Shown piece after piece: positions 1 through 64,000 of a stretch of 64,000 nt of DNA; the first letter of the stretch is position 1; every line of letters starts with the position of its first letter. Both the position numbers and the translations under genes were made by a program. The notes beneath the pieces are model-generated. The model was not told where the DNA came from. It ran no database searches and saw only the letters and a list, made by a program, of their open reading frames with translations. Origin of the DNA: Gammaproteobacteria bacterium (GTDB taxonomy: Bacteria > Gemmatimonadota > Gemmatimonadetes > Longimicrobiales > Gaopeijiaceae); NCBI GenBank assembly GCA_028821195.1, contig JAPPHB010000075.1, forward strand, positions 1 through 64,000, written 5' to 3'.

Positions 1-1168
1 GTCCCAGCACCACGTCCGCGTCGGTGACGGTGGGGTCGGTCCCGCCCCGGCAGTAAGCCACCGGGCCCGGTTCCGCCCCGGCGCTGGCCGGTCCCACCTG
101 GATGCGGCCGAGGTCGTCCACCGCCGCGATGGACCCGCCCCCGGCCCCGATCTCGACCATCTCGATCACCGGAATGCGTACCGGCAGCCCGCTCCCCTTG
201 CGGAAGCGGTAGCTGCGGGCCACCTCGAAGGCGCGCGACTGCAGGGGTCGTCCCCCGTCGATCACGCACAGTTTCGCGGTCGTGCCCCCCATGTCGAACG
301 AGAGCACGTCGCCCAGCTCCAGCCGTCGCGCGAGGTGGCTTGCCAGAATCGCACCTCCCGCGGGACCGGATTCCACCAGCCGCACGGGCGCCGCCATGGC
401 GGTTTCGAGCGTCGTGAGCCCGCCTCCGGAGGTCATGAGCAGGAAGGGACAGTGGAGCCCCGAGGCCAGCAGCGACTCCGCCAACCCCTTCAGGTAGCGG
501 GACATCAGCGGCTGGACATAGGCGTTGGCGCACGCGGTCGAGAGGCGTTCGTACTCGCGCACCTCCGGGCACACATCCGAGGCCAGCGTCACCGCAAGCT
601 CCGGGCGTTCATCCGCGAGAATCGCGCCGATGCACCGTTCATGGTGCGGGTTGGCGTACCCGTGAATGAGCCCCACGGCGACGGACTCGGCCCCGTGCTC
701 ATCCAGAATCGGCAGCAGCGCGCGCACCGAATCCTCGTCGAGCGGCACCAGCACGCGCCCGTGCCGGTCCACGCGCTCGGTGACGGGCAGACGCAGGCGG
801 CGCTGCACCAGGGGCTCCGGCCGGTCGATGCCGATGTCGTACTGCTCGAAGCGGTTCTCGCGCGCCATTTCGAGGGCGTCGCGATGTCCCGATGTGACGA
901 TCAGAGCCGTGCGCGCCCCTCTGCGCTCGATGATCGCGTTGGTCGCCAGCGTGGTCCCGTGGATGACCAGCCGCACCTCCGAGGGCGCCACGCCCGCGAT
1001 CTCCAACACCTTGTGCACACCCGACAGGACCCCCTGTTCGGGGGCCGCGGGCGTAGTAAGTACCTTGGTGGTGACCGGGGGCCCGCCTGCCTCCAGGGCC
1101 ACATCGGTAAAGGTGCCTCCGATGTCGATGGCCAGGCGCACGCCGCGCGAGCCAGAACGATCAGGCAT
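1..1168 (-). CDS. hyuA: Hydantoinase/oxoprolinase family protein, HyuA-type subunit (partial, C-terminus off left edge)
   Basis: The reverse strand reads open from an ATG at 1168 to the left edge, giving 389 residues of a family that is usually near 690. The N-terminus carries the ASKHA-type phosphate-binding motif IDIGGTFTDV (residues 14-23), followed by HGTTLATNAI and, close to the edge, RGGTDPTVTDADVVLG, all typical of N-methylhydantoinase/acetophenone carboxylase/5-oxoprolinase A subunits, which use ATP to open cyclic amides or carboxylate ketones in the cytoplasm. A HyuB partner would be expected beyond position 1. The SDR gene lies 103 bp upstream on the same strand and may be co-transcribed. 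The substrate cannot be told from the sequence. Confidence 0.88.
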   Translation of the reverse strand, partial: MPDRSGSRGVRLAIDIGGTFTDVALEAGGPPVTTKVLTTPAAPEQGVLSGVHKVLEIAGVAPSEVRLVIHGTTLATNAIIERRGARTALIVTSGHRDALEMARENRFEQYDIGIDRPEPLVQRRLRLPVTERVDRHGRVLVPLDEDSVRALLPILDEHGAESVAVGLIHGYANPHHERCIGAILADERPELAVTLASDVCPEVREYERLSTACANAYVQPLMSRYLKGLAESLLASGLHCPFLLMTSGGGLTTLETAMAAPVRLVESGPAGGAILASHLARRLELGDVLSFDMGGTTAKLCVIDGGRPLQSRAFEVARSYRFRKGSGLPVRIPVIEMVEIGAGGGSIAAVDDLGRIQVGPASAGAEPGPVAYCRGGTDPTVTDADVVLG

Positions 1169-1271
1169 GGCGCCGTCCCCCGCCTTCATCGATCCGTCCG
1201 CAGACGCGTTTCACCTGAAACCCGCAGCCCTGCGCTCCGCCGCGGGCGCCACGATACCCGCGCTGGGCCTC

Positions 1272-2060
1272 TCAGCCATCGCCGCGCAGCGGAACCGTGT
1301 AGTTCAGCGCCAGCCGGCCACCGTCCGGGTAGATGGTCTCACCCGTGAGGTAGGACGCGTAGTCGCTGGCCAGGAAGACCGCCACGCTCGCCACCTCTTC
1401 GGGCTGCCCGACCCGCCCCATCGGCGTGCGCGACAGGATCGTCCGCCGGGCCTCCTCGTCGGCCATCACCTCGTCCAGCATGCTCGTGGCGATGGAGCCC
1501 GGCCCGATGGCGTTGACCCGGATGTCGTGCGGCGCGAGCGCCATCGCCATCACCTTGGTGAGCTGCGCCACGCCGCCCTTGGAGACCGCGTACGCGAGCT
1601 GGTTGGGGATGGTCACCACCGCGTTGGTGGAGGACATGTTGACGATGGCTCCCTTGACGCCCCGCTCTACCATGTGGCGGGCCGCCAGCCGCGACATCAG
1701 CCAGGTCCCCCGAAGGTTCACCGAGAGCACGCGATCGAAGTCCTCCACGGTGCCGTCCAGAATCGACCCCGGGACGATAATGCCGGCGTTGTTGAGGAGG
1801 ATGTCGCAGTCCCCGAAACGCTCATTGCAGGTGTCGAGCAATCCGGCGCAATCCTCCTCCAGGCTCACGTCCGCCCGAATCGCCACGGCAGACGCCCGCG
1901 TCTCGTCGCGAATGCGGCGCGCGGTTTCGGCACAGTCTTCCTCCAGCACGTCCCCGAGCACCACGCTCGCTCCGTGGCGCGCGAACGCCAGCGCGCACGC
2001 GGCCCCGATGCCTCTCGCCGCGCCCGTGACGATTGCATTCCTGCCCTCGAGTGAGATCAC
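1272..2060 (-). CDS. SDR-family NAD(P)-dependent oxidoreductase
   Basis: A classical short-chain dehydrogenase of 262 residues: cofactor motif TGAARGIG (12-19), NNAG (90-93), catalytic serine in NMSSTN (about 143-144) and YAVSK (Y157, K161), ending in the usual PDGG region. I chose the GTG at 2060 because a GGAG sits about eight bases upstream and the product begins where family members begin; the frame is open further upstream to an ATG at 2186 but that would add a basic, unfamily-like extension. It is cytoplasmic and resembles 3-oxoacyl-ACP reductase/glucose dehydrogenase-type SDRs; the substrate is unknown. It precedes the HyuA-type gene on the same strand. Confidence 0.88.
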   Translation of the reverse strand: MISLEGRNAIVTGAARGIGAACALAFARHGASVVLGDVLEEDCAETARRIRDETRASAVAIRADVSLEEDCAGLLDTCNERFGDCDILLNNAGIIVPGSILDGTVEDFDRVLSVNLRGTWLMSRLAARHMVERGVKGAIVNMSSTNAVVTIPNQLAYAVSKGGVAQLTKVMAMALAPHDIRVNAIGPGSIATSMLDEVMADEEARRTILSRTPMGRVGQPEEVASVAVFLASDYASYLTGETIYPDGGRLALNYTVPLRGDG

Positions 2061-2320
2061 TGCACAGACTCCGTCGCAGATGGCATGTGCTCTGGTTCGA
2101 TCGGTGCGCCCGCCAATGGTCTTCGCGTTGCCTCCAAGGCTCCGCCAGTGGGTTCCACCGCGAACCGTGGCCCGCCCCAAGCTCACATCTTTCGCGGCTT
2201 GTGGCGAGAGACGGCATTCAGGGAACCGCGGGTGGAAAGCCGGGGCACTCGGCGAACCGCTGATGGAAAGCCCGCGTGCGGATCCATTGCCGGAAGGGAG
2301 GGGTAGCAGGAGCCGATATG

Positions 2321-2349
2321 TTGATTTTTCAGCAGCCGTCCCCTATGGT
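2321..2349 (+). promoter_or_regulatory. Candidate sigma70-type promoter for the BlaI/M56 operon
   Basis: TTGATT at 2321-2326 and TATGGT at 2344-2349 are separated by exactly 17 bases, in one of the few AT-richer patches of the 425-bp gene-free stretch 2061-2485 between the divergent SDR and repressor genes. Transcription would start near 2356, giving a leader of about 130 bases before the GTG at 2486. This is a match by eye to the E. coli consensus (4/6 and 4/6); the host's own consensus is unknown. Besides this and the adjoining dyad I see nothing else in 2061-2485. Confidence 0.4.
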
Positions 2350-2360
2350 GTCCCGAGTAC

Positions 2361-2378
2361 CGGTCCACTCCGGGACCG
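2361..2378 (+). promoter_or_regulatory. Inverted repeat just downstream of the candidate promoter, possible BlaI-type operator
   Basis: CGGTCC, six bases, then GGACCG form a perfect dyad at 2361-2378, overlapping a looser dyad GTCCCgag...ctcCGGGAC at 2350-2376. It covers the expected transcription start, where an autorepressor would bind. It is not the TACA-TGTA operator known from staphylococcal MecI/BlaI, so assignment to this repressor is inference from position only. Confidence 0.35.
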
Positions 2379-2485
2379 ATTCCTCCATCGGACCGCCCGC
2401 CGGACGCGGCCAACCCCCGGAGCCGGTATCCGGGGAACCAGCTGTCCCGCATCAGAGGAAACCACCCAGCCGGAGCACGAGACAG

Positions 2486-2869
2486 GTGAGCGACCTTCCC
2501 CCGCTGAGCAGGCGAGAGCGTCAGGTGATGGACATCCTCTACGAGTCGGGCGGCGCGACCGCCGTCCAGATCCGGGCGCGCATGGCAGACCCGCCGACGG
2601 ACTCGGCCGTGCGCTCGATCCTGCGCATCCTGATCAACAAGGGGCATCTGACCCGGGAGCTGGACGGTCCCCGCTACGTCTATGCCCCGACGACGCCGGT
2701 CCCGCGTGCCAGCCGCTCCGCCATGCGACACGTCCTGTCGACGTTCTTCGGCGGTTCCGTCGAGGGCGCGGTCGCCACGCTCCTGAAGCTCAGGGAGGGC
2801 GATCTGACCCCGGCCGAACGCGAGCGCATCAAGGCGATGATCGATGAAGCCGCGGAGGAGGGACGGTGA
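2486..2869 (+). CDS. blaI: BlaI/MecI/CopY-family winged-helix transcriptional repressor
   Basis: A 127-residue protein with the BlaI layout: LSRRERQVMDILYESG at the N-terminus, a winged helix through DSAVRSILRILINKGHL and the wing RYVYAP, then a C-terminal dimerisation helix. The GTG at 2486 gives the usual family length (about 125); the frame is open to 2276 but the extra 70 residues are proline-rich and unlike the family. Repressors of this family bind operator dyads as dimers and are inactivated by proteolysis set off by the M56 membrane sensor, whose gene overlaps this one by four bases (GTGA). No beta-lactamase is next to it, so the regulon is unknown. The symbol denotes the family only. 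Confidence 0.85.
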   Translation: MSDLPPLSRRERQVMDILYESGGATAVQIRARMADPPTDSAVRSILRILINKGHLTRELDGPRYVYAPTTPVPRASRSAMRHVLSTFFGGSVEGAVATLLKLREGDLTPAERERIKAMIDEAAEEGR

Positions 2870-5445
2870 GCGGGTTGGACGTCGCCACTGGTGTGGCGGG
2901 GCTGGTTGCGAAGGCTACCGTGGTGCTGTGCCTGGCGCTTGCCCTGGCGTGGCTCGCACGCCGGGGATCGGCGAGGACCCTGCACCTGCTCTGGACGACG
3001 GCGTTCGTGCTTCTGCTGGCATTGCCGGTGCTGAGCCTGCTGGGTCCGTCGTGGTCGGTGCCCATCCTGCCGGCTCGGGACGTCGCCGCCGAGGGTGCGT
3101 CCCTCAATGGGTCGGGGGAGGGAGTAGCGACAGCGGAGGCGCCGCGAGAGATGGCCGGGCGAACGGTTTCGTCCGGGCCGTCGCGACGGGTCGCAGGCGC
3201 CGGGACTTCATCGGCGCTCCCGACGGTCGAATCGAGTCGGCCACGGCCGCGGGCGGGCGATGCACCCGCCCCGCTGACCCCCTCCGGCATCGCGTTCGTG
3301 ATCTGGGCTCTGGGCTGTGGTGCGGCGCTGACCTCGCTGGCGGTCGGGAGCCTCCGCTTCCGGAAGCTGGTCCGCGAAGCGGCCCCCGTGCGAGACCTGG
3401 TTTGGAAGCAACAGAGCAACGCCATTAGGCGACGCCTGCGGGTGCGGAGCCAGGTCCGGATCCTGATGAGCCCGAAGGTGCCCACGCCGATGGCGGGTGG
3501 TCCATGGAGGCCGGTGATCCTGCTGCCGTCGGACGCGGAAGGCTGGTCGCCGGAGCGGCGTGCAGTGGTGCTGGCCCACGAACTGGTCCACGTCCGACGC
3601 CGGGACGCGCTCCGTCAGGTCGTCGGACGCGCCGTCGTCGCGCTCTACTGGTTTCATCCTCTCAACTGGCTGGCGTGGCGGGCTGCGACCATCGCCGCTG
3701 AGCGATCGTGCGACGAGGAGGTGCTCGAGCTGGGCACGCGCCCCTCGGAATACGCTCAGCACCTGTTCTCGCTCGCGTCCGGGACAGCGGCCGGTCGCGC
3801 CGTACTGGCCCTCCCCATGGTGCAGCGTTCGCAACTGGAGAACCGAATCATGTCCATCCTCAAGCGACATCGCCCCCGCTATTCGCTCGCCCGCACCCTC
3901 GCCGCACTGACGGGAATGGGCGTGGCCGGCACGCTCATCGCCTGCGCCAATCCAGTCCCCAGGGATCCGGCCGCGCAGGCCGCGCCCCGGGAACAGGCGA
4001 TAGTCCCGGGCGAGGTGCAGGCACAGGACCGCGTGATTCCCGCTCCTTCACCGGAGCGCGCGTCACCGGCGAGTCCGGCGCCGGAGGCGGCGTCTTCGGC
4101 AGACGCGGGAAGGCAGCCCATGGCCACTAGGTCCGCGATCTCGGAACCGATGCCAGCCGCAACTGACGTCTCGGCGGCCCCGTCCGAGCCGCCTTCGGAG
4201 CCGGACGCAACGCCCGTCAGGCCCGAGGCTGCGCAAGACGCCAGCCGCCAGGCGTTCGAGTGCAACCCCGGAAACAGGATCGGCGTCATGCGGCAGGCCG
4301 GCGAATGGACCCTGCAAGGTCGGGTGGACGGCATGCGCCTGTGCATGCGCAGCCGCGGCAACGTCGAGATGGCGCCGGATGGCACCTCCATCCAGAGCAT
4401 GAATGACGACAGTTGGCTGGTCCTCGAGTCGCAGGCGGAGCGATTGCACCGACTGGTGATCACTCCCGGACCCGGTGGCCTGGAGTACGACTGGAGCATC
4501 GATGGCCGCTCTCAGGCCTTTGACGACGAGGCCGAAGCTTGGCGCGACCTGATGCTGACGGTGATGGACGGTTACCTGGATGTGCAGGTAATCCGTGGCG
4601 AGGAAGCCAGCCTGCGCGGACGGATGGCCGTGCACCGAGGGCATGTCGCCGCGCTGCGCGGACAAATCGCGACGCATCGGGGGCATGTCGCCACCCTGCT
4701 CGGACAAACCGCGGCCCACAGGGGGCATGTCGCCGCCCTGCACGGACAAGCCGCCGCCCATCGAGGGCACATCGCCAGCTTGCGCGGGCGTATGTATATG
4801 CCAGGGGCTGAGGTGGCCAGGGTGATGAGCGGGCTGGCCACGCAAGTGGACCTCATGGCCAATCAGCACGCTACGACGACGCTCGCCAACGGAGCCGACA
4901 TGGCGGAGGCAGTGCAGGCGGCTGTGCAGGCGACGGCCGAGGCCCTGGAGAGGCCCGAGGTGCGGGAGGCGATGGCCGAAATGCAGGAAACGATGGCCGA
5001 CATGACGGAATTGTCGGAAACCCTCTCCGCGGCGGCCGATGACTGGACGACCCTGGCGGACGATCTGCAGCAGATCGAGCGCAATCTGGCCGCCCGGCGA
5101 GCCGAACTCGAGCGGGAAGCGGCCGCCCTTGAGCGCGAGGCAATGCAGGAGATCGAAGAGGAGATCGAGGAGTACGATCTCGCGGGGAGGATAGCCGCCA
5201 TCGAGACACGGATCGCCGAATACGACCTCGATGGCAAGATTGCGGTAATCCAGGCGCGGATCGAGGAATACGACCTCGACGGCAAGATTGCGGAGATCGA
5301 GACGCAGATCGAGGAGTACGACCTCGACGGCAGGATCCGCGAGATCGAGGCGCAGATCGAGGAACTGGACGCCGACCGCCGCGCCGACGAAATCGAGCGC
5401 TCGATCCAGGACGAAATCGCCGCCCTGCGCTCCCTGATCGGATAG
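2866..5445 (+). CDS. BlaR1/MecR1-like M56 membrane metallopeptidase with long repetitive C-terminal region
   Basis: An 859-residue protein starting at GTG 2866, overlapping the repressor stop. Hydrophobic segments lie near residues 4-30, 38-58, 139-160 and 345-362. The M56 zinc site is intact: HELVH at 238-242 and a third ligand E279 in ERSCDEEV. In the family this cytoplasm-facing gluzincin domain cleaves the BlaI partner when the sensor is triggered. Beyond the last membrane segment, where BlaR1 has a penicillin-binding domain, this protein instead has an Ala/Pro-rich linker (about 365-460), a beta-rich segment (about 465-560), four 14-residue His/Gly repeats (584-639), a helical part and 16-residue coiled-coil repeats (769-848). 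No SxxK/SxN/KTG penicillin-binding set is evident, so the signal is probably not a beta-lactam. Confidence 0.85.
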   Translation: MSGLDVATGVAGLVAKATVVLCLALALAWLARRGSARTLHLLWTTAFVLLLALPVLSLLGPSWSVPILPARDVAAEGASLNGSGEGVATAEAPREMAGRTVSSGPSRRVAGAGTSSALPTVESSRPRPRAGDAPAPLTPSGIAFVIWALGCGAALTSLAVGSLRFRKLVREAAPVRDLVWKQQSNAIRRRLRVRSQVRILMSPKVPTPMAGGPWRPVILLPSDAEGWSPERRAVVLAHELVHVRRRDALRQVVGRAVVALYWFHPLNWLAWRAATIAAERSCDEEVLELGTRPSEYAQHLFSLASGTAAGRAVLALPMVQRSQLENRIMSILKRHRPRYSLARTLAALTGMGVAGTLIACANPVPRDPAAQAAPREQAIVPGEVQAQDRVIPAPSPERASPASPAPEAASSADAGRQPMATRSAISEPMPAATDVSAAPSEPPSEPDATPVRPEAAQDASRQAFECNPGNRIGVMRQAGEWTLQGRVDGMRLCMRSRGNVEMAPDGTSIQSMNDDSWLVLESQAERLHRLVITPGPGGLEYDWSIDGRSQAFDDEAEAWRDLMLTVMDGYLDVQVIRGEEASLRGRMAVHRGHVAALRGQIATHRGHVATLLGQTAAHRGHVAALHGQAAAHRGHIASLRGRMYMPGAEVARVMSGLATQVDLMANQHATTTLANGADMAEAVQAAVQATAEALERPEVREAMAEMQETMADMTELSETLSAAADDWTTLADDLQQIERNLAARRAELEREAAALEREAMQEIEEEIEEYDLAGRIAAIETRIAEYDLDGKIAVIQARIEEYDLDGKIAEIETQIEEYDLDGRIREIEAQIEELDADRRADEIERSIQDEIAALRSLIG
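4615..4782 (+). repeat. Four 42-bp tandem repeats inside the M56 gene (14-residue His-Arg-Gly-His repeats)
   Basis: Residues 584-639 are four consecutive 14-residue units of the pattern [RLH]-G-[QR]-x-A-x-H-R-G-H-[VI]-A-x-L, encoded by four 42-bp DNA units that are similar but not identical. Each unit has two histidines three residues apart, so the array presents eight regularly spaced histidines in what should be the extracytoplasmic sensor. A fifth degenerate unit may follow (RGRMYMPGAEVARVMS). Confidence 0.85.
5170..5409 (+). repeat. 48-bp tandem repeats encoding 16-residue coiled-coil units at the C-terminus of the M56 protein
   Basis: Residues 769-832 are four 16-residue units of the form E-Y-D-L-[AD]-G-[RK]-I-x-x-I-[EQ]-x-[RQ]-I-x, with tyrosines at 770, 786, 802 and 818, and a fifth degraded unit to residue 848. 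The spacing of Leu/Ile suggests a long amphipathic helix or coiled coil. Codon choices vary between units, so the array is not a very recent expansion. Confidence 0.8.
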
Positions 5446-5580
5446 CCCGGCACTACTCCACTACATCCAGCCGCCGAGTTCCGACCGCCTCTCACGTCAT
5501 CCGGATTGTCGGCGCGGTCCCTGTTCCGAGCGCCTGCGTGGTCGGATGTCGGCTTCCGCGCGCGGCGGATCATCCCGGCC

Positions 5581-5609
5581 TTGATCATCGTCGTTTTGTC
5601 GCCATATTC
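5581..5609 (+). promoter_or_regulatory. Weak candidate promoter upstream of the substrate-binding lipoprotein
   Basis: TTGATC at 5581-5586 and ATATTC at 5604-5609, 17 bases apart, in an AT-richer patch of the 265-bp gap after the M56 gene. Position and spacing are right for a promoter serving the gene at 5711, but the -10 match is poor. I see no clear terminator in this gap. Confidence 0.25.
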
Positions 5610-5710
5610 GCGGTGATTGACGCAATTCTTGCGCGGAGGCGGTCAGCACAGGCGTGGGCGGACGCTCCTTCGAGGGGATGTCCGCGGCTGAATCGCGGGA
5701 AGAGGGACGG

Positions 5711-6949
5711 ATGCCGAATACACGGGACCTGGCGATGCTCTGGGTGATGCTCATGAGCGCGGCGGGCTGCCGCGACGCCGTGGCTTCATCGGATGAACCC
5801 GAGCCGATCACGATCGCGGCGACCGTCTCCGAAACCGGGATTCGCACCCGTTCCGCCGGCGAGATGGGCAGGGGATACCTGCTTGCGGTGGAGATGCTGA
5901 ATGAGATGGGCGGCGTGGGCGGCCGACAGATCCGCCTGGTGACCCTGGACGACGCGAGCGATCCCGCAACCGCGGCCCGCCTGTACGAGGCGTTCACCGT
6001 CGCCGACAGCATCGACGCACTGCTGGGTCCCTTCAGCTCCCCGATCACCGAGGCGGTGCTGGCCGTGACAGAGGCGGCGGGCTGGCCGCTCATCGCGCCG
6101 CTGGCGTCGGCCCCGGGTATCTGGAGCGAGCGCGGCCGCCGATGGAGCGTACAGATGCTCGATCCGGGGCCAATGCGATTCCGCGGCATGGTCGAGCTGG
6201 CTGCGCGCAACGGCGCCCGCACAGTGGCACTCGTCTACGAGGAGAGCACCTTCCCCGTCTCCCTGGCCGAGGGCATTCGGGCGGCCGCGGGGGAAGACGG
6301 CCTCACGATCGTGCTGGACCGCTCCTACCCGGTCGGCGGGGCAGATCATGCGACGCTCGCGGCAGCGGCCCGCGACGCAGGCGGGGATCTCTTCATCGGC
6401 GGCGGATACTACGACGATGCCGTCGGCTTCACGGAGGCCATGGCGGAGACCGGCTACATCCCCCTCATGGCCAGCCTCTCGCTGGGTCCCGCAGATCCCC
6501 GGTTCGTAGAGGACGTTGGTGACCTCGCGCGCTGCATTGCCGGTCCCACGACGTGGACCCCCGCGGTCCGCACGTCCGGCTTCATCGCCGACAGCGAGAC
6601 CTTCGTTCGGCGCTACCAGCAGGCGTACGAATCGTTGCCCGGCTATCACGCGGCCGGCGGTTTCGGAGCCGTGGAGCTTCTCGCCGAAGCCATCGAGGCC
6701 ACGCTGACCGCAGCGGGGGAGATCGATCACGCAGCCGTTCGGGACTACCTGTTCTCGGCGTCCACCGAAACGGTGCTGGGACCCCACGCCGTTTACTCGC
6801 TGGGAACCGAACAGGCCGGAGGCCAGCGCGCACTGGCGGCCCTGCAGGTCCAGTGGCAGGACGACGGTTCCGGCGGGCTGGTTCAGCGCATCATCCATCC
6901 GGAGGCGGCGGCGGAAGCCGAACCCTGCCTCCTCCGACCAAACCCTTGA
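5711..6949 (+). CDS. ABC transporter substrate-binding lipoprotein, branched-chain amino acid type (Peripla_BP_6)
   Basis: A 412-residue protein beginning MPNTRDLAMLWVMLMSAAGC: a short signal peptide with a lipobox and Cys20 as the expected lipidated residue. The mature part has the LivJ-like two-lobe fold signature, for example GRGYLLAVEMLNEMGGVGGR with LVTLDDASDPATAARLYE after it, and a late LAEAIEAT helix. Such proteins capture amino acids, amides or short organic acids for an ABC importer. GAGGGACGG just before the ATG at 5711 supports this start over an in-frame ATG at 5654. No permease or ATPase genes lie nearby, so it is an orphan receptor or works with a distant importer. Ligand unknown. 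Confidence 0.85.
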   Translation: MPNTRDLAMLWVMLMSAAGCRDAVASSDEPEPITIAATVSETGIRTRSAGEMGRGYLLAVEMLNEMGGVGGRQIRLVTLDDASDPATAARLYEAFTVADSIDALLGPFSSPITEAVLAVTEAAGWPLIAPLASAPGIWSERGRRWSVQMLDPGPMRFRGMVELAARNGARTVALVYEESTFPVSLAEGIRAAAGEDGLTIVLDRSYPVGGADHATLAAAARDAGGDLFIGGGYYDDAVGFTEAMAETGYIPLMASLSLGPADPRFVEDVGDLARCIAGPTTWTPAVRTSGFIADSETFVRRYQQAYESLPGYHAAGGFGAVELLAEAIEATLTAAGEIDHAAVRDYLFSASTETVLGPHAVYSLGTEQAGGQRALAALQVQWQDDGSGGLVQRIIHPEAAAEAEPCLLRPNP

Positions 6950-7032
6950 CCCCCCTTCCTCCGTACACGTCCTTATCGTGATGCCGGTACCCGGCAATTG
7001 ATGCTCGAAAACCGAACAAGGACGGCCCCGCC

Positions 7033-7095
7033 ATGATGCGGATTCTCAGGTACGCCTTGCGCCTCGTCCTGGACTGGCTGCGCAACAAGATCTAG
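7033..7095 (+). CDS. Possible 20-residue peptide, hypothetical
   Basis: ATG at 7033 to TAG at 7095 encodes MMRILRYALRLVLDWLRNKI, a basic amphipathic helix-like peptide. AAGGACGG lies about seven bases upstream, an acceptable ribosome binding site, and the ORF ends 27 bases before the mechanosensitive-channel gene. It could be a real small membrane-active peptide, a leader peptide, or chance. There is no homology evidence. Confidence 0.25.
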   Translation: MMRILRYALRLVLDWLRNKI

Positions 7096-7122
7096 CTCGC
7101 GCGGGAGCCGGAGACTCACCCC

Positions 7123-8382
7123 ATGCCCTTCCCCCCCGAAAACTGGCTCAGCCTGGTCGCCGGTCTCGTGATCCTCGTCGCCGCGGCGTGGATCGCGGAC
7201 TGGGTGACCACCCGAATCGTCCACGGCGCGATCCGGCGGGTCGCGGCCCGGACCCGTTCCTCGTGGGACGACCGCGTCATCGAGCGCAAGGTCTTCGCCC
7301 GCCTCGCCCACATTGTGCCCGCGGCCATTGTCTATTACAGCATCGGGCCGGTGCTGGGCGTTACCGAGGCCGCGGCCGCCGCCGGGACCGAGCCCTTTGG
7401 GCTCATTCTGGCCTGGACGTTCGCGCGGCGACTCTCGGCCGCCGTCATCGTGATGGCCGCGGCCGCGGCGTTCAGCGCCTTCCTCGACGCGGTCAACGAC
7501 ATCTACGTGGAGGCCTTCGAGCAGTCTCGCTCGCGTCCGATCAAGGGCTACCTCCAAGGGGTGAGCCTGCTGGCCTACCTGGGCGCGGGCGTCGTCGCCA
7601 TCGCGATCCTGGCGAACCAGAGCCCCCTGGTCTTCCTCTCGGGGATCGGCGCGCTCACCGCCGTCCTCATGCTCATCTTCCGCGACACCATTCTCTCGCT
7701 TGTGGCGAGCATCCAGATCATGTCCAACGACATGATCCGCATCGGCGACTGGGTGTCGATGCCGCAGGCCAACACCGACGGAGATGTCATCGAGATCGCG
7801 CTGCACACGGTCAAGATCCAGAACTGGGACAAGACCATCTCCACCATCCCGACCCACAAGTTCATCAGCGAATCCTTCAAGAACTGGCGCGGGATGACGG
7901 AATCCGGGGGACGGCGCATCAAGCGGTCGCTGCGCATCGACATGAACTCGGTGCGCTTCCTGAGCGACGACGAAAACGAGCGGCTGTCGCGCTACGAGAC
8001 GCTGAAGGATTACATGGCCGAGGCGCGCCGCAAGATCGAGAGCTACAACGCCGCCAAGGCCAAGGGCGATCCCGGCATCATCCCGGAGATCCGGCGGCTG
8101 ACCAACCTCGGAACGTTCCGCTTCTACGTCCTCAACTACCTGAAGGCCAACCCCCGCGTCAGTCAGGAGATGACGGTGCTGGCGCGGCAGCTCGAGCCCG
8201 GACCGAAGGGGGTGCCCATCGAGATCTACTGCTTCTCGAGCGACACCGCGTGGGCGAACTACGAGGGACTCCAAGCCGACCTCTTCGATCATCTGATCGC
8301 GATTCTGCCGGAGTTCGGGCTGAGGGCGTTCCAGGAACCCAGCGGGTCGGACTTCGCGGAGGCAATCGCGGATCGCGCCTGA
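7123..8382 (+). CDS. ybdG: MscS-family mechanosensitive channel, YbdG (miniconductance) type
   Basis: A 419-residue protein, the same length class as E. coli YbdG (415). Hydrophobic segments near residues 8-26, 62-80, 93-127 and 148-200 precede the pore-lining TM3 and the beta domain. The run FLSGIGALTAVLMLIFRDTI, then SIQIMSNDMIRIGDWVSMP and TVKIQNWDKTISTIPTHKFI, is closely YbdG-like. It would sit in the inner membrane and release small osmolytes on hypo-osmotic stress. The start is the ATG at 7123, after a weak GGAG-containing leader. It may be co-transcribed with the small ORF just upstream. Confidence 0.9.
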   Translation: MPFPPENWLSLVAGLVILVAAAWIADWVTTRIVHGAIRRVAARTRSSWDDRVIERKVFARLAHIVPAAIVYYSIGPVLGVTEAAAAAGTEPFGLILAWTFARRLSAAVIVMAAAAAFSAFLDAVNDIYVEAFEQSRSRPIKGYLQGVSLLAYLGAGVVAIAILANQSPLVFLSGIGALTAVLMLIFRDTILSLVASIQIMSNDMIRIGDWVSMPQANTDGDVIEIALHTVKIQNWDKTISTIPTHKFISESFKNWRGMTESGGRRIKRSLRIDMNSVRFLSDDENERLSRYETLKDYMAEARRKIESYNAAKAKGDPGIIPEIRRLTNLGTFRFYVLNYLKANPRVSQEMTVLARQLEPGPKGVPIEIYCFSSDTAWANYEGLQADLFDHLIAILPEFGLRAFQEPSGSDFAEAIADRA

Positions 8383-8493
8383 CGTGCGCTCGATCGCGTT
8401 ACCTTTCATCTTGGGGATGACGGGGATGGGGACGGCGGGGCAACCAGGAACCGGCGGGGCCAGAGGCGCCGCACCACGGAGAAGATCGACAAC

Positions 8494-8961
8494 ATGGTGA
8501 ACACCGTTGAATTGCTCGGCGACTTGCAGCGCCTGAGAGAGCAGGGGTATCTGTCGGATGCCCTCCTGCGTCACGCGGTTCGGGGACTGTCCGGGACCGA
8601 TAACTTCGACTGGGTCGGCGTCTATCTGCTGGGCAAGGACGAGGATGAACTCTGGCTCCACAACTACATCGGAGCCAGCACCGAACACGCGAAGATCCCC
8701 GTGGGCACGGGTGTGTGCGGCACCGCCGTGGCGACCGGCAAGAACCAGAACGTCCCCGACGTGGGCGCGGTCGACAACTACCTCTCGTGCAACCCCGGCG
8801 TGAAGTCCGAGCTCGTGGTCCTGATCCGGGCGGGCAAGGAGATCTTCGGGCAGATCGACATCGACAGCCGCACGCCGGCGGCCTTCAGCGACGACGACGA
8901 GCTGGCCGTGCAGATGATCGCCGACAAGCTCGCCGAGCAGTTCGTCCACGAGCGACGCTAG
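8494..8961 (+). CDS. GAF-domain protein related to free methionine-(R)-sulfoxide reductase
   Basis: A 155-residue single GAF domain. It keeps two of the cysteine contexts of fRMsr (E. coli YebR/MsrC): PVGTGVCGTAVATG with Cys75 and NYLSCNPGVKSEL with Cys99, equivalent to fRMsr Cys94 and Cys118. The third cysteine, Cys84 of fRMsr, which lies ten residues before the GVCG cysteine, is replaced here (Thr-Glu-His-Ala-Lys-Ile context). It could therefore be a reductase using a two-cysteine mechanism or a small-molecule-binding GAF protein without reductase activity. It stands alone, 62 bp upstream of the metallo-beta-lactamase-fold gene. Confidence 0.75.
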   Translation: MVNTVELLGDLQRLREQGYLSDALLRHAVRGLSGTDNFDWVGVYLLGKDEDELWLHNYIGASTEHAKIPVGTGVCGTAVATGKNQNVPDVGAVDNYLSCNPGVKSELVVLIRAGKEIFGQIDIDSRTPAAFSDDDELAVQMIADKLAEQFVHERR

Positions 8962-9022
8962 CGAACTCAGGCCTTCGAGCTGTCCCGGGCATGACCGTGG
9001 GCGGGACCGATCCGCGCGCGCC

Positions 9023-9760
9023 ATGACCCACCCTCGCGTCTTCACGGCCGCCAACCCGGGGCCGTTCACCCTCGACGGCACCCGTACGCACATCGTCGGG
9101 CGCGAAGTGGCGGCGGTAATCGATCCGGGCCCTGACGATGCGGATCACCTGCGTGCGCTCCGGGCCGCGGTGGCGGGGGCGCGCCGGGTCGTCGTGCTGG
9201 TGACCCACGACCATGCCGACCACTCCGGCTGCGCCCGCGCCCTGGCGGACGCGCTGGGAGCCCCCTTGCTCGGGCCATGCCGCGGCGCGGATGGCCCGCT
9301 CGCCGACGGTGCCGCGGTCGAGACCGACGAGGGTGAGCTGCTGGCCGTGGACACGCCGGGGCACTGCGCCGAGCACCTGTGTTTTTCGTGGCCGCGCGCC
9401 GGGGCACTGTTCGCGGGCGACCTGATGCTCGGCGAGGGGAGCACCACCTGGGTGGGGGAGTATCCGGGGTGCGTGCGCGACTACCTGGGGTCGCTGGATC
9501 GGATCGAGGCCCTGGCGCCCGGAGTGATCTACTCGGCGCACGGGCCTCCGATCGAGAATGTGCCGGGGGCGCTCGCGGCCTACCGCGAGCATCGCCTCGC
9601 CCGCATCGAACAGGCGGAGCAGGCGCAGCGCGATCATCCCGCCGCGACGCCGGCGCAACTGGTGACGACAATCTACGGAGACGACCTGCCGCCCAGGCTC
9701 CGCGACGCCGCCGAGTCGAGCATCGCGGCCATGCTCGACTATCTGGCCGCCGACGGGTAG
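9023..9760 (+). CDS. Metallo-beta-lactamase-fold hydrolase (LACTB2-like)
   Basis: A 245-residue MBL-fold protein with the di-zinc motif THDHADH (H62, H64, D66, H67), H114 in TPGHCAEH and D133 in FAGDLML, and a C-terminal helical tail of about 60 residues resembling the winged-helix end of LACTB2-type proteins. Family members hydrolyse thioesters, glutathione conjugates or nucleic acids; the C-terminal tail favours the LACTB2 branch, but the substrate cannot be fixed. No signal peptide is visible, so it is cytoplasmic. The glycolate oxidase genes follow after an 81-bp gap. Confidence 0.85.
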   Translation: MTHPRVFTAANPGPFTLDGTRTHIVGREVAAVIDPGPDDADHLRALRAAVAGARRVVVLVTHDHADHSGCARALADALGAPLLGPCRGADGPLADGAAVETDEGELLAVDTPGHCAEHLCFSWPRAGALFAGDLMLGEGSTTWVGEYPGCVRDYLGSLDRIEALAPGVIYSAHGPPIENVPGALAAYREHRLARIEQAEQAQRDHPAATPAQLVTTIYGDDLPPRLRDAAESSIAAMLDYLAADG

Positions 9761-9841
9761 TATTCCCCTGACGCGGCGCGCGTTACCGGCGGCTGCCCGC
9801 TCCCGCCGGCCGCGCGCTTCTCCTTCACCGGGAGCCGTGCC

Positions 9842-11326
9842 GTGATCGCCAAAGCACCGCGCCTGTCGACCGGGCTGGCGGACGAACTCGTCCGCATCGT
9901 GGGCGAGGACGGGGTCATCACCGATCCCGCCAGGCTGATGGTGTACGAGTCCGACGGGCTCACCGCCTATCGCTATCCGCCGCGGGCGGTCGTGCTCCCG
10001 CAGGACGGGGACGAAACGGCCCGGGCGGTCCGGGCGATCACGGCCGAGCGCGTGCCCTTCGTGGCGCGCGGGTCGGGGACGGGGCTCTCCGGCGGCGCGC
10101 TCGCGGTCGACGGGGCGGTGGTGGTGTGCACGGCGCGCATGAACCGGATCCTCGAGCTCGATCTGCACAACCGGCGGGCGCGCATCCAGCCCGGCGTGGT
10201 GAACGCCCACCTGACGGCGGCCACTCAGCCGCACGGGCTGTACTACGCCCCGGATCCCTCGTCGCAGAGCGCCTGCTCGGTGGGCGGCAACGTCGCGGAG
10301 AACTCGGGCGGGCCCCACTGCCTCAAGTACGGGGTCACCTCCCGCTACATCCGGGGGCTCGACGTGGTGCTGCCGGACGGCAGCCGGGTGTACCTGGGAG
10401 ACCGCGGGCTGGACACCGGCGAGCTCGACCTCGCGGGGCTGTTCGTGGGATCGGAGGGCTGCTTCGGCATCGCGGTGGAGATCGATGTCGAGCTGCTGCC
10501 GCTGCCGCAGGCGACGCACACGCTGCTCGGAATCTTCGAGCGGCTGGAGGACGCGGGGCGGGCGGTGACCGCGATCATCGCCGACGGCCTGCTCCCCGCG
10601 GCGCTCGAGATCATCGACCAGGCCACCATCCGGGCCGTGGAAGAGAGCATCTTCGCGGCTGGCTATCCCACCGACGCGGCGGCCGCGCTGGTGGTGGAAT
10701 TCGACGGCATCGAGGCGGGGCTCGACGCGGAGGCCGCGCGGGCGGAGGCGGCGTGCCTGGAGTGCGGGGCGCGCGAAGTGCGCAGGGCCACCTCCGCGGA
10801 TGCGCGCGCGGCGCTGTGGAAGGGAAGGAAGAAGGCCTTCGGCGCCATGGGGAGGATCGCCCCGGACCTGCTGGTGCAGGACGCGACCGTTCCGCGCACG
10901 CGGCTTCCCGACGTCCTGGCCGAGATCGCGCAGATCGGCGTGCGCTACGACCTCAAGGTGGCCAACGTCTTCCACGCCGGAGACGGCAACCTGCACCCCA
11001 ACATCCTCTTCGACCGGCGCGACGCCGCCGAGATGGAGCGGGTGGAGCTGGCCTCCAAGGAGATCATGCGCATCTGTGTCGACGCCGGGGGCACGATCAC
11101 CGGCGAACACGGCGTGGGGCTCGACAAGCGCGACTACATGTCGCTGATCCACTCCGACGACACCCTGCGGGCGATGGAGTCGGTGCGCCGCGTGTTCGAT
11201 CCCGCGGGGCTGTGCAACCCGGGCAAGGTGCTCCCGGACCGGATCCGGGGCATGCACTCGGCGGGCGCGGGCGTGGTCGAGACCGAGAAAGCGAGTGTAA
11301 TCGTGCCCGCGGGTGCGACGGCATGA
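9842..11326 (+). CDS. glcD: Glycolate oxidase FAD-linked subunit GlcD
   Basis: A 494-residue FAD-binding oxidase of the GlcD/D-lactate dehydrogenase (VAO/PCMH) family, starting at GTG 9842. The FAD domain shows RGSGTGLSGGALAVDG and SVGGNVAENSGGPHCLKYGV; the C-terminal FAD-linked oxidase domain shows VFHAGDGNLHPNILFD and the closing EHGVGLDKRD. GlcD oxidises glycolate (or D-lactate/2-hydroxyacids) to the 2-oxo acid and passes electrons on through GlcE/GlcF. It overlaps glcE by four bases (ATGA), so the two are translationally coupled. Confidence 0.92.
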   Translation: MIAKAPRLSTGLADELVRIVGEDGVITDPARLMVYESDGLTAYRYPPRAVVLPQDGDETARAVRAITAERVPFVARGSGTGLSGGALAVDGAVVVCTARMNRILELDLHNRRARIQPGVVNAHLTAATQPHGLYYAPDPSSQSACSVGGNVAENSGGPHCLKYGVTSRYIRGLDVVLPDGSRVYLGDRGLDTGELDLAGLFVGSEGCFGIAVEIDVELLPLPQATHTLLGIFERLEDAGRAVTAIIADGLLPAALEIIDQATIRAVEESIFAAGYPTDAAAALVVEFDGIEAGLDAEAARAEAACLECGAREVRRATSADARAALWKGRKKAFGAMGRIAPDLLVQDATVPRTRLPDVLAEIAQIGVRYDLKVANVFHAGDGNLHPNILFDRRDAAEMERVELASKEIMRICVDAGGTITGEHGVGLDKRDYMSLIHSDDTLRAMESVRRVFDPAGLCNPGKVLPDRIRGMHSAGAGVVETEKASVIVPAGATA

Positions 11327-12612
11327 GCCTGGAAGCGCTGGAAGACGCGTCGGCGGTGCGAGATGACGAGGGCGGGAAGGAGCCCGCGGGCGGTGAAGCG
11401 CACCCCGGGGATGCGCCCGCAACGAACGGAGGAACTGCGGCGGGCGGCCGGGCGACGGAGGCTGGCGGCGCTCCCGTGGTGGCGCCGCGGACGGTCCGGG
11501 AACTGAGCAACCTGATGGCGCGCGCGTCCCGCGACGGACGGCAGGTGCGCTTCGTCGGCAATGCCACCTCCCTCCCCGCCGGTTACCTGGACCGACCAGT
11601 GGACCTGGTGGTAAGCACGCGCGCGCTGGACACGGTCCACGCCTACGACCCCGCCGACCTGACCCTCACGGCGGACGCCGGGGTCTCTCTCGGCCAGCTG
11701 GAACGGGTCACCGGCGACCAGGGCCAGTGGCTTCCCCTCGACCCGCCCGCGCGGGCCCGGCGGAGCCTTGGAGGCGTGCTGGCGAGCGGGGCGTACGGGC
11801 CACTGCAGGGCAAGTTCGGCACCCCCCGCGACCACGTCCTCGGCCTGACGCTGGTGACCGGCGACGGACGCGTGCTCGAGCTGGGCGGGCGGGTGGTCAA
11901 GAACGTCGCCGGCTACGACCTGGTGAAGCTCGCGGTGGGGAGCGGCGGGCGGCTCGGGATCGTTACCTCCGCGACCGTGCGCCTGCACCCGTTGCCGGTC
12001 CGGGACGTGACCCTCCTCTATCAGACCCCCCGCCTGGCACTGACCGTAGTGCTGGCCCGCTCGCTCGCCACCGCGCCGGTGCGCATCCCGGCGCTGGAGC
12101 TGCTGGCCGGCCACGGCGAGGAGCCGACCGTCGCCGTTCGCCTGCTCGGCTCGCCCGAAGCGGTCGCGGAATCGGAGCGCATCCTCAACGCCCGCGTGGG
12201 ACGGAACGCCAGCCGGCGCCTGGAGGGCGAGGCGTCGGCGCGCTGGTTCGCGGCGCTCGAGCGCTTCGAGGACGACGCGGCCGCGGTGGCGCGCGTCAGC
12301 CATCTGCCCTCGCGCCTGGGCGACCTGGTGGAACCGGCCGTGGAGTGCGGCACGGTGGCCGCGCACGTCTCGCTGGGGGTGCTGCGGGTGGCGGTGCGCG
12401 GGCCCGGCGCCTCGGAGGCGGCGGTCCTCGATGCGCTCGCCCGCCTGCGTGACGGCGTCGCGTCGGCCGGCGCGACCTTCCGGGTTTCGCGCACGAACAT
12501 CCCCCGGTGGCCCGCCCCCGAACCCGCCACCGCGCCGGGCGTCCTCGCGCTCACGCGCGGCATCATGGACAGCTTCGATCCCGCCGGGGTGCTCTCCCGG
12601 CCAGCCTCGTAG
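11323..12612 (+). CDS. glcE: Glycolate oxidase subunit GlcE (FAD-binding)
   Basis: The ATG at 11323 overlaps the glcD stop. The 429-residue product has an N-terminal disordered Gly/Ala/Glu-rich extension of about 45 residues, longer than in E. coli GlcE (about 350 residues), then a PCMH FAD domain: TVRELSNLMARAS, LTADAGVSLGQLERV, SLGGVLASGAYGPLQGKFGT and GRVVKNVAGYDLVKLAVGSG, the last being a GlcE hallmark. It ends in the FDPAGVLSRP tail. It acts as the second flavin subunit of glycolate oxidase. The third subunit, the iron-sulfur protein GlcF, does not follow: the next gene is CcdA-like. Confidence 0.9.
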   Translation: MSLEALEDASAVRDDEGGKEPAGGEAHPGDAPATNGGTAAGGRATEAGGAPVVAPRTVRELSNLMARASRDGRQVRFVGNATSLPAGYLDRPVDLVVSTRALDTVHAYDPADLTLTADAGVSLGQLERVTGDQGQWLPLDPPARARRSLGGVLASGAYGPLQGKFGTPRDHVLGLTLVTGDGRVLELGGRVVKNVAGYDLVKLAVGSGGRLGIVTSATVRLHPLPVRDVTLLYQTPRLALTVVLARSLATAPVRIPALELLAGHGEEPTVAVRLLGSPEAVAESERILNARVGRNASRRLEGEASARWFAALERFEDDAAAVARVSHLPSRLGDLVEPAVECGTVAAHVSLGVLRVAVRGPGASEAAVLDALARLRDGVASAGATFRVSRTNIPRWPAPEPATAPGVLALTRGIMDSFDPAGVLSRPAS

Positions 12613-12636
12613 ACCTCCGCACCCGGGAGTCGGGCC

Positions 12637-13365
12637 ATGTCAGCCATCTGGACCGCCGCCGCGCAGGTCGGAGGCATCTCCGAGAGCCTGAGCGCGAGCC
12701 CCCTGCTGGCCATGGGGCTGCTCTTCTGGGCCGGCGTCCTCACCAGCCTGACGCCGTGCGTCTACCCGATGATCCCCATCACCGCGTCCGTCATCGCCGG
12801 GGCTTCCAGGGACAAGGCGCCGCGAGCGCGCATCGTGGGGCTGACCCTCACCTATGTTACCGGGCTCGCGATGTTCTACGCCGTGCTCGGCCTGGTGGCG
12901 GGGCTGAGCGGCACCCTCTTCGGCACGGTGAGCGCAAACCCGTGGGTGCGGTTCGCAACCGCCAACCTGCTCATCATCTTCGCGCTGGCCATGCTGGACG
13001 TGATTCCGGTGAGCGCGCCCAAGCGGTTGCTGCAGTGGGCGGGCGGGCTCGGCGGCGGATCCTACCCGGCGGTCTTCCTGCTGGGCGCCACCTCCGGCAT
13101 CGTGGCCGCACCGTGCGGCGCCCCGGCCTTCGCGGTGGTCCTCACTTGGGTGGCGGCGACCCAGGCCGGCGCCATGGGGTTCATGTACCTCTTCGTGTTC
13201 TCGCTGGGGATGACCTCGCTGCTGGTTGCGGTCGGCCTCTTCTCCGGCACCGCCGCCTGGCTGCCCAAGTCCGGAGCCTGGATGGTATGGATCAAGAAGG
13301 CGGCGGGTATCACTATGCTTGGGGTGGCTGAGTACTACCTGATTCAAACAGGACTGGTGATGTGA
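12637..13365 (+). CDS. CcdA/DsbD-type transmembrane thiol-disulfide electron carrier
   Basis: A 242-residue polytopic protein with about six membrane segments. It has the two cysteines of the CcdA/DsbD beta domain: Cys41 in SLTPCVYPMIPIT and Cys160 in AAPCGAPAF. These carriers move reducing equivalents from cytoplasmic thioredoxin across the membrane to exported thioredoxin-like proteins. The TPCVYPMIP form is DsbD-like, but the protein has neither the N-terminal alpha nor the C-terminal gamma domain. The downstream TlpA-like gene starts inside its stop codon (GTGA), which makes that protein the obvious partner. Confidence 0.85.
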   Translation: MSAIWTAAAQVGGISESLSASPLLAMGLLFWAGVLTSLTPCVYPMIPITASVIAGASRDKAPRARIVGLTLTYVTGLAMFYAVLGLVAGLSGTLFGTVSANPWVRFATANLLIIFALAMLDVIPVSAPKRLLQWAGGLGGGSYPAVFLLGATSGIVAAPCGAPAFAVVLTWVAATQAGAMGFMYLFVFSLGMTSLLVAVGLFSGTAAWLPKSGAWMVWIKKAAGITMLGVAEYYLIQTGLVM

Positions 13366-13904
13366 ATAGGGTCAGACGGAATCTATTGGCGGCGGTGGCG
13401 GCGCTCGGCGCCGTCGTGATGCTCTTCAGCGCCGCGGGCGCGCAGGAACGGGGCGAGATCGGCATCGCCGTGGGCGAGACACCGAATCCACCCACTATCG
13501 AGAACCTCGACGGGGAACCGGTTAACCTCGCGGACCACGTCGGCGAGCGGCCCCTGCTGCTCGAGTTCTGGGCAAGCTGGTGCGAGCAGTGCGAGGCGCT
13601 GCAGCCCAGCATGGATGCCGCCTTCGAACGCTACGGCGACGAGGTCGGCTTCCTCGCGGTCGCGGTGGCCGTGGCCCAGACCCAGCGTGCGGTGCGTCGG
13701 CATCTCGAGCGGCACGCCATCCCCTTCCCGATGCTGTGGGACACCCGCGGCAGCGCCACGCGCGCCTTCCTGGCGCCGGCGACCGCTTACGTGGTCATCC
13801 TGGACGCGGAGGGCAAGGTCGCCTACACCGGCATCGGCCCGCAGCAGGACATCGTGCAGGCCGTGGGCGACGTGCTGGCGGCGGAGGCATCGACCGGCAG
13901 GTAG
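13362..13904 (+). CDS. Exported TlpA/ResA-like thioredoxin-fold protein
   Basis: A 180-residue protein from GTG 13362, with a signal peptide or N-anchor (about residues 8-27, ending near GAQ) and a thioredoxin fold whose active site is WASWCEQC (Cys74, Cys77). The later PATAYVVILDAEG segment corresponds to the cis-proline loop region, though the usual T-P pair before the strand is altered. It would act in the periplasm as a disulfide reductase fed by the CcdA-like protein, for cytochrome c maturation or redox repair. The two form a coupled unit downstream of glcDE. Confidence 0.85.
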   Translation: MNRVRRNLLAAVAALGAVVMLFSAAGAQERGEIGIAVGETPNPPTIENLDGEPVNLADHVGERPLLLEFWASWCEQCEALQPSMDAAFERYGDEVGFLAVAVAVAQTQRAVRRHLERHAIPFPMLWDTRGSATRAFLAPATAYVVILDAEGKVAYTGIGPQQDIVQAVGDVLAAEASTGR

Positions 13905-13907
13905 GCT

Positions 13908-16337
13908 TCACCCCACCGGACGCCGCAGCTGCCCGAACTCGTAGTTCGCCGGAGGCTCCGCGCCCATGAGATGGCGCACGAAGTAGTCCCAGCGTTTGCG
14001 CATCATGTAGGGCTCGTTGCCGAAGCCGTGGCCGCGGTTCGGGAACAGCACCAGGTCGAAGTCCTTGTTCGCGGCGATGAGCGCGTCCACCACCAGCATG
14101 GTGTTGGAGTGCGGGACGTTGGTGTCCATGGTGCCGTGGGCGATGAGCAGCTTGCCCTGCAGGTTGCCCGCGACCAGCTGGTTCGCCTGGTTGTCGTAGT
14201 TGGTGGTGCCGTCGTCGTATTCCTCGAGCAGCCCCTGCCACTTCTCGCCCCAGTCGTCCTCGTAGTTGCGGTTGTCGTGGTTGCCGGCCTGTGACACCGC
14301 CACCTTGTAGAACTCCGGATAGCGCAGGATGCCGGCCGTGGACGCGAAGCCGCCCCCCGAGTGCCCGAAGATCCCGACCCGGTCGATGTCCATCCACTCG
14401 TGCCGCTCGGCGAGCTGCTGGATTCCGGTGATCTGATCGGGCAGGCCGTTGTCGCCCATGTTGCCGTAGTACGCCTCGTGGAAGCTCCGCGAGCGCATCG
14501 GCGTGCCCATGGCGTCCAGCTCCACCACCACGAATCCCAGCTCCGCGATCGCCTGCAGATCCCGGTGCGCGGCGCGGAAGCTGCGGCTCCCGACGCTGCC
14601 GCTCTGAGGACCTGGATAGAGGTAGTTGACGATCGGGTATTCCATCGACGGGTCGAAGTTGGAGGGGCGGAACATGAGCCCGTAGAGATCGGTGACGCCG
14701 TCGCGCGCCTTCACTTCGAAGGGGATGGGGGGCTGCCAGCCGGCTGCCTGCAGGGCGGAAACGTCGGCCCGTTCGAGCTCCACCACGACCTCCCCGCTCA
14801 TGTCGCGCACGACGCTCACGGGCGGGGTCACGGGCGTGGACCAGCTGTCGACGAAGTACTCGCCGTCGGGGGAGCGCGAGATGGTGTGGTCGGCGCTGTC
14901 CGGGGTGAGCAGCCGCACGTCGCCGCCGTCCAGCCCGATCTGGTACAGGTAGCGGAAGTAGGGATCCCCGTCCTCGCGCTCGTTGCCGATGAAGAGCACG
15001 GTGCGCGCTTCGGCGTCGACCTCGAGCACCTCCAGGACGTTCCACTCCCCGGAGGTCATCTGCCGCTTCAGGTCGCCCGACTCCAGGTCGTACAGGTAGA
15101 GATGGCTCCAGTTGTCGCGCCGGGAGAACCAGATGACCTCGCCGCTCTCCTCGAGGACACGCCAGTTGTGGGATCCGTCTCCGGACTCGAAGAAGGTCTC
15201 CACCCGCTCTTCGAGAACGTCGCGTACGGTGCCGGTGCGGGCGTCGGCCACCCGAAGAGTGGCCACCTTGTGGTCCCGGGAACTCGACACGAAGGCGACC
15301 TGGGTGCCGTCGTCGCTCCACTCCACGTCCGCGAAGGTGCCTCCGCAGGCGACATGGTCGCACACCGTCGAGCGGTGCTGGTCCGGAGACATGTCGAAGC
15401 GCACCAGGCGTGAGTCGGCGGGCGCGTCCAGGTCGACCACCACACGGTGGATGCGGAAGATGACCGAGTCCTCGGGCAGGGGATAGCGCCAGGCATCGAG
15501 CTCTGGATGGCCCACCTGGGTGTTCACCATGTACATCATCCCCACGCCACGCGCGTCGTGCTGGAAGGTGGCGATCCTGCGGCTGTCGGGGGACCAGCGC
15601 AGCACGGGCCGCGGACTGCGTATCCAGCCCGCATTGTTGGTCGCGTAGCCGAAGTCCTCCACGCCGTCGAAGGTCAGTTGCGTCTCCCCTCCGGTATCGG
15701 TCTCGCGCACCCACAGGTTGTGGTCGCGGATGAACGCCTCGCGCGCCTGATCGGGCGAGACGACGCCGGCGGAGCGGCGGAAGGCCGCCTCGAAGCCCAT
15801 GGAGATCGCCATGTAGTTGGCCCGGCGCTGCTCCGGGGAGCCCTCCAACTCCTCGCAGCGGAAGGCGATCGTGCTGCAGCGGAAGGCGCGCCCCTCGTCG
15901 CTGAAGTCGTCCCCTTCGGGCGCGAAGAGCACCACCGCCGCCTGGGGGACGAACTGCCCACCCGGCAGGCCCGCCGCCGTCGCGCCCGTGCCCGCCACTC
16001 CCGAGAGCGCGTTCGCCATCCGCTCGTGGTCGAAGGCGGGTTGGCGGGTGCCCGCACCGGGATCGACCATCACGTACTCGCTGCCCAGCGGGGTCTGATT
16101 CCGGTACCAGAAGCGCCCGTCCGGCATCCACTCGGGATCGACCGCGCCGTTGAACACAAGCGGGTTCATGTGCTGCCCGAGGTGGCGTTCGGCCCGGGCA
16201 TAGTCCTCAGCCGTCAGCGCGCGCGGCGCCTCCTGCGCAATCCCGGCGGTAGGAGCCAGAGTGACAAGGAAAGGGACCAGAATCAGGAACAGACTCGACA
16301 TCCCGAGTTTTGTCGGATGCACTCTTGGCGGCCGCAT
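13908..16337 (-). CDS. Exported S9-family prolyl oligopeptidase (dipeptidyl peptidase IV-like)
   Basis: An 809-residue protein with an N-terminal signal peptide ending around GIAQ, an N-terminal eight-bladed-propeller region (DPPIV_N) and a C-terminal alpha/beta-hydrolase domain. The catalytic set is visible: S660 in GIFGHSGGGF, D738 in HGTMDTNVP and H770 in NRGHGFG. It should cleave X-Pro or related dipeptides from exported peptides. The start at 16337 is preceded by GGAGGAAGG, an excellent ribosome binding site, which beats the in-frame ATG at 16397. It converges on the TlpA-like gene with only three bases between the stop codons. Confidence 0.92.
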   Translation of the reverse strand: MRPPRVHPTKLGMSSLFLILVPFLVTLAPTAGIAQEAPRALTAEDYARAERHLGQHMNPLVFNGAVDPEWMPDGRFWYRNQTPLGSEYVMVDPGAGTRQPAFDHERMANALSGVAGTGATAAGLPGGQFVPQAAVVLFAPEGDDFSDEGRAFRCSTIAFRCEELEGSPEQRRANYMAISMGFEAAFRRSAGVVSPDQAREAFIRDHNLWVRETDTGGETQLTFDGVEDFGYATNNAGWIRSPRPVLRWSPDSRRIATFQHDARGVGMMYMVNTQVGHPELDAWRYPLPEDSVIFRIHRVVVDLDAPADSRLVRFDMSPDQHRSTVCDHVACGGTFADVEWSDDGTQVAFVSSSRDHKVATLRVADARTGTVRDVLEERVETFFESGDGSHNWRVLEESGEVIWFSRRDNWSHLYLYDLESGDLKRQMTSGEWNVLEVLEVDAEARTVLFIGNEREDGDPYFRYLYQIGLDGGDVRLLTPDSADHTISRSPDGEYFVDSWSTPVTPPVSVVRDMSGEVVVELERADVSALQAAGWQPPIPFEVKARDGVTDLYGLMFRPSNFDPSMEYPIVNYLYPGPQSGSVGSRSFRAAHRDLQAIAELGFVVVELDAMGTPMRSRSFHEAYYGNMGDNGLPDQITGIQQLAERHEWMDIDRVGIFGHSGGGFASTAGILRYPEFYKVAVSQAGNHDNRNYEDDWGEKWQGLLEEYDDGTTNYDNQANQLVAGNLQGKLLIAHGTMDTNVPHSNTMLVVDALIAANKDFDLVLFPNRGHGFGNEPYMMRKRWDYFVRHLMGAEPPANYEFGQLRRPVG

Positions 16338-16427
16338 GGCCTTCCTCCGATGCGGGGAAATGGTTTGCTTGAGGAAGATGGCCCGACGGCGTCTCACCGG
16401 GCAACGACATTCCCGATGCGGGAGGGC

Positions 16428-16448
16428 CGTCGCGCGAGCGCCGCGACG
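16428..16448. other. GC-rich hairpin between divergent genes
   Basis: CGTCGCG and CGCGACG form a perfect seven-base stem around a seven-base loop in the 167-bp space between the S9 peptidase (minus) and the DUF1971 gene (plus), about 57 bases before the latter's ATG. It may lie in the 5' leader of the plus-strand gene. At this GC content such a stem could be chance. Confidence 0.25.
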
Positions 16449-16504
16449 CCCTGCGTCCGGTCGATCAAACGCAAGGAATCCTGGACCCCATCAACGATCA
16501 CACC

Positions 16505-16792
16505 ATGACCGATCCTCTGCCTGACGGTCTCATCCCGAGCCACTCCTCTCCCATCTTCACGCAGGACACGCTCCCGGACGCGCTGCAACGGGAACACGCC
16601 CTCGCAGCAGGACACTGGGGGATGCTCAACGTCCTGGATGACAGCCTGCGATTCGTGAATCTCGAAACCGGCGAGACCCGGAAGATCTCTGCCCCGGACC
16701 GAGTCACGATCCACCCCCAGGCACGTCACCGCGTGGCCGTCGATGGCCCGGTGCGCTGCAGGATCGACTTCTTCCGCGAAGCGCGGGCTTGA
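16505..16792 (+). CDS. DUF1971 (TehB/YeaR-like) small cupin-type protein
   Basis: A 95-residue protein matching the DUF1971 pattern: SSPIFTQDTLPDALQREH, then AGHWGMLNVLDDSLRFV, and a C-terminal IHPQARHRVAVDGPVR stretch. The domain is a small beta-barrel known as the C-terminal part of some TehB proteins and as YeaR in E. coli; its role is unclear (a link with nitrate/NO or tellurite response is known for relatives). The start is the ATG at 16505. It is followed after 77 bp by mmsA on the same strand. Confidence 0.75.
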   Translation: MTDPLPDGLIPSHSSPIFTQDTLPDALQREHALAAGHWGMLNVLDDSLRFVNLETGETRKISAPDRVTIHPQARHRVAVDGPVRCRIDFFREARA

Positions 16793-16869
16793 CAAGGGAA
16801 CGAGAGCGATTCTTCGTTCTGAGGTTGCCGCCCTGCCCCTCCCTGCCGCCATCTGCGGGAGTTGACGCC

Positions 16870-18348
16870 ATGTCCGCCGATACCGCCTCCATCGACGCCT
16901 CCCCCCGGTCCATCTCCAACTACGTCGCGGGCCGCTGGACGGCGCCGTCGGGCACGGGCTCGCTGCCGGTCACCAATCCCACCACCGGTGAGCCGCTGGG
17001 TCAGGTGCCGCTTTCCACGGGCGCCGATGTGGACACCGCCGTCGCCGCGGCCACCGCTGCGTTCCCGGCATGGCGCCGCACCCCTCCGGTCGAGCGCGCC
17101 CGCGTGTTCTTCCGCCTGAAGCATCTCCTCGAAGAGCACAAGGAGTCGCTGGCCCGCTCCCTGGTCATCGAACACGGGAAGAACCTGGACGAGTGCAGGG
17201 GCGAGCTGCAGCGGGGCATCGAGAACGTCGAGCACGCCTGCGGCATCCCCACGCTGATGATGGGCGATGTGCTCGAGGACGTGGCCCCCGGCATCGACTG
17301 CGAGGCCATCCGGCAGCCGCTGGGCGTCTTCGCCGTGGTCTCCCCGTACAACTTCCCCGTGATGATCCCGCTCTGGTTCTGGCCGTACGCCGTGGCCGCG
17401 GGCAACACGGTGGTGCTCAAGCCCAGCGAGCAGGATCCGATCACCCACCAGCGGGTGGTCGACCTGGCCGAGCAGGCCGGGCTGCCCCCCGGCGTCCTCA
17501 ACGTGGTGCACGGCGACCGGGAGGCGGTGACCGCCCTGCTCGAGCACCCCGGCATCGCCGGAGTCTCCTTCGTGGGATCGAGCCAGGTGGCGCGCATCCT
17601 CTACAGAAAGGCGGGCGCGGCCGGGAAGCGCGTGCAGGCGCTCGGCGGGGCCAAGAACCACATGATCGTGCTCCCGGACGCGGATTACGACCTGGTGGCC
17701 GACGCGGTGGTGTCGTCGATCTTCGGCTCGGCCGGGCAGCGCTGCCTGGCGGGCAGCGTGGTAGTGGGGGTGGCCGACGCATACGCGAACATCCGCGAGC
17801 GGATTCTCGACCGTTCGGCGTCGCTGCGCGTGGGCAACGGGCTCGAGGACGGAGTGGACATGGGGCCGGTGATCTCCGCCCGCCACCGTGACCGGGTGAT
17901 GGGCTACATCGACAGCGGCGTGAAGGACGGCGCCTCGCTGGTGATGGACGGCCGGGGCGCCCGGGTGCCCGGCTACCCCGACGGCAACTGGGTCGGCCCG
18001 ACCATCTTCGAGGACGTGCATCCCGACATGGCCATCGGCAAGGACGAGATCTTCGGGCCGGTGATGGGGATGTCCAAGGCCGATACCGTCGAGGATGCCA
18101 TCGAGCTGATGCACCGGAGCGAGTACGGCAACGCCACCTCGATCTTCACGACGAGCGGGCGCGCGGCGCGCGAGTTCCGCTACCACGCCGGCATCAGCAT
18201 GATCGGCGTGAACATCGGCGTGGCGGCGCCGATGGCCTTCTTCCCCTTCGGCGGGTCGCGCGGCTCCTTCTTCGGCGACCTGAAGGCTCAAGGCCGCGAC
18301 TCCGTTGAGTTCTTCACCGACAAACGCGTGGTGATCACGCGATGGTAA
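16870..18348 (+). CDS. mmsA: CoA-acylating methylmalonate-semialdehyde dehydrogenase
   Basis: A 492-residue aldehyde dehydrogenase. Family markers are SPYNFPVMIPLWFWPYAVAA, LGGAKNHMIVLPDAD, which lacks the general-base Glu of ordinary ALDHs as MmsA does, and catalytic Cys292 in GSAGQRCLAGS. MmsA converts methylmalonate (or malonate) semialdehyde plus CoA and NAD+ to propionyl-CoA (or acetyl-CoA), ending valine, thymine and inositol breakdown. The ATG at 16870 has GGGAG about six bases upstream. The aminotransferase gene starts seven bases before this gene's end, so the pair is coupled. Confidence 0.93.
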   Translation: MSADTASIDASPRSISNYVAGRWTAPSGTGSLPVTNPTTGEPLGQVPLSTGADVDTAVAAATAAFPAWRRTPPVERARVFFRLKHLLEEHKESLARSLVIEHGKNLDECRGELQRGIENVEHACGIPTLMMGDVLEDVAPGIDCEAIRQPLGVFAVVSPYNFPVMIPLWFWPYAVAAGNTVVLKPSEQDPITHQRVVDLAEQAGLPPGVLNVVHGDREAVTALLEHPGIAGVSFVGSSQVARILYRKAGAAGKRVQALGGAKNHMIVLPDADYDLVADAVVSSIFGSAGQRCLAGSVVVGVADAYANIRERILDRSASLRVGNGLEDGVDMGPVISARHRDRVMGYIDSGVKDGASLVMDGRGARVPGYPDGNWVGPTIFEDVHPDMAIGKDEIFGPVMGMSKADTVEDAIELMHRSEYGNATSIFTTSGRAAREFRYHAGISMIGVNIGVAAPMAFFPFGGSRGSFFGDLKAQGRDSVEFFTDKRVVITRW

Positions 18349-19631
18349 CGCGGGAACTGATCGAGCGCCAGCGCGCCTCCATCTTCCCCTGCGTAAAGCC
18401 GTTGTACGACGAGCCCCTGGTGCTCGTGGAGGCGGAGGGCGTGCGGGCCAGGGGCGCCGATGGGCGTGAATACCTCGACCTGTTCGCCGGCATCCTCACC
18501 ACCTCGATCGGGCACTGCCATCCGCGGGTCGTCGAGGCCGTGCAGGACCAGGTCGCGCGCCTGGGCCACACCTCGAACCTCTATGTGACGGAGCCCTACG
18601 TGGCCGCGGCCGAGCGGCTCACCGGTCTCGCCCCCGCCGGCCTCGACCAGGTCATGTTCACCAACAGCGGCACCGAGGCTATCGAAACCGCGGTCATGCT
18701 GGCGCAGATGCACACCCGGCGCAGCGAGATCATCGGCCTGCGGCTCGGCTATTCCGGACGCAGCACGCTGGCGACGAGCCTGACCGGGCAGGCCCAGTGG
18801 AAGCCGCTCCCGGCGATGGCCCCGATCCGGCACGCCATCGCGCCCTACCCCTACCGGCATGCCGACGGCCACAACGTCGACCGCTACATCGACGAGCTGG
18901 TCGAGGTCATCGAGACCACGACCACGGGGCGCCCCGCCGCCCTGCTCGCCGAGACCATCCAGGGGGTGGGCGGCTACATCGTTCCGCCGCCGGGATACCA
19001 CACACGCGCGGCCGAGGTGATCCGCGCGTACGGGGGCGTGTTCATCTGCGACGAAGTCCAGGCCGGGCTCGGGCGCACCGGCGACCGCTGGTTCGGCATC
19101 GAGCACTGGGAGGTCGAGCCGGACATCATGGTGGTCGCCAAGGGGGTGGCGAACGGCTTTCCGGTGGGCGGCACGCTGGCCCGCGAGGAGATCGCCGCAG
19201 CCTGGACGGGCCTTACCTTCTCCACCTACGGGGGCACCCCGGTGTCGATGGTGGCCGCACGGGCGACCATGGACGTGATGGTCGAGGAGAACACCCCCGC
19301 CTGCTCCGCCGCGCGGGGGCGCCAGATGCGCGAAGGACTGGAAGCGCTCCAGCGCGACTACCCGTGGATCGGCGACGTGCGCGGCATGGGGCTGATGATC
19401 GCTCTGGAGCTGGTGGAAGACCCCGTCACCAAAGAGCCCAGCGCCCAACTCGGCAAGGCGCTCCTGGAGGCCGCCCGCCAGGAAGGCGTGCTTATCGGCC
19501 TCGGCGGCATGGGCGGCCACGTCATCCGCATCGGCCCCTCCATGCTGATCACCCCGCAGGAGGTGGCCGAAGGGCTGGGGCGGCTGGGCCGGGCCTGTGC
19601 GCGGGTGGAGGCGGTGAGACAGGCCGCCTGA
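18342..19631 (+). CDS. Class III PLP aminotransferase, AGXT2 / beta-aminoisobutyrate-type
   Basis: A 429-residue class III aminotransferase: FTNSGTEAIETAVMLAQ (PLP phosphate region), ETIQGVGGYIVPPPGYH, FICDEVQAGLGRTG and the Schiff-base lysine K267 in MVVAKGVANGFPVGG. The sequence style is that of AGXT2/(R)-3-amino-2-methylpropionate-pyruvate transaminase, which makes methylmalonate semialdehyde, the substrate of the overlapping mmsA product. I infer a beta-aminoisobutyrate/beta-alanine catabolic pair; alanine-glyoxylate transamination is an alternative. Its stop codon directly abuts the stop of the convergent gene with no gap. Confidence 0.88.
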   Translation: MVTRELIERQRASIFPCVKPLYDEPLVLVEAEGVRARGADGREYLDLFAGILTTSIGHCHPRVVEAVQDQVARLGHTSNLYVTEPYVAAAERLTGLAPAGLDQVMFTNSGTEAIETAVMLAQMHTRRSEIIGLRLGYSGRSTLATSLTGQAQWKPLPAMAPIRHAIAPYPYRHADGHNVDRYIDELVEVIETTTTGRPAALLAETIQGVGGYIVPPPGYHTRAAEVIRAYGGVFICDEVQAGLGRTGDRWFGIEHWEVEPDIMVVAKGVANGFPVGGTLAREEIAAAWTGLTFSTYGGTPVSMVAARATMDVMVEENTPACSAARGRQMREGLEALQRDYPWIGDVRGMGLMIALELVEDPVTKEPSAQLGKALLEAARQEGVLIGLGGMGGHVIRIGPSMLITPQEVAEGLGRLGRACARVEAVRQAA

Positions 19632-20708
19632 TCAGCCCGCTCCCGCGCCGCTCCCCGCATCGACGCGGACCACTCCTTCCTCCACCACGAGTGCCTGAAC
19701 GCGCTCCGCCTCGTCGAACAGGAAGGGCCAGCGGCCCGACGCCCCGTCCGCCAGCCGCACGCGCCGTATGCCGTCCAGCGAGAGGGGTCTGCCCGACTGA
19801 ACGACGGCCGGACCCGTCGCCTCGTACATCCAGACCGCGCCGCCTCGCACCGAGGACATCCGGTAGCTGTCGTCCTCGATCTCCAGGGCCGCCCCCTCAT
19901 CGATCCCGATCCCGACGAAGGAGCCCGAGCGGTCCTCAGCCAGCAGGCGCCCGAGGAACGCGAGCAACCGCCCCTCGCGGGAGCGTTCCGTGAAGTGGGA
20001 GTCCACAATCATGTTGCGAAGCTCGGGCTGGGGCATGCTGGATGGCCCGACGCTGACCGAGACACCCGCCGGGTCCGCGAGGGCTTCGGCCGATGTGACC
20101 GTACCGTGCCGGGCATCGAATGCGGCCTCGCCCATCGAAACCGCCCCCGCGCTGGTTCCGCCCATGGCCGCGCCGCGACGCCACGCTTCCGTGATGGCGA
20201 CGTGGACCGATTGCGGCCATCGCCCCAGATAGTCCCACTGGCTTCCACCCGCGAGCCAGATCGCTTCCGCTCTGTCGAGGCGGCAGAGGACGCCGGGATG
20301 GTCCGCCAGCGGAGGGGTGTCGGTGCGGATCGTGGTCACCGAGGCCGGGTACGGGCTGGGACTCAACTCGGCCGAGAAGTAGTCCGGATAGCTGGTCAGC
20401 GATCCCGTCGCGCGCAACACAACGATGTCGCCTCCGGCAGCCGCTTCCGCGAAGCGCCGGGCGGCGCCGTCCTCCTCCGGACCGCCTCCCATGAGCACCA
20501 GCCGCCGCACGGGAGACGGGGTAGCGTCAGCCCCGCTGCCCGTAAGGCCTCCGATCGTGGTGCCCGCGCCCGGTTCGGGGCAGCCCTCGCGCGGACCCTC
20601 CAGCGAGGTGGCCGGGCCGGACTCGGCGCACGCTGCGAGCGCCAGCGCCGTGGCTACAATATGCCCGCGCAAGCGCCACGCGAGGACATCATCCCGGCTT
20701 TTCTCCAC
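19632..20708 (-). CDS. Cyanophycinase-like S51-family peptidase, lipoprotein
   Basis: A 358-residue protein with a lipobox-type signal (ATALALAAC, Cys27) and a class I amidotransferase-like fold of the S51 family: LVLMGGGPEEDG, the ridge IWLAGGSQ and nucleophile S186 in MGGTSAGAVSMG, the hallmark of cyanophycinase/dipeptidase E. It may hydrolyse beta-aspartyl or Asp-containing peptides outside the cytoplasm. The first residues are charged and longer than usual for a lipoprotein; a later start is possible but I see no better one. It is transcribed against the aminotransferase and divergent from the small lipoprotein at 20885. Confidence 0.82.
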   Translation of the reverse strand: MEKSRDDVLAWRLRGHIVATALALAACAESGPATSLEGPREGCPEPGAGTTIGGLTGSGADATPSPVRRLVLMGGGPEEDGAARRFAEAAAGGDIVVLRATGSLTSYPDYFSAELSPSPYPASVTTIRTDTPPLADHPGVLCRLDRAEAIWLAGGSQWDYLGRWPQSVHVAITEAWRRGAAMGGTSAGAVSMGEAAFDARHGTVTSAEALADPAGVSVSVGPSSMPQPELRNMIVDSHFTERSREGRLLAFLGRLLAEDRSGSFVGIGIDEGAALEIEDDSYRMSSVRGGAVWMYEATGPAVVQSGRPLSLDGIRRVRLADGASGRWPFLFDEAERVQALVVEEGVVRVDAGSGAGAG

Positions 20709-20884
20709 GCGCCACCCCTTCGGATTGCCGAGCTGCCCGCCTCTGCCGTCACCCGGGCACCATGGCGAGCAGCCAGTGGAACGTCCAGCCCCGCTCGAAC
20801 CCGTTGCAGCCCGCGCATCCCACGGCTAGGCTTCTCCCGGCAGCCACGGGCGCATCACCGGTGCAGAGGAGGTCGGACACGATC

Positions 20885-21343
20885 ATGACGCAGCCATGGC
20901 GACGATGCCTTGCGGTAGCCGTACTCATGCTGTCCGGCACTGCATGCGGCGACGATGAGCCGACCGGACCCATTCCCGATGTCGCGGGCACCTACAGCGG
21001 ATCGTTCATCGTCCAGTTCCTGCTGCAGCGGCAGGTTATGCAGGGGTCGATGCAGGTCGTCGTCGAACAGGCCGGGGAGAGCGTGACGATTACCGGCGAG
21101 ATCCAGGCTGAACGCGGCACCGCCTCGCTTCCCGCTGTCACCGGAACGCTAGACGCCACCGGATTCCTTGAGCTGACCGGTGGAGGCTTTGCTGCGTCGG
21201 TCAACGAGGAGGCATTCTGCGGACCCATGAGAACGCTCAGTTCCACGGTGAGGTTTTTTGGAAGAAGCGCGGAGGTCTCCGAGCATGCCGACACCGACCG
21301 CTGCGGGCGCGTAATCCTTTCGGGCTCGCTGGCCCGCCTATGA
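20885..21343 (+). CDS. Hypothetical lipoprotein, 152 residues
   Basis: The ATG at 20885 gives a clean lipoprotein signal with LSGTAC (Cys19) followed by GDDEPTGP, a tail common after the lipidated cysteine in this group of bacteria. The mature part is a beta-rich domain (VAGTYSGSFIVQF, SVTITGEIQ, GFLELTGGGF) with two later cysteines, resembling unnamed beta-barrel-like lipoproteins. I do not recognise a function. An in-frame ATG at 20762 would put 41 unlikely residues before the signal peptide. It sits 16 bp upstream of the Tat-exported epimerase and may be co-transcribed. Confidence 0.7.
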   Translation: MTQPWRRCLAVAVLMLSGTACGDDEPTGPIPDVAGTYSGSFIVQFLLQRQVMQGSMQVVVEQAGESVTITGEIQAERGTASLPAVTGTLDATGFLELTGGGFAASVNEEAFCGPMRTLSSTVRFFGRSAEVSEHADTDRCGRVILSGSLARL

Positions 21344-21359
21344 CCAGGGAGAACACACC

Positions 21360-22544
21360 ATGAACCCGACGCGACGGGACTTCCTGCGCGCAGCCGGCAT
21401 AGCCGGGGCCGGGTTGGGCCTCGGGCTCGGCACCCCCGGAATCGCCCTCGCCTCCAGCAACGGTAGCCGCAGGCGTCGAACCGACGGCGACTCCGGCCCG
21501 GGGCTCCAGCAGGCGCCCACGCCCAAGAGGCTCCTCATCCTGGGCGGCACCGGCTTCATCGGGCCGCATATGGTTCGCTACGCGGTGGAGCGGGGACACG
21601 AGGTCACCATCTTCACGCGAGGCCGCGCGCAGGCGGACCTTCCCGACGTGGAGCATCTCATCGGCGACCGCGACGGTGACCTGGGCGCCCTGGAGGGCCG
21701 CAACTGGGATGTCGTGCTCGACAACAACACGCAGAACTATCGCTGGGCGCAGTTGAGCACGGAACTGCTGCGGGACGCCGCCGAGCAGTACATCTTCGTC
21801 TCCTCGATTTCGGCCTATATCAGCCCCGGGCTCGCGTACGAGCACAAGGACCGCGTCCTCTACGAGCATCTCATCGACGAGGACTCGGAGCGCTTCACGC
21901 CTCCCGACGGCTGGCAGGACGGGGACGACGCCCATTACGGGCTCATGAAGGCGCTGAGCGAGGACATCGCCCACGAGGCCTTCCCGGGCCGGGCGACCAT
22001 CGTGCGTCCCGGCCTGATCGTGGGGCCGGGCGACCGGACCGATCGCTTCACCTACTGGCCGCTGCGGATCTTCGAGGGCGGCGAGGTGCTCGCCCCCGGC
22101 AACCCGGAGCACGCCAACCAGATCATCGACCAGCGCGACATCACCGAGTGGATCGTGCGCCTGGCCGAGAACGGGGTCGCCGGCGACTTCAACGCCACCG
22201 GTCCCGCCTCCCGCATGTCGATGGCCGAGATGCTCTACGGCATTCGCGCGGCCACCTCGACGCCGGTCGAGTTCACCTGGGTCCCGGAGGACTTCCTGGA
22301 GGCGCAGGGCGTGAGGCCCTTCGGCCAATTGCCCGCATGGGCGCCCGGAGCCGACCTGATGTACGTGGACATCGACCGGGCGCTCGCAGCCGGCCTCACC
22401 TTCCGCCCGCTGGCGGTCACCAGCCGCGACACCGTGGACTGGGACGGGACGCGCCCCGAGGACGAGCGCCTCAACCGGCGCGCCGGGATTAGCCGCGCGC
22501 GCGAGCGGGAAGTCCTGGATGCGTGGAGGGCGGCAGGCGCGTAG
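21360..22544 (+). CDS. NAD-dependent epimerase/dehydratase-fold protein with Tat signal
   Basis: A 394-residue protein. The N-terminus MNPTRRDFLRAAGIAGAGLG is a twin-arginine signal, cleaved perhaps near ALASS. The mature domain is an extended SDR: ILGGTGFIGPHM for the dinucleotide, VSSISAYI, and YGLMK as the likely Y-x-x-x-K pair. Families of this kind act on nucleotide sugars or as isoflavone-reductase-like enzymes, normally in the cytoplasm; Tat export suggests the protein folds around its NAD(P) before export. The start is well placed after AGGGAG. Substrate unknown. Confidence 0.85.
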   Translation: MNPTRRDFLRAAGIAGAGLGLGLGTPGIALASSNGSRRRRTDGDSGPGLQQAPTPKRLLILGGTGFIGPHMVRYAVERGHEVTIFTRGRAQADLPDVEHLIGDRDGDLGALEGRNWDVVLDNNTQNYRWAQLSTELLRDAAEQYIFVSSISAYISPGLAYEHKDRVLYEHLIDEDSERFTPPDGWQDGDDAHYGLMKALSEDIAHEAFPGRATIVRPGLIVGPGDRTDRFTYWPLRIFEGGEVLAPGNPEHANQIIDQRDITEWIVRLAENGVAGDFNATGPASRMSMAEMLYGIRAATSTPVEFTWVPEDFLEAQGVRPFGQLPAWAPGADLMYVDIDRALAAGLTFRPLAVTSRDTVDWDGTRPEDERLNRRAGISRAREREVLDAWRAAGA

Positions 22545-22553
22545 CCGGGGTCC

Positions 22554-23195
22554 CTAACAGAGCGCCCGCTCGTCGCTGGCCACCTGATCCAGCCGCTGGG
22601 CGCGCGCGCTGTCGCCGAGCGCCAGAGCCGCGATGATCCCTCGCCGCGCCAGGGCCGGCGCGAAGCATCTGGCCTCGAGCTGATCCACGAAGGCGTCCAC
22701 CTGCGCCCGGTATTCGCCGGGGCGCCAGGCCTCGGCCCAGATCCCGAGCGGCTCCATGAGCTCGGCTACCCTCGGGGCATAGAGGTCCGCGAGCTCCTGC
22801 GATTCGTTGGACAGCAACTCGATGGCCCAGGTGGCGTCGTAGTGATTCGACAGGAGGAGCGCCACGGAGTAGAACTCGGCGCTCGCGCAGCCCTGCGGCA
22901 CGCAGGTCGCAACCACCACCACCGACAGCGCATCCGGCTGCGCAGTGGCGAGCAGGTTGATGCCCACCCGGCGTCCGAGCGACTCCTGAAAGGCCGCTTC
23001 CAGCACGCGATTGGCGGTTGGATCGTCGAAGGCGAGGACGACATCGATGCCCGCCAGATGCTCGAAGCCCATCTCCGGCCGCTGGGCATGCGCGATGCGC
23101 GGCACGCCCATGGCGAAGCCGTACAGGAGAAGGAACCCTGAAACGAGTGCGGACAACGACGAAGCACACCTCGTCGACCTGGAATCGCAGTTCAT
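22554..23195 (-). CDS. Hypothetical exported protein, 213 residues
   Basis: The ATG at 23195 starts a protein with an N-terminal signal peptide (hydrophobic LSALVSGFLLLYGFAMG, cleavage likely after IAHA) and no domain I can name. The mature part is alpha/beta-looking (GIDVVLAFDD, ALSVVVVATC) with three cysteines, of which two are five residues apart in ATCVPQGC. Its end is nine bases from the end of the convergent epimerase gene, and its start is 101 bp from the divergent penicillin acylase gene. An upstream in-frame ATG at 23279 is less likely because it would bury the signal peptide. Confidence 0.65.
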   Translation of the reverse strand: MNCDSRSTRCASSLSALVSGFLLLYGFAMGVPRIAHAQRPEMGFEHLAGIDVVLAFDDPTANRVLEAAFQESLGRRVGINLLATAQPDALSVVVVATCVPQGCASAEFYSVALLLSNHYDATWAIELLSNESQELADLYAPRVAELMEPLGIWAEAWRPGEYRAQVDAFVDQLEARCFAPALARRGIIAALALGDSARAQRLDQVASDERALC

Positions 23196-23296
23196 CGATC
23201 GTTCCCGTTTGCGTGGACCCGGCTTCGTCCCGAAGCTAGTAGCCTGCGCGCGTTCCGGCACCGCGTCCCGCCGCAACACTTCCCCTGGAGAAACCC

Positions 23297-25600
23297 ATGC
23301 GCCCTATCCGTATCTCCGGATTCACCCGGCGCCCCGGCGTCGCCATCGCCACATTCGGCTTCCTGGCCTTCATCAGCGCGTGCGCGGATGGGCCCACCGC
23401 GAGCTTCGAGGAGCTGGCCCGCGCCCAGCTGCCCCAGATCGACGGGCGCATCGAGGTTCCGGGGCTCGAGGGCGAAGTCGAGGTGCTGCGCGATCCCTGG
23501 GGCATCCCCCACATCTACGCCTCGGGCATCGACGACCTGTTCTTCGCGCAGGGCTTCGTCCAGGCACAGGATCGCCTCTGGCAGATGGAGATGTACCGGA
23601 GGGCAGGCGAGGGGCGGCTGAGCGAGGTGCTGGGCGCGGAGGCGCTGCAGCACGACCGCGTCGCGCGCCTGCTCATGTTCCGGGGCCCGTTCGACGACGC
23701 CGAGTTCACCAGCTACCACCCCGAGGGCCGGCGCATTCTGGAGGCCTTCGCAGCGGGAATCAACGCGTACATCGATCACGCCACGGCGGCCGGGGAGTTG
23801 CCCGCGGAGTTCCTGCTTACGGGTCTCGAGCCCGAATACTGGAGCGCCGAGACGCCTCTGCTGCGCATGCAGACGGCGATGCCGGTGGCGGATGTGCGGC
23901 GGGAGCTGCAATTGGCGCTGCGCGTGGCCGATCTGGGCGCGGAGGAGGCCAACCGGCAGGCGAATCCGACTCCGTGGCGGGAGCTGGACGTTCCGGACGG
24001 CGTCGACATGTCGCTGATCTCGGGCGAAGTGTTGGCCGGTGTGACGGGGTTCCGCAACGCGATGAGCAGTCCGCCGCTGGCCACGCCCTACGACGGCTGG
24101 ACCGGGTCGGAGATGGCGCTCAACCTTGGTGCGCGCGAGACCTCGCCGGGGAGCAACAACTGGGCGATCCACGGGAGCCGCACCGCGAGCGGCCACGCGA
24201 TCGTCGCCAACGACCCGCATCGCGGGGTGACCAACCCGTCGCTCCGCTACGTGGTGCACCTGGACGCGCCCGGCTGGACGACCATCGGTTCGACCGAGCC
24301 GGTGCTTCCCGGGGTGGCCATCGGGCACAACGGGCGCATCGCCTGGGGGCTCACCATCGTCGGCACCGACCAGTCCGACGTGTACGTCGAGCAGGTGAAC
24401 CCGGACAACCCGAAGCAGGTGCGCTGGGGCGACGGCTGGGAGGAGCTGCGCACCATCACCGAAACCGTCCAGGTCAGGGACGGCGAGCCCGTGACCCTGG
24501 AACTCGAGTTCTCCCGGCACGGCCCGATCTTCCACCGGGATCCCGGGAACAACCTCGCCTACGCCATGCGCTCGACCATGCACGAACCGGGCACCACGGG
24601 ATACCTGGCCGGTCTGCGGCTCAACGTGGTCTCCGACTGCAGCGCGTTTCTGGAGGAGATGCGCTACTGGCTGGCTCCGACGGAGAACATGATCTGCGGC
24701 GACGCGGACGGGAACATCGCCTGGCAGGCGGCCGCGCTCTCGCCGAGCCGCCCGAACTGGCACGGGCGGCTTCCGGTGCCCGGGACCGGGGAGTTCGAAT
24801 GGGATGGCTTCCGCGATGACCTGCCCACCGAGTACAACCCGGAGCGCGGCTGGGTGGGGACGGCCAACCACGACATCCACCCGCCCGGCTACGATCCGCC
24901 GCTCTTCTTCAAGACCGCCGGCCCCTTCGCCCGCTTCGCGCGCGTGCAGGAGGTGTTGAACGCGGGCAGCGACTTCACGCCCGAGGACTCGCGGGCGCTT
25001 CAGCAGGACGCCTATTCGGCGTCGGGCGCCGCCCACGCGGCCCTCTTCGGCGGGTGGACGGCAGGCGACGCGGCAGTGGAGCCCTACCGGGCCGAACTCG
25101 CGGCCTGGAACGGGGTGTTCTACCGGGACAGCCGGGCGGCTGCGATCTACCGCCGTATCGACGGGGACGTGCTCGACCAGGCGGCGGGCGACGGGGGCGG
25201 GGACTCAGCAGCCGCGCTGGAGGCGGCTCTCGCCGCCGCCCTGGACCTGATCGCGCGCGATCAGGGCGACGACCCCGCCCAGTGGCGCTGGGGACGCGAC
25301 CACACGAACGAGTTCCCGCACGCGCTGGTGACCGCCTACGACCTGCCGTCGGCGGAGCGCTCCGGGGGCGCGGGCACGGTGGCGGCTACGGGGGCCACCT
25401 ACCGCCACATCGTCGACTTCGCCGACCTGGACGGGTCGCTGTTCACCAACGCGCCCGGGCAGTCGGGCCGGCCGGGAAGCCCCTATTACGGCAACCTCAC
25501 CGAGGACTGGGCCAACCAGGACTACTTCCCGATGCTGTTCTCACGCGAAGCCGTGGAGGCGCAGGCCGAGAACCGGCTGGTGCTGGCACCGGGAGGCTGA
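23297..25600 (+). CDS. Penicillin acylase-family (N-terminal nucleophile) amidase, lipoprotein
   Basis: A 767-residue precursor of the penicillin/acyl-homoserine-lactone acylase family. It starts with a lipoprotein-like signal (FLAFISAC) and continues with the alpha chain: VEVLRDPWGIPHIYASG and FAQGFVQAQDRLWQMEMYRR. After a spacer comes the motif GSNNWAIHGSRTASG, whose Ser286 should be exposed by autocatalysis as the beta-chain N-terminal nucleophile, then ANDPHRG and the late DYFPMLFSREAVE region. Enzymes of this family hydrolyse acyl-amides such as penicillins, quorum-sensing lactones or peptides; this branch has no fixed substrate. Confidence 0.9.
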   Translation: MRPIRISGFTRRPGVAIATFGFLAFISACADGPTASFEELARAQLPQIDGRIEVPGLEGEVEVLRDPWGIPHIYASGIDDLFFAQGFVQAQDRLWQMEMYRRAGEGRLSEVLGAEALQHDRVARLLMFRGPFDDAEFTSYHPEGRRILEAFAAGINAYIDHATAAGELPAEFLLTGLEPEYWSAETPLLRMQTAMPVADVRRELQLALRVADLGAEEANRQANPTPWRELDVPDGVDMSLISGEVLAGVTGFRNAMSSPPLATPYDGWTGSEMALNLGARETSPGSNNWAIHGSRTASGHAIVANDPHRGVTNPSLRYVVHLDAPGWTTIGSTEPVLPGVAIGHNGRIAWGLTIVGTDQSDVYVEQVNPDNPKQVRWGDGWEELRTITETVQVRDGEPVTLELEFSRHGPIFHRDPGNNLAYAMRSTMHEPGTTGYLAGLRLNVVSDCSAFLEEMRYWLAPTENMICGDADGNIAWQAAALSPSRPNWHGRLPVPGTGEFEWDGFRDDLPTEYNPERGWVGTANHDIHPPGYDPPLFFKTAGPFARFARVQEVLNAGSDFTPEDSRALQQDAYSASGAAHAALFGGWTAGDAAVEPYRAELAAWNGVFYRDSRAAAIYRRIDGDVLDQAAGDGGGDSAAALEAALAAALDLIARDQGDDPAQWRWGRDHTNEFPHALVTAYDLPSAERSGGAGTVAATGATYRHIVDFADLDGSLFTNAPGQSGRPGSPYYGNLTEDWANQDYFPMLFSREAVEAQAENRLVLAPGG

Positions 25601-25694
25601 GCGGAGTGAAACGCCATCCGGACAATGAAGGCATCAGCCCCAAAGCAGGTTCCAGCCGCCCATAGTCGCCCATCTGGTCCCGGAGAAAACCCGT

Positions 25695-26261
25695 ATGCTC
25701 AATCGGCTTCTCGCGCTTGGCGTGTTGGCCACGGTTTCGACAGGCTGTTCGTTCGCCGCGGTTCACGGCCCCCCCGTGCCCGCGCCTGGTGCTCCGCCCC
25801 CAGCCGAGCCGAACTGTACGACAAGCCATGCGGCGCCGGCGTTGGACCTGCTCTTAGGCGGCATCATGGCCATCGTCACCGAAACGGTGTTTACCCAGCG
25901 TTTGAACGGGGATCACACGCACGGCTACGGGGAGAAGGCGTTCTCGGCCTCCGCGACGGTCGCACTGTTTTCGTCCGGCATCACCGGGGCCAAGAGGGTC
26001 GAGGACTGCCGCAAATCCCTGGAGCCGGCGGCGGCGATGGCCGAACTCTCGCCGGCGCTGTCCTTCGAAGGTCTCAGTGCTCTTTCCGCCCCATCCAGTC
26101 GATGTCGGACAGATGGGCCAGCGCAAGCTGGAGCGCGTGGGTTCCCCTGTGCCCCTTCCCCTGGGCGCGCAGGGCGTTGTACAGCTGATGCGCCAGCGCC
26201 AGCCCGGGAAGCGCCAGCTTCATGCGGCCCGCCTCGGCGAGGGCAATCTCCATGTCCTTGA
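25695..26261 (+). CDS. Hypothetical lipoprotein whose 3' end overlaps a convergent gene
   Basis: The ATG at 25695 begins [20 protein letters not shown], a short lipoprotein signal with Cys18. A Pro-rich spacer, a hydrophobic segment ([18 protein letters not shown]) and a glycine/serine stretch with a Cys-containing end ([11 protein letters not shown]) follow; small lipoproteins of this shape are common and unnamed. The frame runs on to 26261, so its last 188 bases lie antisense to the dehydrogenase gene that ends at 26074. The last 60 or so residues (Ala/Pro/Arg-rich) look like read-through rather than selected protein, so the true ancestral stop may have been lost near 26070. Confidence 0.55.
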
Positions 26262-27000
26262 CGAAGTGCTCGACGAAGAACCCGGGATCGAAGTCGTTGG
26301 CGATCACGCGCGGACCGTAGTTGGAGAGCGACCAGCTGCCGGCGGCCCCGGGAGCCACCGACTTCATCACCGTCTCCAGATCGAGCCCTGACCGGTAGGC
26401 ATACAGCAGGCCCTCGCACATCCCGATCATCAGCGGGCCGATCAGCACCTGGTTGACCATCTTGGTGTGCTGTCCCGCCCCGGGCCCTCCCTGACGCACG
26501 ATGGCCTTCCCCATCGCCCGCCAGCACGGATCCAGTGCCTCCACCACGTCCTCGTCGCCCCCGATCATGATCGACAGGCGGCCCTCGCGGGCCCCGATGT
26601 CGCCTCCCGACACCGGCGCATCCACGCTGGCCACCCCCTTCGCGCGCGCGGCCTCGTAGATCTCGACCGCGAGCGAGGGCTCGCTGGTGGTCATGTCCAC
26701 GAGGATGTTTCCGGACTCGCATCCCGCCAGCGCGCCGTCCTCGCCCAGGATCACCTCGCGCACGTCGCGCGGGAAGCCGACGATGCTGAAGATCACGTCG
26801 CTCTGCTCGGCCACGGCTCTCGGGCTGTCCGCCCACGCCGCACCCTTCTCGAGCACCGACGCCGCCGTGGCCCGGGTGCGCGTGAAGACGGTCGCCTCGA
26901 ACCCGTGGTCCATGATGTGCGCGCACATGCTGCGGCCCATGACGCCCAGCCCGATCCAGCCGATGCGGGTCCTGCCCGGTTGAATGTCGAGATCAGCCAT
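26074..27000 (-). CDS. 3-hydroxyisobutyrate dehydrogenase / tartronate-semialdehyde reductase family protein
   Basis: A 308-residue beta-hydroxyacid dehydrogenase: [11 protein letters not shown] (about 15-25) binds NAD(P), [20 protein letters not shown] is the substrate-binding motif, and K180 in [11 protein letters not shown] is the catalytic lysine. The ATG at 27000 is the family-like start; an upstream ATG at 27072 adds an unlikely tail. In valine catabolism this enzyme (MmsB) makes methylmalonate semialdehyde, the MmsA substrate encoded 8 kb away; a GarR-type 2-hydroxy-3-oxopropionate reductase is the alternative and would link to glycolate metabolism (glcDE). It acts in the cytoplasm. 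Confidence 0.87.
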
Positions 27001-27150
27001 GTTTCCGTCTCTGCCATGTTGTGGAGGATGCGTGATGGACACGATAGTGTTGGAGCCGGATGCCCGGGGCAATCACAAGCGCCTCGCGGAACCGGCAATC
27101 TCCGCTTCCACCCCCTTCTTCCACCGACGCGAACCCGCCGGAGAACGCCG

Positions 27151-28767
27151 ATGAATCGCAGATGGCTTCCCTCGTCCCGGACGACGCGCTCCCGCTCCCG
27201 CACTTTCCGCCCGATCAGGCTCCTGCTGGCCGTCAGCCTGCTCCTGACCGCGCCGGGCGTGGCGTTCGCCCAGGACTTCGAAATCGAGGAGGCGACCATC
27301 GCCGAGGTGCACGCCGCCTTCCTCTCCGGAGAGCTGACCTGTGTGGACCTGGTGCAGGGCTACCTGGACCGCATCGAGGCCTACGACCAGCAGGGACCGC
27401 AGCTCAACACCATCGCCAACCTGAACCCGGCCGCCCTCGACGAGGCCGCCCGCCTGGACCAGGCCCTCGCCGACGGCGGACTCAGCGGGCCGATGCACTG
27501 CATCCCGGTCCTCCTCAAGGACCAGGTCGAAACCCGCGACATGCCCACCACCTACGGATCGGCGCTCTTCGCGGACTTCGTGTCCTCCCGGGACGCCACC
27601 ATCGTCACCCGCATGGAGGACGCGGGCGCGCTCATCATCGCCAAGACCAACATGGGCGAGTTCGCATCGCGCTACGTGGGCTCGGGGTTCGGCTTCATCC
27701 GCAATCCGTACGACCTGCGGCGCAATCCAAGCGGCTCTTCCGGCGGCACGGGCGCGGGCGTGGCCGCGAACCTGGGCCTGATCGGCATCGGTGAGGACAC
27801 CGGCGGCTCCATCCGCGGCCCGTCGGCGGTGCATGCGCTGGTCGGCCTCAGGCCCACCCTCCAACTGGTCAGCCGCTACGGCATGATGCCAGCCAACCCC
27901 ACCACGGACACCATGGGGCCGATGACCCGGACAGTGATGGACGCGGCGATCCTGCTGGACGCCATCGCCGGGTACGACCCCAACGACCCGGTGACCGCGA
28001 TGTCGGCCGGCCAGATCCCCGACTCCTACAGCGAGGGGCTATCCGAGGATGGGCTCGACGGCGCCCGCATCGGCATCATCCGCGACCCCATGGACCAGGC
28101 GCTGGACACGGATTCGGAAGGATACCGGCAGGCTCGCGCGATCGTCGATGCGGCCGTCGAACAGCTGCGCACGCTGGGCGCCGAAGTGGTGGACAACGTC
28201 GTCATCCCCGGGGTCGACGGGGTGAACGCCATCTACTCCATGAACCCCCACGAGACCGAGGCCGCCACCGACGCATACCTGGCGGAACTCGACGACCCGC
28301 CCTACACGACCCTGCGCTCCATCCTGCTCAGCGGCCGCGTGACGCCCTGGCGGGCGACCGGGCTGGCGAACTCACTCGGAAAGACCACCCGCGACCCCGG
28401 CTACCTGGCCTACCTGCTGGCCCGCGACCAGCTCCGCCAGGACGCCTACCAGGTCATGGCCGACCACGACCTCGACGCGCTGGTGCACACCACCTTCGAC
28501 CACCCACCGTCCCTGATCGCCCCGGATGTCGAGACCAACCCCTCCCCGGCCGACGACTACGGCCTTGGCGACAACCGCCTCCTCAGCCCGCTGACGGGCT
28601 GGCCCGCGCTCACCGTTCCCGCCGGCTTCACCCCGGACGGCGTGCCCATCGGAATCGAGTTCCTGGGCCGCCCCTTTACTGAAGGGATGCTGATTCGCTT
28701 CGGTTTTGCTTTCGAGCAGGCAACGGGGCACCGGAGGCCGCCCGAAAGCGCGCCGCCGCTGCGCTAG
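27151..28767 (+). CDS. Exported amidase (amidase-signature family)
   Basis: A 538-residue amidase-signature enzyme with a signal peptide (cleavage near VAFAQ, residue 40). The Lys-Ser-Ser triad is present: K123 in VLLKDQVET, the cis-Ser in PSGSSGGTGAGVA (S196/S197) and nucleophile S220 in GEDTGGSIRGPS. Such enzymes hydrolyse carboxamides and peptide-amides; this one acts outside the cytoplasm. The start at 27151 follows CGGAGAACGCCG; the frame is open far upstream, but only this start gives a signal peptide. It is the first of two exported amidases in the window (see 56016), of nearly equal length. Confidence 0.9.
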   Translation: MNRRWLPSSRTTRSRSRTFRPIRLLLAVSLLLTAPGVAFAQDFEIEEATIAEVHAAFLSGELTCVDLVQGYLDRIEAYDQQGPQLNTIANLNPAALDEAARLDQALADGGLSGPMHCIPVLLKDQVETRDMPTTYGSALFADFVSSRDATIVTRMEDAGALIIAKTNMGEFASRYVGSGFGFIRNPYDLRRNPSGSSGGTGAGVAANLGLIGIGEDTGGSIRGPSAVHALVGLRPTLQLVSRYGMMPANPTTDTMGPMTRTVMDAAILLDAIAGYDPNDPVTAMSAGQIPDSYSEGLSEDGLDGARIGIIRDPMDQALDTDSEGYRQARAIVDAAVEQLRTLGAEVVDNVVIPGVDGVNAIYSMNPHETEAATDAYLAELDDPPYTTLRSILLSGRVTPWRATGLANSLGKTTRDPGYLAYLLARDQLRQDAYQVMADHDLDALVHTTFDHPPSLIAPDVETNPSPADDYGLGDNRLLSPLTGWPALTVPAGFTPDGVPIGIEFLGRPFTEGMLIRFGFAFEQATGHRRPPESAPPLR

Positions 28768-28806
28768 CAACCGAACGCGAACTTCGGCCGTCCGTGGCGC
28801 CGGCAA

Positions 28807-29385
28807 CTAACCCCCGCCGATCCCCGTCGCGGTCGGCCGGCAGTTCCTCATCGTGGCCAGCGTGGAATCGATGCTCAGGAAGAGGGCTTCGCCGGGATCG
28901 ACGATCAGTTCCTCCGTCGTGCAGGTGCCGCCCGCGAGCAGCGAGATCTCGATCGAGAGCGTCTGCGAGATATCCCAGTCGAGGGTGTAGTTGGCCTCGG
29001 TCTTCCCCGTGAGCATGCCGATGTACTCGCGCCCGCGCGGGTGCACCGCGTACATCCGCGCATCGCTGAAGTTGTTGTTGATGATCCGGATCTCGATCTG
29101 ATCCTCGAGACCGGGCGTGATGGCCGGGTTCCCCTCCCCGGCGCGCGCGGCGCAGGCGGTGGCGAGCGCGGTCACCGCAGTCACCAGCATCGCCCGCATG
29201 AGGAAAAGTGCCACTCCGCCGACTCTCCCCGTTGCCGCACTGTCCACCACGGTGGACACTCCCGATCCCCCCATCATCATCGCCGCCTCCATGCGCTTCA
29301 GGCGCGCGGCCGATTCGGGTCGCGTCCCCTGTTCACTCGCTGTTATTCTTGCGTGCGCCCGGATTCCCCCGGCTTCATCACTCAT
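28807..29385 (-). CDS. Hypothetical membrane-anchored protein, 192 residues
   Basis: The ATG at 29385 has GGAGG six bases upstream. The protein has a 60-residue N-terminal part, one hydrophobic segment with a lipobox-like end (ALATACAARAGEG) and a beta-sandwich-like C-terminal domain starting IEIRIINNNFSDARMYAV, with two cysteines in GGTCTTEEL and TMRNCRP. If translation began at the internal ATG just before the hydrophobic segment (about 29199), the product would be a plain lipoprotein. The C-terminal domain recurs in unnamed exported proteins of related bacteria. Function unknown. Its 5' end is only 52 bp from the divergent S9 peptidase gene. Confidence 0.65.
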   Translation of the reverse strand: MSDEAGGIRAHARITASEQGTRPESAARLKRMEAAMMMGGSGVSTVVDSAATGRVGGVALFLMRAMLVTAVTALATACAARAGEGNPAITPGLEDQIEIRIINNNFSDARMYAVHPRGREYIGMLTGKTEANYTLDWDISQTLSIEISLLAGGTCTTEELIVDPGEALFLSIDSTLATMRNCRPTATGIGGG

Positions 29386-29437
29386 TTTCGCCTCCGTCTC
29401 GGTCAGGATCATTACTCAATCTGTACAGGAGTTCATC

Positions 29438-31477
29438 ATGAAGGCTCTCGCAACAGCAGCCCTCGGGTTCGCGCTATTCGCGGCGGCGCTCGCGCCTCCA
29501 GCCGCAGTCGCGCAGGAGCGGCGCAACATCACGGTCGACGATCTGTTCGAGCTCGAGAACGTCGGCTCGCCGGTGGTCAGCCCCGAGGGCGACTGGGTCG
29601 CGTACACGGTCTCTCGCACCTCCCTGGAGGATGAACGCTCCTATACGCGCGTCTACATGGCGCCGGTCGCGGGCGGCGACCCCGTCCCGCTCACGCGCGA
29701 CAAGCAGTCTGCCGGCTCTCCCGCCTGGAGTCCGGACGGCCGATACCTCACCTTCACGGCGGCGCGCGACGGCGACCCGACCCAGGTGTGGGCGCTCGAC
29801 CGGCGCGGAGGCGAAGCCTTCCCCCTCACCGACGTCGAGCAGGGTGTCGGCGGATACCGCTGGTCGCCCGACGGCACGCGCCTCCTCCTCACCATCCGCG
29901 ATGCCGAGGAGGATGACGAGGATGCGAAGCCCAACGCTCCGCAGGATCCGTGGGTCATCGACCGCATCCAGTTCAAGCGGGACGGAGCCGGATACCTGAC
30001 CGGCTCACGCATGACGCACCTGTACGTCTACAAGATCGATGCCAGGGAGTTGCAGCAGCTCACTACGGGGCGCTGGAACGAATCGCTGGGCGTCTGGAGC
30101 CCCGACGGAACGCAGATCGCCTTCGTCTCCAACCGCACGGAAGACCCCGATCTCAACGCCAACAACGACATCTGGGTTGTCTCGGCGGACCTCGAGGAAC
30201 CCACCGACTCGCCCCGGCAGGTCACCACCAACCCCGGTTCCGACGGCTCACCGCAGTGGAGCCCGGACGGCCGCTGGATCGCCTACAGCACCGGCATCCG
30301 CCCCGACCTGATCTGGTACGCCACAACCCACCTGGCGGTCGTCTCCGCGGACGGGGGCGAGCCGCGGCTGCTCACCACCGACCTGGACCGCAACGTGCGC
30401 TCGCCCCGCTTCTCTCCCGATGGCGAGTGGATCTGGTTCGGGCTCGAGGACTCGTCCGAGAACCACATCGCCCGAATTCGTCCCGATGGCTCGGACCTGG
30501 AGCGGCCGGTGTCCGGCGGGCTGTCGGCTTCGGGCTTCGACCGGCGCGGCGGCACCTTCGCGGCCCTGGTCAACCACCTGGACCGCCCCGGCGAGATCTA
30601 CGCCGTCGAGCACTTCGATGACGGAGAAGCCTCGCTCCGCCGCATCACGGGCCACAACGACGACTTCCTGGCGGCCGTCAACATCGCCGAGACCCACAAC
30701 ATCCAGTTCCCCTCCGAGGGCGGCATCGAAGTCGAGGGGTTCGTCACCTTCCCGCCGGACTACGAGGAAGGACGGGCCTATCCCACCATCCTGCGCATCC
30801 ACGGGGGCCCGGTCTCCCAGTACAGCCACTCCTTCCAGTTCGAGTCGCAGCTCTTCGCGGCCCACGGCTACGTGGTGGTGCGCACCAACCCGCGCGGCTC
30901 GTCCGGCTACGGCCAGGACTTCTCGGCGGCGCTGTGGGCGGACTGGGGCAACCCGGACTTCAAGGACGTGATGGCGGGCATCGACTACGCCATCGAGCAG
31001 GGCTGGACCGACCCCGATCGGCTGGGGGTGGGCGGCTGGTCGTACGGGGGCATCCTCACCAACTACGTCATCACGCAGACCGACCGCTTCGAGGGCGCCA
31101 TCACCGGGGCCAGCGAAGTGCTCTACATCGCCAACTACGGGCACGACCATTACCAGCGGCAGTGGGAGGCCGAGCTGGGGCTCCCCTGGGAGGGCGACAA
31201 CCGCGACAACTGGGAGCGCATCAGCCCCTTCAACAAGGTGCACGAGGTCACCACCCCGACCCTGATCATGGGCGGCGAGGACGACTGGAACGTGCCCATC
31301 CTCAACTCCGAGCAGCTCTACCAGGCGCTGCGCCGGCGGGGCGTGCCCACCCAGCTCGTGGTCTATCCAGGCCAGAGCCACGGCATCCGCGTCCCCAGCT
31401 ACCAGAAGGACCGCTACGAGCGCTACCTCGCCTGGTATGACCGCTGGGTCATGAACGCCAACCGTCCGGTGAGCTGA
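29438..31477 (+). CDS. Exported S9-family peptidase (acylaminoacyl-peptidase/DPP-like)
   Basis: A 679-residue protein with a signal peptide (cleavage after AAVAQ), a TolB/WD40-like propeller with many SPDG repeats (for example PAWSPDGRYLTFTA, GVWSPDGTQIAFVS) and a C-terminal alpha/beta hydrolase. The triad is S535 in GGWSYGG, D615/D616 in GGEDDWNVP and H648 in GQSHGIR. It hydrolyses short peptides or N-acylated peptide ends in the periplasm. AGGAG precedes the ATG at 29438. It opens a seven-gene plus-strand run; the next gene starts three bases after its stop. Confidence 0.92.
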   Translation: MKALATAALGFALFAAALAPPAAVAQERRNITVDDLFELENVGSPVVSPEGDWVAYTVSRTSLEDERSYTRVYMAPVAGGDPVPLTRDKQSAGSPAWSPDGRYLTFTAARDGDPTQVWALDRRGGEAFPLTDVEQGVGGYRWSPDGTRLLLTIRDAEEDDEDAKPNAPQDPWVIDRIQFKRDGAGYLTGSRMTHLYVYKIDARELQQLTTGRWNESLGVWSPDGTQIAFVSNRTEDPDLNANNDIWVVSADLEEPTDSPRQVTTNPGSDGSPQWSPDGRWIAYSTGIRPDLIWYATTHLAVVSADGGEPRLLTTDLDRNVRSPRFSPDGEWIWFGLEDSSENHIARIRPDGSDLERPVSGGLSASGFDRRGGTFAALVNHLDRPGEIYAVEHFDDGEASLRRITGHNDDFLAAVNIAETHNIQFPSEGGIEVEGFVTFPPDYEEGRAYPTILRIHGGPVSQYSHSFQFESQLFAAHGYVVVRTNPRGSSGYGQDFSAALWADWGNPDFKDVMAGIDYAIEQGWTDPDRLGVGGWSYGGILTNYVITQTDRFEGAITGASEVLYIANYGHDHYQRQWEAELGLPWEGDNRDNWERISPFNKVHEVTTPTLIMGGEDDWNVPILNSEQLYQALRRRGVPTQLVVYPGQSHGIRVPSYQKDRYERYLAWYDRWVMNANRPVS

Positions 31478-31480
31478 AGG

Positions 31481-32395
31481 ATGAGAATCATCGTCAACGG
31501 CCAGCAGGCTTTCGGCGCGGCTGTCCTCAAGGCGCTGGTGGAGCGCGGCGAGGACATCGTCGGCGTCTACACCCGTCCCGAAAGGCCCGGACAGCGCCCC
31601 GACCCGCTCGCGGAAGCGGCCCGCGAACAAGGCCTGCCCCTCTTCCAGCCCTCTTCCTTCAAGAGCGAGGATACCTGGACGCAGATGAAATCGCTTCGCC
31701 CCGATCTGGGGGTGATGGCCTACGTGACCCTCTTCGTGCCCGAGCAGGCCCTCAACATCCCGACCCACGGGACCATCCAGTATCATCCCTCGCTGCTCCC
31801 GCTCCATCGCGGCCCCAGCTCCATCAACTGGCCCATCATCTGGGGCAGGGAGAAGACGGGGCTCTCGATCTTCTGGCCCGACGACGGCCTCGACGAGGGT
31901 CCGATTCTCCTTCAGAGGGAAGTCGATATCGGGGATCACACCCTTGGCAGCCTCTACTTCAACCACCTCTTCCCCATGGGCGTCGACGCCATGCTCGAGG
32001 GCGTGGACCTGGTGCGCGCGGGCGAGGCGCCGAAGATCCCGCAGGATCATTCCGCGGCTACCTACGAGGGATGGTGCAAACACGAGCACGTGCGGGTGTC
32101 CTGGAATCTGCCGCTGCGCCGAACGTGGAACCTCGTGCGTGGGGCGGACCCCCAGCCAGGGGCGTGGAGTACGTTCAACGGCGCCTGGCTCAAGCTCTAC
32201 GGGGCTTCGCGGATCGACGAGGTGCTTTCGATTCGCCCGGGGCAGGTCACCGGCATCGGCCCCGAGGGGATTCGCGTCGCGGCACCGGATGGCCAGTTGC
32301 TGGTCGGCAAGGTGCGGCCCAAAGGGGGGAAGAAGATGGCCGCGGGCGAGTGGGCGGAGTCGGTCGGGTTGGCAAGAGGCATGTTCTTCATTTGA
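31481..32395 (+). CDS. Formyltransferase-fold protein, 10-formyl-THF dehydrogenase hydrolase-domain type
   Basis: A 304-residue cytoplasmic protein that resembles the N-terminal hydrolase domain of ALDH1L-type 10-formyltetrahydrofolate dehydrogenase more than methionyl-tRNA formyltransferase: YHPSLLPLHRGPSSINW, SIFWPDDGLDEGPILLQ and ATYEGWCKHE. Catalytic H102 and D138 have the 36-residue spacing of FDH His106/Asp142. The residue two before the histidine is Gln100, where FMT has Asn and FDH has Ile. It lacks the carrier and aldehyde dehydrogenase domains of FDH, so formyl-THF hydrolysis or formyl transfer to another acceptor is possible. It starts three bases after the S9 peptidase stop. Confidence 0.82.
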   Translation: MRIIVNGQQAFGAAVLKALVERGEDIVGVYTRPERPGQRPDPLAEAAREQGLPLFQPSSFKSEDTWTQMKSLRPDLGVMAYVTLFVPEQALNIPTHGTIQYHPSLLPLHRGPSSINWPIIWGREKTGLSIFWPDDGLDEGPILLQREVDIGDHTLGSLYFNHLFPMGVDAMLEGVDLVRAGEAPKIPQDHSAATYEGWCKHEHVRVSWNLPLRRTWNLVRGADPQPGAWSTFNGAWLKLYGASRIDEVLSIRPGQVTGIGPEGIRVAAPDGQLLVGKVRPKGGKKMAAGEWAESVGLARGMFFI

Positions 32396-32450
32396 TGGAC
32401 GGAACGTATTCGAGCGACGGCTGCACGCACTCGGGATCAGGGGACAAAGG

Positions 32451-32906
32451 GTGAAGAGCACGGCTTCGCAGGAAGACAGGCGGCGGGCGCTTGAGCGGAT
32501 GATCTCGCGGGTGGGCCGCCGCTTTCCGGATGTGAAGACCATCAGCGCGGCCGCCTTGCGCGGGCGGCTGCCCGCCGACGATACCGTCCTCGTCGACGTG
32601 CGCTCCCCGGCGGAACGGGCGGTATCCACCCTGCCGGGAGCAATCACCCCCGAGGAATTCGAGGGCCAGCTCGAGGAGCTTGGCGACTGTACCGTGGTCG
32701 CCTACTGCACGGTGGGCGCGCGCAGCTCGAAGTACGCACGCCGCATGAGCAGGAAGGGCGTGCCGGTGCTGAACCTGGAGGGAAGCCTGCTCGCCTGGAC
32801 GCACGCGGGCGGCGAGCTCACCGACGGCGCGTCGCCGACGAAGAGGCTCCACGTGTTCGGGCCCAGGTGGAATCTCGCCGCGGACGGATACGAGGGCGTT
32901 TGGTAA
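32451..32906 (+). CDS. Rhodanese-domain protein
   Basis: A 151-residue single-domain rhodanese from GTG 32451, preceded by GGGGACAAAGG. It has VLVDVRSPAERAVSTLPGAI and the active-site loop YCTVGARSSKYARRM with Cys86 as the persulfide-forming residue. The C-x-x-G-x-R-S form is typical of sulfurtransferases found next to other metabolic genes. No signal peptide is seen, so it is cytoplasmic. It lies between the formyltransferase-fold gene and the DUF481 gene on the same strand. Confidence 0.82.
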   Translation: MKSTASQEDRRRALERMISRVGRRFPDVKTISAAALRGRLPADDTVLVDVRSPAERAVSTLPGAITPEEFEGQLEELGDCTVVAYCTVGARSSKYARRMSRKGVPVLNLEGSLLAWTHAGGELTDGASPTKRLHVFGPRWNLAADGYEGVW

Positions 32907-32917
32907 CACGAGGGCGT

Positions 32918-33805
32918 TTGTCGATTGGGCGCCCGCCGGGGGTGGGCGGCTGCGTGCCTTTCTCCCTGGTGCTCGCGCTTCTGCTGGGCACCGGCACCAA
33001 CGCCAGCGCGCAGATCCCCCGGATTCCTCTCCCGCCGGAGTGGTCCAACTCCAGCGAGTTCAGCTTCATCCAGACCCGCGGCAACACCGAATCGACCACG
33101 TTCGGGCTCGCCAACGAACTGATCACGGAGTGGGAGCGGACCGAAACCAAGCTGGAGTTCGGAGCCCTGCGCACCAACACCAGCCGCTTCAAGCGCTCCG
33201 CCATAGGCACAGCCGACGACTATCGGGTCGAAGAGGAGAGCGAGACCCGGGTGTCCGCGGAGAACTATCACATCCGCTTCCGCGGCGACCGCGAGTTCTC
33301 GGAGCGGTCGTCGGTGTTCGGCCAGCTTGGGTGGACCCGCAACACCTTCACCGGCATCGATGGCCGCTACGTGCTGGTCGCCGGCATGTCGACGCGCTGG
33401 GTGGAGGATGAAGTGCACCAGCTGCGCAGCTCCTACGGGCTCACCGTGACCAGGCAGGACGACGTGGTGCCCGATCCCGACGCAGCCAACACCTTCATCG
33501 GACTCCAGGTCTCCGGCGAATACGAGATCCAGCTGACCGACAACACGGAGTTGAAGAGCACCCTGGTGGTGGACGAGAACGGCTTCAATCCGGCGGACCT
33601 GCGCGCGGACTGGGTGACCTCGCTGGGCGTTTCGATGAGCGAGCACTTCGGGCTGCAGGCCAAGTTCCAGTACCAGTTCGACAACCGGCCGTCGCTGGTT
33701 GACGTCCCGCTCACCAGCATGCAGGGGGAGTCCGCGGGCAAGGTGCCCATCCCGCTGGACAAGTCGGATCGGGTGCTGACCATGGCTCTGGTGGTGAATT
33801 TCTAG
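32918..33805 (+). CDS. DUF481 outer-membrane beta-barrel protein
   Basis: A beta-rich exported protein (295 residues from TTG 32918) with alternating strands such as SSEFSFIQTRGNTESTTFGL and a C-terminal LTMALVVNF ending in Phe, as outer-membrane barrels do; the pattern matches DUF481 (YdiY-like). The signal peptide runs to NASAQ. The start is uncertain: TTG 32918 has GAGGG five bases upstream and lies 12 bases after the rhodanese stop, whereas GTG 32867 would overlap that gene and GTG 32942 has no clear ribosome binding site. Function of the family is unknown. Confidence 0.72.
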   Translation: MSIGRPPGVGGCVPFSLVLALLLGTGTNASAQIPRIPLPPEWSNSSEFSFIQTRGNTESTTFGLANELITEWERTETKLEFGALRTNTSRFKRSAIGTADDYRVEEESETRVSAENYHIRFRGDREFSERSSVFGQLGWTRNTFTGIDGRYVLVAGMSTRWVEDEVHQLRSSYGLTVTRQDDVVPDPDAANTFIGLQVSGEYEIQLTDNTELKSTLVVDENGFNPADLRADWVTSLGVSMSEHFGLQAKFQYQFDNRPSLVDVPLTSMQGESAGKVPIPLDKSDRVLTMALVVNF

Positions 33806-33885
33806 GACTGTTGCATTTGCGCAAACTCACGGGTTTTTCGACTTTTTCAGGCCCGACAGTCGATCCGTTGCATGGAGTAACCGAG

Positions 33886-35871
33886 ATGAAGATCCGTCCT
33901 GCCAGCGTCCTCTGCTTCCTCGCCCTTCTCGCGCTCGGCGCGCCGTCCCTCACCGCCCAGGAACCTGCGCGCATCGTCGTGGAGGCAGGGGTGCTCACCC
34001 TCCAGCCCGGTGAGAGCGGGCAGATCACGGCCAGCGTTGTCGATGCCGACGGGAACACCGTCGATGCCCCGATCATGTACATGGCCCGGGGCGCGCGCGG
34101 GCGTCTGGACGTGAACAGAACCACCGGCGCCGTCGAGGCGGTGTACGGGGGTGACTACCTGGTGACGCTGATGGTCGCCACCGACCGCAACATCCGCGCG
34201 GAGATGACGGTCTCCGTGCCGTACCCGGCCCTCGACCGGGTCGAGATCTCGCCGGGCGGGAGCGGGCGCTTCTACGTGGGCACGGTGATGCGCCACCGGG
34301 CCACCGTGTACGACGCGGTCGACGATGTTCGCGGCGACGTGGAGCTGGGCTGGAGCACCAGCGACGAGTCGGTGGCCAGCGTCGACCGCTTCGGCGTGTT
34401 CAGCGCGCACGCGCCCGGCAGGGTCACCCTGACCGCGGCCGCCGAGGGGATCGCGGGAGAGGTGGTCTACGAAGTGGTCGCGAGCCCGGTCACCTCGATT
34501 TCCCTGTCAGGGAGCCAGGAGGTGGGCCGCACCGGCGACGTGATCCGCTTCGAGGCCGCGCCCATGGCGGGCAGCCAGGCCAGCGACGTCCCCGTTACCT
34601 ATTCGGTCGTGCCCTACGCGGACATCGAGGCCACCGCGGACTTCGCGCCCGCCGAGATCGACCAGCAGGGCCGCTTCGTGGCGTACCGGCCGGGCGTGTA
34701 CACGGTCATGGCCACCGTTCCGGGCCACTCTGCCAACCAGACCATCCGCATCGAACCGCGCAACGTGAGCGAGACGGTGGAGTTCATCGGCCAGGGCGCC
34801 GTGCGCGACGTGCCCACTTCCGACCTGTGGGTGTGGGAGGGGGTCGACGGCCGCGACTACGCCATCACCGGCACCTGGGGCGCCTACGGCGCGACCTACT
34901 GGTGGGACGTGACCGATCCGGCGGCTCCGGTCATGACCGACTCGCTGGTGGTGGACGCGCGCACCACCAACGACGTGAAGGTCTCCGAGGACGGCCGCGC
35001 CTGCGTAATCTCGCGCGAGGGCGCCTCCAACCGGCGCAACGGCATCGTCATCGTGGACTGCTCGGACCCGCGCAACGTGGAAATCCTCTCCACCTTCGAC
35101 GACGAGCTGACCGGCGGGGTCCATAACGTCTTCGTCTACGACAACCACGTGTACGCCGTGAACAACGGCGTGCGCTTCGACGTGATCAACATCGAGGACC
35201 CGACCAGCCCCCACCGCGTGGGCCGCTTCGAGCTCGACACGCCCGGCCACGGCATTCACGACATCTGGATCGTCGACGGGATCGCCTACACCTCCAACTG
35301 GGCCGACGGGGTGGCGGTCATCGACGTGGGCGGCGGCGACCGGGGCGGCAGCCCTTCCAACCCGGTGCTCATGACCCGCTTCGCCGACATCGGCGGGGCG
35401 ACCCACGCGGCCTTCCCGTACTGGAGCCCGACCGGACGCTTCTACATCTTCATGGGCGACGAGATCGGCCGCCCCGGCTTCAACGACCTGGACGCCGAGC
35501 GCACGCCCCCGCGCATGGCCGGCTACATCCACGTCGTCGACTTCACCGACCCCAACAACCCCGAAGAGGTCGCGCGCTACGAGATCCCGGAGGCCGGGTC
35601 GCACAACATGTGGATCGACGGAGACCGCCTCTACGCGGCGTATTACAACGGTGGCACCCGCGTCATCGACATCTCCGGCGAGCTCAAGGGCAACCTGGGG
35701 CTGCAGGGCCGCGAGATCGCGCACTACGCCGCCAACGACCCTGACGCCTTCGTGCCCAACGCGCCCTTCAGCTGGGGCCCGCAGATCCACAAGGGCCACC
35801 TGTTCATCGCCGAGCACCACTCCGGGCTCTGGTCGGTCAGGCTGCAGCCGAGGAGGACGCTGGTTCCGTGA
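33886..35871 (+). CDS. Exported Ig-like plus LVIVD-repeat beta-propeller protein
   Basis: A 661-residue protein with a signal peptide (ends SLTAQ). The first half holds BIG2-type Ig-like domains, for example VELGWSTSDESVASVDRFGV and the GRVTLTAAAEG pattern. The second half carries LVIVD-type propeller repeats: YWWDVTDPAAPVMTDSLV, GIVIVDCSDPRNVEIL, FDVINIEDPTSPHRVGRF and YIHVVDFTDPNNPEEVARYE. Such proteins are cell-surface or periplasmic and have no known enzymatic role. The ATG at 33886 follows GGAG. An 80-bp gap from DUF481 holds T-rich runs and a TTTGCGCAAA palindrome. It overlaps the next gene by four bases. Confidence 0.85.
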   Translation: MKIRPASVLCFLALLALGAPSLTAQEPARIVVEAGVLTLQPGESGQITASVVDADGNTVDAPIMYMARGARGRLDVNRTTGAVEAVYGGDYLVTLMVATDRNIRAEMTVSVPYPALDRVEISPGGSGRFYVGTVMRHRATVYDAVDDVRGDVELGWSTSDESVASVDRFGVFSAHAPGRVTLTAAAEGIAGEVVYEVVASPVTSISLSGSQEVGRTGDVIRFEAAPMAGSQASDVPVTYSVVPYADIEATADFAPAEIDQQGRFVAYRPGVYTVMATVPGHSANQTIRIEPRNVSETVEFIGQGAVRDVPTSDLWVWEGVDGRDYAITGTWGAYGATYWWDVTDPAAPVMTDSLVVDARTTNDVKVSEDGRACVISREGASNRRNGIVIVDCSDPRNVEILSTFDDELTGGVHNVFVYDNHVYAVNNGVRFDVINIEDPTSPHRVGRFELDTPGHGIHDIWIVDGIAYTSNWADGVAVIDVGGGDRGGSPSNPVLMTRFADIGGATHAAFPYWSPTGRFYIFMGDEIGRPGFNDLDAERTPPRMAGYIHVVDFTDPNNPEEVARYEIPEAGSHNMWIDGDRLYAAYYNGGTRVIDISGELKGNLGLQGREIAHYAANDPDAFVPNAPFSWGPQIHKGHLFIAEHHSGLWSVRLQPRRTLVP

Positions 35872-37052
35872 CGAAGGGCCTGTCGCGGCGCGATCGCCGC
35901 GCCACGTCACACCGGCTCGCGGCCGCCGCGCTGCTGGCCGTGCTCGCCTTCGCGCCCGAACCAGCCCAGGCGCAGTCGTACCGGGCCTACGTCGCCGCGG
36001 AGTCCGAGGACGAGGTCGCGGTGCTCGAGTTCACGCCCGAAGCCGGGCTCTCGGTGGAAAAGGTAATCCGGGTGGGCCGCTGGCCCGCCGAGATCGAGGG
36101 GCCGCACGGGATGTTCTTCGACCCGTCGGGCGAGTACTGGTACCTGACGCTCGGGCACGGCTTCCCGAACGGCTACCTGCTCAAGTACGAGACCGGCCCG
36201 GACACGGTGGTGGCGGCGACCGAACTCGGCTTCTTCCCTGCGACCGTGTCGCTCACGCCCGACGGCGTGCTGGCCTTCGCGGTCAACTCGAACTTCTACG
36301 GCGACCACGTCCCGAGCACGGTGTCGGTGGTGGACACCGAGGAGATGTACGAGATCGAGCAGGTGACCACCTGCACCATGCCCCACGGGTCGCGCATGTC
36401 GCCGGACGGCATGCACAACTACTCGGCATGCATGATGGACGACCAGTTGGTGGAGATGTCCACCTTCTCGCTCGAGGTGACCCGGCGGCTCAACCTGGTG
36501 ACGGGCGAGCCGGTCGACGAACCGGTCGCCCATGGCGCGGGGATGGGCGGCGGCGGGATGGCCGGCGCGACCACCGGTGACATGGCCGGCGCGATGGGCG
36601 GCTCCGGCATGGCCGCCTGCTCCCCGACCTGGACCACGCTCTCCGGCGACGGGCGCTTCGTGTACGTGGCCTGCAACCGCGGCAACGAGATCGTCCAGGT
36701 GGACATCGAGGCCTGGAGCGTGGCCCGGCGCATCGCCGCCGACGGCGCGCCCTACAACCTGGCCCTCACCCACGACGGATCCCGCCTGCTCGCGACCCTC
36801 AAGGGCAGCGGCCACCTGGCGGTGTGGGATCTCGACACCGGCGAGCAGCTGGCCAGGATCGAGAGCACCCAGGAGGTTACCCACGGGGTCGTCGTGACTT
36901 CGGACAACCGCTTCGCCTTCGTCACCGTCGAAGGAATCGGGGGACAGCCGGGCATTGTCGAGGTCATCGACCTCGCGACCTACGAGCGAGTGGGAATGGC
37001 GGAGACAGGCAAGCAGGCCGGAGGCATCACGCTGGTTCCCGGAGCCAGCTAG
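35868..37052 (+). CDS. Exported YVTN-type beta-propeller protein with a Met/Gly-rich insertion
   Basis: A 394-residue protein from GTG 35868 (GTGA overlap with the preceding stop) with a signal peptide ending PAQAQ. Repeats of the YVTN/lactonase type follow, such as SRMSPDGMHNYSACM, LSGDGRFVYVACNRGNEI and LTHDGSRLLATLKGSGHLAV. At about residues 222-248 the propeller is interrupted by a loop rich in Gly, Met and Ala (GAGMGGGGMAGATTGDMAGA), containing several regularly spaced methionines next to His and Cys, which could bind copper or another soft metal. The gene ends one base inside the start of the DUF2723 gene. Confidence 0.82.
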   Translation: MTKGLSRRDRRATSHRLAAAALLAVLAFAPEPAQAQSYRAYVAAESEDEVAVLEFTPEAGLSVEKVIRVGRWPAEIEGPHGMFFDPSGEYWYLTLGHGFPNGYLLKYETGPDTVVAATELGFFPATVSLTPDGVLAFAVNSNFYGDHVPSTVSVVDTEEMYEIEQVTTCTMPHGSRMSPDGMHNYSACMMDDQLVEMSTFSLEVTRRLNLVTGEPVDEPVAHGAGMGGGGMAGATTGDMAGAMGGSGMAACSPTWTTLSGDGRFVYVACNRGNEIVQVDIEAWSVARRIAADGAPYNLALTHDGSRLLATLKGSGHLAVWDLDTGEQLARIESTQEVTHGVVVTSDNRFAFVTVEGIGGQPGIVEVIDLATYERVGMAETGKQAGGITLVPGAS

Positions 37053-39322
37053 TGGCCCCCGACAATACACCTCCCTACCGCTGGGCGGCCGGGGTGGCGG
37101 GCGCCGTTTTCCTCCTCTACGCGGCGACGGTGGCTCCCACCACGGCATTCTGGGACACGAGCGAATACATCGCCACCGGGCACATGCTCGGCATTCCGCA
37201 CCCCCCGGGGAACCCGCTCTTCGTCGTGCTCGCCCGCGCCTGGGACATCCTGCTGGCTCCCCTGGGAATCTCGACGGCGGTCCGCATCAACCTCCTTTCG
37301 GCGGCAGTGAGCGCGGCCGCCCACGGGTTCTGGTTCCTCGTCGTCCACCACATCCTGCGCTTCTTTTCCTCCGACCGGCGCTTCCGGCTGGTGGGGGCGT
37401 GCGCGGCGGTCCTGATCAGCGCGACGGCGTTCACGGTCTGGAACCAGTCCAACGTGAACGAGAAGGTCTACACGGTCTCCCTCCTTACCGTCGCCCTCCT
37501 GACCTGGCTCACCTTCCGCTGGCAGGAGAACCTCGGAAAGGGAAGGGAAGACAACCTGCTCGTATTGATGGCGTTCATCATGGCGCTCTCGGTGGGCAAC
37601 CACCTCATGGCGCTGCTGGTGCTGCCGTCCCTCTTCCTCTTCATCCTCGCGGTGCGCGCGCGCACGCTGCTGAGCCCGCGCCTCTACGCGAGTTCGCTCG
37701 TGGCGGTCCTCCTGGGGCTGAGCATCCACCTCTTCCTGCCCATCCGCTCCGGCCTCGACCCGGTCATCAACGAGGCGCAGCCGACCTGCGAAGGGGTCTC
37801 CGACGCGCTGGTCAGCATCGCCACCTACGGCAACGCGGGATGCGAGGAGCTTTCATCGGCGCTCAAGCGGGAGCAGTACGCCAAGCCGCCGCTCGTTCCC
37901 CGTCAGGCACCGCTCCTCGCCCAGTACGGCAACTGGATGCAGTATTTCGACTGGCAGTGGGCCCGCGGCGTGGCCTTCGCGGACAACCGCTTTCCTCCCA
38001 GCCGGCTCCTCTTCACGCTGCTGTTCCTGGCGCTGGGCGCACTCGGCCTGCGCGAGCACTACCGGAAGGACCGTGCCAGCTGGCTCTATCTGGCCTCGCT
38101 CTTCGGCATCCTCTCCGTCGGGCTGGTCTACTATCTGAACTTCAGGCTCGGTTATTCCTTCCCCGACCAGGGAATCGAGAAGGAAGTGCGCGAGCGCGAC
38201 TACTTCTTCGTCGTCGGTTTCTCGGTCTGGGGCCTCATCTCGGGGATCGGCCTCGCGGGCCTTTGGAAGTCGCTGTCGAGAAACCTGGGGTCGATGAAGA
38301 TGGCCTCGCCGGTGCTCCTGCTGGCGCTGCTGCCGCTGGTCCTCAACTTCCAGCGCGCAAGCCGTTCGGACGACTATTCCGCGCGCGACTGGGCCTACAA
38401 TCTGCTCATGAGCGTGGAACCCCACGCGCTCATCTTCACGAACGGCGACAATGACACCTTCCCCCTCTGGTATCTGCAGGAGGTGGAGGGCATCCGGCGC
38501 GATGTCGTCGTCGCGGTGACGTCGTACCTGAACACCGACTGGTACGTGAAGCAGTTGCGGGGCCTGAGCCGTCCCTGCGGCCCCGGCGAGGATCCGGACG
38601 CGGACCCGACCCGCATCCTCTGCCAGCGCCCCTACACCCCCGTGGGCACGGGCGCACTGTACACCGACAACCCGGCCTCGGCGCAGGCCGCGGGACTGGT
38701 GCCGCTGGTGCTGCGCGAGCCGATTTCGCCCCCGACGCGAGCGGTGGTCAGCACCGAGCTGACCGACGACATGATCGAACGGGTCGTCATGACCGGCGTC
38801 GCGCCGCTCGCCGAGGAGCGCCGTTTTCGCCTGGGCCCGGTCACGGCCACGGTCGCGCAAGGGCGTCAGATGCAGCCGTGGATGCAGTTCGCGCTGTCCT
38901 TCATCGCCAACTCCATCGACGACCGGCCCATCTACTTCGCCTCCGCCGTCGGAGCCCCGGAGGATATGGGGCTGCGCAGGTACATCGTCCGGCAGGGTGT
39001 GGCCTATCGGCTCTGGCCCGGAGACCCGGCGCCGCTGCAGGCCCGGGGAATCGCCCAGGTGGGCGACCCCAACCGGCTATCAGGGGTCGGAGTCTGGGTC
39101 GATACCGAGCGCACGCGGACGCTGGTGGACGAGGTGTACGTGCACCGGAGCGGGCTCCCCGAGGGGTGGGACTACTGGCGCGATCCAAGCAGCCTGGGGA
39201 TTCCCACCTACTACGCGCTCGCCTACTTCGCCCTGTACCGTGAAGCCGGCCTGCGCGGCGACACGGCGACCGCCAACCGGATGCTGGAGCGGATGGAGGC
39301 CTGGAACGAACTGGGGCTGTAG
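37052..39322 (+). CDS. DUF2723 polytopic membrane protein (GT-C glycosyltransferase-like)
   Basis: A 756-residue protein from GTG 37052, which overlaps the previous TAG by one base. The N-terminal half has about ten membrane segments with the DUF2723 signature WDTSEYIATGHMLGIPHPPG, in which the first loop Asp/Glu resembles GT-C catalytic loops, then VWNQSNVNEKVYT. The C-terminal half is soluble and shows TNGDNDTFPLWYLQEVEG, the family's second landmark. Family members are proposed O-mannosyltransferase-like enzymes that use polyprenyl-phosphate sugars on exported proteins. Coupling to two exported propeller genes makes them candidate acceptors. Confidence 0.85.
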   Translation: MAPDNTPPYRWAAGVAGAVFLLYAATVAPTTAFWDTSEYIATGHMLGIPHPPGNPLFVVLARAWDILLAPLGISTAVRINLLSAAVSAAAHGFWFLVVHHILRFFSSDRRFRLVGACAAVLISATAFTVWNQSNVNEKVYTVSLLTVALLTWLTFRWQENLGKGREDNLLVLMAFIMALSVGNHLMALLVLPSLFLFILAVRARTLLSPRLYASSLVAVLLGLSIHLFLPIRSGLDPVINEAQPTCEGVSDALVSIATYGNAGCEELSSALKREQYAKPPLVPRQAPLLAQYGNWMQYFDWQWARGVAFADNRFPPSRLLFTLLFLALGALGLREHYRKDRASWLYLASLFGILSVGLVYYLNFRLGYSFPDQGIEKEVRERDYFFVVGFSVWGLISGIGLAGLWKSLSRNLGSMKMASPVLLLALLPLVLNFQRASRSDDYSARDWAYNLLMSVEPHALIFTNGDNDTFPLWYLQEVEGIRRDVVVAVTSYLNTDWYVKQLRGLSRPCGPGEDPDADPTRILCQRPYTPVGTGALYTDNPASAQAAGLVPLVLREPISPPTRAVVSTELTDDMIERVVMTGVAPLAEERRFRLGPVTATVAQGRQMQPWMQFALSFIANSIDDRPIYFASAVGAPEDMGLRRYIVRQGVAYRLWPGDPAPLQARGIAQVGDPNRLSGVGVWVDTERTRTLVDEVYVHRSGLPEGWDYWRDPSSLGIPTYYALAYFALYREAGLRGDTATANRMLERMEAWNELGL

Positions 39323-39329
39323 GGCGTCG

Positions 39330-39352
39330 GACTTAGTTCCATGGACTAAGTC
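39330..39352. terminator. Palindromic hairpin between convergent genes
   Basis: GACTTAGT and ACTAAGTC form a perfect eight-base stem around a seven-base loop, in the 36-bp gap between the DUF2723 and ketopantoate-reductase-family stop codons. It is AT-richer than everything around it. A pyrimidine-rich TATCTTCT follows on the plus strand, so it may terminate plus-strand transcription; the minus side has no T run. Confidence 0.5.
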
Positions 39353-39358
39353 TATCTT

Positions 39359-40342
39359 CTAGACCGTCCCCTCCCGCACACCCTTGTCCAGCAGCGCCAC
39401 CAGCGCCTGGATCGCGTCCACGCTCGGGGTGGGCACCCCCACCAGCCGGCCGAGTTCGGAAACCACGCCTATGATGGCGTCGATCTCGAGCGAGCGGCCC
39501 GCCTCGACGTCCTGGAGCATCGAGGTCTTGTGCGCGCCCACGCGCTCCGCGCCCGCGATGCGCCGCTCGATCCCGACCCGGAAGGTGATCCCCAGCTTGC
39601 CCGCCACCTCCTGGGCCTCCTCCATCAGCGTGCGCGCCAGTTGACGTGTGAGCGGATACTGGCAGATGTCCACCAGCGTGGCGCGGGTGAGGGCGCTGAT
39701 CGGGTTGAACGAGAGGTTGCCCCAGAGCTTGAGCCACATCTCTGCGCGGATGTCCTCGATGACGAACGACTTGAAGCCGGCGCGCGTGAGCAAGTCCACG
39801 AGCTGCTGGGCGCGCTCCGTGCGCGAGCCGTCGAGCTCGCCGATGGGGAAGCGGTTGCCCTCGGTGTGGCGCACCACCCCGGGCGATGCGATCTCGCCCG
39901 CCGGGAAGGTCACCGTCCCCACGATGTTGTCGACGGGGATGTTGTCGGCCAGCACGCCGTCGGGATCCAGCGACTGCAGCCGGTGCCCCGCGAACGGGCC
40001 GCCGTGCTTCTCGAAGTACCACCAGGGCAGCCCGTTCTGAACCGGGACGACCATCGTCTCGGAGCCGAGCATGCCGCGGACCCCCGGCGCCACCACCGGC
40101 AGCACCTGCGCCTTCACCGCCAGAATGACGAGGTCCTGCTCGCCCACGCCGTCCATGTCGCCGCGGGCGTCGAGCACGGCATGATGCTCGGAGCCGTCGG
40201 CCATGATCAGGCTGAGCCCGTCCTGCCGGATGGCGTCCAGGTGCGGACCCTGGTCGATGACCGTCACATCCTCCCCCGCATTCGCAAGCTTCACCGCGAG
40301 CAGTCCTCCGATGGCTCCCGCGCCCACCACGCAGATCTTCAT
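39359..40342 (-). CDS. Ketopantoate reductase (PanE/ApbA) family protein
   Basis: A 327-residue protein: MKICVVGAGAIGGLLAVKLA binds NADPH, ILAVKAQVL closes the Rossmann part, and the C-terminal ApbA_C domain shows MWLKLWGNLSFNPISALTRA, containing the conserved Lys and Asn of the family. It reduces 2-dehydropantoate to pantoate in CoA synthesis, or in side branches a different 2-oxo acid. Nothing next to it belongs to pantothenate synthesis, so a non-PanE role is possible. I use the ATG at 40342, which has GGGAA upstream. Confidence 0.85.
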   Translation of the reverse strand: MKICVVGAGAIGGLLAVKLANAGEDVTVIDQGPHLDAIRQDGLSLIMADGSEHHAVLDARGDMDGVGEQDLVILAVKAQVLPVVAPGVRGMLGSETMVVPVQNGLPWWYFEKHGGPFAGHRLQSLDPDGVLADNIPVDNIVGTVTFPAGEIASPGVVRHTEGNRFPIGELDGSRTERAQQLVDLLTRAGFKSFVIEDIRAEMWLKLWGNLSFNPISALTRATLVDICQYPLTRQLARTLMEEAQEVAGKLGITFRVGIERRIAGAERVGAHKTSMLQDVEAGRSLEIDAIIGVVSELGRLVGVPTPSVDAIQALVALLDKGVREGTV

Positions 40343-40409
40343 TCGGTCGTTCCCATGTTGAGATGGTGCCGGCACGTATTCCGCCGGCGCGCGTTCCTTT
40401 CGTCGCTCT

Positions 40410-43031
40410 TCAGCGCCCCGGCCCGAGCAGCACCGCGTTCATGAACAGAAGCTGGGTCGCCTCCGCGTACGCACGGTAGTTGGGATCCTCTGCGAATGCC
40501 ACGATCTGGCCGGACCCCACGGGCTGATGGATCAGGAACGCCTTGTTGGCCAATTGGGGCCGGGATTCGTCCCAGACGATCCCGCCCAGCAGGAGATCGT
40601 CCTCGTCCGCGTAGCGCCCGACGTTGGTCCCGTCATCGAGGGTCACCGGACGGAACACCCGCGAGCCCTCCACCAGGACCCCGATTTCGCCGTCGGTCCC
40701 TGAGGCGAGCCAGTGTTCGTCGTCGAGCAGCACCCTGAGGATGGCGCCGGGCACGGCCGCCGGAGCTTCGTCCGCCGGGACGATGGCATCCAGGTATTCG
40801 ATGGGCTGGTCGGGCGTGCCGGGGTCCGGGGGATCGTCGGCCTCGGCACGGCCGCCGCGGCGCTCGGCGGTGCTGGCGAGCAGCCCCGCCCGCGTGGCCC
40901 AGCGGGTCGACTCGGCCATGGTGATCAGGGTGCCGCCGCCGCGCATCCACTCGCTCAGCCGGTCCTGCAGGCCGCCGCCGACCGCGCCCGAGTAGTTGCC
41001 GCTGGGGAAGACGATCACGTCGTAGCGGTTGAGATCCGCCCGTCCCAGGCTGGAGGCGCGCACGACTGTGGTGGCCTGGGCGTAGCGGCGCTCCAGGACG
41101 TAGCGGGTCCAGCCCACCGAATAGGTCTGGCCGGGCTCGTCGTAGACCAGCAGCACCCTCGGCTCGCGCAGCCCCCGCGTGGCATTGCTGCCGAGCGACG
41201 TCCCCTCGGTCACGTAGGCGCCGTCGATGGGGACGACCTCCGCCCCATGGGCCCCGGCGATGCGCCCCAGCGTCGCGCCGAGGTCGGGCCCGTTCTCCGC
41301 CGTGCGCATGATCGCGGTACCCATCGGGAATTCGCGTCCGTCCAGGGTGAAGCGGCCGCCGGCGGCCCGCACGCGCACCCCTTCGCTGAGGGCTTCCACG
41401 ACCGCGCCGGCCGCGTTGGTGCCCCACGGCAGGAGGTAGCCGACGGCGGCCTCCGGGAGCGCGAGAGCCTCCGGCTCGCGTGTGGCCGTGACGGGGGCGC
41501 CGGCTGCCCCGGTGGGTCGCTCAACAGTGATCGCCTCCACGTCCCAGAGCAGCGACTGGCTCCACGCGGTCAGGTCGTAGATCTGGTCGGGCTCTCGCCG
41601 GGAGCGCCGGTCGATCTGCTCCTGAAGGAAGTCCTCCGCCATGGGCACGTGCGCGTCGAGCAGGTTGCGCGCGAACCGGTGCGTCGGCTGGTCCATGGGG
41701 ACGATGAAGGTCCCCTCGGCCGGGAGCTGGCGTCCGGCCACGTTTACCGGCCCGCTGGCCCCCCGCACCTCGATGCCGTTGCGCACCAGCATGCGCGCCA
41801 GCCGCTCCGCCATCCCGGGGTCGTGTGCCGAGCGCAGCACGTACTCGGCAACACCCTGGCTTCCCAGTTCGATCCCCTCGCGGCGGAAGGCCAGGTAGTC
41901 GCGCAGGATGCGCTCCCGGTTGACGGCCGAGGTGTGCGCCGTGGCCATCGCCGCGGTGAACTGGTGCAGAACGCCGTCCCCGTAGGTGAGCACATCGCCG
42001 TCGGACTGCTCGAGCACCAGTGCGCGCGCCGACGCCTGCTCGTAGGTCATCCCGAGAGCGCCGTGGTTCATGGGCCACATGTCCACGTAGCCCGGATAGA
42101 AGAGGTCGTAGACCTCGCGGTTGAAGTAGGCGAAGCCCCGCGCGTCGAACGCAGCGGCGTTGGCGCGACCGAACACGTCCATCAGCGCGATCTGGCGCTC
42201 GCCGTACCACGGGTTCTCCGGGGGTGCCGTGGGCGGAAAGAAATAGGTGGCGTTGCCGCCCATCTCATGCAGATCGGCCACGATGTGCGGCCAGTACTCC
42301 AGGAAGATGCGCACCTTGCCCTGCGTCTCCACCTGGCTCTGGATGAAGAGATCGCGGTTCAGGTCGAACAGGTAGTGGTTGACGCGCCCGCCCGGCCAGC
42401 GCTCGTCGTGCTCCGCCGAGTACGCCTCGACGTTGGGCCGGACCGCCGCCGCCATGGTGTTCTCCTGAACGAAGCGGTTGCGCCCGTCCGGGTTCTCGAT
42501 CGGATCGATGAGCACCAGCGACTCGGCGAAGATGAGGTCGACGTCGGGGTCGTTCTGTGCGGCCAGCAGGTGGTATGCCTCCATCATGGCCGCCCCGGCA
42601 GGACTGATCTCGTTCCCGTGGATGCTGTGCATGAGCGCGGTAACCACCGGCAGCCCGGCGATGAGTTCGTCGGCCTCGGCGTCCGACAGCCCCTCGGGAT
42701 GGGCCAGCCGCGCCAGCCCGGCCTTCACCTCGTCCAGCGACGCGATCCGCTCGGGCGACCCGATCACCATGACCACCAGCGGACGTCCCTCCCAACTGGT
42801 GGCGTAGCGGACCAGGTGGGTCCGGTCCGGGGCCGCCTCGGCCAGCACCTCGAAGTAGCGCACGACCTGGTCGGGCGGCGTGACGACCTCCCAGACCTCG
42901 TGCCCCACCACGGACTGTATCGTGGGGATGGCGGGGTCGTACGTCGTACCGGGAACGAACTCGCCCGGCGAGGCGGGCGCCTGGGGGCCGGGGAGCTGCA
43001 GCAGAGCGGCGAGGGCGATGGTGGCAAGCAT
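40410..43031 (-). CDS. Exported M14-family zinc carboxypeptidase with C-terminal GATase-like domain
   Basis: An 873-residue protein. A short signal peptide (LATIALAALLQL) precedes an M14 domain: H138 and E141 in HSIHGNEISP, H255 in VADLHEMGGN as the third zinc ligand, with NPDGRNRF and FDLNRD for substrate carboxylate binding. The C-terminal third (YAQATTVVRASSLGRADLN, then DVIVFPSGNYSG) looks like a glutamine-amidotransferase-type fold as found in this subfamily of large M14 peptidases. It should trim peptides or peptidoglycan-like amides outside the cytoplasm. The ATG at 43031 is chosen for the signal peptide; the frame opens to 43199. Confidence 0.87.
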   Translation of the reverse strand: MLATIALAALLQLPGPQAPASPGEFVPGTTYDPAIPTIQSVVGHEVWEVVTPPDQVVRYFEVLAEAAPDRTHLVRYATSWEGRPLVVMVIGSPERIASLDEVKAGLARLAHPEGLSDAEADELIAGLPVVTALMHSIHGNEISPAGAAMMEAYHLLAAQNDPDVDLIFAESLVLIDPIENPDGRNRFVQENTMAAAVRPNVEAYSAEHDERWPGGRVNHYLFDLNRDLFIQSQVETQGKVRIFLEYWPHIVADLHEMGGNATYFFPPTAPPENPWYGERQIALMDVFGRANAAAFDARGFAYFNREVYDLFYPGYVDMWPMNHGALGMTYEQASARALVLEQSDGDVLTYGDGVLHQFTAAMATAHTSAVNRERILRDYLAFRREGIELGSQGVAEYVLRSAHDPGMAERLARMLVRNGIEVRGASGPVNVAGRQLPAEGTFIVPMDQPTHRFARNLLDAHVPMAEDFLQEQIDRRSRREPDQIYDLTAWSQSLLWDVEAITVERPTGAAGAPVTATREPEALALPEAAVGYLLPWGTNAAGAVVEALSEGVRVRAAGGRFTLDGREFPMGTAIMRTAENGPDLGATLGRIAGAHGAEVVPIDGAYVTEGTSLGSNATRGLREPRVLLVYDEPGQTYSVGWTRYVLERRYAQATTVVRASSLGRADLNRYDVIVFPSGNYSGAVGGGLQDRLSEWMRGGGTLITMAESTRWATRAGLLASTAERRGGRAEADDPPDPGTPDQPIEYLDAIVPADEAPAAVPGAILRVLLDDEHWLASGTDGEIGVLVEGSRVFRPVTLDDGTNVGRYADEDDLLLGGIVWDESRPQLANKAFLIHQPVGSGQIVAFAEDPNYRAYAEATQLLFMNAVLLGPGR

Positions 43032-43253
43032 GATTCTCGCGGAGGATAGGGGTCGGGCTTGCGTGGTCCGCAGAACGGGAGCGGAACCAGAGGACACGAG
43101 GACGGAACCGGATGATTCTAAGGAGGCGGCGGGGTTACCGGAACATGCGGGAGCCCGAATAGGGGATGCAGGCCACCGCGTTGGCGGCAGCTCGGGCATC
43201 CGTCATGATGCCGCCCATCTGCGCGTGAGGCTCAGGCGTGTAGGTTGTTCGAG

Positions 43254-43298
43254 GGCCGTTCCCCAACGGCCTGTGAGAACGCGGGGGCTCTGACCCCC
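43254..43298 (+). promoter_or_regulatory. Two consecutive hairpins in the leader of the D-2-hydroxyacid dehydrogenase gene
   Basis: The 315-bp gene-free stretch 43032-43346 holds GGCCGTT-CCCC-AACGGCC (43254-43271, perfect seven-base stem) and, 11 bases on, GGGGG-CTCTGA-CCCCC (43283-43298). Both lie 49-93 bases before the ATG at 43347. The CCCC loop of the first can pair with the G run of the second, so two mutually exclusive structures are possible. I see no known riboswitch consensus and no clear promoter in the rest of the gap. Confidence 0.4.
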
Positions 43299-43346
43299 AC
43301 CCAATCCATGGACTCCCGCCATTCCGCACATCCCCCAGCACCCCCA

Positions 43347-44405
43347 ATGAATCGGAACCGCCTCAACATCTTCATCGCCAGCCCACTCGAGCCCGAGCAG
43401 GTGGAGCGCATCCGCGCCGTCGACCCCGAGCGGCTCGAAGTCGTCCACGACCCGGATGTTCTTCCCCCGAAACGCTACGAGGCCGACCACACCGGTCCGG
43501 CCGACTTCCGCCGCACGCCGGAACAGCAGGCGCGCTGGCGAGCGCACCTCGGACGCGCCGACATCCTCTGGGACTTCCCGCCACGCAATCCGGACGGCAG
43601 CGGGGGGCTCGCATACGCGCCCAACGTGCGCTGGATCCAGGGGACGAGTTCAGGTGTGGGCCGCACGGTCGAAGCGTTGGGCCTTCTGGACTCGGATCTG
43701 CTCATCACCACCGCGCGCGGCGTGCACGGCGGCCCGCTGGCCGAGTTCGTCTTCCTGATCCTGCTCGCGCACGTGCGGAAGTTCGCGCATCTCGCCGACC
43801 TTCAACGCCGGCACTTGTGGGTGCGTTTCTGCGGAGAGGAGCTGGAGGGTAGCACGCTGGCGATCATCGGGGCGGGGGAGGTCGGCCGCATGGTGGCGCG
43901 GGTCGGCCGAAGCTTCGGGATGAGGATCGTGGCGCTGGCCAGCCCGGGATCGCGTCGTTCTGCCGCGGAGCTTGGCGTGGACGCGCTCCATCCGAACAAC
44001 GCCATGCACGAGATGCTGGCGGAAACCGACGCGCTGGTCCTCAGCGTCCCACACACGCCGGAGACCGACAGGCTCATCGACGACGCCGCGTTGCGCGCCC
44101 TCAAGCCGGGTGCGGTGCTGGTCAACGTGGCGCGGGGCGGAGTCGTGGACGAGCCGGCCCTCCTCGAGGCCTTGGGCGACGGTCGTATCGCCCTCGCCGG
44201 CCTCGACGTGTTCGCGGATGAGCCGCTCCCGCCCGACAGCCCCTTCTGGGACATGCCCAACGTGATCGTCAGCCCCCACTCCTCGGCGAACGCCGCAAGC
44301 GAGAACCGGAAGATCACCGACATCTTCCGCCATAACCTCCGCTGCTACCTGGACGGGCGCCTCGGCGAAATGCGCAACGTCTTCCGGAGCGAGCGGATGT
44401 ACTAG
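43347..44405 (+). CDS. D-isomer-specific 2-hydroxyacid dehydrogenase
   Basis: A 352-residue D-2-hydroxyacid dehydrogenase: NAD motif TLAIIGAGEVGRMVARVG, then the catalytic Arg in VNVARGGVVDEPALLEAL, Glu in DVFADEPLPPDSP and His in VIVSPHSSAN. The substrate (glyoxylate/hydroxypyruvate, phosphoglycerate or other) cannot be read from this. Two upstream in-frame ATGs (43245, 43308) exist; I take 43347 because the family alignment starts there, although no strong ribosome binding site precedes it. The neighbouring hydroxypyruvate-isomerase-like gene makes hydroxypyruvate/glycerate chemistry a reasonable guess. Confidence 0.85.
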   Translation: MNRNRLNIFIASPLEPEQVERIRAVDPERLEVVHDPDVLPPKRYEADHTGPADFRRTPEQQARWRAHLGRADILWDFPPRNPDGSGGLAYAPNVRWIQGTSSGVGRTVEALGLLDSDLLITTARGVHGGPLAEFVFLILLAHVRKFAHLADLQRRHLWVRFCGEELEGSTLAIIGAGEVGRMVARVGRSFGMRIVALASPGSRRSAAELGVDALHPNNAMHEMLAETDALVLSVPHTPETDRLIDDAALRALKPGAVLVNVARGGVVDEPALLEALGDGRIALAGLDVFADEPLPPDSPFWDMPNVIVSPHSSANAASENRKITDIFRHNLRCYLDGRLGEMRNVFRSERMY

Positions 44406-44443
44406 CGGAAGGATCTGGCGGTGCCTTCCTCGTACACCTTGTC

Positions 44444-44526
44444 TGACACGTTAAATGACAGCGCAACAGGCTGCATCACATGATGATACGGAAGTACATG
44501 TGACAGGCATGACACGTTATTTGACG
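44444..44526. repeat. Direct repeats of TGACACGTTA-type element in a convergent intergenic region
   Basis: TGACACGTTAAATGACA (44444-44460) and TGACACGTTATTTGACG (44510-44526) match at 14 of 17 positions, 66 bp apart. Each copy itself contains TGAC twice, 12 bases apart. Between them lie CATCACATGATGATACG and ACATGTGACAGGCATGACA. The 178-bp gap is clearly AT-richer than the window and lies between two convergent genes, where no promoter is needed. Confidence 0.5.
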
Positions 44527-44583
44527 GCCTGTTTGACCGCTTGATTGGCCGATGCACGCCTGCCCGCGGGTTTGCCCATCCCC

Positions 44584-45519
44584 TCACGCCCGCGCGCACA
44601 TCTCCACCGCCTCCCTCAGCGAGCCCAGGGGATCGCCGCTCCTGGGGATGAACTCGTGGGCCATGTAGCCGGTGAAGCCCGTGTCCCGGATCGCGCGCAC
44701 GATGGCAGGATAGTTGAGTTCCTGAGACTCGTCGATCTCCGCGCGCCCGGGGACACCGCCGGTGTGGTAGTGGCCGATCCAGTCGCGGGCGTCGGTGAGG
44801 GTGCGGATGATGTCCCCTTCCATGATCTGCATGTGGTAGATGTCGTAGAGGATGCGCACCCGGGGGGAGTTGACGGCGCGGATGACTTCCAAGGCGTATG
44901 ACATGTGGTCGCCGATGTAGTCCACGTGTCCACCGGGCTTGGAGTTGAGCGCTTCGACCAGGATCGTGACCCCTTCGGCTTCGGCGATGGGCGCACATTC
45001 CCGGAGGCATCGGATCGAGTTTTCGATGGCCGGCGCATCGGGCATGCCGCGCCGGTTGCCGAAGAAGCAGATCACGTTGGGGACGCCCTCGCGCGCGGCG
45101 CGCGGGATGTGCTGCTCGAAGGCGCGGATGATGCCCGCGTGGTTGCTGGGCTCGTTGAGTCCGTCTTCGATCGTGCCCGCGCCGACATCGCCGCACGAGA
45201 CCACCAGGCCGTGGTCGTGCGCGACCGCCCATTCGTCCACGAGCAGGAGGTCGATGGCGGGCAGCCCCATCTCCGCAACCGCTGCGCAGAAGGGCTGCAG
45301 CGGGATGTCCTCGAAGCACCAGCGGGCCACGGACTGGGTGATGCCAGTCTGGGGGACCACGCCACCTGCCTGCATTGGTCCCTCCTGCCCAGGCACCCCT
45401 CCGTCCGTGCGCAACCGATCGCCCGGTCGCGTACTTGCCCTCGCGGCCCCCGGCACCATCAGCCCCAGCGACGCGGCGCCGGTTGCTTTCAGGACTTCGC
45501 GACGTGTAAGGTTGGGCAT
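44584..45519 (-). CDS. Tat-exported TIM-barrel sugar isomerase-like protein (hydroxypyruvate isomerase/AP-endonuclease 2 family)
   Basis: A 311-residue protein starting MPNLTRREVLKATGAASLGL, a twin-arginine signal. The mature part is a xylose-isomerase-like TIM barrel: ILVEALNSKPGGHVDYIGD, then VRILYDIYHMQIMEGDII and HEFIPRSGDPLGSLREAV, with the metal-binding Glu, Asp and His expected of hydroxypyruvate isomerase relatives. Acting outside the cytoplasm it could interconvert a keto/aldo sugar acid. GGAGGCTTGGGAACG precedes the ATG at 45519. It is divergent, by 75 bp, from the gluconate-dehydrogenase-like pair, with which it may share a promoter region. Confidence 0.82.
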   Translation of the reverse strand: MPNLTRREVLKATGAASLGLMVPGAARASTRPGDRLRTDGGVPGQEGPMQAGGVVPQTGITQSVARWCFEDIPLQPFCAAVAEMGLPAIDLLLVDEWAVAHDHGLVVSCGDVGAGTIEDGLNEPSNHAGIIRAFEQHIPRAAREGVPNVICFFGNRRGMPDAPAIENSIRCLRECAPIAEAEGVTILVEALNSKPGGHVDYIGDHMSYALEVIRAVNSPRVRILYDIYHMQIMEGDIIRTLTDARDWIGHYHTGGVPGRAEIDESQELNYPAIVRAIRDTGFTGYMAHEFIPRSGDPLGSLREAVEMCARA

Positions 45520-45594
45520 CGTTCCCAAGCCTCCATTTCGTTCGGAGAAACCTCGTCCCGACACGGCCGCGTCAGGCGGCGGAAACGGTAACCC

Positions 45595-46269
45595 ATGAAG
45601 CGAAGGCGGGCCATCGGCGTCCTGGGCGGGATCGTGGGCGGTCCCTTGCTCGCGCCGGAGGGCGCCTTTGCGGAGTTGGTCGCCTGGGCGGAGCGGGTTC
45701 GCGCATCGGCCGGGACGCCTGCGGGAGGGGGCCCGACGGGGCCACAGGTGGCCGCGAGCCTCCTCACCCCGCCCCGCGCGCGCGTCATGGCCGCCATGGC
45801 CGAGGCGATCATCCCCGCGACCGACACCCCGGGTGCATCGGAAGCCGGGGTGACGGAATTCGTGGCTGCACTGGTGGACGGTTGGCTGGACGACGACGAC
45901 CGCGACCGGTTCCTCGCCGGCCTGGACACCGTGGACCCGTCGGCCCGCGACCGCTTCGGACGCGACTTCGTCGACTGCACCGCGATCCAGCAAGCGACGC
46001 TGGTGGGCGACCTCGACGCCGACCTGACCAGCCTCCGCGACGACCCCGCCGCCGACGAGACCCGGCACTTCTTCCACGATGTGAAGCGGTTCACCCTGAC
46101 CGGATACTTCACCTCGGAGGTCGGTCTGGAGGCCATCGGCTACCGCACCACCTTCCCGGCCTTCGAGGGGTGCGCCCCGCTGACCGACGCGGAGGCCGGC
46201 CGGCCTCCCGGTGCGAACACCCAGGGCTCCTCGCCTGCCGCGGCCCCCGAGCACGGCGCGCACCCATGA
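45595..46269 (+). CDS. Gluconate 2-dehydrogenase subunit 3-like protein
   Basis: A 224-residue protein with a Tat-type N-terminus (MKRRRAIGVLGGIVGG, cleavage near GAFA) and the Gluconate_2-dh3 pattern: ARVMAAMAEAIIPATDTPGA, DVKRFTLTGYFTSEVGLEAI and the late GYRTTFPAFEGCAPL. This small subunit carries its folded GMC partner through the Tat machinery. It overlaps the GMC gene by four bases (ATGA). Confidence 0.88.
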   Translation: MKRRRAIGVLGGIVGGPLLAPEGAFAELVAWAERVRASAGTPAGGGPTGPQVAASLLTPPRARVMAAMAEAIIPATDTPGASEAGVTEFVAALVDGWLDDDDRDRFLAGLDTVDPSARDRFGRDFVDCTAIQQATLVGDLDADLTSLRDDPAADETRHFFHDVKRFTLTGYFTSEVGLEAIGYRTTFPAFEGCAPLTDAEAGRPPGANTQGSSPAAAPEHGAHP

Positions 46270-47963
46270 ACATCCGCCCCAGGCGCCAGGAATACGACGC
46301 CATCGTCGTCGGCTCTGGGATGTCGGGCGGCTGGGCGGCCAAGGAGCTCACCGAGCTGGGCGCGACCGTCCTCGTCCTCGAAGCCGGGCCCGCGATCGTG
46401 CCCGAACGGGACTACGCCGAGCACACCCGCCCGTCGGAGATGCCGTACCGGGGCTGGAACGACCGCAAGGCCCTGGCCGCCGACCAGCCCATCCAGAGCC
46501 AGTGCTACGCCTGCGACGAAGTGGCGCGCAAGTTCTTCGTCAACGACAACGAGCATCCCTACACCAGCGACTCGGAGGAGCCCTTCCTCTGGATCCGCGG
46601 GCGCCAGGTGGGGGGCCGCTCGATCATGTGGGCGCGCCAGTGCTACCGGCTGAGCGACATCGACTTCGAGGCCAACGCCCGCGACGGCCACGGCATCGAC
46701 TGGCCCATCCGCTACGCCGACATCGCCCCCTGGTACGACCACGTCGAGGCTTTCGTCGGCATCAGCGGACAGGCCGAGGGGCTGGCTCAGGTTCCGGACG
46801 GGGTCTTCCTGCCGCCCATGCCGATGTCGTGCGTCGAGGAGCACATGCGCGACTCGATCGAGCGCGCGTTCGGCGGAACCCGGCGCATGACCATCGGCCG
46901 TACCGCGGTCCTCACACGCGACCACAAGGGCCGCCGAGCCTGCCACTACTGCGGCCCCTGCCACCGCGGCTGCCGCACCCGCAGCTACTTCAGCTCCATC
47001 AACGCGACCCTGCCTGCGGCGGAAGCCACCGGCCGACTGACCCTTCGCCCCAACAGCGTGGTGCCGAGCGTCATCTGGGACCCGCAGCAGGGACGGGTGA
47101 CCGGTGTACGCGTCATCGACCGCGAGAGCCACGAAGAGCTTGAGTTCCACGCCCGCACCGTCTTTCTCGGGGCTTCGGCCCTCGAGTCGACGCGCATCCT
47201 CCTTAACTCGACGTCGTCCGACTTCCCCGACGGCCTGGCCAACTCGAGCGGCGCGCTCGGCAAGTACCTCATGGACCACGCCATGTGCGACGATTCGGTG
47301 GCCACTTTCGACGGCTGGGAGGACCGGACCACGCGCGGCCGACGTCCCAACGGCATCTACATCGCCCGCTTCGCCAACGTCACCGAGCCCTCCTCCGATT
47401 TCGTGCGCGGCTACGGGTTCCAGGGCGCCGCAGAGCGGCTGGGATGGGGACGCGGCGTCTCCATGCCCGGCTTTGGCGCCGACTTCAAGCGCGAGCTCAC
47501 GCGCCCGGGACCCTGGCAGTTCCGTCTGCACGCCTTCGGCGAGTGCCTCCCGCGGGAAGAGAACCATGTGGCCCTCGATCCGGAACAGGTCGACGCCTGG
47601 GGCATCCCCACGCTCCGCATCCGCTGCGACTGGAGCGAAAACGAGCGCGCGATGATGCGCGAGGCAGTGGAGCAGGCCGCCGAAATGCTGGAGGCGGCCG
47701 GAGGCCGGGACGTCAGGCCCCAGCCGGTCATCTCGCCCCCGGGGCTGGCCATCCACGAGATGGGGACCGCGCGCATGGGCCGCGACCCGGCCACCTCGGT
47801 GCTGAACGGCTTCAACCAGGCATGGGACGTGCCCAACCTCTTCGTCATCGACGGCGCGGCCATGACCTCTTCCGGATGCCAGAACCCGTCGCTGACCTAC
47901 ATGGCGCTCGCGGCCCGCACCAGCCACTACGCCGTGTGGGCCTCCCGGCGGGGCGAGATCTAG
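46266..47963 (+). CDS. GMC-family flavin oxidoreductase (gluconate/sugar dehydrogenase large subunit type)
   Basis: A 565-residue GMC oxidoreductase without its own signal peptide, as expected if it is exported with subunit 3. FAD motif VVGSGMSGGWAAKELTELG begins at about residue 14; the C-terminal GMC domain ends PNLFVIDGAAMTSSGCQNPS. A cysteine cluster C-x2-C-x2-C-x3-C is seen at Cys226, 229, 232 and 236 (CHYCGPCHRGC), a place where FAD glucose and fructose dehydrogenases hold a 3Fe-4S cluster. No cytochrome c subunit gene follows. It should oxidise a sugar or sugar acid in the periplasm. Confidence 0.9.
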   Translation: MNIRPRRQEYDAIVVGSGMSGGWAAKELTELGATVLVLEAGPAIVPERDYAEHTRPSEMPYRGWNDRKALAADQPIQSQCYACDEVARKFFVNDNEHPYTSDSEEPFLWIRGRQVGGRSIMWARQCYRLSDIDFEANARDGHGIDWPIRYADIAPWYDHVEAFVGISGQAEGLAQVPDGVFLPPMPMSCVEEHMRDSIERAFGGTRRMTIGRTAVLTRDHKGRRACHYCGPCHRGCRTRSYFSSINATLPAAEATGRLTLRPNSVVPSVIWDPQQGRVTGVRVIDRESHEELEFHARTVFLGASALESTRILLNSTSSDFPDGLANSSGALGKYLMDHAMCDDSVATFDGWEDRTTRGRRPNGIYIARFANVTEPSSDFVRGYGFQGAAERLGWGRGVSMPGFGADFKRELTRPGPWQFRLHAFGECLPREENHVALDPEQVDAWGIPTLRIRCDWSENERAMMREAVEQAAEMLEAAGGRDVRPQPVISPPGLAIHEMGTARMGRDPATSVLNGFNQAWDVPNLFVIDGAAMTSSGCQNPSLTYMALAARTSHYAVWASRRGEI

Positions 47964-47976
47964 AGATTACACAAAA

Positions 47977-47993
47977 TACGTAAATTACGTAAT
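47977..47993. promoter_or_regulatory. AT-rich palindromic site upstream of the YdeI-like gene
   Basis: Two TACGTA units separated by AAT (47977-47991), the second embedded in the perfect 10-bp palindrome ATTACGTAAT (47984-47993). The block 47964-47996 is strikingly AT-rich for this window and lies 52 bp before the gene at 48045. It looks like a dimeric regulator's operator or part of a promoter; the regulator is unknown. Confidence 0.4.
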
Positions 47994-48044
47994 CAGGCCT
48001 ATCCGGCTCGGTCCTGAGAAGCGAATCGCCCTCGATGATCGCCC

Positions 48045-48638
48045 ATGGAAGACACCACTCCTCACTTCTTTCCCACCCCCGAGGACCTGCGCGCCTGGTT
48101 CGAGGCCAACCACGACACGGTCGACGTGATGTGGGTCGGGTACTATAAGAAGGGCACGAAACTCCCCAGCGTCACCGTCGGTGAATCCGTGGATGCCGCC
48201 CTCTGCTTCGGTTGGATCGACGGCCTGAAGCGCACCGTCGACGACAAGGCCTACAAGGTCCGCTTCACCCCGCGGCGACGCCGCAGCCATTGGAGCCCCC
48301 GCAACCTGGGCCGCATGAAGCAGTTGCTCGCGCAGGGAGTGGTGGCCGAGGCGGGGTTGGCCGCATACGAGAGGCGCGACAGGAACAGGGATCGCGCTGC
48401 GTACGAACCGGGCGTCACGAAGCTGCCGCCGAAGTACGAGAGCCGGATCAGGGCCGATCCGGCAGCCTGGGACTACTTCCGCAACGCGCGCCCGTCGTAC
48501 CGCAAGCAGGTGGTGCGCTGGGTGGTGAGCGCGAAGAAGGAGGAGACGCGGCTGCGCCGCCTGGGCATCCTCATCGAGTCGAGCGCCAGCGGGAAGGTTA
48601 TCCCCCTAATGCGCTGGGTGGAGAAGCGCAAGGGATAG
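48045..48638 (+). CDS. YdeI/OmpD-associated family protein
   Basis: A 197-residue protein matching the YdeI-type family: FPTPEDLRAWFEANHDT, then ALCFGWIDGLKRTVDDKAY, FTPRRRRSHWSPRNLGRM and a C-terminal DPAAWDYFRNARPSYRKQ helix region. Homologues are linked to bacteriocin or antimicrobial-peptide tolerance in enteric bacteria, but the molecular role is not settled. No signal peptide is seen. A palindromic AT-rich site lies just upstream. It stands alone on the plus strand. Confidence 0.85.
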   Translation: MEDTTPHFFPTPEDLRAWFEANHDTVDVMWVGYYKKGTKLPSVTVGESVDAALCFGWIDGLKRTVDDKAYKVRFTPRRRRSHWSPRNLGRMKQLLAQGVVAEAGLAAYERRDRNRDRAAYEPGVTKLPPKYESRIRADPAAWDYFRNARPSYRKQVVRWVVSAKKEETRLRRLGILIESSASGKVIPLMRWVEKRKG

Positions 48639-48847
48639 GCACGCGCAATCCACGCCCCGGCCCCCGCCGGCAGCCAAAACTCCCTCTCCTGACGGGCCGT
48701 GAACGGGCGAGAAACTGCGACGGGGACCGGAGAAATCGCAGCCCGGAATCATCGCCAAACCTTGTTCATACTTGCGGGGACACGTTTTCGTTCCCACGTT
48801 GCACCTGTTGCCGCCACCCCCCGTCCACTCCAACAGGGAGAGATACT

Positions 48848-49231
48848 GTGGACATGAAGAAACTGGTGACAGCCTCCGTCGTCGCGGCCATCGCGTTCGT
48901 TGTGGCCGACTTCATCCTCGACATGGTGCCGTTCATCGGCGGCCACCATCCGCACGGGCATCACGAACACGCCGATATGTCGGTCTTCGGCCTTCTCGGC
49001 GCCCTATTCCATGGCTTGGTGCTCGCGGTGGTGCTCGGATGGCGGGGCGTGAGCGATGCCAAGGACGGCGCGAAGGGCGGGGCCGTCTACGGCGCGTTGC
49101 TTAGCGTGACGCACAGCGTCGAGGCGGGGATGGTCGACGCCGAACTCGTTGGGGCGGCCATCGGCAGCGCCATCCTGTTGGCCGCTTCCGGCGCGGCGAT
49201 CGCCATGGTCAGTGGAGGATCCGACGGCTAG
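48848..49231 (+). CDS. Small integral membrane protein, 127 residues, hypothetical
   Basis: A 127-residue protein with about four hydrophobic segments (LVTASVVAAIAFVVADFILD, FGLLGALFHGLVLAVVLGW and two later ones) and a His-rich loop GGHHPHGHHEHAD between the first two. CAGGGAGAG lies seven bases before the GTG at 48848, better spacing than for the ATG at 48854, so I prefer the GTG. The loop could bind a metal ion. I do not recognise the family. The 209-bp gap upstream shows no convincing promoter. Confidence 0.65.
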   Translation: MDMKKLVTASVVAAIAFVVADFILDMVPFIGGHHPHGHHEHADMSVFGLLGALFHGLVLAVVLGWRGVSDAKDGAKGGAVYGALLSVTHSVEAGMVDAELVGAAIGSAILLAASGAAIAMVSGGSDG

Positions 49232-49426
49232 GGCAGCACGCTCCTGAATCCGGCACGGGTCCGTAGGCGACAACACGGGCCCTGACGGCCGCTCCCGGAA
49301 CCGTACCGTCGCGGGGTGCCAGGCACCTCCAAGGGTGGCGGAAGCGGAGGCCCAAGACCTCCGCGACAGGGTCCCGGGGGCGGCCGTGTGTCTTGAGGGC
49401 CCAGCCGGTCATCGACCCGCCAATCC

Positions 49427-52400
49427 CTACCGCCCCACGCCTGGCACCCCGTTCGGCTCGTCGTCCCACCACCATTGCGGCGCCAGCGGCCTCTGCCGCG
49501 GATAGAGTTCGTCGAGCGTGTCGCCGTCGTAAAGGCGGCCGTTGAGCATCACCCGGTCGATGGCGTTGGTGTTGCGAAGGTCGTCGAGCGGGTTGCCCTC
49601 CAGGATGACCAGGTCGGCCAGCTTGCCCGCCTCGATGGTGCCCAGATCCTGGTCCAGCCCGATGGCCTCGGCGCCGAAGATGGTGGCCATGCGCAGCGCG
49701 TCGTGCTCGTTCATGTCCGCCGCCGCCATGGCCCACAGCTCCCAGTGGTACCCGAGCCCCTGCAGCTGTCCGTGGCTGCCGACCCCCGCCTTGCCCCCGC
49801 CCGCAACCAGGTCTTTCACGAACTCGCCGTGCCGCGAGAAGGTGTGCTGGTCGCTGCGGAACCACTGCGGGCGGCGCAGGGTGCGACTGTCGATCTCGTC
49901 GTGGGGGGTGAAGCGGCGCAGCTTGGCGTCGTCGTGCGGGTTCTCGCGGCTGTAGAAATAGTTCTCCGCCCAGGGGCCGCCGTACGTCACAAGCAGCGTC
50001 GGCGTGTACACGCGGCCGGTCTCGGCGAACAGCCGCACGTAGTCGTTATATACCGGGAAGATGGGGATGGAGTGCTCGAGGCCCGGATACCCGTCGATGG
50101 TCTCGGTCAGGTTCTGCCGGATGTTGAGCGAGCCCTCGGTGGTAGGCATGAGCCCCAGCTCGCGCGCCGCCATGATGATGTGCTGGCGTCCCTTGCGGGC
50201 GGCAGCCACGTACATCTTGATGGTCTTGGTGTCGAAGTAGTCGGAATACCGCTTCAGGACGTCGTGGGCTTCTTCGGCGGTGTCGATCTGGTCCTGCCAG
50301 AAAACGCCCGGCCCCGTCGAGTAGACGCGCGGGCCGAGTATCGAACCGGTGCGCACCATGTCCGCGTATGAGAGGACCTCCGTGTTGCCGGTCTGGGGAT
50401 CGCGGGTGGTGGTCACTCCGTAGGCCAGGTTGGCCAGATAGGGCCATACGTCGGTGCGGTGCAGCTCATCGCGCGCGCGCAGGTGGGAATGGGTGTCCAC
50501 GTAGCCGGGCACGATGGTGCGCCCCCTGACGTCGATCATGGTTGCACCGTCCGGGACCATCACCGACCCGCTCCGGCCCACCGCTTCGATCCGGTTGTTG
50601 CGAACCACGATGTCGGCGTTTTCGATCACCTCGTCGCCATTCATGGTGATCGCGCGCCCGCCCCGCAGTACGGCCAGGCCCTCGGGGATGTCGCGCGGCG
50701 CGTCGATGAGTACCCGGAACTCCGCGGCGCGGTACTCGTCGTCTTCGTCCTCCGCCTCCGCTTCCGCCTCCTCCCCGACTTCCTCCTCTTCCGCCTCTTC
50801 TTCCTCTTCCTCCGCAGCCGCCACGCTGTCCTCGAAGACCTCGGCGCCATCCAGGTCGTAGACGAAGTGCGCGTTGCCCAGCGACCAGTGGACCGAGCGG
50901 CCATCGGCGCCCCAGGCCGGGAACTCCCCGCCGATGTCGGTCAGTTGGCGGGCCGGGAAGGCCGCGTTGTCCGGGTTGGACACGTTGATGCTGGGCGTGA
51001 TGCCGATGCTCGGGACGGTCACGCTGTAGATCTGGCGCTGCAACTCCACCAGCGCTTGATCCCCGCGCGGCGCCATCTGCACGGTCGTGGGCGCGAGTCC
51101 CTGGGTCGCGCCGGTGAGGGTGGCGCCCCGCACGCGCACGTGCTCCTTCTCGTCGCTCCCGTCCCAGCGGATCGACACCAGCAGATCGGGCGGACGGAAC
51201 ATGTGGATGCGGTCCTCCTCGCCTTCGACGAAGTGCAGATCGCGGCGTCCGTCGCTGGGCGCGATCACGGTCACGGGGCCTCCGTCATCGCCGTCGGGTT
51301 CGGTGGACACCTGAACGATCTCGTTTCCGGGAGTTCCCGCCTCGCCCTGGCTCTCGTAGGCGCGGATGAAGCCTCTCAGCGCAACCAGGCGGTCGCCCGG
51401 CCCCCACGCCGGAGAGAAATAGGCCGCAGGCTCGCTGGTCAGCCGCTCCGGATCCCCCCCGCCGTCGACCCGGGACTTGTACATGTGCCCGACCTCTCCG
51501 TCCCAGGTCGAGTACGCGATCCACTCCCCGTCCGGCGACCACGCCGGAAAGTGCTCGGAGCGATCGGCGTCGGTGAGCCGTCTCGCGCTGGAGCCGTCCG
51601 CGTCGGAGATCCACAGCCGGTCGAGCGCGGTGAACGCGAGCATCTCGCCGTCGGGCGACGGCGCCGCGTCGCGAATCTGACGCACCGTGAAGGTGGGCGT
51701 GTCCTCGATCGGGTAGTCGAAATCGACCCGCGGCCCGAGCGTCAACTCCATCTGCACCCGGAACGGGATCTCCCCGGCGCCCCCTCCCTCAACCGGCAGC
51801 TTCCACATCCGGCCGCCGTAGGAAACCACCAGGTATTGCGAGTCCGGCGTGAAGGACATGCCCGGAAGCACGTCCAGCGTCGCGCGCGACTCCTGGTCGT
51901 CGTGCTGCACCGGATACGCCAGCCAGCGCTCCTCGCTGGTCTCCAGATCGCGGATCAGGAGCCCGGTGTGGTCGTCGTGGCGGGTCCCGAACACCACCCA
52001 GCGGCCGTCGGGCGAGAGCGTTGGGCGCACCGCCGAGCCGTAGCGCGACGACCTGGGATAGCGCTCGCCATCCTCGCGGTCGTAGGCCTCGAGCTGGTAC
52101 TGCGGGAACTGCGCGTTGTACTGCCAGTCGCCTGTGCGGCGCGCGTACCAGATGTAGCGCCCGTCGGGCGAGACAGCGGGCCCCGTCACCTTCATGTTGT
52201 CGGGCTCGGAGACGAGCTCGATGCCGCCGCCCCCGTCCACGTGGAACATCTTCAGCTTCGGCAGATTCCCGCCCCGGAAGTTGCCGATGGCCGCGACGAC
52301 GTAGTCCCCGTCGGGCATCCACTCGGGCGATTCGGTGCGATTCGATGCCCCGCGCGACACCTGCACCGTGTCGGAACCGTCGAGCGACATGATCCAGACG

Positions 52401-52789
52401 TTCTGGCCCCCGTCGTAGTCCGAGGTGTAGACGATGCGCGTGCCGTCGGGCGAGAAGCGGGGCTGGGCGTCGAAGGCCATCCCGGAGGTGAGCTGGGTCG
52501 CGGTGCCGCCCCCGATGGGGATGGTGAAGAGATCGCCCAGGAAGTCGAAGACGATGGTCTGTCCGTCGGGGCTCACGTCCAGCGAGATCCAGCTCCCCTC
52601 GGTCATGTCGATGGACACGGTTCGGTCGACGGGGAGGGGGAGATCCTCGTTCTCGCGGGCGTCGCCGTTCTCTTGCGCGTCGGCCGGCTCCTGCGCCAGC
52701 GCACCTTGCGGGGTGAGGACCGGGACGACGACGAAGGCGAGGGGCAGGAGAACTGCCCCGGCGAGCGGACGAAGGCGGCAGCTGTGCAT
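49427..52789 (-). CDS. Exported TolB-propeller plus amidohydrolase fusion protein
   Basis: A 1,120-residue protein. After a signal peptide (ends QGALAQ) come many WD40/TolB-like PD40 repeats (for example [34 protein letters not shown]), then a highly acidic linker at about residues 658-684 made almost only of Glu, Asp and Ala, then an amidohydrolase domain with [10 protein letters not shown] (H767, H769) as the first metal ligands and [20 protein letters not shown] near the end. The domain order is known in exported imidazolonepropionase-like amidohydrolases; the substrate may be a peptide or cyclic amide. The start at 52789 is the one that gives a signal peptide; AGGA lies ten bases upstream. 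Confidence 0.9.
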
Positions 52790-52882
52790 TTGATGTGTTT
52801 CCTGAAGGGAGCCTGCGTACGAGGCCCGGAGGGACGGTGCGGAACTCATGAAGTGAACGCGCATAGAGCGCAGATGCAACGC

Positions 52883-54055
52883 ATGAATCGACGCGACTTC
52901 CTTCTTCGCGCAGGCGGTCTGGCGGGGCTCGGGCTGGTTTCCTGCAGGGAGATCGTCGGCCCGGAGGAATCTCCGGGAGTGCTGACACCCGCGGCGCGGA
53001 CGCGGCGCGTCGTCGTGGTCGGCGCCGGCCTCTCCGGCCTCGCGGCGGCCTACGAACTCGTCCGCGCCGGACACGACGTGACCGTGCTGGAAGCACGCGA
53101 CCGCGTCGGTGGACGGGTGCTCACCCTGCGTTCCCCGTTCGCGCCCGGGCACTCGGCCGAGGCGGGCGCCGCGCGCATTCCGCCGGAGCACGGCCTGACG
53201 CTCGGATACGCCCGTCACTTCGGACTGGAACTCGACCGCCTCTACCCCGACGGAGGGCTATATCTTCAAGTCCGAAGCGGAGATATCGCGTTTGTGCCAG
53301 CACCCTCCTTTCTTTCTGAACGCCCCGCCTACGTAAAGATCCGCAGCGGAAGCGACCGTCTCCCCGCCGCCTTTCGGGCAGCACTTGGCGAGCGGGTGGT
53401 CTTGGGATCGGCGGTGACCGACATCGCCGCCGGCACCCCGGTTCGCACCACCTCCATGGACGGCCGAACCCGGGAATCGGACAGGGTGCTCGTGACCGTG
53501 CCTTTGCCGCTTCTGTCGCGCATCCGCTTCTCGCCGGTGCTTTCGTCTGCCAAGGCGGAGGCGATGGGCGGCGGCTTCCGCTATCAGAGCGCGACCCGCG
53601 TCTTCGTCCGTTTCCGGACGCGCTTCTGGGAGGCAGAGGGACTGAACGGCTGGGGAACGACCGACTGGCCGGAAGAACTCTGGCATCCCTCAAGGGACGC
53701 CCCCGGTCCCGAAGGCCTGCTGGTCACTTACGTGCGCGGCGCGCGCGCCGAAGAACTGGATGTCCTCGACGACACTGCCCGCGTCGCACGCGTGCTCTCC
53801 CATTGGGAAACGTTCCTGCCGGGCGCCTCCAGCCAGGTCGTCACCGGGATGTCCCATTCATGGCAGCGGGACCCCTGGAGCCGGGCCGCGTGGGCCGAGC
53901 CGACGCCCGGGCAGAACCGGGAACTCGCCGGTGCACTCGCCAGGCCCGAAGGACCAATCCATTTCGCCGGCGAGCACATCTCCGGAGGACGCGGATGGAT
54001 GAACGGCGCCATCGAGTCAGGGCTGCGCGCCGCAGGCGAGATTCACAGCGGTTGA
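52883..54055 (+). CDS. Flavin monoamine oxidase-family protein, probable Tat lipoprotein
   Basis: A 390-residue FAD amine oxidase. The N-terminus [20 protein letters not shown] is a twin-arginine signal directly followed by a lipobox cysteine (Cys21). FAD motif [20 protein letters not shown] and EARDRVGGR follow, and the C-terminal FAD motif is [20 protein letters not shown]. It would oxidise an amine at the outer face of the inner membrane or in the outer membrane. The ATG at 52874, three codons earlier, is equally possible. It is divergent from the amidohydrolase gene by 94 bp. At 390 residues it is shorter than most monoamine oxidases. Confidence 0.85.
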
Positions 54056-54146
54056 CTGCCGCGAACGTTACGGGATGGCCCCCTGTCCCTGCTTACGCGG
54101 GGAACTCGCACCGAACCCGTTCATGAAGTACGATGTGCTTCTGTCC

Positions 54147-54165
54147 GTGCACATGGCTCGTGCAC
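54147..54165. promoter_or_regulatory. Pair of GTGCAC palindromes upstream of the double creatininase gene
   Basis: GTGCAC occurs at 54147-54152 and 54160-54165, thirteen bases apart, ending 25 bases before the ATG at 54191. Each is self-complementary, so the pair forms a 19-bp near-palindrome that could be an operator. Function is inferred from position alone. Confidence 0.25.
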
Positions 54166-54190
54166 CTGCCGGAACCAGGAGGAGAGGATC

Positions 54191-55981
54191 ATGAAGACCG
54201 CCCTGTTCATCGGAGCCCTGCTCGTCACCTCGACCGCCGCCCAGGCACAGCAGCGACCCGAGCGCGACCCGAACAGCATGGGGGGCGGCGACTGCGCCGC
54301 CAACGTCTACAACTGCCGGGCAACGCCCAACCCGCTGCCTGAAGCGAACACGGTCTGGATCGAGGAGATGACGTGGATGGACGTCCGCGACGCCCTCGCC
54401 GACGGCAAGACCACGGCCATCATCCCCACCGGCGGCGTCGAGCCCAACGGGCCCTGGCTGGCCACCGGCAAGCACAACTTCGTGCTGCGCGCCAACTGCG
54501 ACGCCATCGCCCGGGAGCTGGGCGACGCCCTGTGCGCTCCGGTCATCAAGCTGGTGCCGGAGGGCAACATCGATCCGCCCAGCGGGCACATGACCAGCCC
54601 CGGCACCCTCAGCCTCCGCCAGGAGACCTTCGAGGCGCTGCTCACCGACGTCGCCCACAGCCTGAAGATGCACGGCTTCCGCAACATCCTCTTCATCGGC
54701 GACAGCGGCGGGAATCAGGGCGGCCAGCGCGCCGTCGCCGAGCGGCTGAACGAGCAATTCGCGGGCGCCGCGGTCGTGGCGCATGTGCAGGAGTACTACG
54801 ACTACAACTCCGTCACCCGCTACATGGCCTTCCGCGGACTCGAGGACGGCGAGAGCGACAGCCTCCACGACGACCCGATCATCACTCTCAACATGCTCTA
54901 CGACGACCCCTTCTCGGTGCGCTACGACGAGCGGGTCGCGGCGGGCAAGGCGACCATCAACGGCGTCTCCATCGAGGACCGGGTGCAGTCGCTCGAGTGG
55001 GCCCGCGAAATCGTGGAGTTCCGCGCGGAGCACACCGCAGACGCTATCCGCAACGCGATTGCCAACCGGGGCACCCTGCCCGCTCCCGACAGGTCCGCGA
55101 TGCGCGCCCGCTTCGCCGCCATGCGGGCCGCGGGTGCTGGTGGTCCGCCGCAGCGGCCCGAGCCCGATCCCCGCTCCATGGGCGGAGGGAACTGCAGCGC
55201 CAACGCCTACAACTGCGTGGACACCCCCAACCCGCTGCCCGAGGTGAGCACGCCCTGGATCGAGGAGATGACGTGGATGGACGTCCGCGACGCCCTCGCC
55301 AACGGCAAGACCACGGCCATCATCTCCACCGGCGGCGTCGAGCCCAACGGCCCCTGGCTGGTCACCGGAAAACACAACTACGTGCTGCGCGCCAACTGCC
55401 CGGCCATCGCGAAGAAGCTCGGGAACGCGCTCTGCGCCCCGGTCATCGAGACCGTGCCCGAAGGCAACATCGATCCGCCCAGCGGCCACATGACCAGCCC
55501 GGGCACCATCAGCCTGCGCCAGGAGACCTTCGAGGCGGTGCTCACCGATGTCGCGCACAGCCTGAAGATGCACGGCTTCGAGAACATCGTGCTCATCGGC
55601 GACAGCGGCGGGAACCAGCGCGGCATGGAGAACGTGGCCAATGCCCTGAACGATGCCTGGGGCGGCGAGGCCGCCGTGCACTTCATCCCGGAGTACTACC
55701 GCACCCCTCCGGGCACCCCGAACGTGCTGCGCGACCTGGGGATCGTCACCGACGACATGCCGCGCGACGGCCTGCACGACAGCCCCGGCATCACGTTCAA
55801 CATGATGCTCGACGACCCGGCCTCGGTGCGCTGGGCAGCGCGGGTCAGGACGGGTCAGGCGGTCATCAACGGCGTCTCCATCGCCGACCTGGGTGCGTCG
55901 CTCGAGATCGCCCGCCAGATCGCCGACGCCCGCACCGAGCGCACCGCACGCCTCATCGAGGAGAGAATCGGGAACAGGTAG
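54191..55981 (+). CDS. Exported protein with two tandem creatininase-family domains
   Basis: A 596-residue protein: signal peptide (ends AAQAQ) then two copies of a creatininase-like domain, residues about 21-300 and 321-590. Each copy begins with a Cys-x6-Cys motif (C35/C42 and C335/C342), then WIEEMTWMDVRDALA, the segment GGVEPNGPWL with E84/E384, GKHN (H95/H395), SGHMTSPGT and IGDSGGNQ (D171/D471). Creatininase-family enzymes are metal-dependent amidohydrolases; the classical E-x-H-G-P-H ligand motif and NGHGGN are changed here, so metal binding and reaction need proof. GGAGGAGAG precedes the start. The amidase gene follows after 34 bp and is probably co-transcribed. Confidence 0.85.
   Translation: MKTALFIGALLVTSTAAQAQQRPERDPNSMGGGDCAANVYNCRATPNPLPEANTVWIEEMTWMDVRDALADGKTTAIIPTGGVEPNGPWLATGKHNFVLRANCDAIARELGDALCAPVIKLVPEGNIDPPSGHMTSPGTLSLRQETFEALLTDVAHSLKMHGFRNILFIGDSGGNQGGQRAVAERLNEQFAGAAVVAHVQEYYDYNSVTRYMAFRGLEDGESDSLHDDPIITLNMLYDDPFSVRYDERVAAGKATINGVSIEDRVQSLEWAREIVEFRAEHTADAIRNAIANRGTLPAPDRSAMRARFAAMRAAGAGGPPQRPEPDPRSMGGGNCSANAYNCVDTPNPLPEVSTPWIEEMTWMDVRDALANGKTTAIISTGGVEPNGPWLVTGKHNYVLRANCPAIAKKLGNALCAPVIETVPEGNIDPPSGHMTSPGTISLRQETFEAVLTDVAHSLKMHGFENIVLIGDSGGNQRGMENVANALNDAWGGEAAVHFIPEYYRTPPGTPNVLRDLGIVTDDMPRDGLHDSPGITFNMMLDDPASVRWAARVRTGQAVINGVSIADLGASLEIARQIADARTERTARLIEERIGNR
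54351..55620 (+). repeat. 900-bp-offset internal duplication within the double creatininase gene
   Basis: Bases 54351-54720 and 55251-55620 align without a gap at an offset of exactly 900 bp. In the best 60-bp stretch (54361-54420 against 55261-55320) only one base differs; elsewhere differences are mostly at third codon positions. It records a tandem duplication of the whole 300-codon domain unit, still recent enough to keep DNA-level similarity. Confidence 0.9.
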
Positions 55982-56015
55982 GATCATCGCGGGGCGACAG
56001 GGAAAGAGAGCGAGG

Positions 56016-57641
56016 ATGGATCGAAGAACCTTCATAGGCACGACCGCGGCAGGCGGTGCGGGACTGGCGATGACCTCCGCCTGTTCCCCGCCCGCCTCCG
56101 ACTCGCCCGGCGACGCACAGGCACCGGACGAGATCCCGCCCTTCGATTTCGACGAAGTCACGGTCGACGATCTGCAGCGCATGATGGAGTCGGGCGAGCA
56201 TACCGCCCGCTCCATCACGCAGGCGTACATCGAGCGCATCGAGGCGATGGACCGGCAGGGCCCGGAGCTTCGCTCGATGATCGAGATCAACCCGGACGCG
56301 CTCGAGATCGCCGACGAGCTGGACGCCGAGCGCCGCGCCGGCGGGCCGCGCGGGCCGCTGCACGGAATTCCGGTCGCGCTCAAGGACAACCTCGACACCC
56401 ACGACCGCATGACCACCACGGCGGGGTCGCTCGCGCTCGAGGGCTCCATCCCGCCGCGCGACTCCTTCGTGGCCGAGCGCCTGCGCGCCGCCGGCGCCAT
56501 CCTGCTGGGGAAGGCCAACATGAGCGAGTGGGCCTACTTCCGGGGCGAGCGGGCCACCAGCGGCTGGAGCGCGCGCGGCGGGCAATGCGTGAACCCCTAC
56601 GCCCTCAACCGCAACCCCTGCGGGTCGAGCTCAGGCTCCGGGGTGGCGGCCTCGGCCAACCTGTGCGCCCTGACCGTCGGCACCGAGACCGGGGGCTCCA
56701 TCATGTGCCCCTCCTCGAGCAACGGCATCGTGGGCATCAAGCCCACGGTGGGGCTGTGGAGCCGGTCGGGCATCATCCCCATCTCCCACTCCCAGGACAC
56801 GGCGGGGCCCATGACCCGCACCGTGCGCGACGCCGCCATCCTCCTGGGCGGAGCCGTGGGCGTGGACCCGCGCGACGAAGCCACCTCGCACAGTGAGGGC
56901 AATTTCCACACCGACTACACGCAATTCCTCGATTCCGCCGGCCTCCAGGGGGCACGCATCGGCGTGGCGCGCTCCTTCACCGGCTTCGATCCCCGCGTCA
57001 TGGCGCTCTTCGAGGATGCTATCCAGGCGATGCGCGACGCGGGCGCGGTTATCGTGGACCCCGCCAACCTGCCCGTGGCAAACTGGAGAGACGAACTCCC
57101 GCTCATCGTACTCGAATACGAGTTCAAGACAGACCTGAACGCCTACCTGGCGACGCTGGGACCGGATGCGCCGGTGCGCACCCTGGCGGAGATCATCGAG
57201 TTCAACGAACAGAACGCCGAACTGGAGATGCCTTTCTTCGGTCAGCAGCGCATGATCGCGTCACAGGCGCGCGGCCCGCTCACCGACGAGGTCTACCTGA
57301 ACGCGGTGCGCACCATCCAGCGCGGCAACCGCGAGGATGGCATCGATGCCCTGATGAACGAGCACCAACTGGACGCCATCGTCGCCCCCACCCGCGACCT
57401 CCCCTGGACCACCGACCACATAAAGGGCGACCGGCTGGACGGCGGGAGCAGCGCGGGGCCAGCCGCCATCGCGGGCTACCCGGACATCAGCGTGCCCATG
57501 GGGTTCGTGTCGGGGCTGCCGGCGGGGGTTTCGTTCTTCGGACGCGCCTGGAGCGAGCCCGTGCTCATCCGCATCGCCTACGCTTTCGAGCAGGCCACGC
57601 AGCACCGCCGGGCGCCGACCTTCGCGCCCACGCTGGGATAG
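56016..57641 (+). CDS. Amidase-signature enzyme, probable Tat lipoprotein
   Basis: A 541-residue amidase. MDRRTFIGTTAAGGAGLAMT is a twin-arginine signal followed by a lipobox cysteine (Cys23). The triad is K123 in VALKDNLDTHD, serines 204-206 in NPCGSSSGSGVAAS and nucleophile S228 in TETGGSIMCPSSSNG; the SSSG form marks the peptide-amidase-like branch. It hydrolyses a carboxamide or peptide-amide outside the cytoplasm. GAGAGCGAGG precedes the start at 56016. It lies 34 bp after the double creatininase gene, and its C-terminus converges on the single-domain creatininase gene (54-bp gap). Confidence 0.9.
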   Translation: MDRRTFIGTTAAGGAGLAMTSACSPPASDSPGDAQAPDEIPPFDFDEVTVDDLQRMMESGEHTARSITQAYIERIEAMDRQGPELRSMIEINPDALEIADELDAERRAGGPRGPLHGIPVALKDNLDTHDRMTTTAGSLALEGSIPPRDSFVAERLRAAGAILLGKANMSEWAYFRGERATSGWSARGGQCVNPYALNRNPCGSSSGSGVAASANLCALTVGTETGGSIMCPSSSNGIVGIKPTVGLWSRSGIIPISHSQDTAGPMTRTVRDAAILLGGAVGVDPRDEATSHSEGNFHTDYTQFLDSAGLQGARIGVARSFTGFDPRVMALFEDAIQAMRDAGAVIVDPANLPVANWRDELPLIVLEYEFKTDLNAYLATLGPDAPVRTLAEIIEFNEQNAELEMPFFGQQRMIASQARGPLTDEVYLNAVRTIQRGNREDGIDALMNEHQLDAIVAPTRDLPWTTDHIKGDRLDGGSSAGPAAIAGYPDISVPMGFVSGLPAGVSFFGRAWSEPVLIRIAYAFEQATQHRRAPTFAPTLG

Positions 57642-57695
57642 GAGCCCCGGCCGGGGACCGTACCCCGTGTCGGACGCGGCAGGCTTGCGCCCGGG

Positions 57696-58592
57696 TTACC
57701 GCCCCATGCTCTCCCGGATCGCGCGCACCGTGATCTCGGTGCGGTAGGCGATCAGCGCCTCGCCGATCTCGATGGTCCGCTCGACCGGCCCCAGCTCCAC
57801 CTCGTTGATCGAGTAGAGCCCCGCCTCCATCCGCTGCCGGGCGCGAATGCGCTCCGGATCCGTGGTGGCCACGATCGACGAATAGTGCACGTCGTCGTGA
57901 TAGATGTCGCGCGTGGCGGAGCAGATGTCCGGTTTCTGGAAGAGCCCGAGTTCCTCCTCCAGGAACTCGCAGCTCCAGATGTCCTCCCGGTAATACTCCT
58001 CGATGTAGTGGGCCCGCGCGGTGCCGCCCCAGTACTCGTTGAGTTTTTCCGCCGTGTCCGACATGCCGTTCTGATTCCCGCCGCTGTCACCAATGAAGAC
58101 GACATCCGTGAACCCCTGGCTCTTCAGGCTGTTGGCCACATCCTCGAGCACCATGCGGAACGTCTCCTGGCGCACGCTCAGGGTGCCAGGGTAGCGGATG
58201 TTCTCCGGATCCCCCTCGGGCACGTACTTCATCACCGGCGCGCACAGCGCATTGCCAAGCTCGCGCGCGATCGCGTCGCACATCGCCTCAAGGACGTAGT
58301 TGTGCTTGCCGCCCGCCATATAGGGGCCGTTCTGCTCGACGCCCCCGGTCGCGATGATGCCGATCGTTTTCCCCGATGCAATCTCGTCGCGCACCTCCAT
58401 CCAGGTCAGCTCGTCGATCCAGATGGAGTTGATGCCCTCAATGGGCCGCGGCGCGGTCCTCATCTCCTCCTGGCGCCGTTGCCGCTCGGCGAGTTGCTCC
58501 GGGGTGAGGTTGCGCCGTCCCTGCGCCTCGGCGGGCGATGCAGGCAGCAGGGTGAGCACCAACGCGCCAAGTATCCATTTCGCCGATTTCAT
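57696..58592 (-). CDS. Exported single-domain creatininase-family protein
   Basis: A 298-residue paralogue of the double-domain protein: signal peptide (ends AEAQ), INSIWIDELTWMEVRDEIAS, GGVEQNGPYMAGGKHNYVLE (E86, N88, H97) and IGDSGGNQ (D169). It lacks the N-terminal cysteine pair and has PENIRYPGTLSV where the double protein has a histidine before the same glycine. AGGAG precedes the ATG at 58592, which is preferred to the ATG at 58610. It faces the amidase gene and is divergent from the metal-efflux operon. Confidence 0.83.
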   Translation of the reverse strand: MKSAKWILGALVLTLLPASPAEAQGRRNLTPEQLAERQRRQEEMRTAPRPIEGINSIWIDELTWMEVRDEIASGKTIGIIATGGVEQNGPYMAGGKHNYVLEAMCDAIARELGNALCAPVMKYVPEGDPENIRYPGTLSVRQETFRMVLEDVANSLKSQGFTDVVFIGDSGGNQNGMSDTAEKLNEYWGGTARAHYIEEYYREDIWSCEFLEEELGLFQKPDICSATRDIYHDDVHYSSIVATTDPERIRARQRMEAGLYSINEVELGPVERTIEIGEALIAYRTEITVRAIRESMGR

Positions 58593-58993
58593 GTCGTCCG
58601 CTCCTCTCACGCAGGTCCGTCGTCACCGCCCCTGAAGTCCGGGCGTTCCGGTATTGTGAACCGCGCGGGGGCAGCGGTCAATCGCCTGGTGGACAGCGCG
58701 CGCTCCTCGCACACGCAGGCGTCATCCGTCCTCAAGCCGACCGGTTCCTCCACGTTCGCCGTCAGCACACGCCACAGCGCAGTCTCCGGACCTGTTGACG
58801 CTCGCCGGAAGGTGGTCGCATACTGCTCTCTGACTCGATGGCTTTCCGAAAAGGTCGCATTCTGCCGAACAAATGTCGCTTGCCCTTTGTGTCGTCGGGA
58901 GTCATGAATAAACGCATGTCGCGCATACCCGATCGACGGTGGCAGGGTGACCCGGCGACCACGCTTCCCGTCTTCCCGGACCGGGCAGGTCAG
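58593..58993. other. Gene-free stretch between divergent creatininase and metal-efflux genes
   Basis: Apart from a candidate promoter at 58795-58824 and a few in-frame ATGs of the efflux gene, I see no ORF, strong hairpin or repeat here. The last part (58904-58993) may be coding if the CDF gene starts at 58904. Confidence 0.5.
58795..58824 (+). promoter_or_regulatory. Candidate promoter of the metal-efflux operon
   Basis: TTGACG (58795-58800) and CATACT (58819-58824) are 18 bases apart; matches to the sigma70 consensus are 5/6 and 4/6. Transcription would begin near 58831, leaving too little leader for the ATG at 58838 and favouring a later start of the first gene. There is no clear MerR- or ArsR-type dyad between the boxes. 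Confidence 0.4.
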
Positions 58994-60025
58994 ATGACAT
59001 TGACGACATCAGGTGGTCCCGATGCCGGTTCCCAGGTTGGAAACCCGGCCCTTCACGATCACTCCGCACACGGTCATCAGGATCTCCTGCAGGGCGGTCC
59101 GGACCGACCGGATGCCTCGGCGGCCGAGGGCAGGAAGAGTCTGACGATCGCGCTGGTGCTGATCGTCGGATACATGATCGCGGAGGTGACCGCCGGATAC
59201 CTGTCGGGGAGCCTCATCCTGCTCGCCCACGCCGGACACATGCTCGCGGATGCCGTCTCTATCGGGCTGGCGCTGGTCGCCATGCGCTTCTCCGCTCAAT
59301 CCGCCACCGCGGAACGCACGTACGGGTTCCATCGGACGGAAGTCCTCGCAGCTCTCGTCAACGCGCTCACGCTCTGGGGCATTTCCGTCGCCGTGCTCCT
59401 TGAAGCGTATCGTCGTCTCTCCGAGGCCCCGGAAGTTCAAGGCGGGCTCATGCTGATCGTGGGATCGATCGGCCTCGTCGTGAACATATCGGCCCTCTGG
59501 ATCATGCACGGGTCGGCTCAGAAGAGCGTCAACGTGGAAGGCGTGCATCAGCACATGATCACCGACCTGCTGGGGTCCGTCGCGGTCGTCGTGGCCGGCG
59601 TGCTGGTCTGGGCGTTCGGGTGGCATGGCGCCGACCCGGCCCTGAGTTTGCTGATCGGCATCCTGATCCTGTCCAGCACCTGGCGCCTGCTGTCCAAGGT
59701 GGTTCAGGTGCTCCTGGAGGGCACCCCGGAACACATCGACGTCTATTCGCTCTGCCACCGGATCGAACAGCTGGACGGGGTTACGGTCATCCACGATGTC
59801 CACTGCTGGACCCTGGCTCCGGGGTACGATGCCCTCACCGCCCATATTCTTGTCGAGCCCGGCTACGAGTCGGACGTCGGGCACGAATCGCTGCTGGACC
59901 GGATCCGGGATATCGCCTACCAGGAATTCAACATACACCACATCACCGTGCAGCTTGAAACCAGGGCGGGCCGCTGTCTCGAGGCGCACCACGTCGACCA
60001 CCTGCTGGCGACGGCACGCATGTGA
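58994..60025 (+). CDS. czcD: Cation diffusion facilitator (CzcD/ZitB-like zinc/cadmium exporter)
   Basis: A CDF transporter of 343 residues from the ATG at 58994, with a His-rich N-terminus (HDHSAHGH), six membrane segments and the transport-site motifs H82-x3-D86 (HMLAD, TM2) and H187-x3-D191 (HMITD, TM5), the HD-HD form usual for Zn/Cd export by proton exchange. The C-terminal domain has VHCWTLAPGYDALTAHILVE and a late EAHH. ATGs at 58838 and 58904 are also in frame; family length favours 58994, but 58904, after GGGAG, is possible. The tolC-like gene begins in its stop codon region. Confidence 0.87.
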   Translation: MTLTTSGGPDAGSQVGNPALHDHSAHGHQDLLQGGPDRPDASAAEGRKSLTIALVLIVGYMIAEVTAGYLSGSLILLAHAGHMLADAVSIGLALVAMRFSAQSATAERTYGFHRTEVLAALVNALTLWGISVAVLLEAYRRLSEAPEVQGGLMLIVGSIGLVVNISALWIMHGSAQKSVNVEGVHQHMITDLLGSVAVVVAGVLVWAFGWHGADPALSLLIGILILSSTWRLLSKVVQVLLEGTPEHIDVYSLCHRIEQLDGVTVIHDVHCWTLAPGYDALTAHILVEPGYESDVGHESLLDRIRDIAYQEFNIHHITVQLETRAGRCLEAHHVDHLLATARM

Positions 60026-60075
60026 ACGAGAGTGCGGCCGTGGGATTCGTCATGGCCGGTCCGGGGAGGAGAGGA

Positions 60076-61335
60076 ATGCTGGAGTCGGCTCCGCGAACGC
60101 TTCTCGCGGTTCTGGGGCTCGTCGGCCTTCTCTGCCTGCCCCGCTCGGCGGCCCCTCAGGACGCCGTCCGTCGCGTCACCCTGACCGAAGCTCTCCGGGA
60201 GTTCGCCGAGAACAGCCTGGCGTTGAAGATCGCGCGTTCCGAGGCCGCCCGGACCGCGGGAGCCGCGCGCCAGTCGCGAGCGTACGCGAACCCGTCGTTC
60301 ACCATCGGCCGCGACGACCTGGGGCATGGGTCGGAGAAGTTCTGGGAAGAGACGATGCAGTTCGTTCAGCAGGTTGAATGGCCGGGCCGGACCTCGGCGC
60401 GCGGCCGGGCCGCCACCCACACCATCAATGCCGGTGCGGCCCGCCTGCGGGCGGACTCGATTCAGCTCGCCTTCGAAGTTCGGGAGTCGTATGCCATGGC
60501 GTGGCTCGCCGAAGAGTCGGAACTAACCATACGCCAGGCTGCCGATGTGATACGGAGTGTGGCGGAGGACGCCGAGGTCCGTCTGGAAGCGGGAGACATC
60601 TCCGACTACGAAACCCGGAGGCTGCGACTGGAACGGGTGCGGGCGGAACAGGATGTGACGGAGGCGGGGATCCGGACCCGGGCCGCGCGCAGACAACTGG
60701 CCGCGCTCATCGCACCCGGGACGGAGGCGGAAGAGGTCGGGCCGTCGGCGGCGCTGCGGGGCGTGCCGCCGCCGATGGCGCGCGAGGACGCGCTGCGCCT
60801 CCTGACTGCCAGGCCGGACCTGGAAGCGGCGGCACGGGAACTGGACGCCGCGCAGGCCGAAGTCGACATCGCACGTTCCTACTGGGTACCGGCCCCTACT
60901 CTCGGCGTCGGATACAGGCATCATCTCGACGGCTTCGCCGGGGCCAGCGTGGGTCTGGATCTTCCGCTTCCGCTGTTCGACCGGGGAGCGGGGGCTCGCG
61001 AAGAGGCGGCGGCCCAGAGTTCCGCGGCGGCATATCGGCTCGACCTGAGGCGGCGGCTGGCGGAGAACGACCTCCTCAACGCTGCGGATCGCTATGCGGC
61101 CAGCCGCGCGCGCGTCGAGGTGGCGGCGGATGTACTCCTGGCGGATGGCGAGGCCCTGCTTTCGTCCGCGACAGCCGCCTACGGCGAGAACGAAATGACG
61201 CTCCTGGAGTTGCTCGACGCCGCCAGCGCGTTCCAGGACGCACGCTTGAGCGCGCTGTCTCTGCGATCGGAAGCATGGATCGCCTACTACGACCTGCTTC
61301 GCGCCATGGGGACGGCCCCGGAGGAGGAACGATGA
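60076..61335 (+). CDS. czcC: TolC/CzcC-family outer membrane efflux protein
   Basis: A 419-residue outer-membrane factor: signal peptide (LLAVLGLVGLLCLPRSAAPQ), then two repeats of the helical hairpin/beta-strand pattern, VTLTEALREFAENSLALKIA with SRAYANPSFTIGRDD, and AARELDAAQAEVDIARSYWV with VGLDLPLPLFDRGAG. It forms the exit duct of the tripartite pump. I take the ATG at 60076 because GGGGAGGAGAGG sits directly before it; the GTG at 60022 overlaps the CDF stop and is also in frame. It overlaps the adaptor gene by four bases (ATGA). Confidence 0.87.
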   Translation: MLESAPRTLLAVLGLVGLLCLPRSAAPQDAVRRVTLTEALREFAENSLALKIARSEAARTAGAARQSRAYANPSFTIGRDDLGHGSEKFWEETMQFVQQVEWPGRTSARGRAATHTINAGAARLRADSIQLAFEVRESYAMAWLAEESELTIRQAADVIRSVAEDAEVRLEAGDISDYETRRLRLERVRAEQDVTEAGIRTRAARRQLAALIAPGTEAEEVGPSAALRGVPPPMAREDALRLLTARPDLEAAARELDAAQAEVDIARSYWVPAPTLGVGYRHHLDGFAGASVGLDLPLPLFDRGAGAREEAAAQSSAAAYRLDLRRRLAENDLLNAADRYAASRARVEVAADVLLADGEALLSSATAAYGENEMTLLELLDAASAFQDARLSALSLRSEAWIAYYDLLRAMGTAPEEER

Positions 61336-62879
61336 TACGCAAGGTAGTGGATGCCCGGATATTGGTTTCGTTGCTGGCCCTGGGATTCCTGGGCTGCGGC
61401 GGAGGTGCGGACGAAAGCGCGGCCGACCCGGCCCACGATCCGCACGTGGGCGGGGGGTTCTTTACGCGGCTCGCGGACGGGATCGAGCTCTTCGTCGAGT
61501 ACCCGCACCTGATCGAGGGCGCGGAGAGCGAGGAGCCCTGGGAAGTCCATTTCACCTGGGTGGAAGGCTGGCGGCCCGTCGACGGCGCGACCGTGGCGAT
61601 GTCCATGTCCGGACCCGGCGGCATGCGCGAGGAAATCGCGGCGGAGCCCGAGATTCCCGGCGTGTACATCGTTTCTCCCATGGTGCCGGCAGCCGGAGAC
61701 TGGAGCGTCGACTTCGCGTTGTCGGTCGACGGCCGCGATTACGCGATACACGCAGGCGAGATCGAGGTGTTCGGGGACGAGGACGAGGTCGATTCGCACG
61801 AAGGACACGACCACGCGGAAGACGAGGTGCACGCGGAACAGGTCACGGGGTCGATCACGCTGGCCAAGGAAGAGCAGTGGTCGTTTCCGTTCGCGATCGC
61901 GATCGCGGAAGAGCGCGAGATTCCCGCCTCCTTTGCCGCGGCGGGCGAACTCGTGGCCCCTCCCGGCGGCCTGGTGCACGTTTCCTCTCCGGTTGCCGGG
62001 CTCGTGCAAGTGGACGGAACGTCGCTCGGGCCGGGCGACTTCGTCCGAAGCGGACAGGTCCTGGCCCTCATCGCGCCCACCAGCCTGAACGAGTCGTATG
62101 CGCGGACACGCGCCGACGTGGTCGCGGCGGAACGCGAGGCCGAGAGGGCCGAGCGCCTCCTTTCGGCCGGCGCCATCCCCGCTCGCCGGCTGGAGGAGGC
62201 GAGGCGGGATCTCAACGTTGCGGTTTCGGCGTTCGAGGCGATCGGAGGCGCTCCAGGCAGCGTCGACGGCGATGATCCCGATTCCGATCTCTATCGCCTT
62301 CGCAGTCCCATCGACGGCGTAGTCGCAGCCCGGGATATGGCGCTCGGCCAGCAGGTCGCGGTCGGAGAGCACGCGTTCACGATCGTGAACGCGGCGACGC
62401 TCTGGTTCGTGGCCAGGGTCCCCGCCCGCTACGCGTTGGAGACGAGCCGGATCCGGGGTGCCTGGTTCACCGTGGAAGGGGGCTCGAGCACCTACACCGC
62501 AACCCGGGTCCTTTCCGTTGGAGACGTGATCGACCCGGCCAGCCGCACCCTTCCGGTACGGTTTGCGGTCGCGAACGCCGAACGCGCCCTGAAGGTGGGG
62601 ATGCTGGCGGAGGGCCAGATCCTCGTCGGCGATCCGGTGCGGGGTCCGGCGGTGCCGGCATCAGCGATTCAGGATGAGAACGGCCTCTCCGTCGTCTATG
62701 TCAAAGTGACCGGCGACACATTCGACCGCCGGGTGATCGACGTGGGTGCCTCGGACGGATCGTGGACCCTCGTCGCCTCCGGCCTCGAGATCGGGGAGCA
62801 GGTGGTGACCACGGGAGCCTATCAGGTCAATCTCGCCGCGCTGGGCACCATCGAGCCGTCCGATGGCCACGCTCACTAG
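61332..62879 (+). CDS. czcB: RND efflux periplasmic adaptor (CzcB/CusB-like) with an extra N-terminal domain
   Basis: A 515-residue lipoprotein-type adaptor (ALGFLGC, Cys22). Before the usual adaptor core it carries a beta-sandwich domain of about 120 residues (FFTRLADGIELFVEYPHLIE through YAIHAGEIEVF) and an Asp/Glu/His-rich linker at residues 149-169. The core has VHVSSPVAGLVQVDG, a short alpha-hairpin (ARTRADVVAAEREAERAERL), a barrel-sandwich return LRSPIDGVVAARDMALGQQV and a membrane-proximal domain. It joins the RND pump to the outer-membrane channel. The His/acid linker is a likely metal-binding spot. It is coupled to tolC upstream and ends 12 bp before the RND gene. Confidence 0.88.
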   Translation: MIRKVVDARILVSLLALGFLGCGGGADESAADPAHDPHVGGGFFTRLADGIELFVEYPHLIEGAESEEPWEVHFTWVEGWRPVDGATVAMSMSGPGGMREEIAAEPEIPGVYIVSPMVPAAGDWSVDFALSVDGRDYAIHAGEIEVFGDEDEVDSHEGHDHAEDEVHAEQVTGSITLAKEEQWSFPFAIAIAEEREIPASFAAAGELVAPPGGLVHVSSPVAGLVQVDGTSLGPGDFVRSGQVLALIAPTSLNESYARTRADVVAAEREAERAERLLSAGAIPARRLEEARRDLNVAVSAFEAIGGAPGSVDGDDPDSDLYRLRSPIDGVVAARDMALGQQVAVGEHAFTIVNAATLWFVARVPARYALETSRIRGAWFTVEGGSSTYTATRVLSVGDVIDPASRTLPVRFAVANAERALKVGMLAEGQILVGDPVRGPAVPASAIQDENGLSVVYVKVTGDTFDRRVIDVGASDGSWTLVASGLEIGEQVVTTGAYQVNLAALGTIEPSDGHAH

Positions 62880-62891
62880 CAGGGAGCCGGG

Positions 62892-64000
62892 ATGAGTCCG
62901 TCCGAGCAGCGCGGCTTCCTCGACCTCTTTGTCGGCGCCTCCCTCAAGAATCCCTTCCTCGCGCTGATTTTCGCGATGGGCCTCTTCGTCGGGGGCAGCT
63001 GGATCGCGGCCACGTTTCCGGTCGATGTCTTTCCCGACCTGACGGCTCCAACCGTCACGGTGGTGACGGATGCCCAGGGGCTGGCCCCGGAAGACGTCGA
63101 GATCTCGATCACCTTCCCGATCGAAACCGCCCTGAACGGTGCGCTGGGGGTGCGGCGGGTGCGGTCGCGGTCGGCCCACGGCATCAGCATCGTCTGGGCC
63201 GATTTCGAGTGGGGCACGGACATCTTCCTCGCCCGGCAGATCGTGAGCGCGAGGCTGCAGGCCCAGGCGCTCGACCTTCCGGAAGGCGTCAATCCCCCGG
63301 TGCTCGCGCCCATAAGCTCGATCATGGGCGAGATCATGCTCGTCGGCCTGAGCGGGCCTGCATCGCAGCTCATGGAGGTGCGCACCCTGGCGGACTGGGT
63401 GGTGCGCCGCCGACTGCTTGCGGTGCCTGGCGTTTCCCAGGTCATCACTCAGGGCGGCGACGTGAGAGAGTACCAGGTTCTGGTCGACCCGCAGCGGTTG
63501 CTGGCCTACCAGGTGGGCCTCGAGGACGTGCTGGCCGCCACCTCCGGATCCAGCGAGAACGTGTCCGGGGGAATCTACTGGTCGAGCGGCCGCGAGGTGC
63601 TGATTCGCGGGATCGTGCGCCCCGCCGACGTCGACGACATCGCCGCCACCGTGGTGGCGACCAGAGGCGGAATCCCGGTTCTCATCGAAGATGTCGCCGA
63701 AGTACGGATCGGGCCCAGGATCACGTACGGGACCGGGTCGGTGAACGCGGAACCCGCGGTCATCCTGTCGATCCAGAAGCAGGCGGGCGCCAACACCCTG
63801 GAACTCACGAGCAGGATCGACGCCGAGCTGGATCAGATCCAGGCCGATCTTCCGGAGGGAATCGCCCTGGACCGACAGATATTCCGGCAGGCGGACTTCA
63901 TTTCGCTCGCGGTGGACAACGTGATCCTCGCGCTGCGGGACGGCGCCCTGTTCGTGATCGCCATCCTGGTGTTCTTCCTGTGGAACGTCCGCACCACGCT
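62892..64000 (+). CDS. czcA: Heavy-metal efflux RND transporter, CzcA/CusA family (partial, C-terminus off right edge)
   Basis: The ATG at 62892 opens a frame that runs off the right edge after 369 codons of a family near 1,030. It has TM1 (FLALIFAMGLFVGGSWIAAT), then FPVDVFPDLTAPTVTV and EDVEISITFPIETALNG of the porter domain, and enters TM2 at AILVFFLWNVRTT. The opening DVFPDLTAPTV wording is that of the CzcA/CusA branch. The family is a proton-driven inner-membrane pump for Zn/Co/Cd or Cu/Ag; the metal-determining TM4 residues lie beyond the edge. GGGAGCC precedes the start. Confidence 0.93.
   Translation, partial: MSPSEQRGFLDLFVGASLKNPFLALIFAMGLFVGGSWIAATFPVDVFPDLTAPTVTVVTDAQGLAPEDVEISITFPIETALNGALGVRRVRSRSAHGISIVWADFEWGTDIFLARQIVSARLQAQALDLPEGVNPPVLAPISSIMGEIMLVGLSGPASQLMEVRTLADWVVRRRLLAVPGVSQVITQGGDVREYQVLVDPQRLLAYQVGLEDVLAATSGSSENVSGGIYWSSGREVLIRGIVRPADVDDIAATVVATRGGIPVLIEDVAEVRIGPRITYGTGSVNAEPAVILSIQKQAGANTLELTSRIDAELDQIQADLPEGIALDRQIFRQADFISLAVDNVILALRDGALFVIAILVFFLWNVRTT

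Follow-up and report, generated by a model that had tools for sequence, protein, structure and literature searches.

The sponge-associated bacterium studied here carries a creatininase-like gene in which two related domains share a single frame, and this arrangement is a genuine fusion, old and conserved, within a clade whose active site has been rebuilt. The gene lies in a 64,000-nucleotide stretch of DNA, which we call the window. We favor, with moderate confidence, a model in which an ancient pair of paralogs has been fused repeatedly and now forms a covalent heterodimer whose site is not binuclear. Under this model, two old and non-identical paralogous creatininase-fold domains (N-type and C-type) would be joined by a short linker and exported, and the halves would pack as a covalent heterodimer that takes over from a complex between two individual chains. 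In each half, the site would lack a binuclear metal center, the stretch that varies most between the halves (residues 179–218) may give them different substrate or partner roles, and the substrate would be a small periplasmic compound, probably one that contains an amide.

Architecture and predicted packing of the two-domain protein

The initial annotation described one exported 596-residue protein with two domain copies, and our analysis agreed. The open reading frame begins with a segment that resembles a signal peptide by eye, two stretches of the protein matched PF02633 (Pfam; E 9.5e-55, 186 bits with a cut-off of 31.3), and the N and C halves were 67.1% identical over 277 amino acids (BLASTP E 7e-133), far beyond chance. 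A conserved GGGxCxxNxYNC cap starts each unit and was absent from two other single-domain groups in the alignment; the two cysteines of each cap could form a disulfide. Coordinates of these and other features are listed in the table.

Features of the tandem gene and its surroundings, in window positions.
Feature	Positions	Strand	Basis
Tandem two-domain creatininase-like gene, 596 aa	54191..55981	+	ORF list and PF02633
Signal-peptide-like N-terminus, residues 1–19	54191..54247	+	By eye
Unit 1 (N-type): Cys-motif cap and creatininase-fold domain, ~residues 20–290	54248..55060	+	
Unit 1 GGGxCxxNxYNC cap motif (C35, C42)	54281..54316	+	
Unit 1 site motif ExN...KHN (E84, N86, K94, H95, N96)	54440..54478	+	
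Unit 1 site motif DSGGN (D171–N175)	54701..54715	+	
Unit 1 HD motif (H226, D227)	54866..54871	+	
Linker between units, ~residues 293–318	55067..55144	+	
Unit 2 (C-type): cap and creatininase-fold domain, residues 319–596	55145..55978	+	
Unit 2 GGGxCxxNxYNC cap motif	55181..55216	+	
Unit 2 site motif ExN...KHN (E384, N386, K394, H395, N396)	55340..55378	+	
Unit 2 site motif DSGGN (D471–N475)	55601..55615	+	
Repeat arm 1 (offset 900; 84% identity with arm 2)	54250..54549	+	
Repeat arm 2	55150..55449	+	
3' repeat arm 1, 74% identical to 55764–55948 at offset 909	54855..55039	+	
3' repeat arm 2	55764..55948	+	
Flavin amine oxidase (PF01593), upstream, possible partner	52883..54052	+	
Amidase (PF01425), downstream, possible partner	56016..57638	+	
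Convergent single-domain paralog, signal-peptide-like start, ExN...GKHN...GDSGGN	57699..58592	-	

Likeness between the halves is uneven along the chain. Within the window's group, N-half to C-half identity was 73–88% across residues 39–178 and dropped to 40% in residues 179–198 and 23% in residues 199–218, just before the invariant His226; residues 179–218 are where we would look for differences in substrate or role between the halves. Purifying selection acts on both, as amino-acid identity to 11 clade mates was 0.916 for the N half and 0.881 for the C half, compared with fourfold-site identities of 0.63 and 0.625.

AlphaFold2 modeled a 578-residue two-domain protein with a mean pLDDT of 82 and a pTM of 0.86, and the C half alone with values of 91.2 and 0.90; confidence was low at approximately residues 299–338, which include the start of unit 2. 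The best Foldseek matches were creatininase 3a6k_A for the two-domain model (E 7.8e-07) and creatininase 3no4_B for the C half (E 2.5e-09), and the 26 matches to both models with E ≤ 0.001 were all creatininase or creatinine amidohydrolase entries. The predicted models have the creatininase fold of the PF02633 family. At 0.86, the pTM of the longer model suggests that its two halves are packed in a defined way. Creatininase assembles as a hexamer. The built-in dimer proposed in the initial annotation is plausible, given this predicted packing and the recurrence of tandem pairs in the clade.

Residues at the former metal site

We take Glu34, His36, Asp45, His120, and Glu122 to be the ligands of the binuclear metal center of creatininase, with Asp45 presumably the bridging ligand. 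Compared with solved creatininases, the window protein keeps Glu34 and has Asn for His36 and His for Asp45, in an alignment that ends at residue 119; because the printed PDB alignment stops there, it is MAFFT alignments with ordinary family members that assign to position 120 the Ser replacing the His of HGGN. Glu34 was kept, and His36, Asp45, and His120 were replaced by Asn, His, and Ser, respectively, in 164/164 domains (52 fused N, 52 fused C, and 60 single), many of them close relatives chosen by likeness to the window protein. This census counted L036_C, from an unusual fusion described below, among the singles and left out L036_N. Glu84, Asn86, Lys94, His95, Asp171, Ser172, Asn175, and His226 were invariant across the same 164 domains.

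Ordinary relatives had Glu, His, Asp, and His at positions 34, 36, 45, and 120 together with a later Glu in all 32 rows, a set biased to canonical members because 30 of its loci were picked as top PF02633 scorers; the other two, L007 and L008, come from the window's genome, and L007 overlaps L144 (one gene). In the window's subclade, the later E[TS]S motif has lost its Glu. Loss of Glu122 is not special to the window clade, as ordinary family members of the same phylum also have Gly at this position. Three of the four discriminating positions of the binuclear ligand set are replaced. The two copies do share their putative active-site residues, as first annotated, but the shared residues are not those of the creatininase metal site (164/164 versus 32/32) and do not by themselves show creatininase chemistry.

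Relatives with other combinations of ligands exist. Three creatininase-like genes with signal-peptide-like starts (L146–L148), found on Paraburkholderia and Rhizobium plasmids, have a mixed set consisting of E, S, KHN, and GDHGGY plus an Asp. Their products resemble the window protein in the GKHN and PEG motifs and the signal-peptide-like start, and they form a clade with the window group (100/100); they differ from it in keeping His120 (GDHGGY) and an Asp (HAGLADTS), in having Ser rather than Asn at position 36, and in being single-domain rather than two-domain proteins. These plasmid relatives thus lack two creatininase ligands (His36 and Asp45), whereas the window's group lacks three. The annotated ones are named "creatininase family protein" or "Creatininase," and the Rhizobium one is not annotated. 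The gene next to L146 and L148 is annotated as YncE family, and the neighbor of L147 looks alike by eye. In a sister subclade the set is E, N or K, H, and S plus an Asp.

The window type, the sister subclade, and the plasmid relatives formed one clade apart from canonical members (100/100). GDSGGN variants grouped at 95/82 in the tree with plasmid relatives and canonical members, from which three near-copies of L007 were dropped. Another tree (the smaller tree discussed below), which sampled more of the sister subclade, did not settle the order of the three groups, so "intermediate" describes residues here and not branching order. Two divergent members, L171 and L173, combine KHN and GDSGGN with VExN[SD]xNL instead of the usual ExNGP.

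Loss of most metal ligands in all 164 counted domains would also be expected if neither half were catalytic and a creatininase ancestor had given rise to a protein for binding or scaffolding. We judge this somewhat unlikely. Polar residues of the kind used in catalysis are invariant at the old pocket in all 164 domains, which a pure scaffold would not need, and the wider non-canonical set keeps His95, Glu84, and His226 in every row, with Ser172 missing only from the three plasmid relatives. A specific catalytic proposal is that the binuclear site was turned stepwise into a metal-free Ser-His-Glu site in chains that are obligate heterodimers and were fused three times; as a complete account, we consider this unlikely. 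The triad would consist of the retained Glu84, His95 at the former Asp45 position, and Ser172 at the former His120 position. On this view, mixed states would have survived in the proteobacterial type (E/S/H/H/D) and in the sister clade (E/N or K/H/S/D), and the window's type (E/N/H/S/none) would be the end state.

The protein might instead be an ordinary metal-dependent amidohydrolase of the creatininase type that forms a covalent dimer and holds its metal by other residues. Creatininase itself (PF02633, TIGR04448; PDB 1j2t, 1q3k, 3a6k) shares the fold, the family profile, Glu34, and a later His with the window protein; the PF02633 score was well above its cut-off; and the plasmid relatives retain Glu, His120, and an Asp. 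The window protein differs from creatininase not only in the three replaced ligands, which are lost in 164/164 domains, but also in its signal-peptide-like start and its two domains per chain. Moreover, we rejected the three equivalogs tried, as each score fell below its cut-off: 81.5 bits versus 235 for creatininase (TIGR04448), 59.2 versus 172 for MftE (TIGR03964), and 64.8 versus 245 for IolN (NF041098). We therefore regard this explanation as quite improbable. MftE, the mycofactocin peptidase, is a creatininase homolog, like the window domains, and is described as cleaving a peptide (PMC10885120). IolN, a 3-dehydro-scyllo-inosose hydrolase, belongs to the same superfamily by a weak profile match. 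Among the matches listed in a literature search that had most subscription journals outside its scope, we found no tandem or metal-ligand-less creatininases.

Age and distribution of the fusion

The gene contains a genuine internal repeat. Positions 54351–54720 aligned without gaps to 55251–55620 at an offset of 900 bp, with 327/370 bases identical (88%), 59/60 in the best 60 bp (first at 54355–54414), and a longest identical run of 46 bp, which confirmed the initial observation of one mismatch in the best 60 bp. The repeat is not the exact 900-bp duplication first described. The 900-bp register spans only ~54251 to 54730 (~480 bp), a middle stretch at ~54731–54850 matches well at neither offset, and the register is 909 bp thereafter.

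The initial annotation inferred a fairly recent or gene-converted duplication from this identity, and several results contradict that inference. First, C halves formed one clade (100/98) and N halves another (97/78, the latter value being SH-aLRT support) in a domain tree, each together with single-domain members. This tree included 114 of 165 domains; anonymous loci below L025 and most of the convergent single-domain rows were left out. In the smaller tree, which holds a second tandem group (see below) and three N-types from genomes G343–G345 and is without L171–L175, the C clade was firm (99/99) and N halves were not recovered as a single group. Second, the two types exist as separate genes. 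In L085, on an acidobacterial-labeled contig, an N-type and a C-type lie next to each other as two genes, both with a signal-peptide-like start of their own. Among the 14 genomes searched, that of the L085 pair is G340; G343, G344, and G345 carry the two types on different contigs; and in G351 and G352 both types are present but on separate contigs, at least one of the pieces being truncated by a contig end. The remaining 8/14 (drafts G339, G341, G342, and G346–G350) gave only an N-type of the window's group, and the N-type can thus apparently dispense with the C-type. Separate clades, and separate genes elsewhere, indicate that the duplication is older than the fusion.

Third, silent sites gave no sign of general concerted evolution within the close group. 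Across 18 close genomes, 110 silent-type sites gave a within-gene N–C match of 0.663, versus 0.657 for N–C comparisons between genomes (pairing permutation p 0.13). When a broader sample of 50 genes was compared over three stretches, the match within a gene was higher than that between genes in 43, 41, and 36 of the 50, an excess that shared genome base composition would also give. The window gene does have a run of 25 matching silent sites at alignment columns 31–70 (p 0.005, uncorrected for 18 tests), and in one 60-codon stretch its third positions matched at 0.88 between N and C, compared with 0.79 between the window N half and those of its clade mates; L015 also has a run (p 0.004, uncorrected for 18 tests). 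The values from the window gene, and the 59/60 identical bases, are what a recent or gene-converted duplication in the window lineage would predict, and the silent-site run is suggestive of a short recent conversion tract in the window gene. The trees and silent-site tests nevertheless led us to reject a recent duplication or concerted evolution of the gene, which we consider very improbable, while leaving room for a short local tract.

The initial annotation had proposed a search for two-domain architectures, and other genomes proved to contain them. Both domains share one open frame in 44/44 named loci of the genome collection (L038–L081), whose best-segment identity to the window protein ranges from 97% down to 67%; a few of these loci end at a contig edge, and the linker of L081 includes unknown bases. 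In an overlapping set, the fusion was present in 26/118 genomes searched around the window (its own included, and one split over two contigs). All 26 fall within the window family (26/70) and none among the remaining genomes (0/48), with the family of 13 unlisted genomes taken from handle order. Record titles of the fusions mostly read Gemmatimonadota, and some read Acidobacteria or Gammaproteobacteria. Three titled Gammaproteobacteria (L038, L039, and L043) encode proteins 96–97% identical to the window's and lie among Gemmatimonadota records; these titles are probably wrong.

At the linker, the contigs of L081, L082, L084, and L094 either break off or contain unknown bases. The fusion may thus be undercounted in draft genomes, and L082, L084, and L094, which the trees label as single-domain, are probably fragments of fused genes truncated by the end of a contig. 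Such breaks could be read as signs of an assembly artefact, but recurrence of the same fusion across 44 named loci of widely ranging identity makes the chance of one negligible.

Recurrent fusion, gene neighborhood, and implications

Our preferred model of an anciently duplicated and repeatedly fused pair also draws on other tandems in the wider clade. In two acidobacterial-labeled genomes, another domain pair is fused in one frame (L179, 609 residues, on contig 39 of G343; L180, 577 residues, on contig 255 of G345), and two Gemmatimonadetes-labeled genomes carry the counterparts as separate adjacent genes (L181 and L182). Like the window protein, members of this second group have two creatininase-fold domains in one chain and belong to the same wider clade. 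They differ in forming a separate subclade, in an N half with the motif ExKG...GEHK...G[DE]SGGN, and in keeping HA[GN]xxDT[SA]. In the smaller tree, their N domains branched together, as did their C domains, apart from the window's pair. A third arrangement, seen once (L036, genome G027), joins a sister-subclade domain to a window-subclade domain in a 611-residue frame. Three separate fusions in the wider clade seem the simplest reading, and their apparent recurrence suggests that the two halves need each other.

Genes near the tandem gene may offer a weak hint about a substrate. The fused gene has an amidase nearby in L038–L043 and L053, and a more distant one in L062–L066; Pfam confirmed this neighbor for the window and L063. 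A PD40-amidohydrolase protein is also encoded near the window's fused gene. In the Palauibacter-like loci L110–L115, as in the window, the single-domain paralog stands beside an amidase relative (6/6) and a PD40-amidohydrolase relative (5/6). By raw count, an amidase is thus nearby in three separate contexts. Elsewhere in the family the neighbors differ and include PQQ, aminotransferase, ABC, and ferrochelatase genes. With neighbors only partly conserved, we rejected a conserved operon as a clue to substrate; that the substrate is a periplasmic amide is possible, and we hold this view weakly.

These results bear on how family names are read. In a study of sponge microbiomes, creatininase was taken to indicate interconversion of creatine and creatinine (PMC6742649). 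The "creatininase" names of the annotated plasmid relatives suggest creatinine chemistry despite the lost metal ligands, and counts of creatinine use from gene names, in sponge symbionts for example, could mislead where they rest on the family name. With relatives in which different ligands have changed, one can test directly how a binuclear metal site is lost or rebuilt, and the repeated joining of paralogs, in two cases with counterparts encoded by adjacent genes, is natural evidence for heteromeric assembly.
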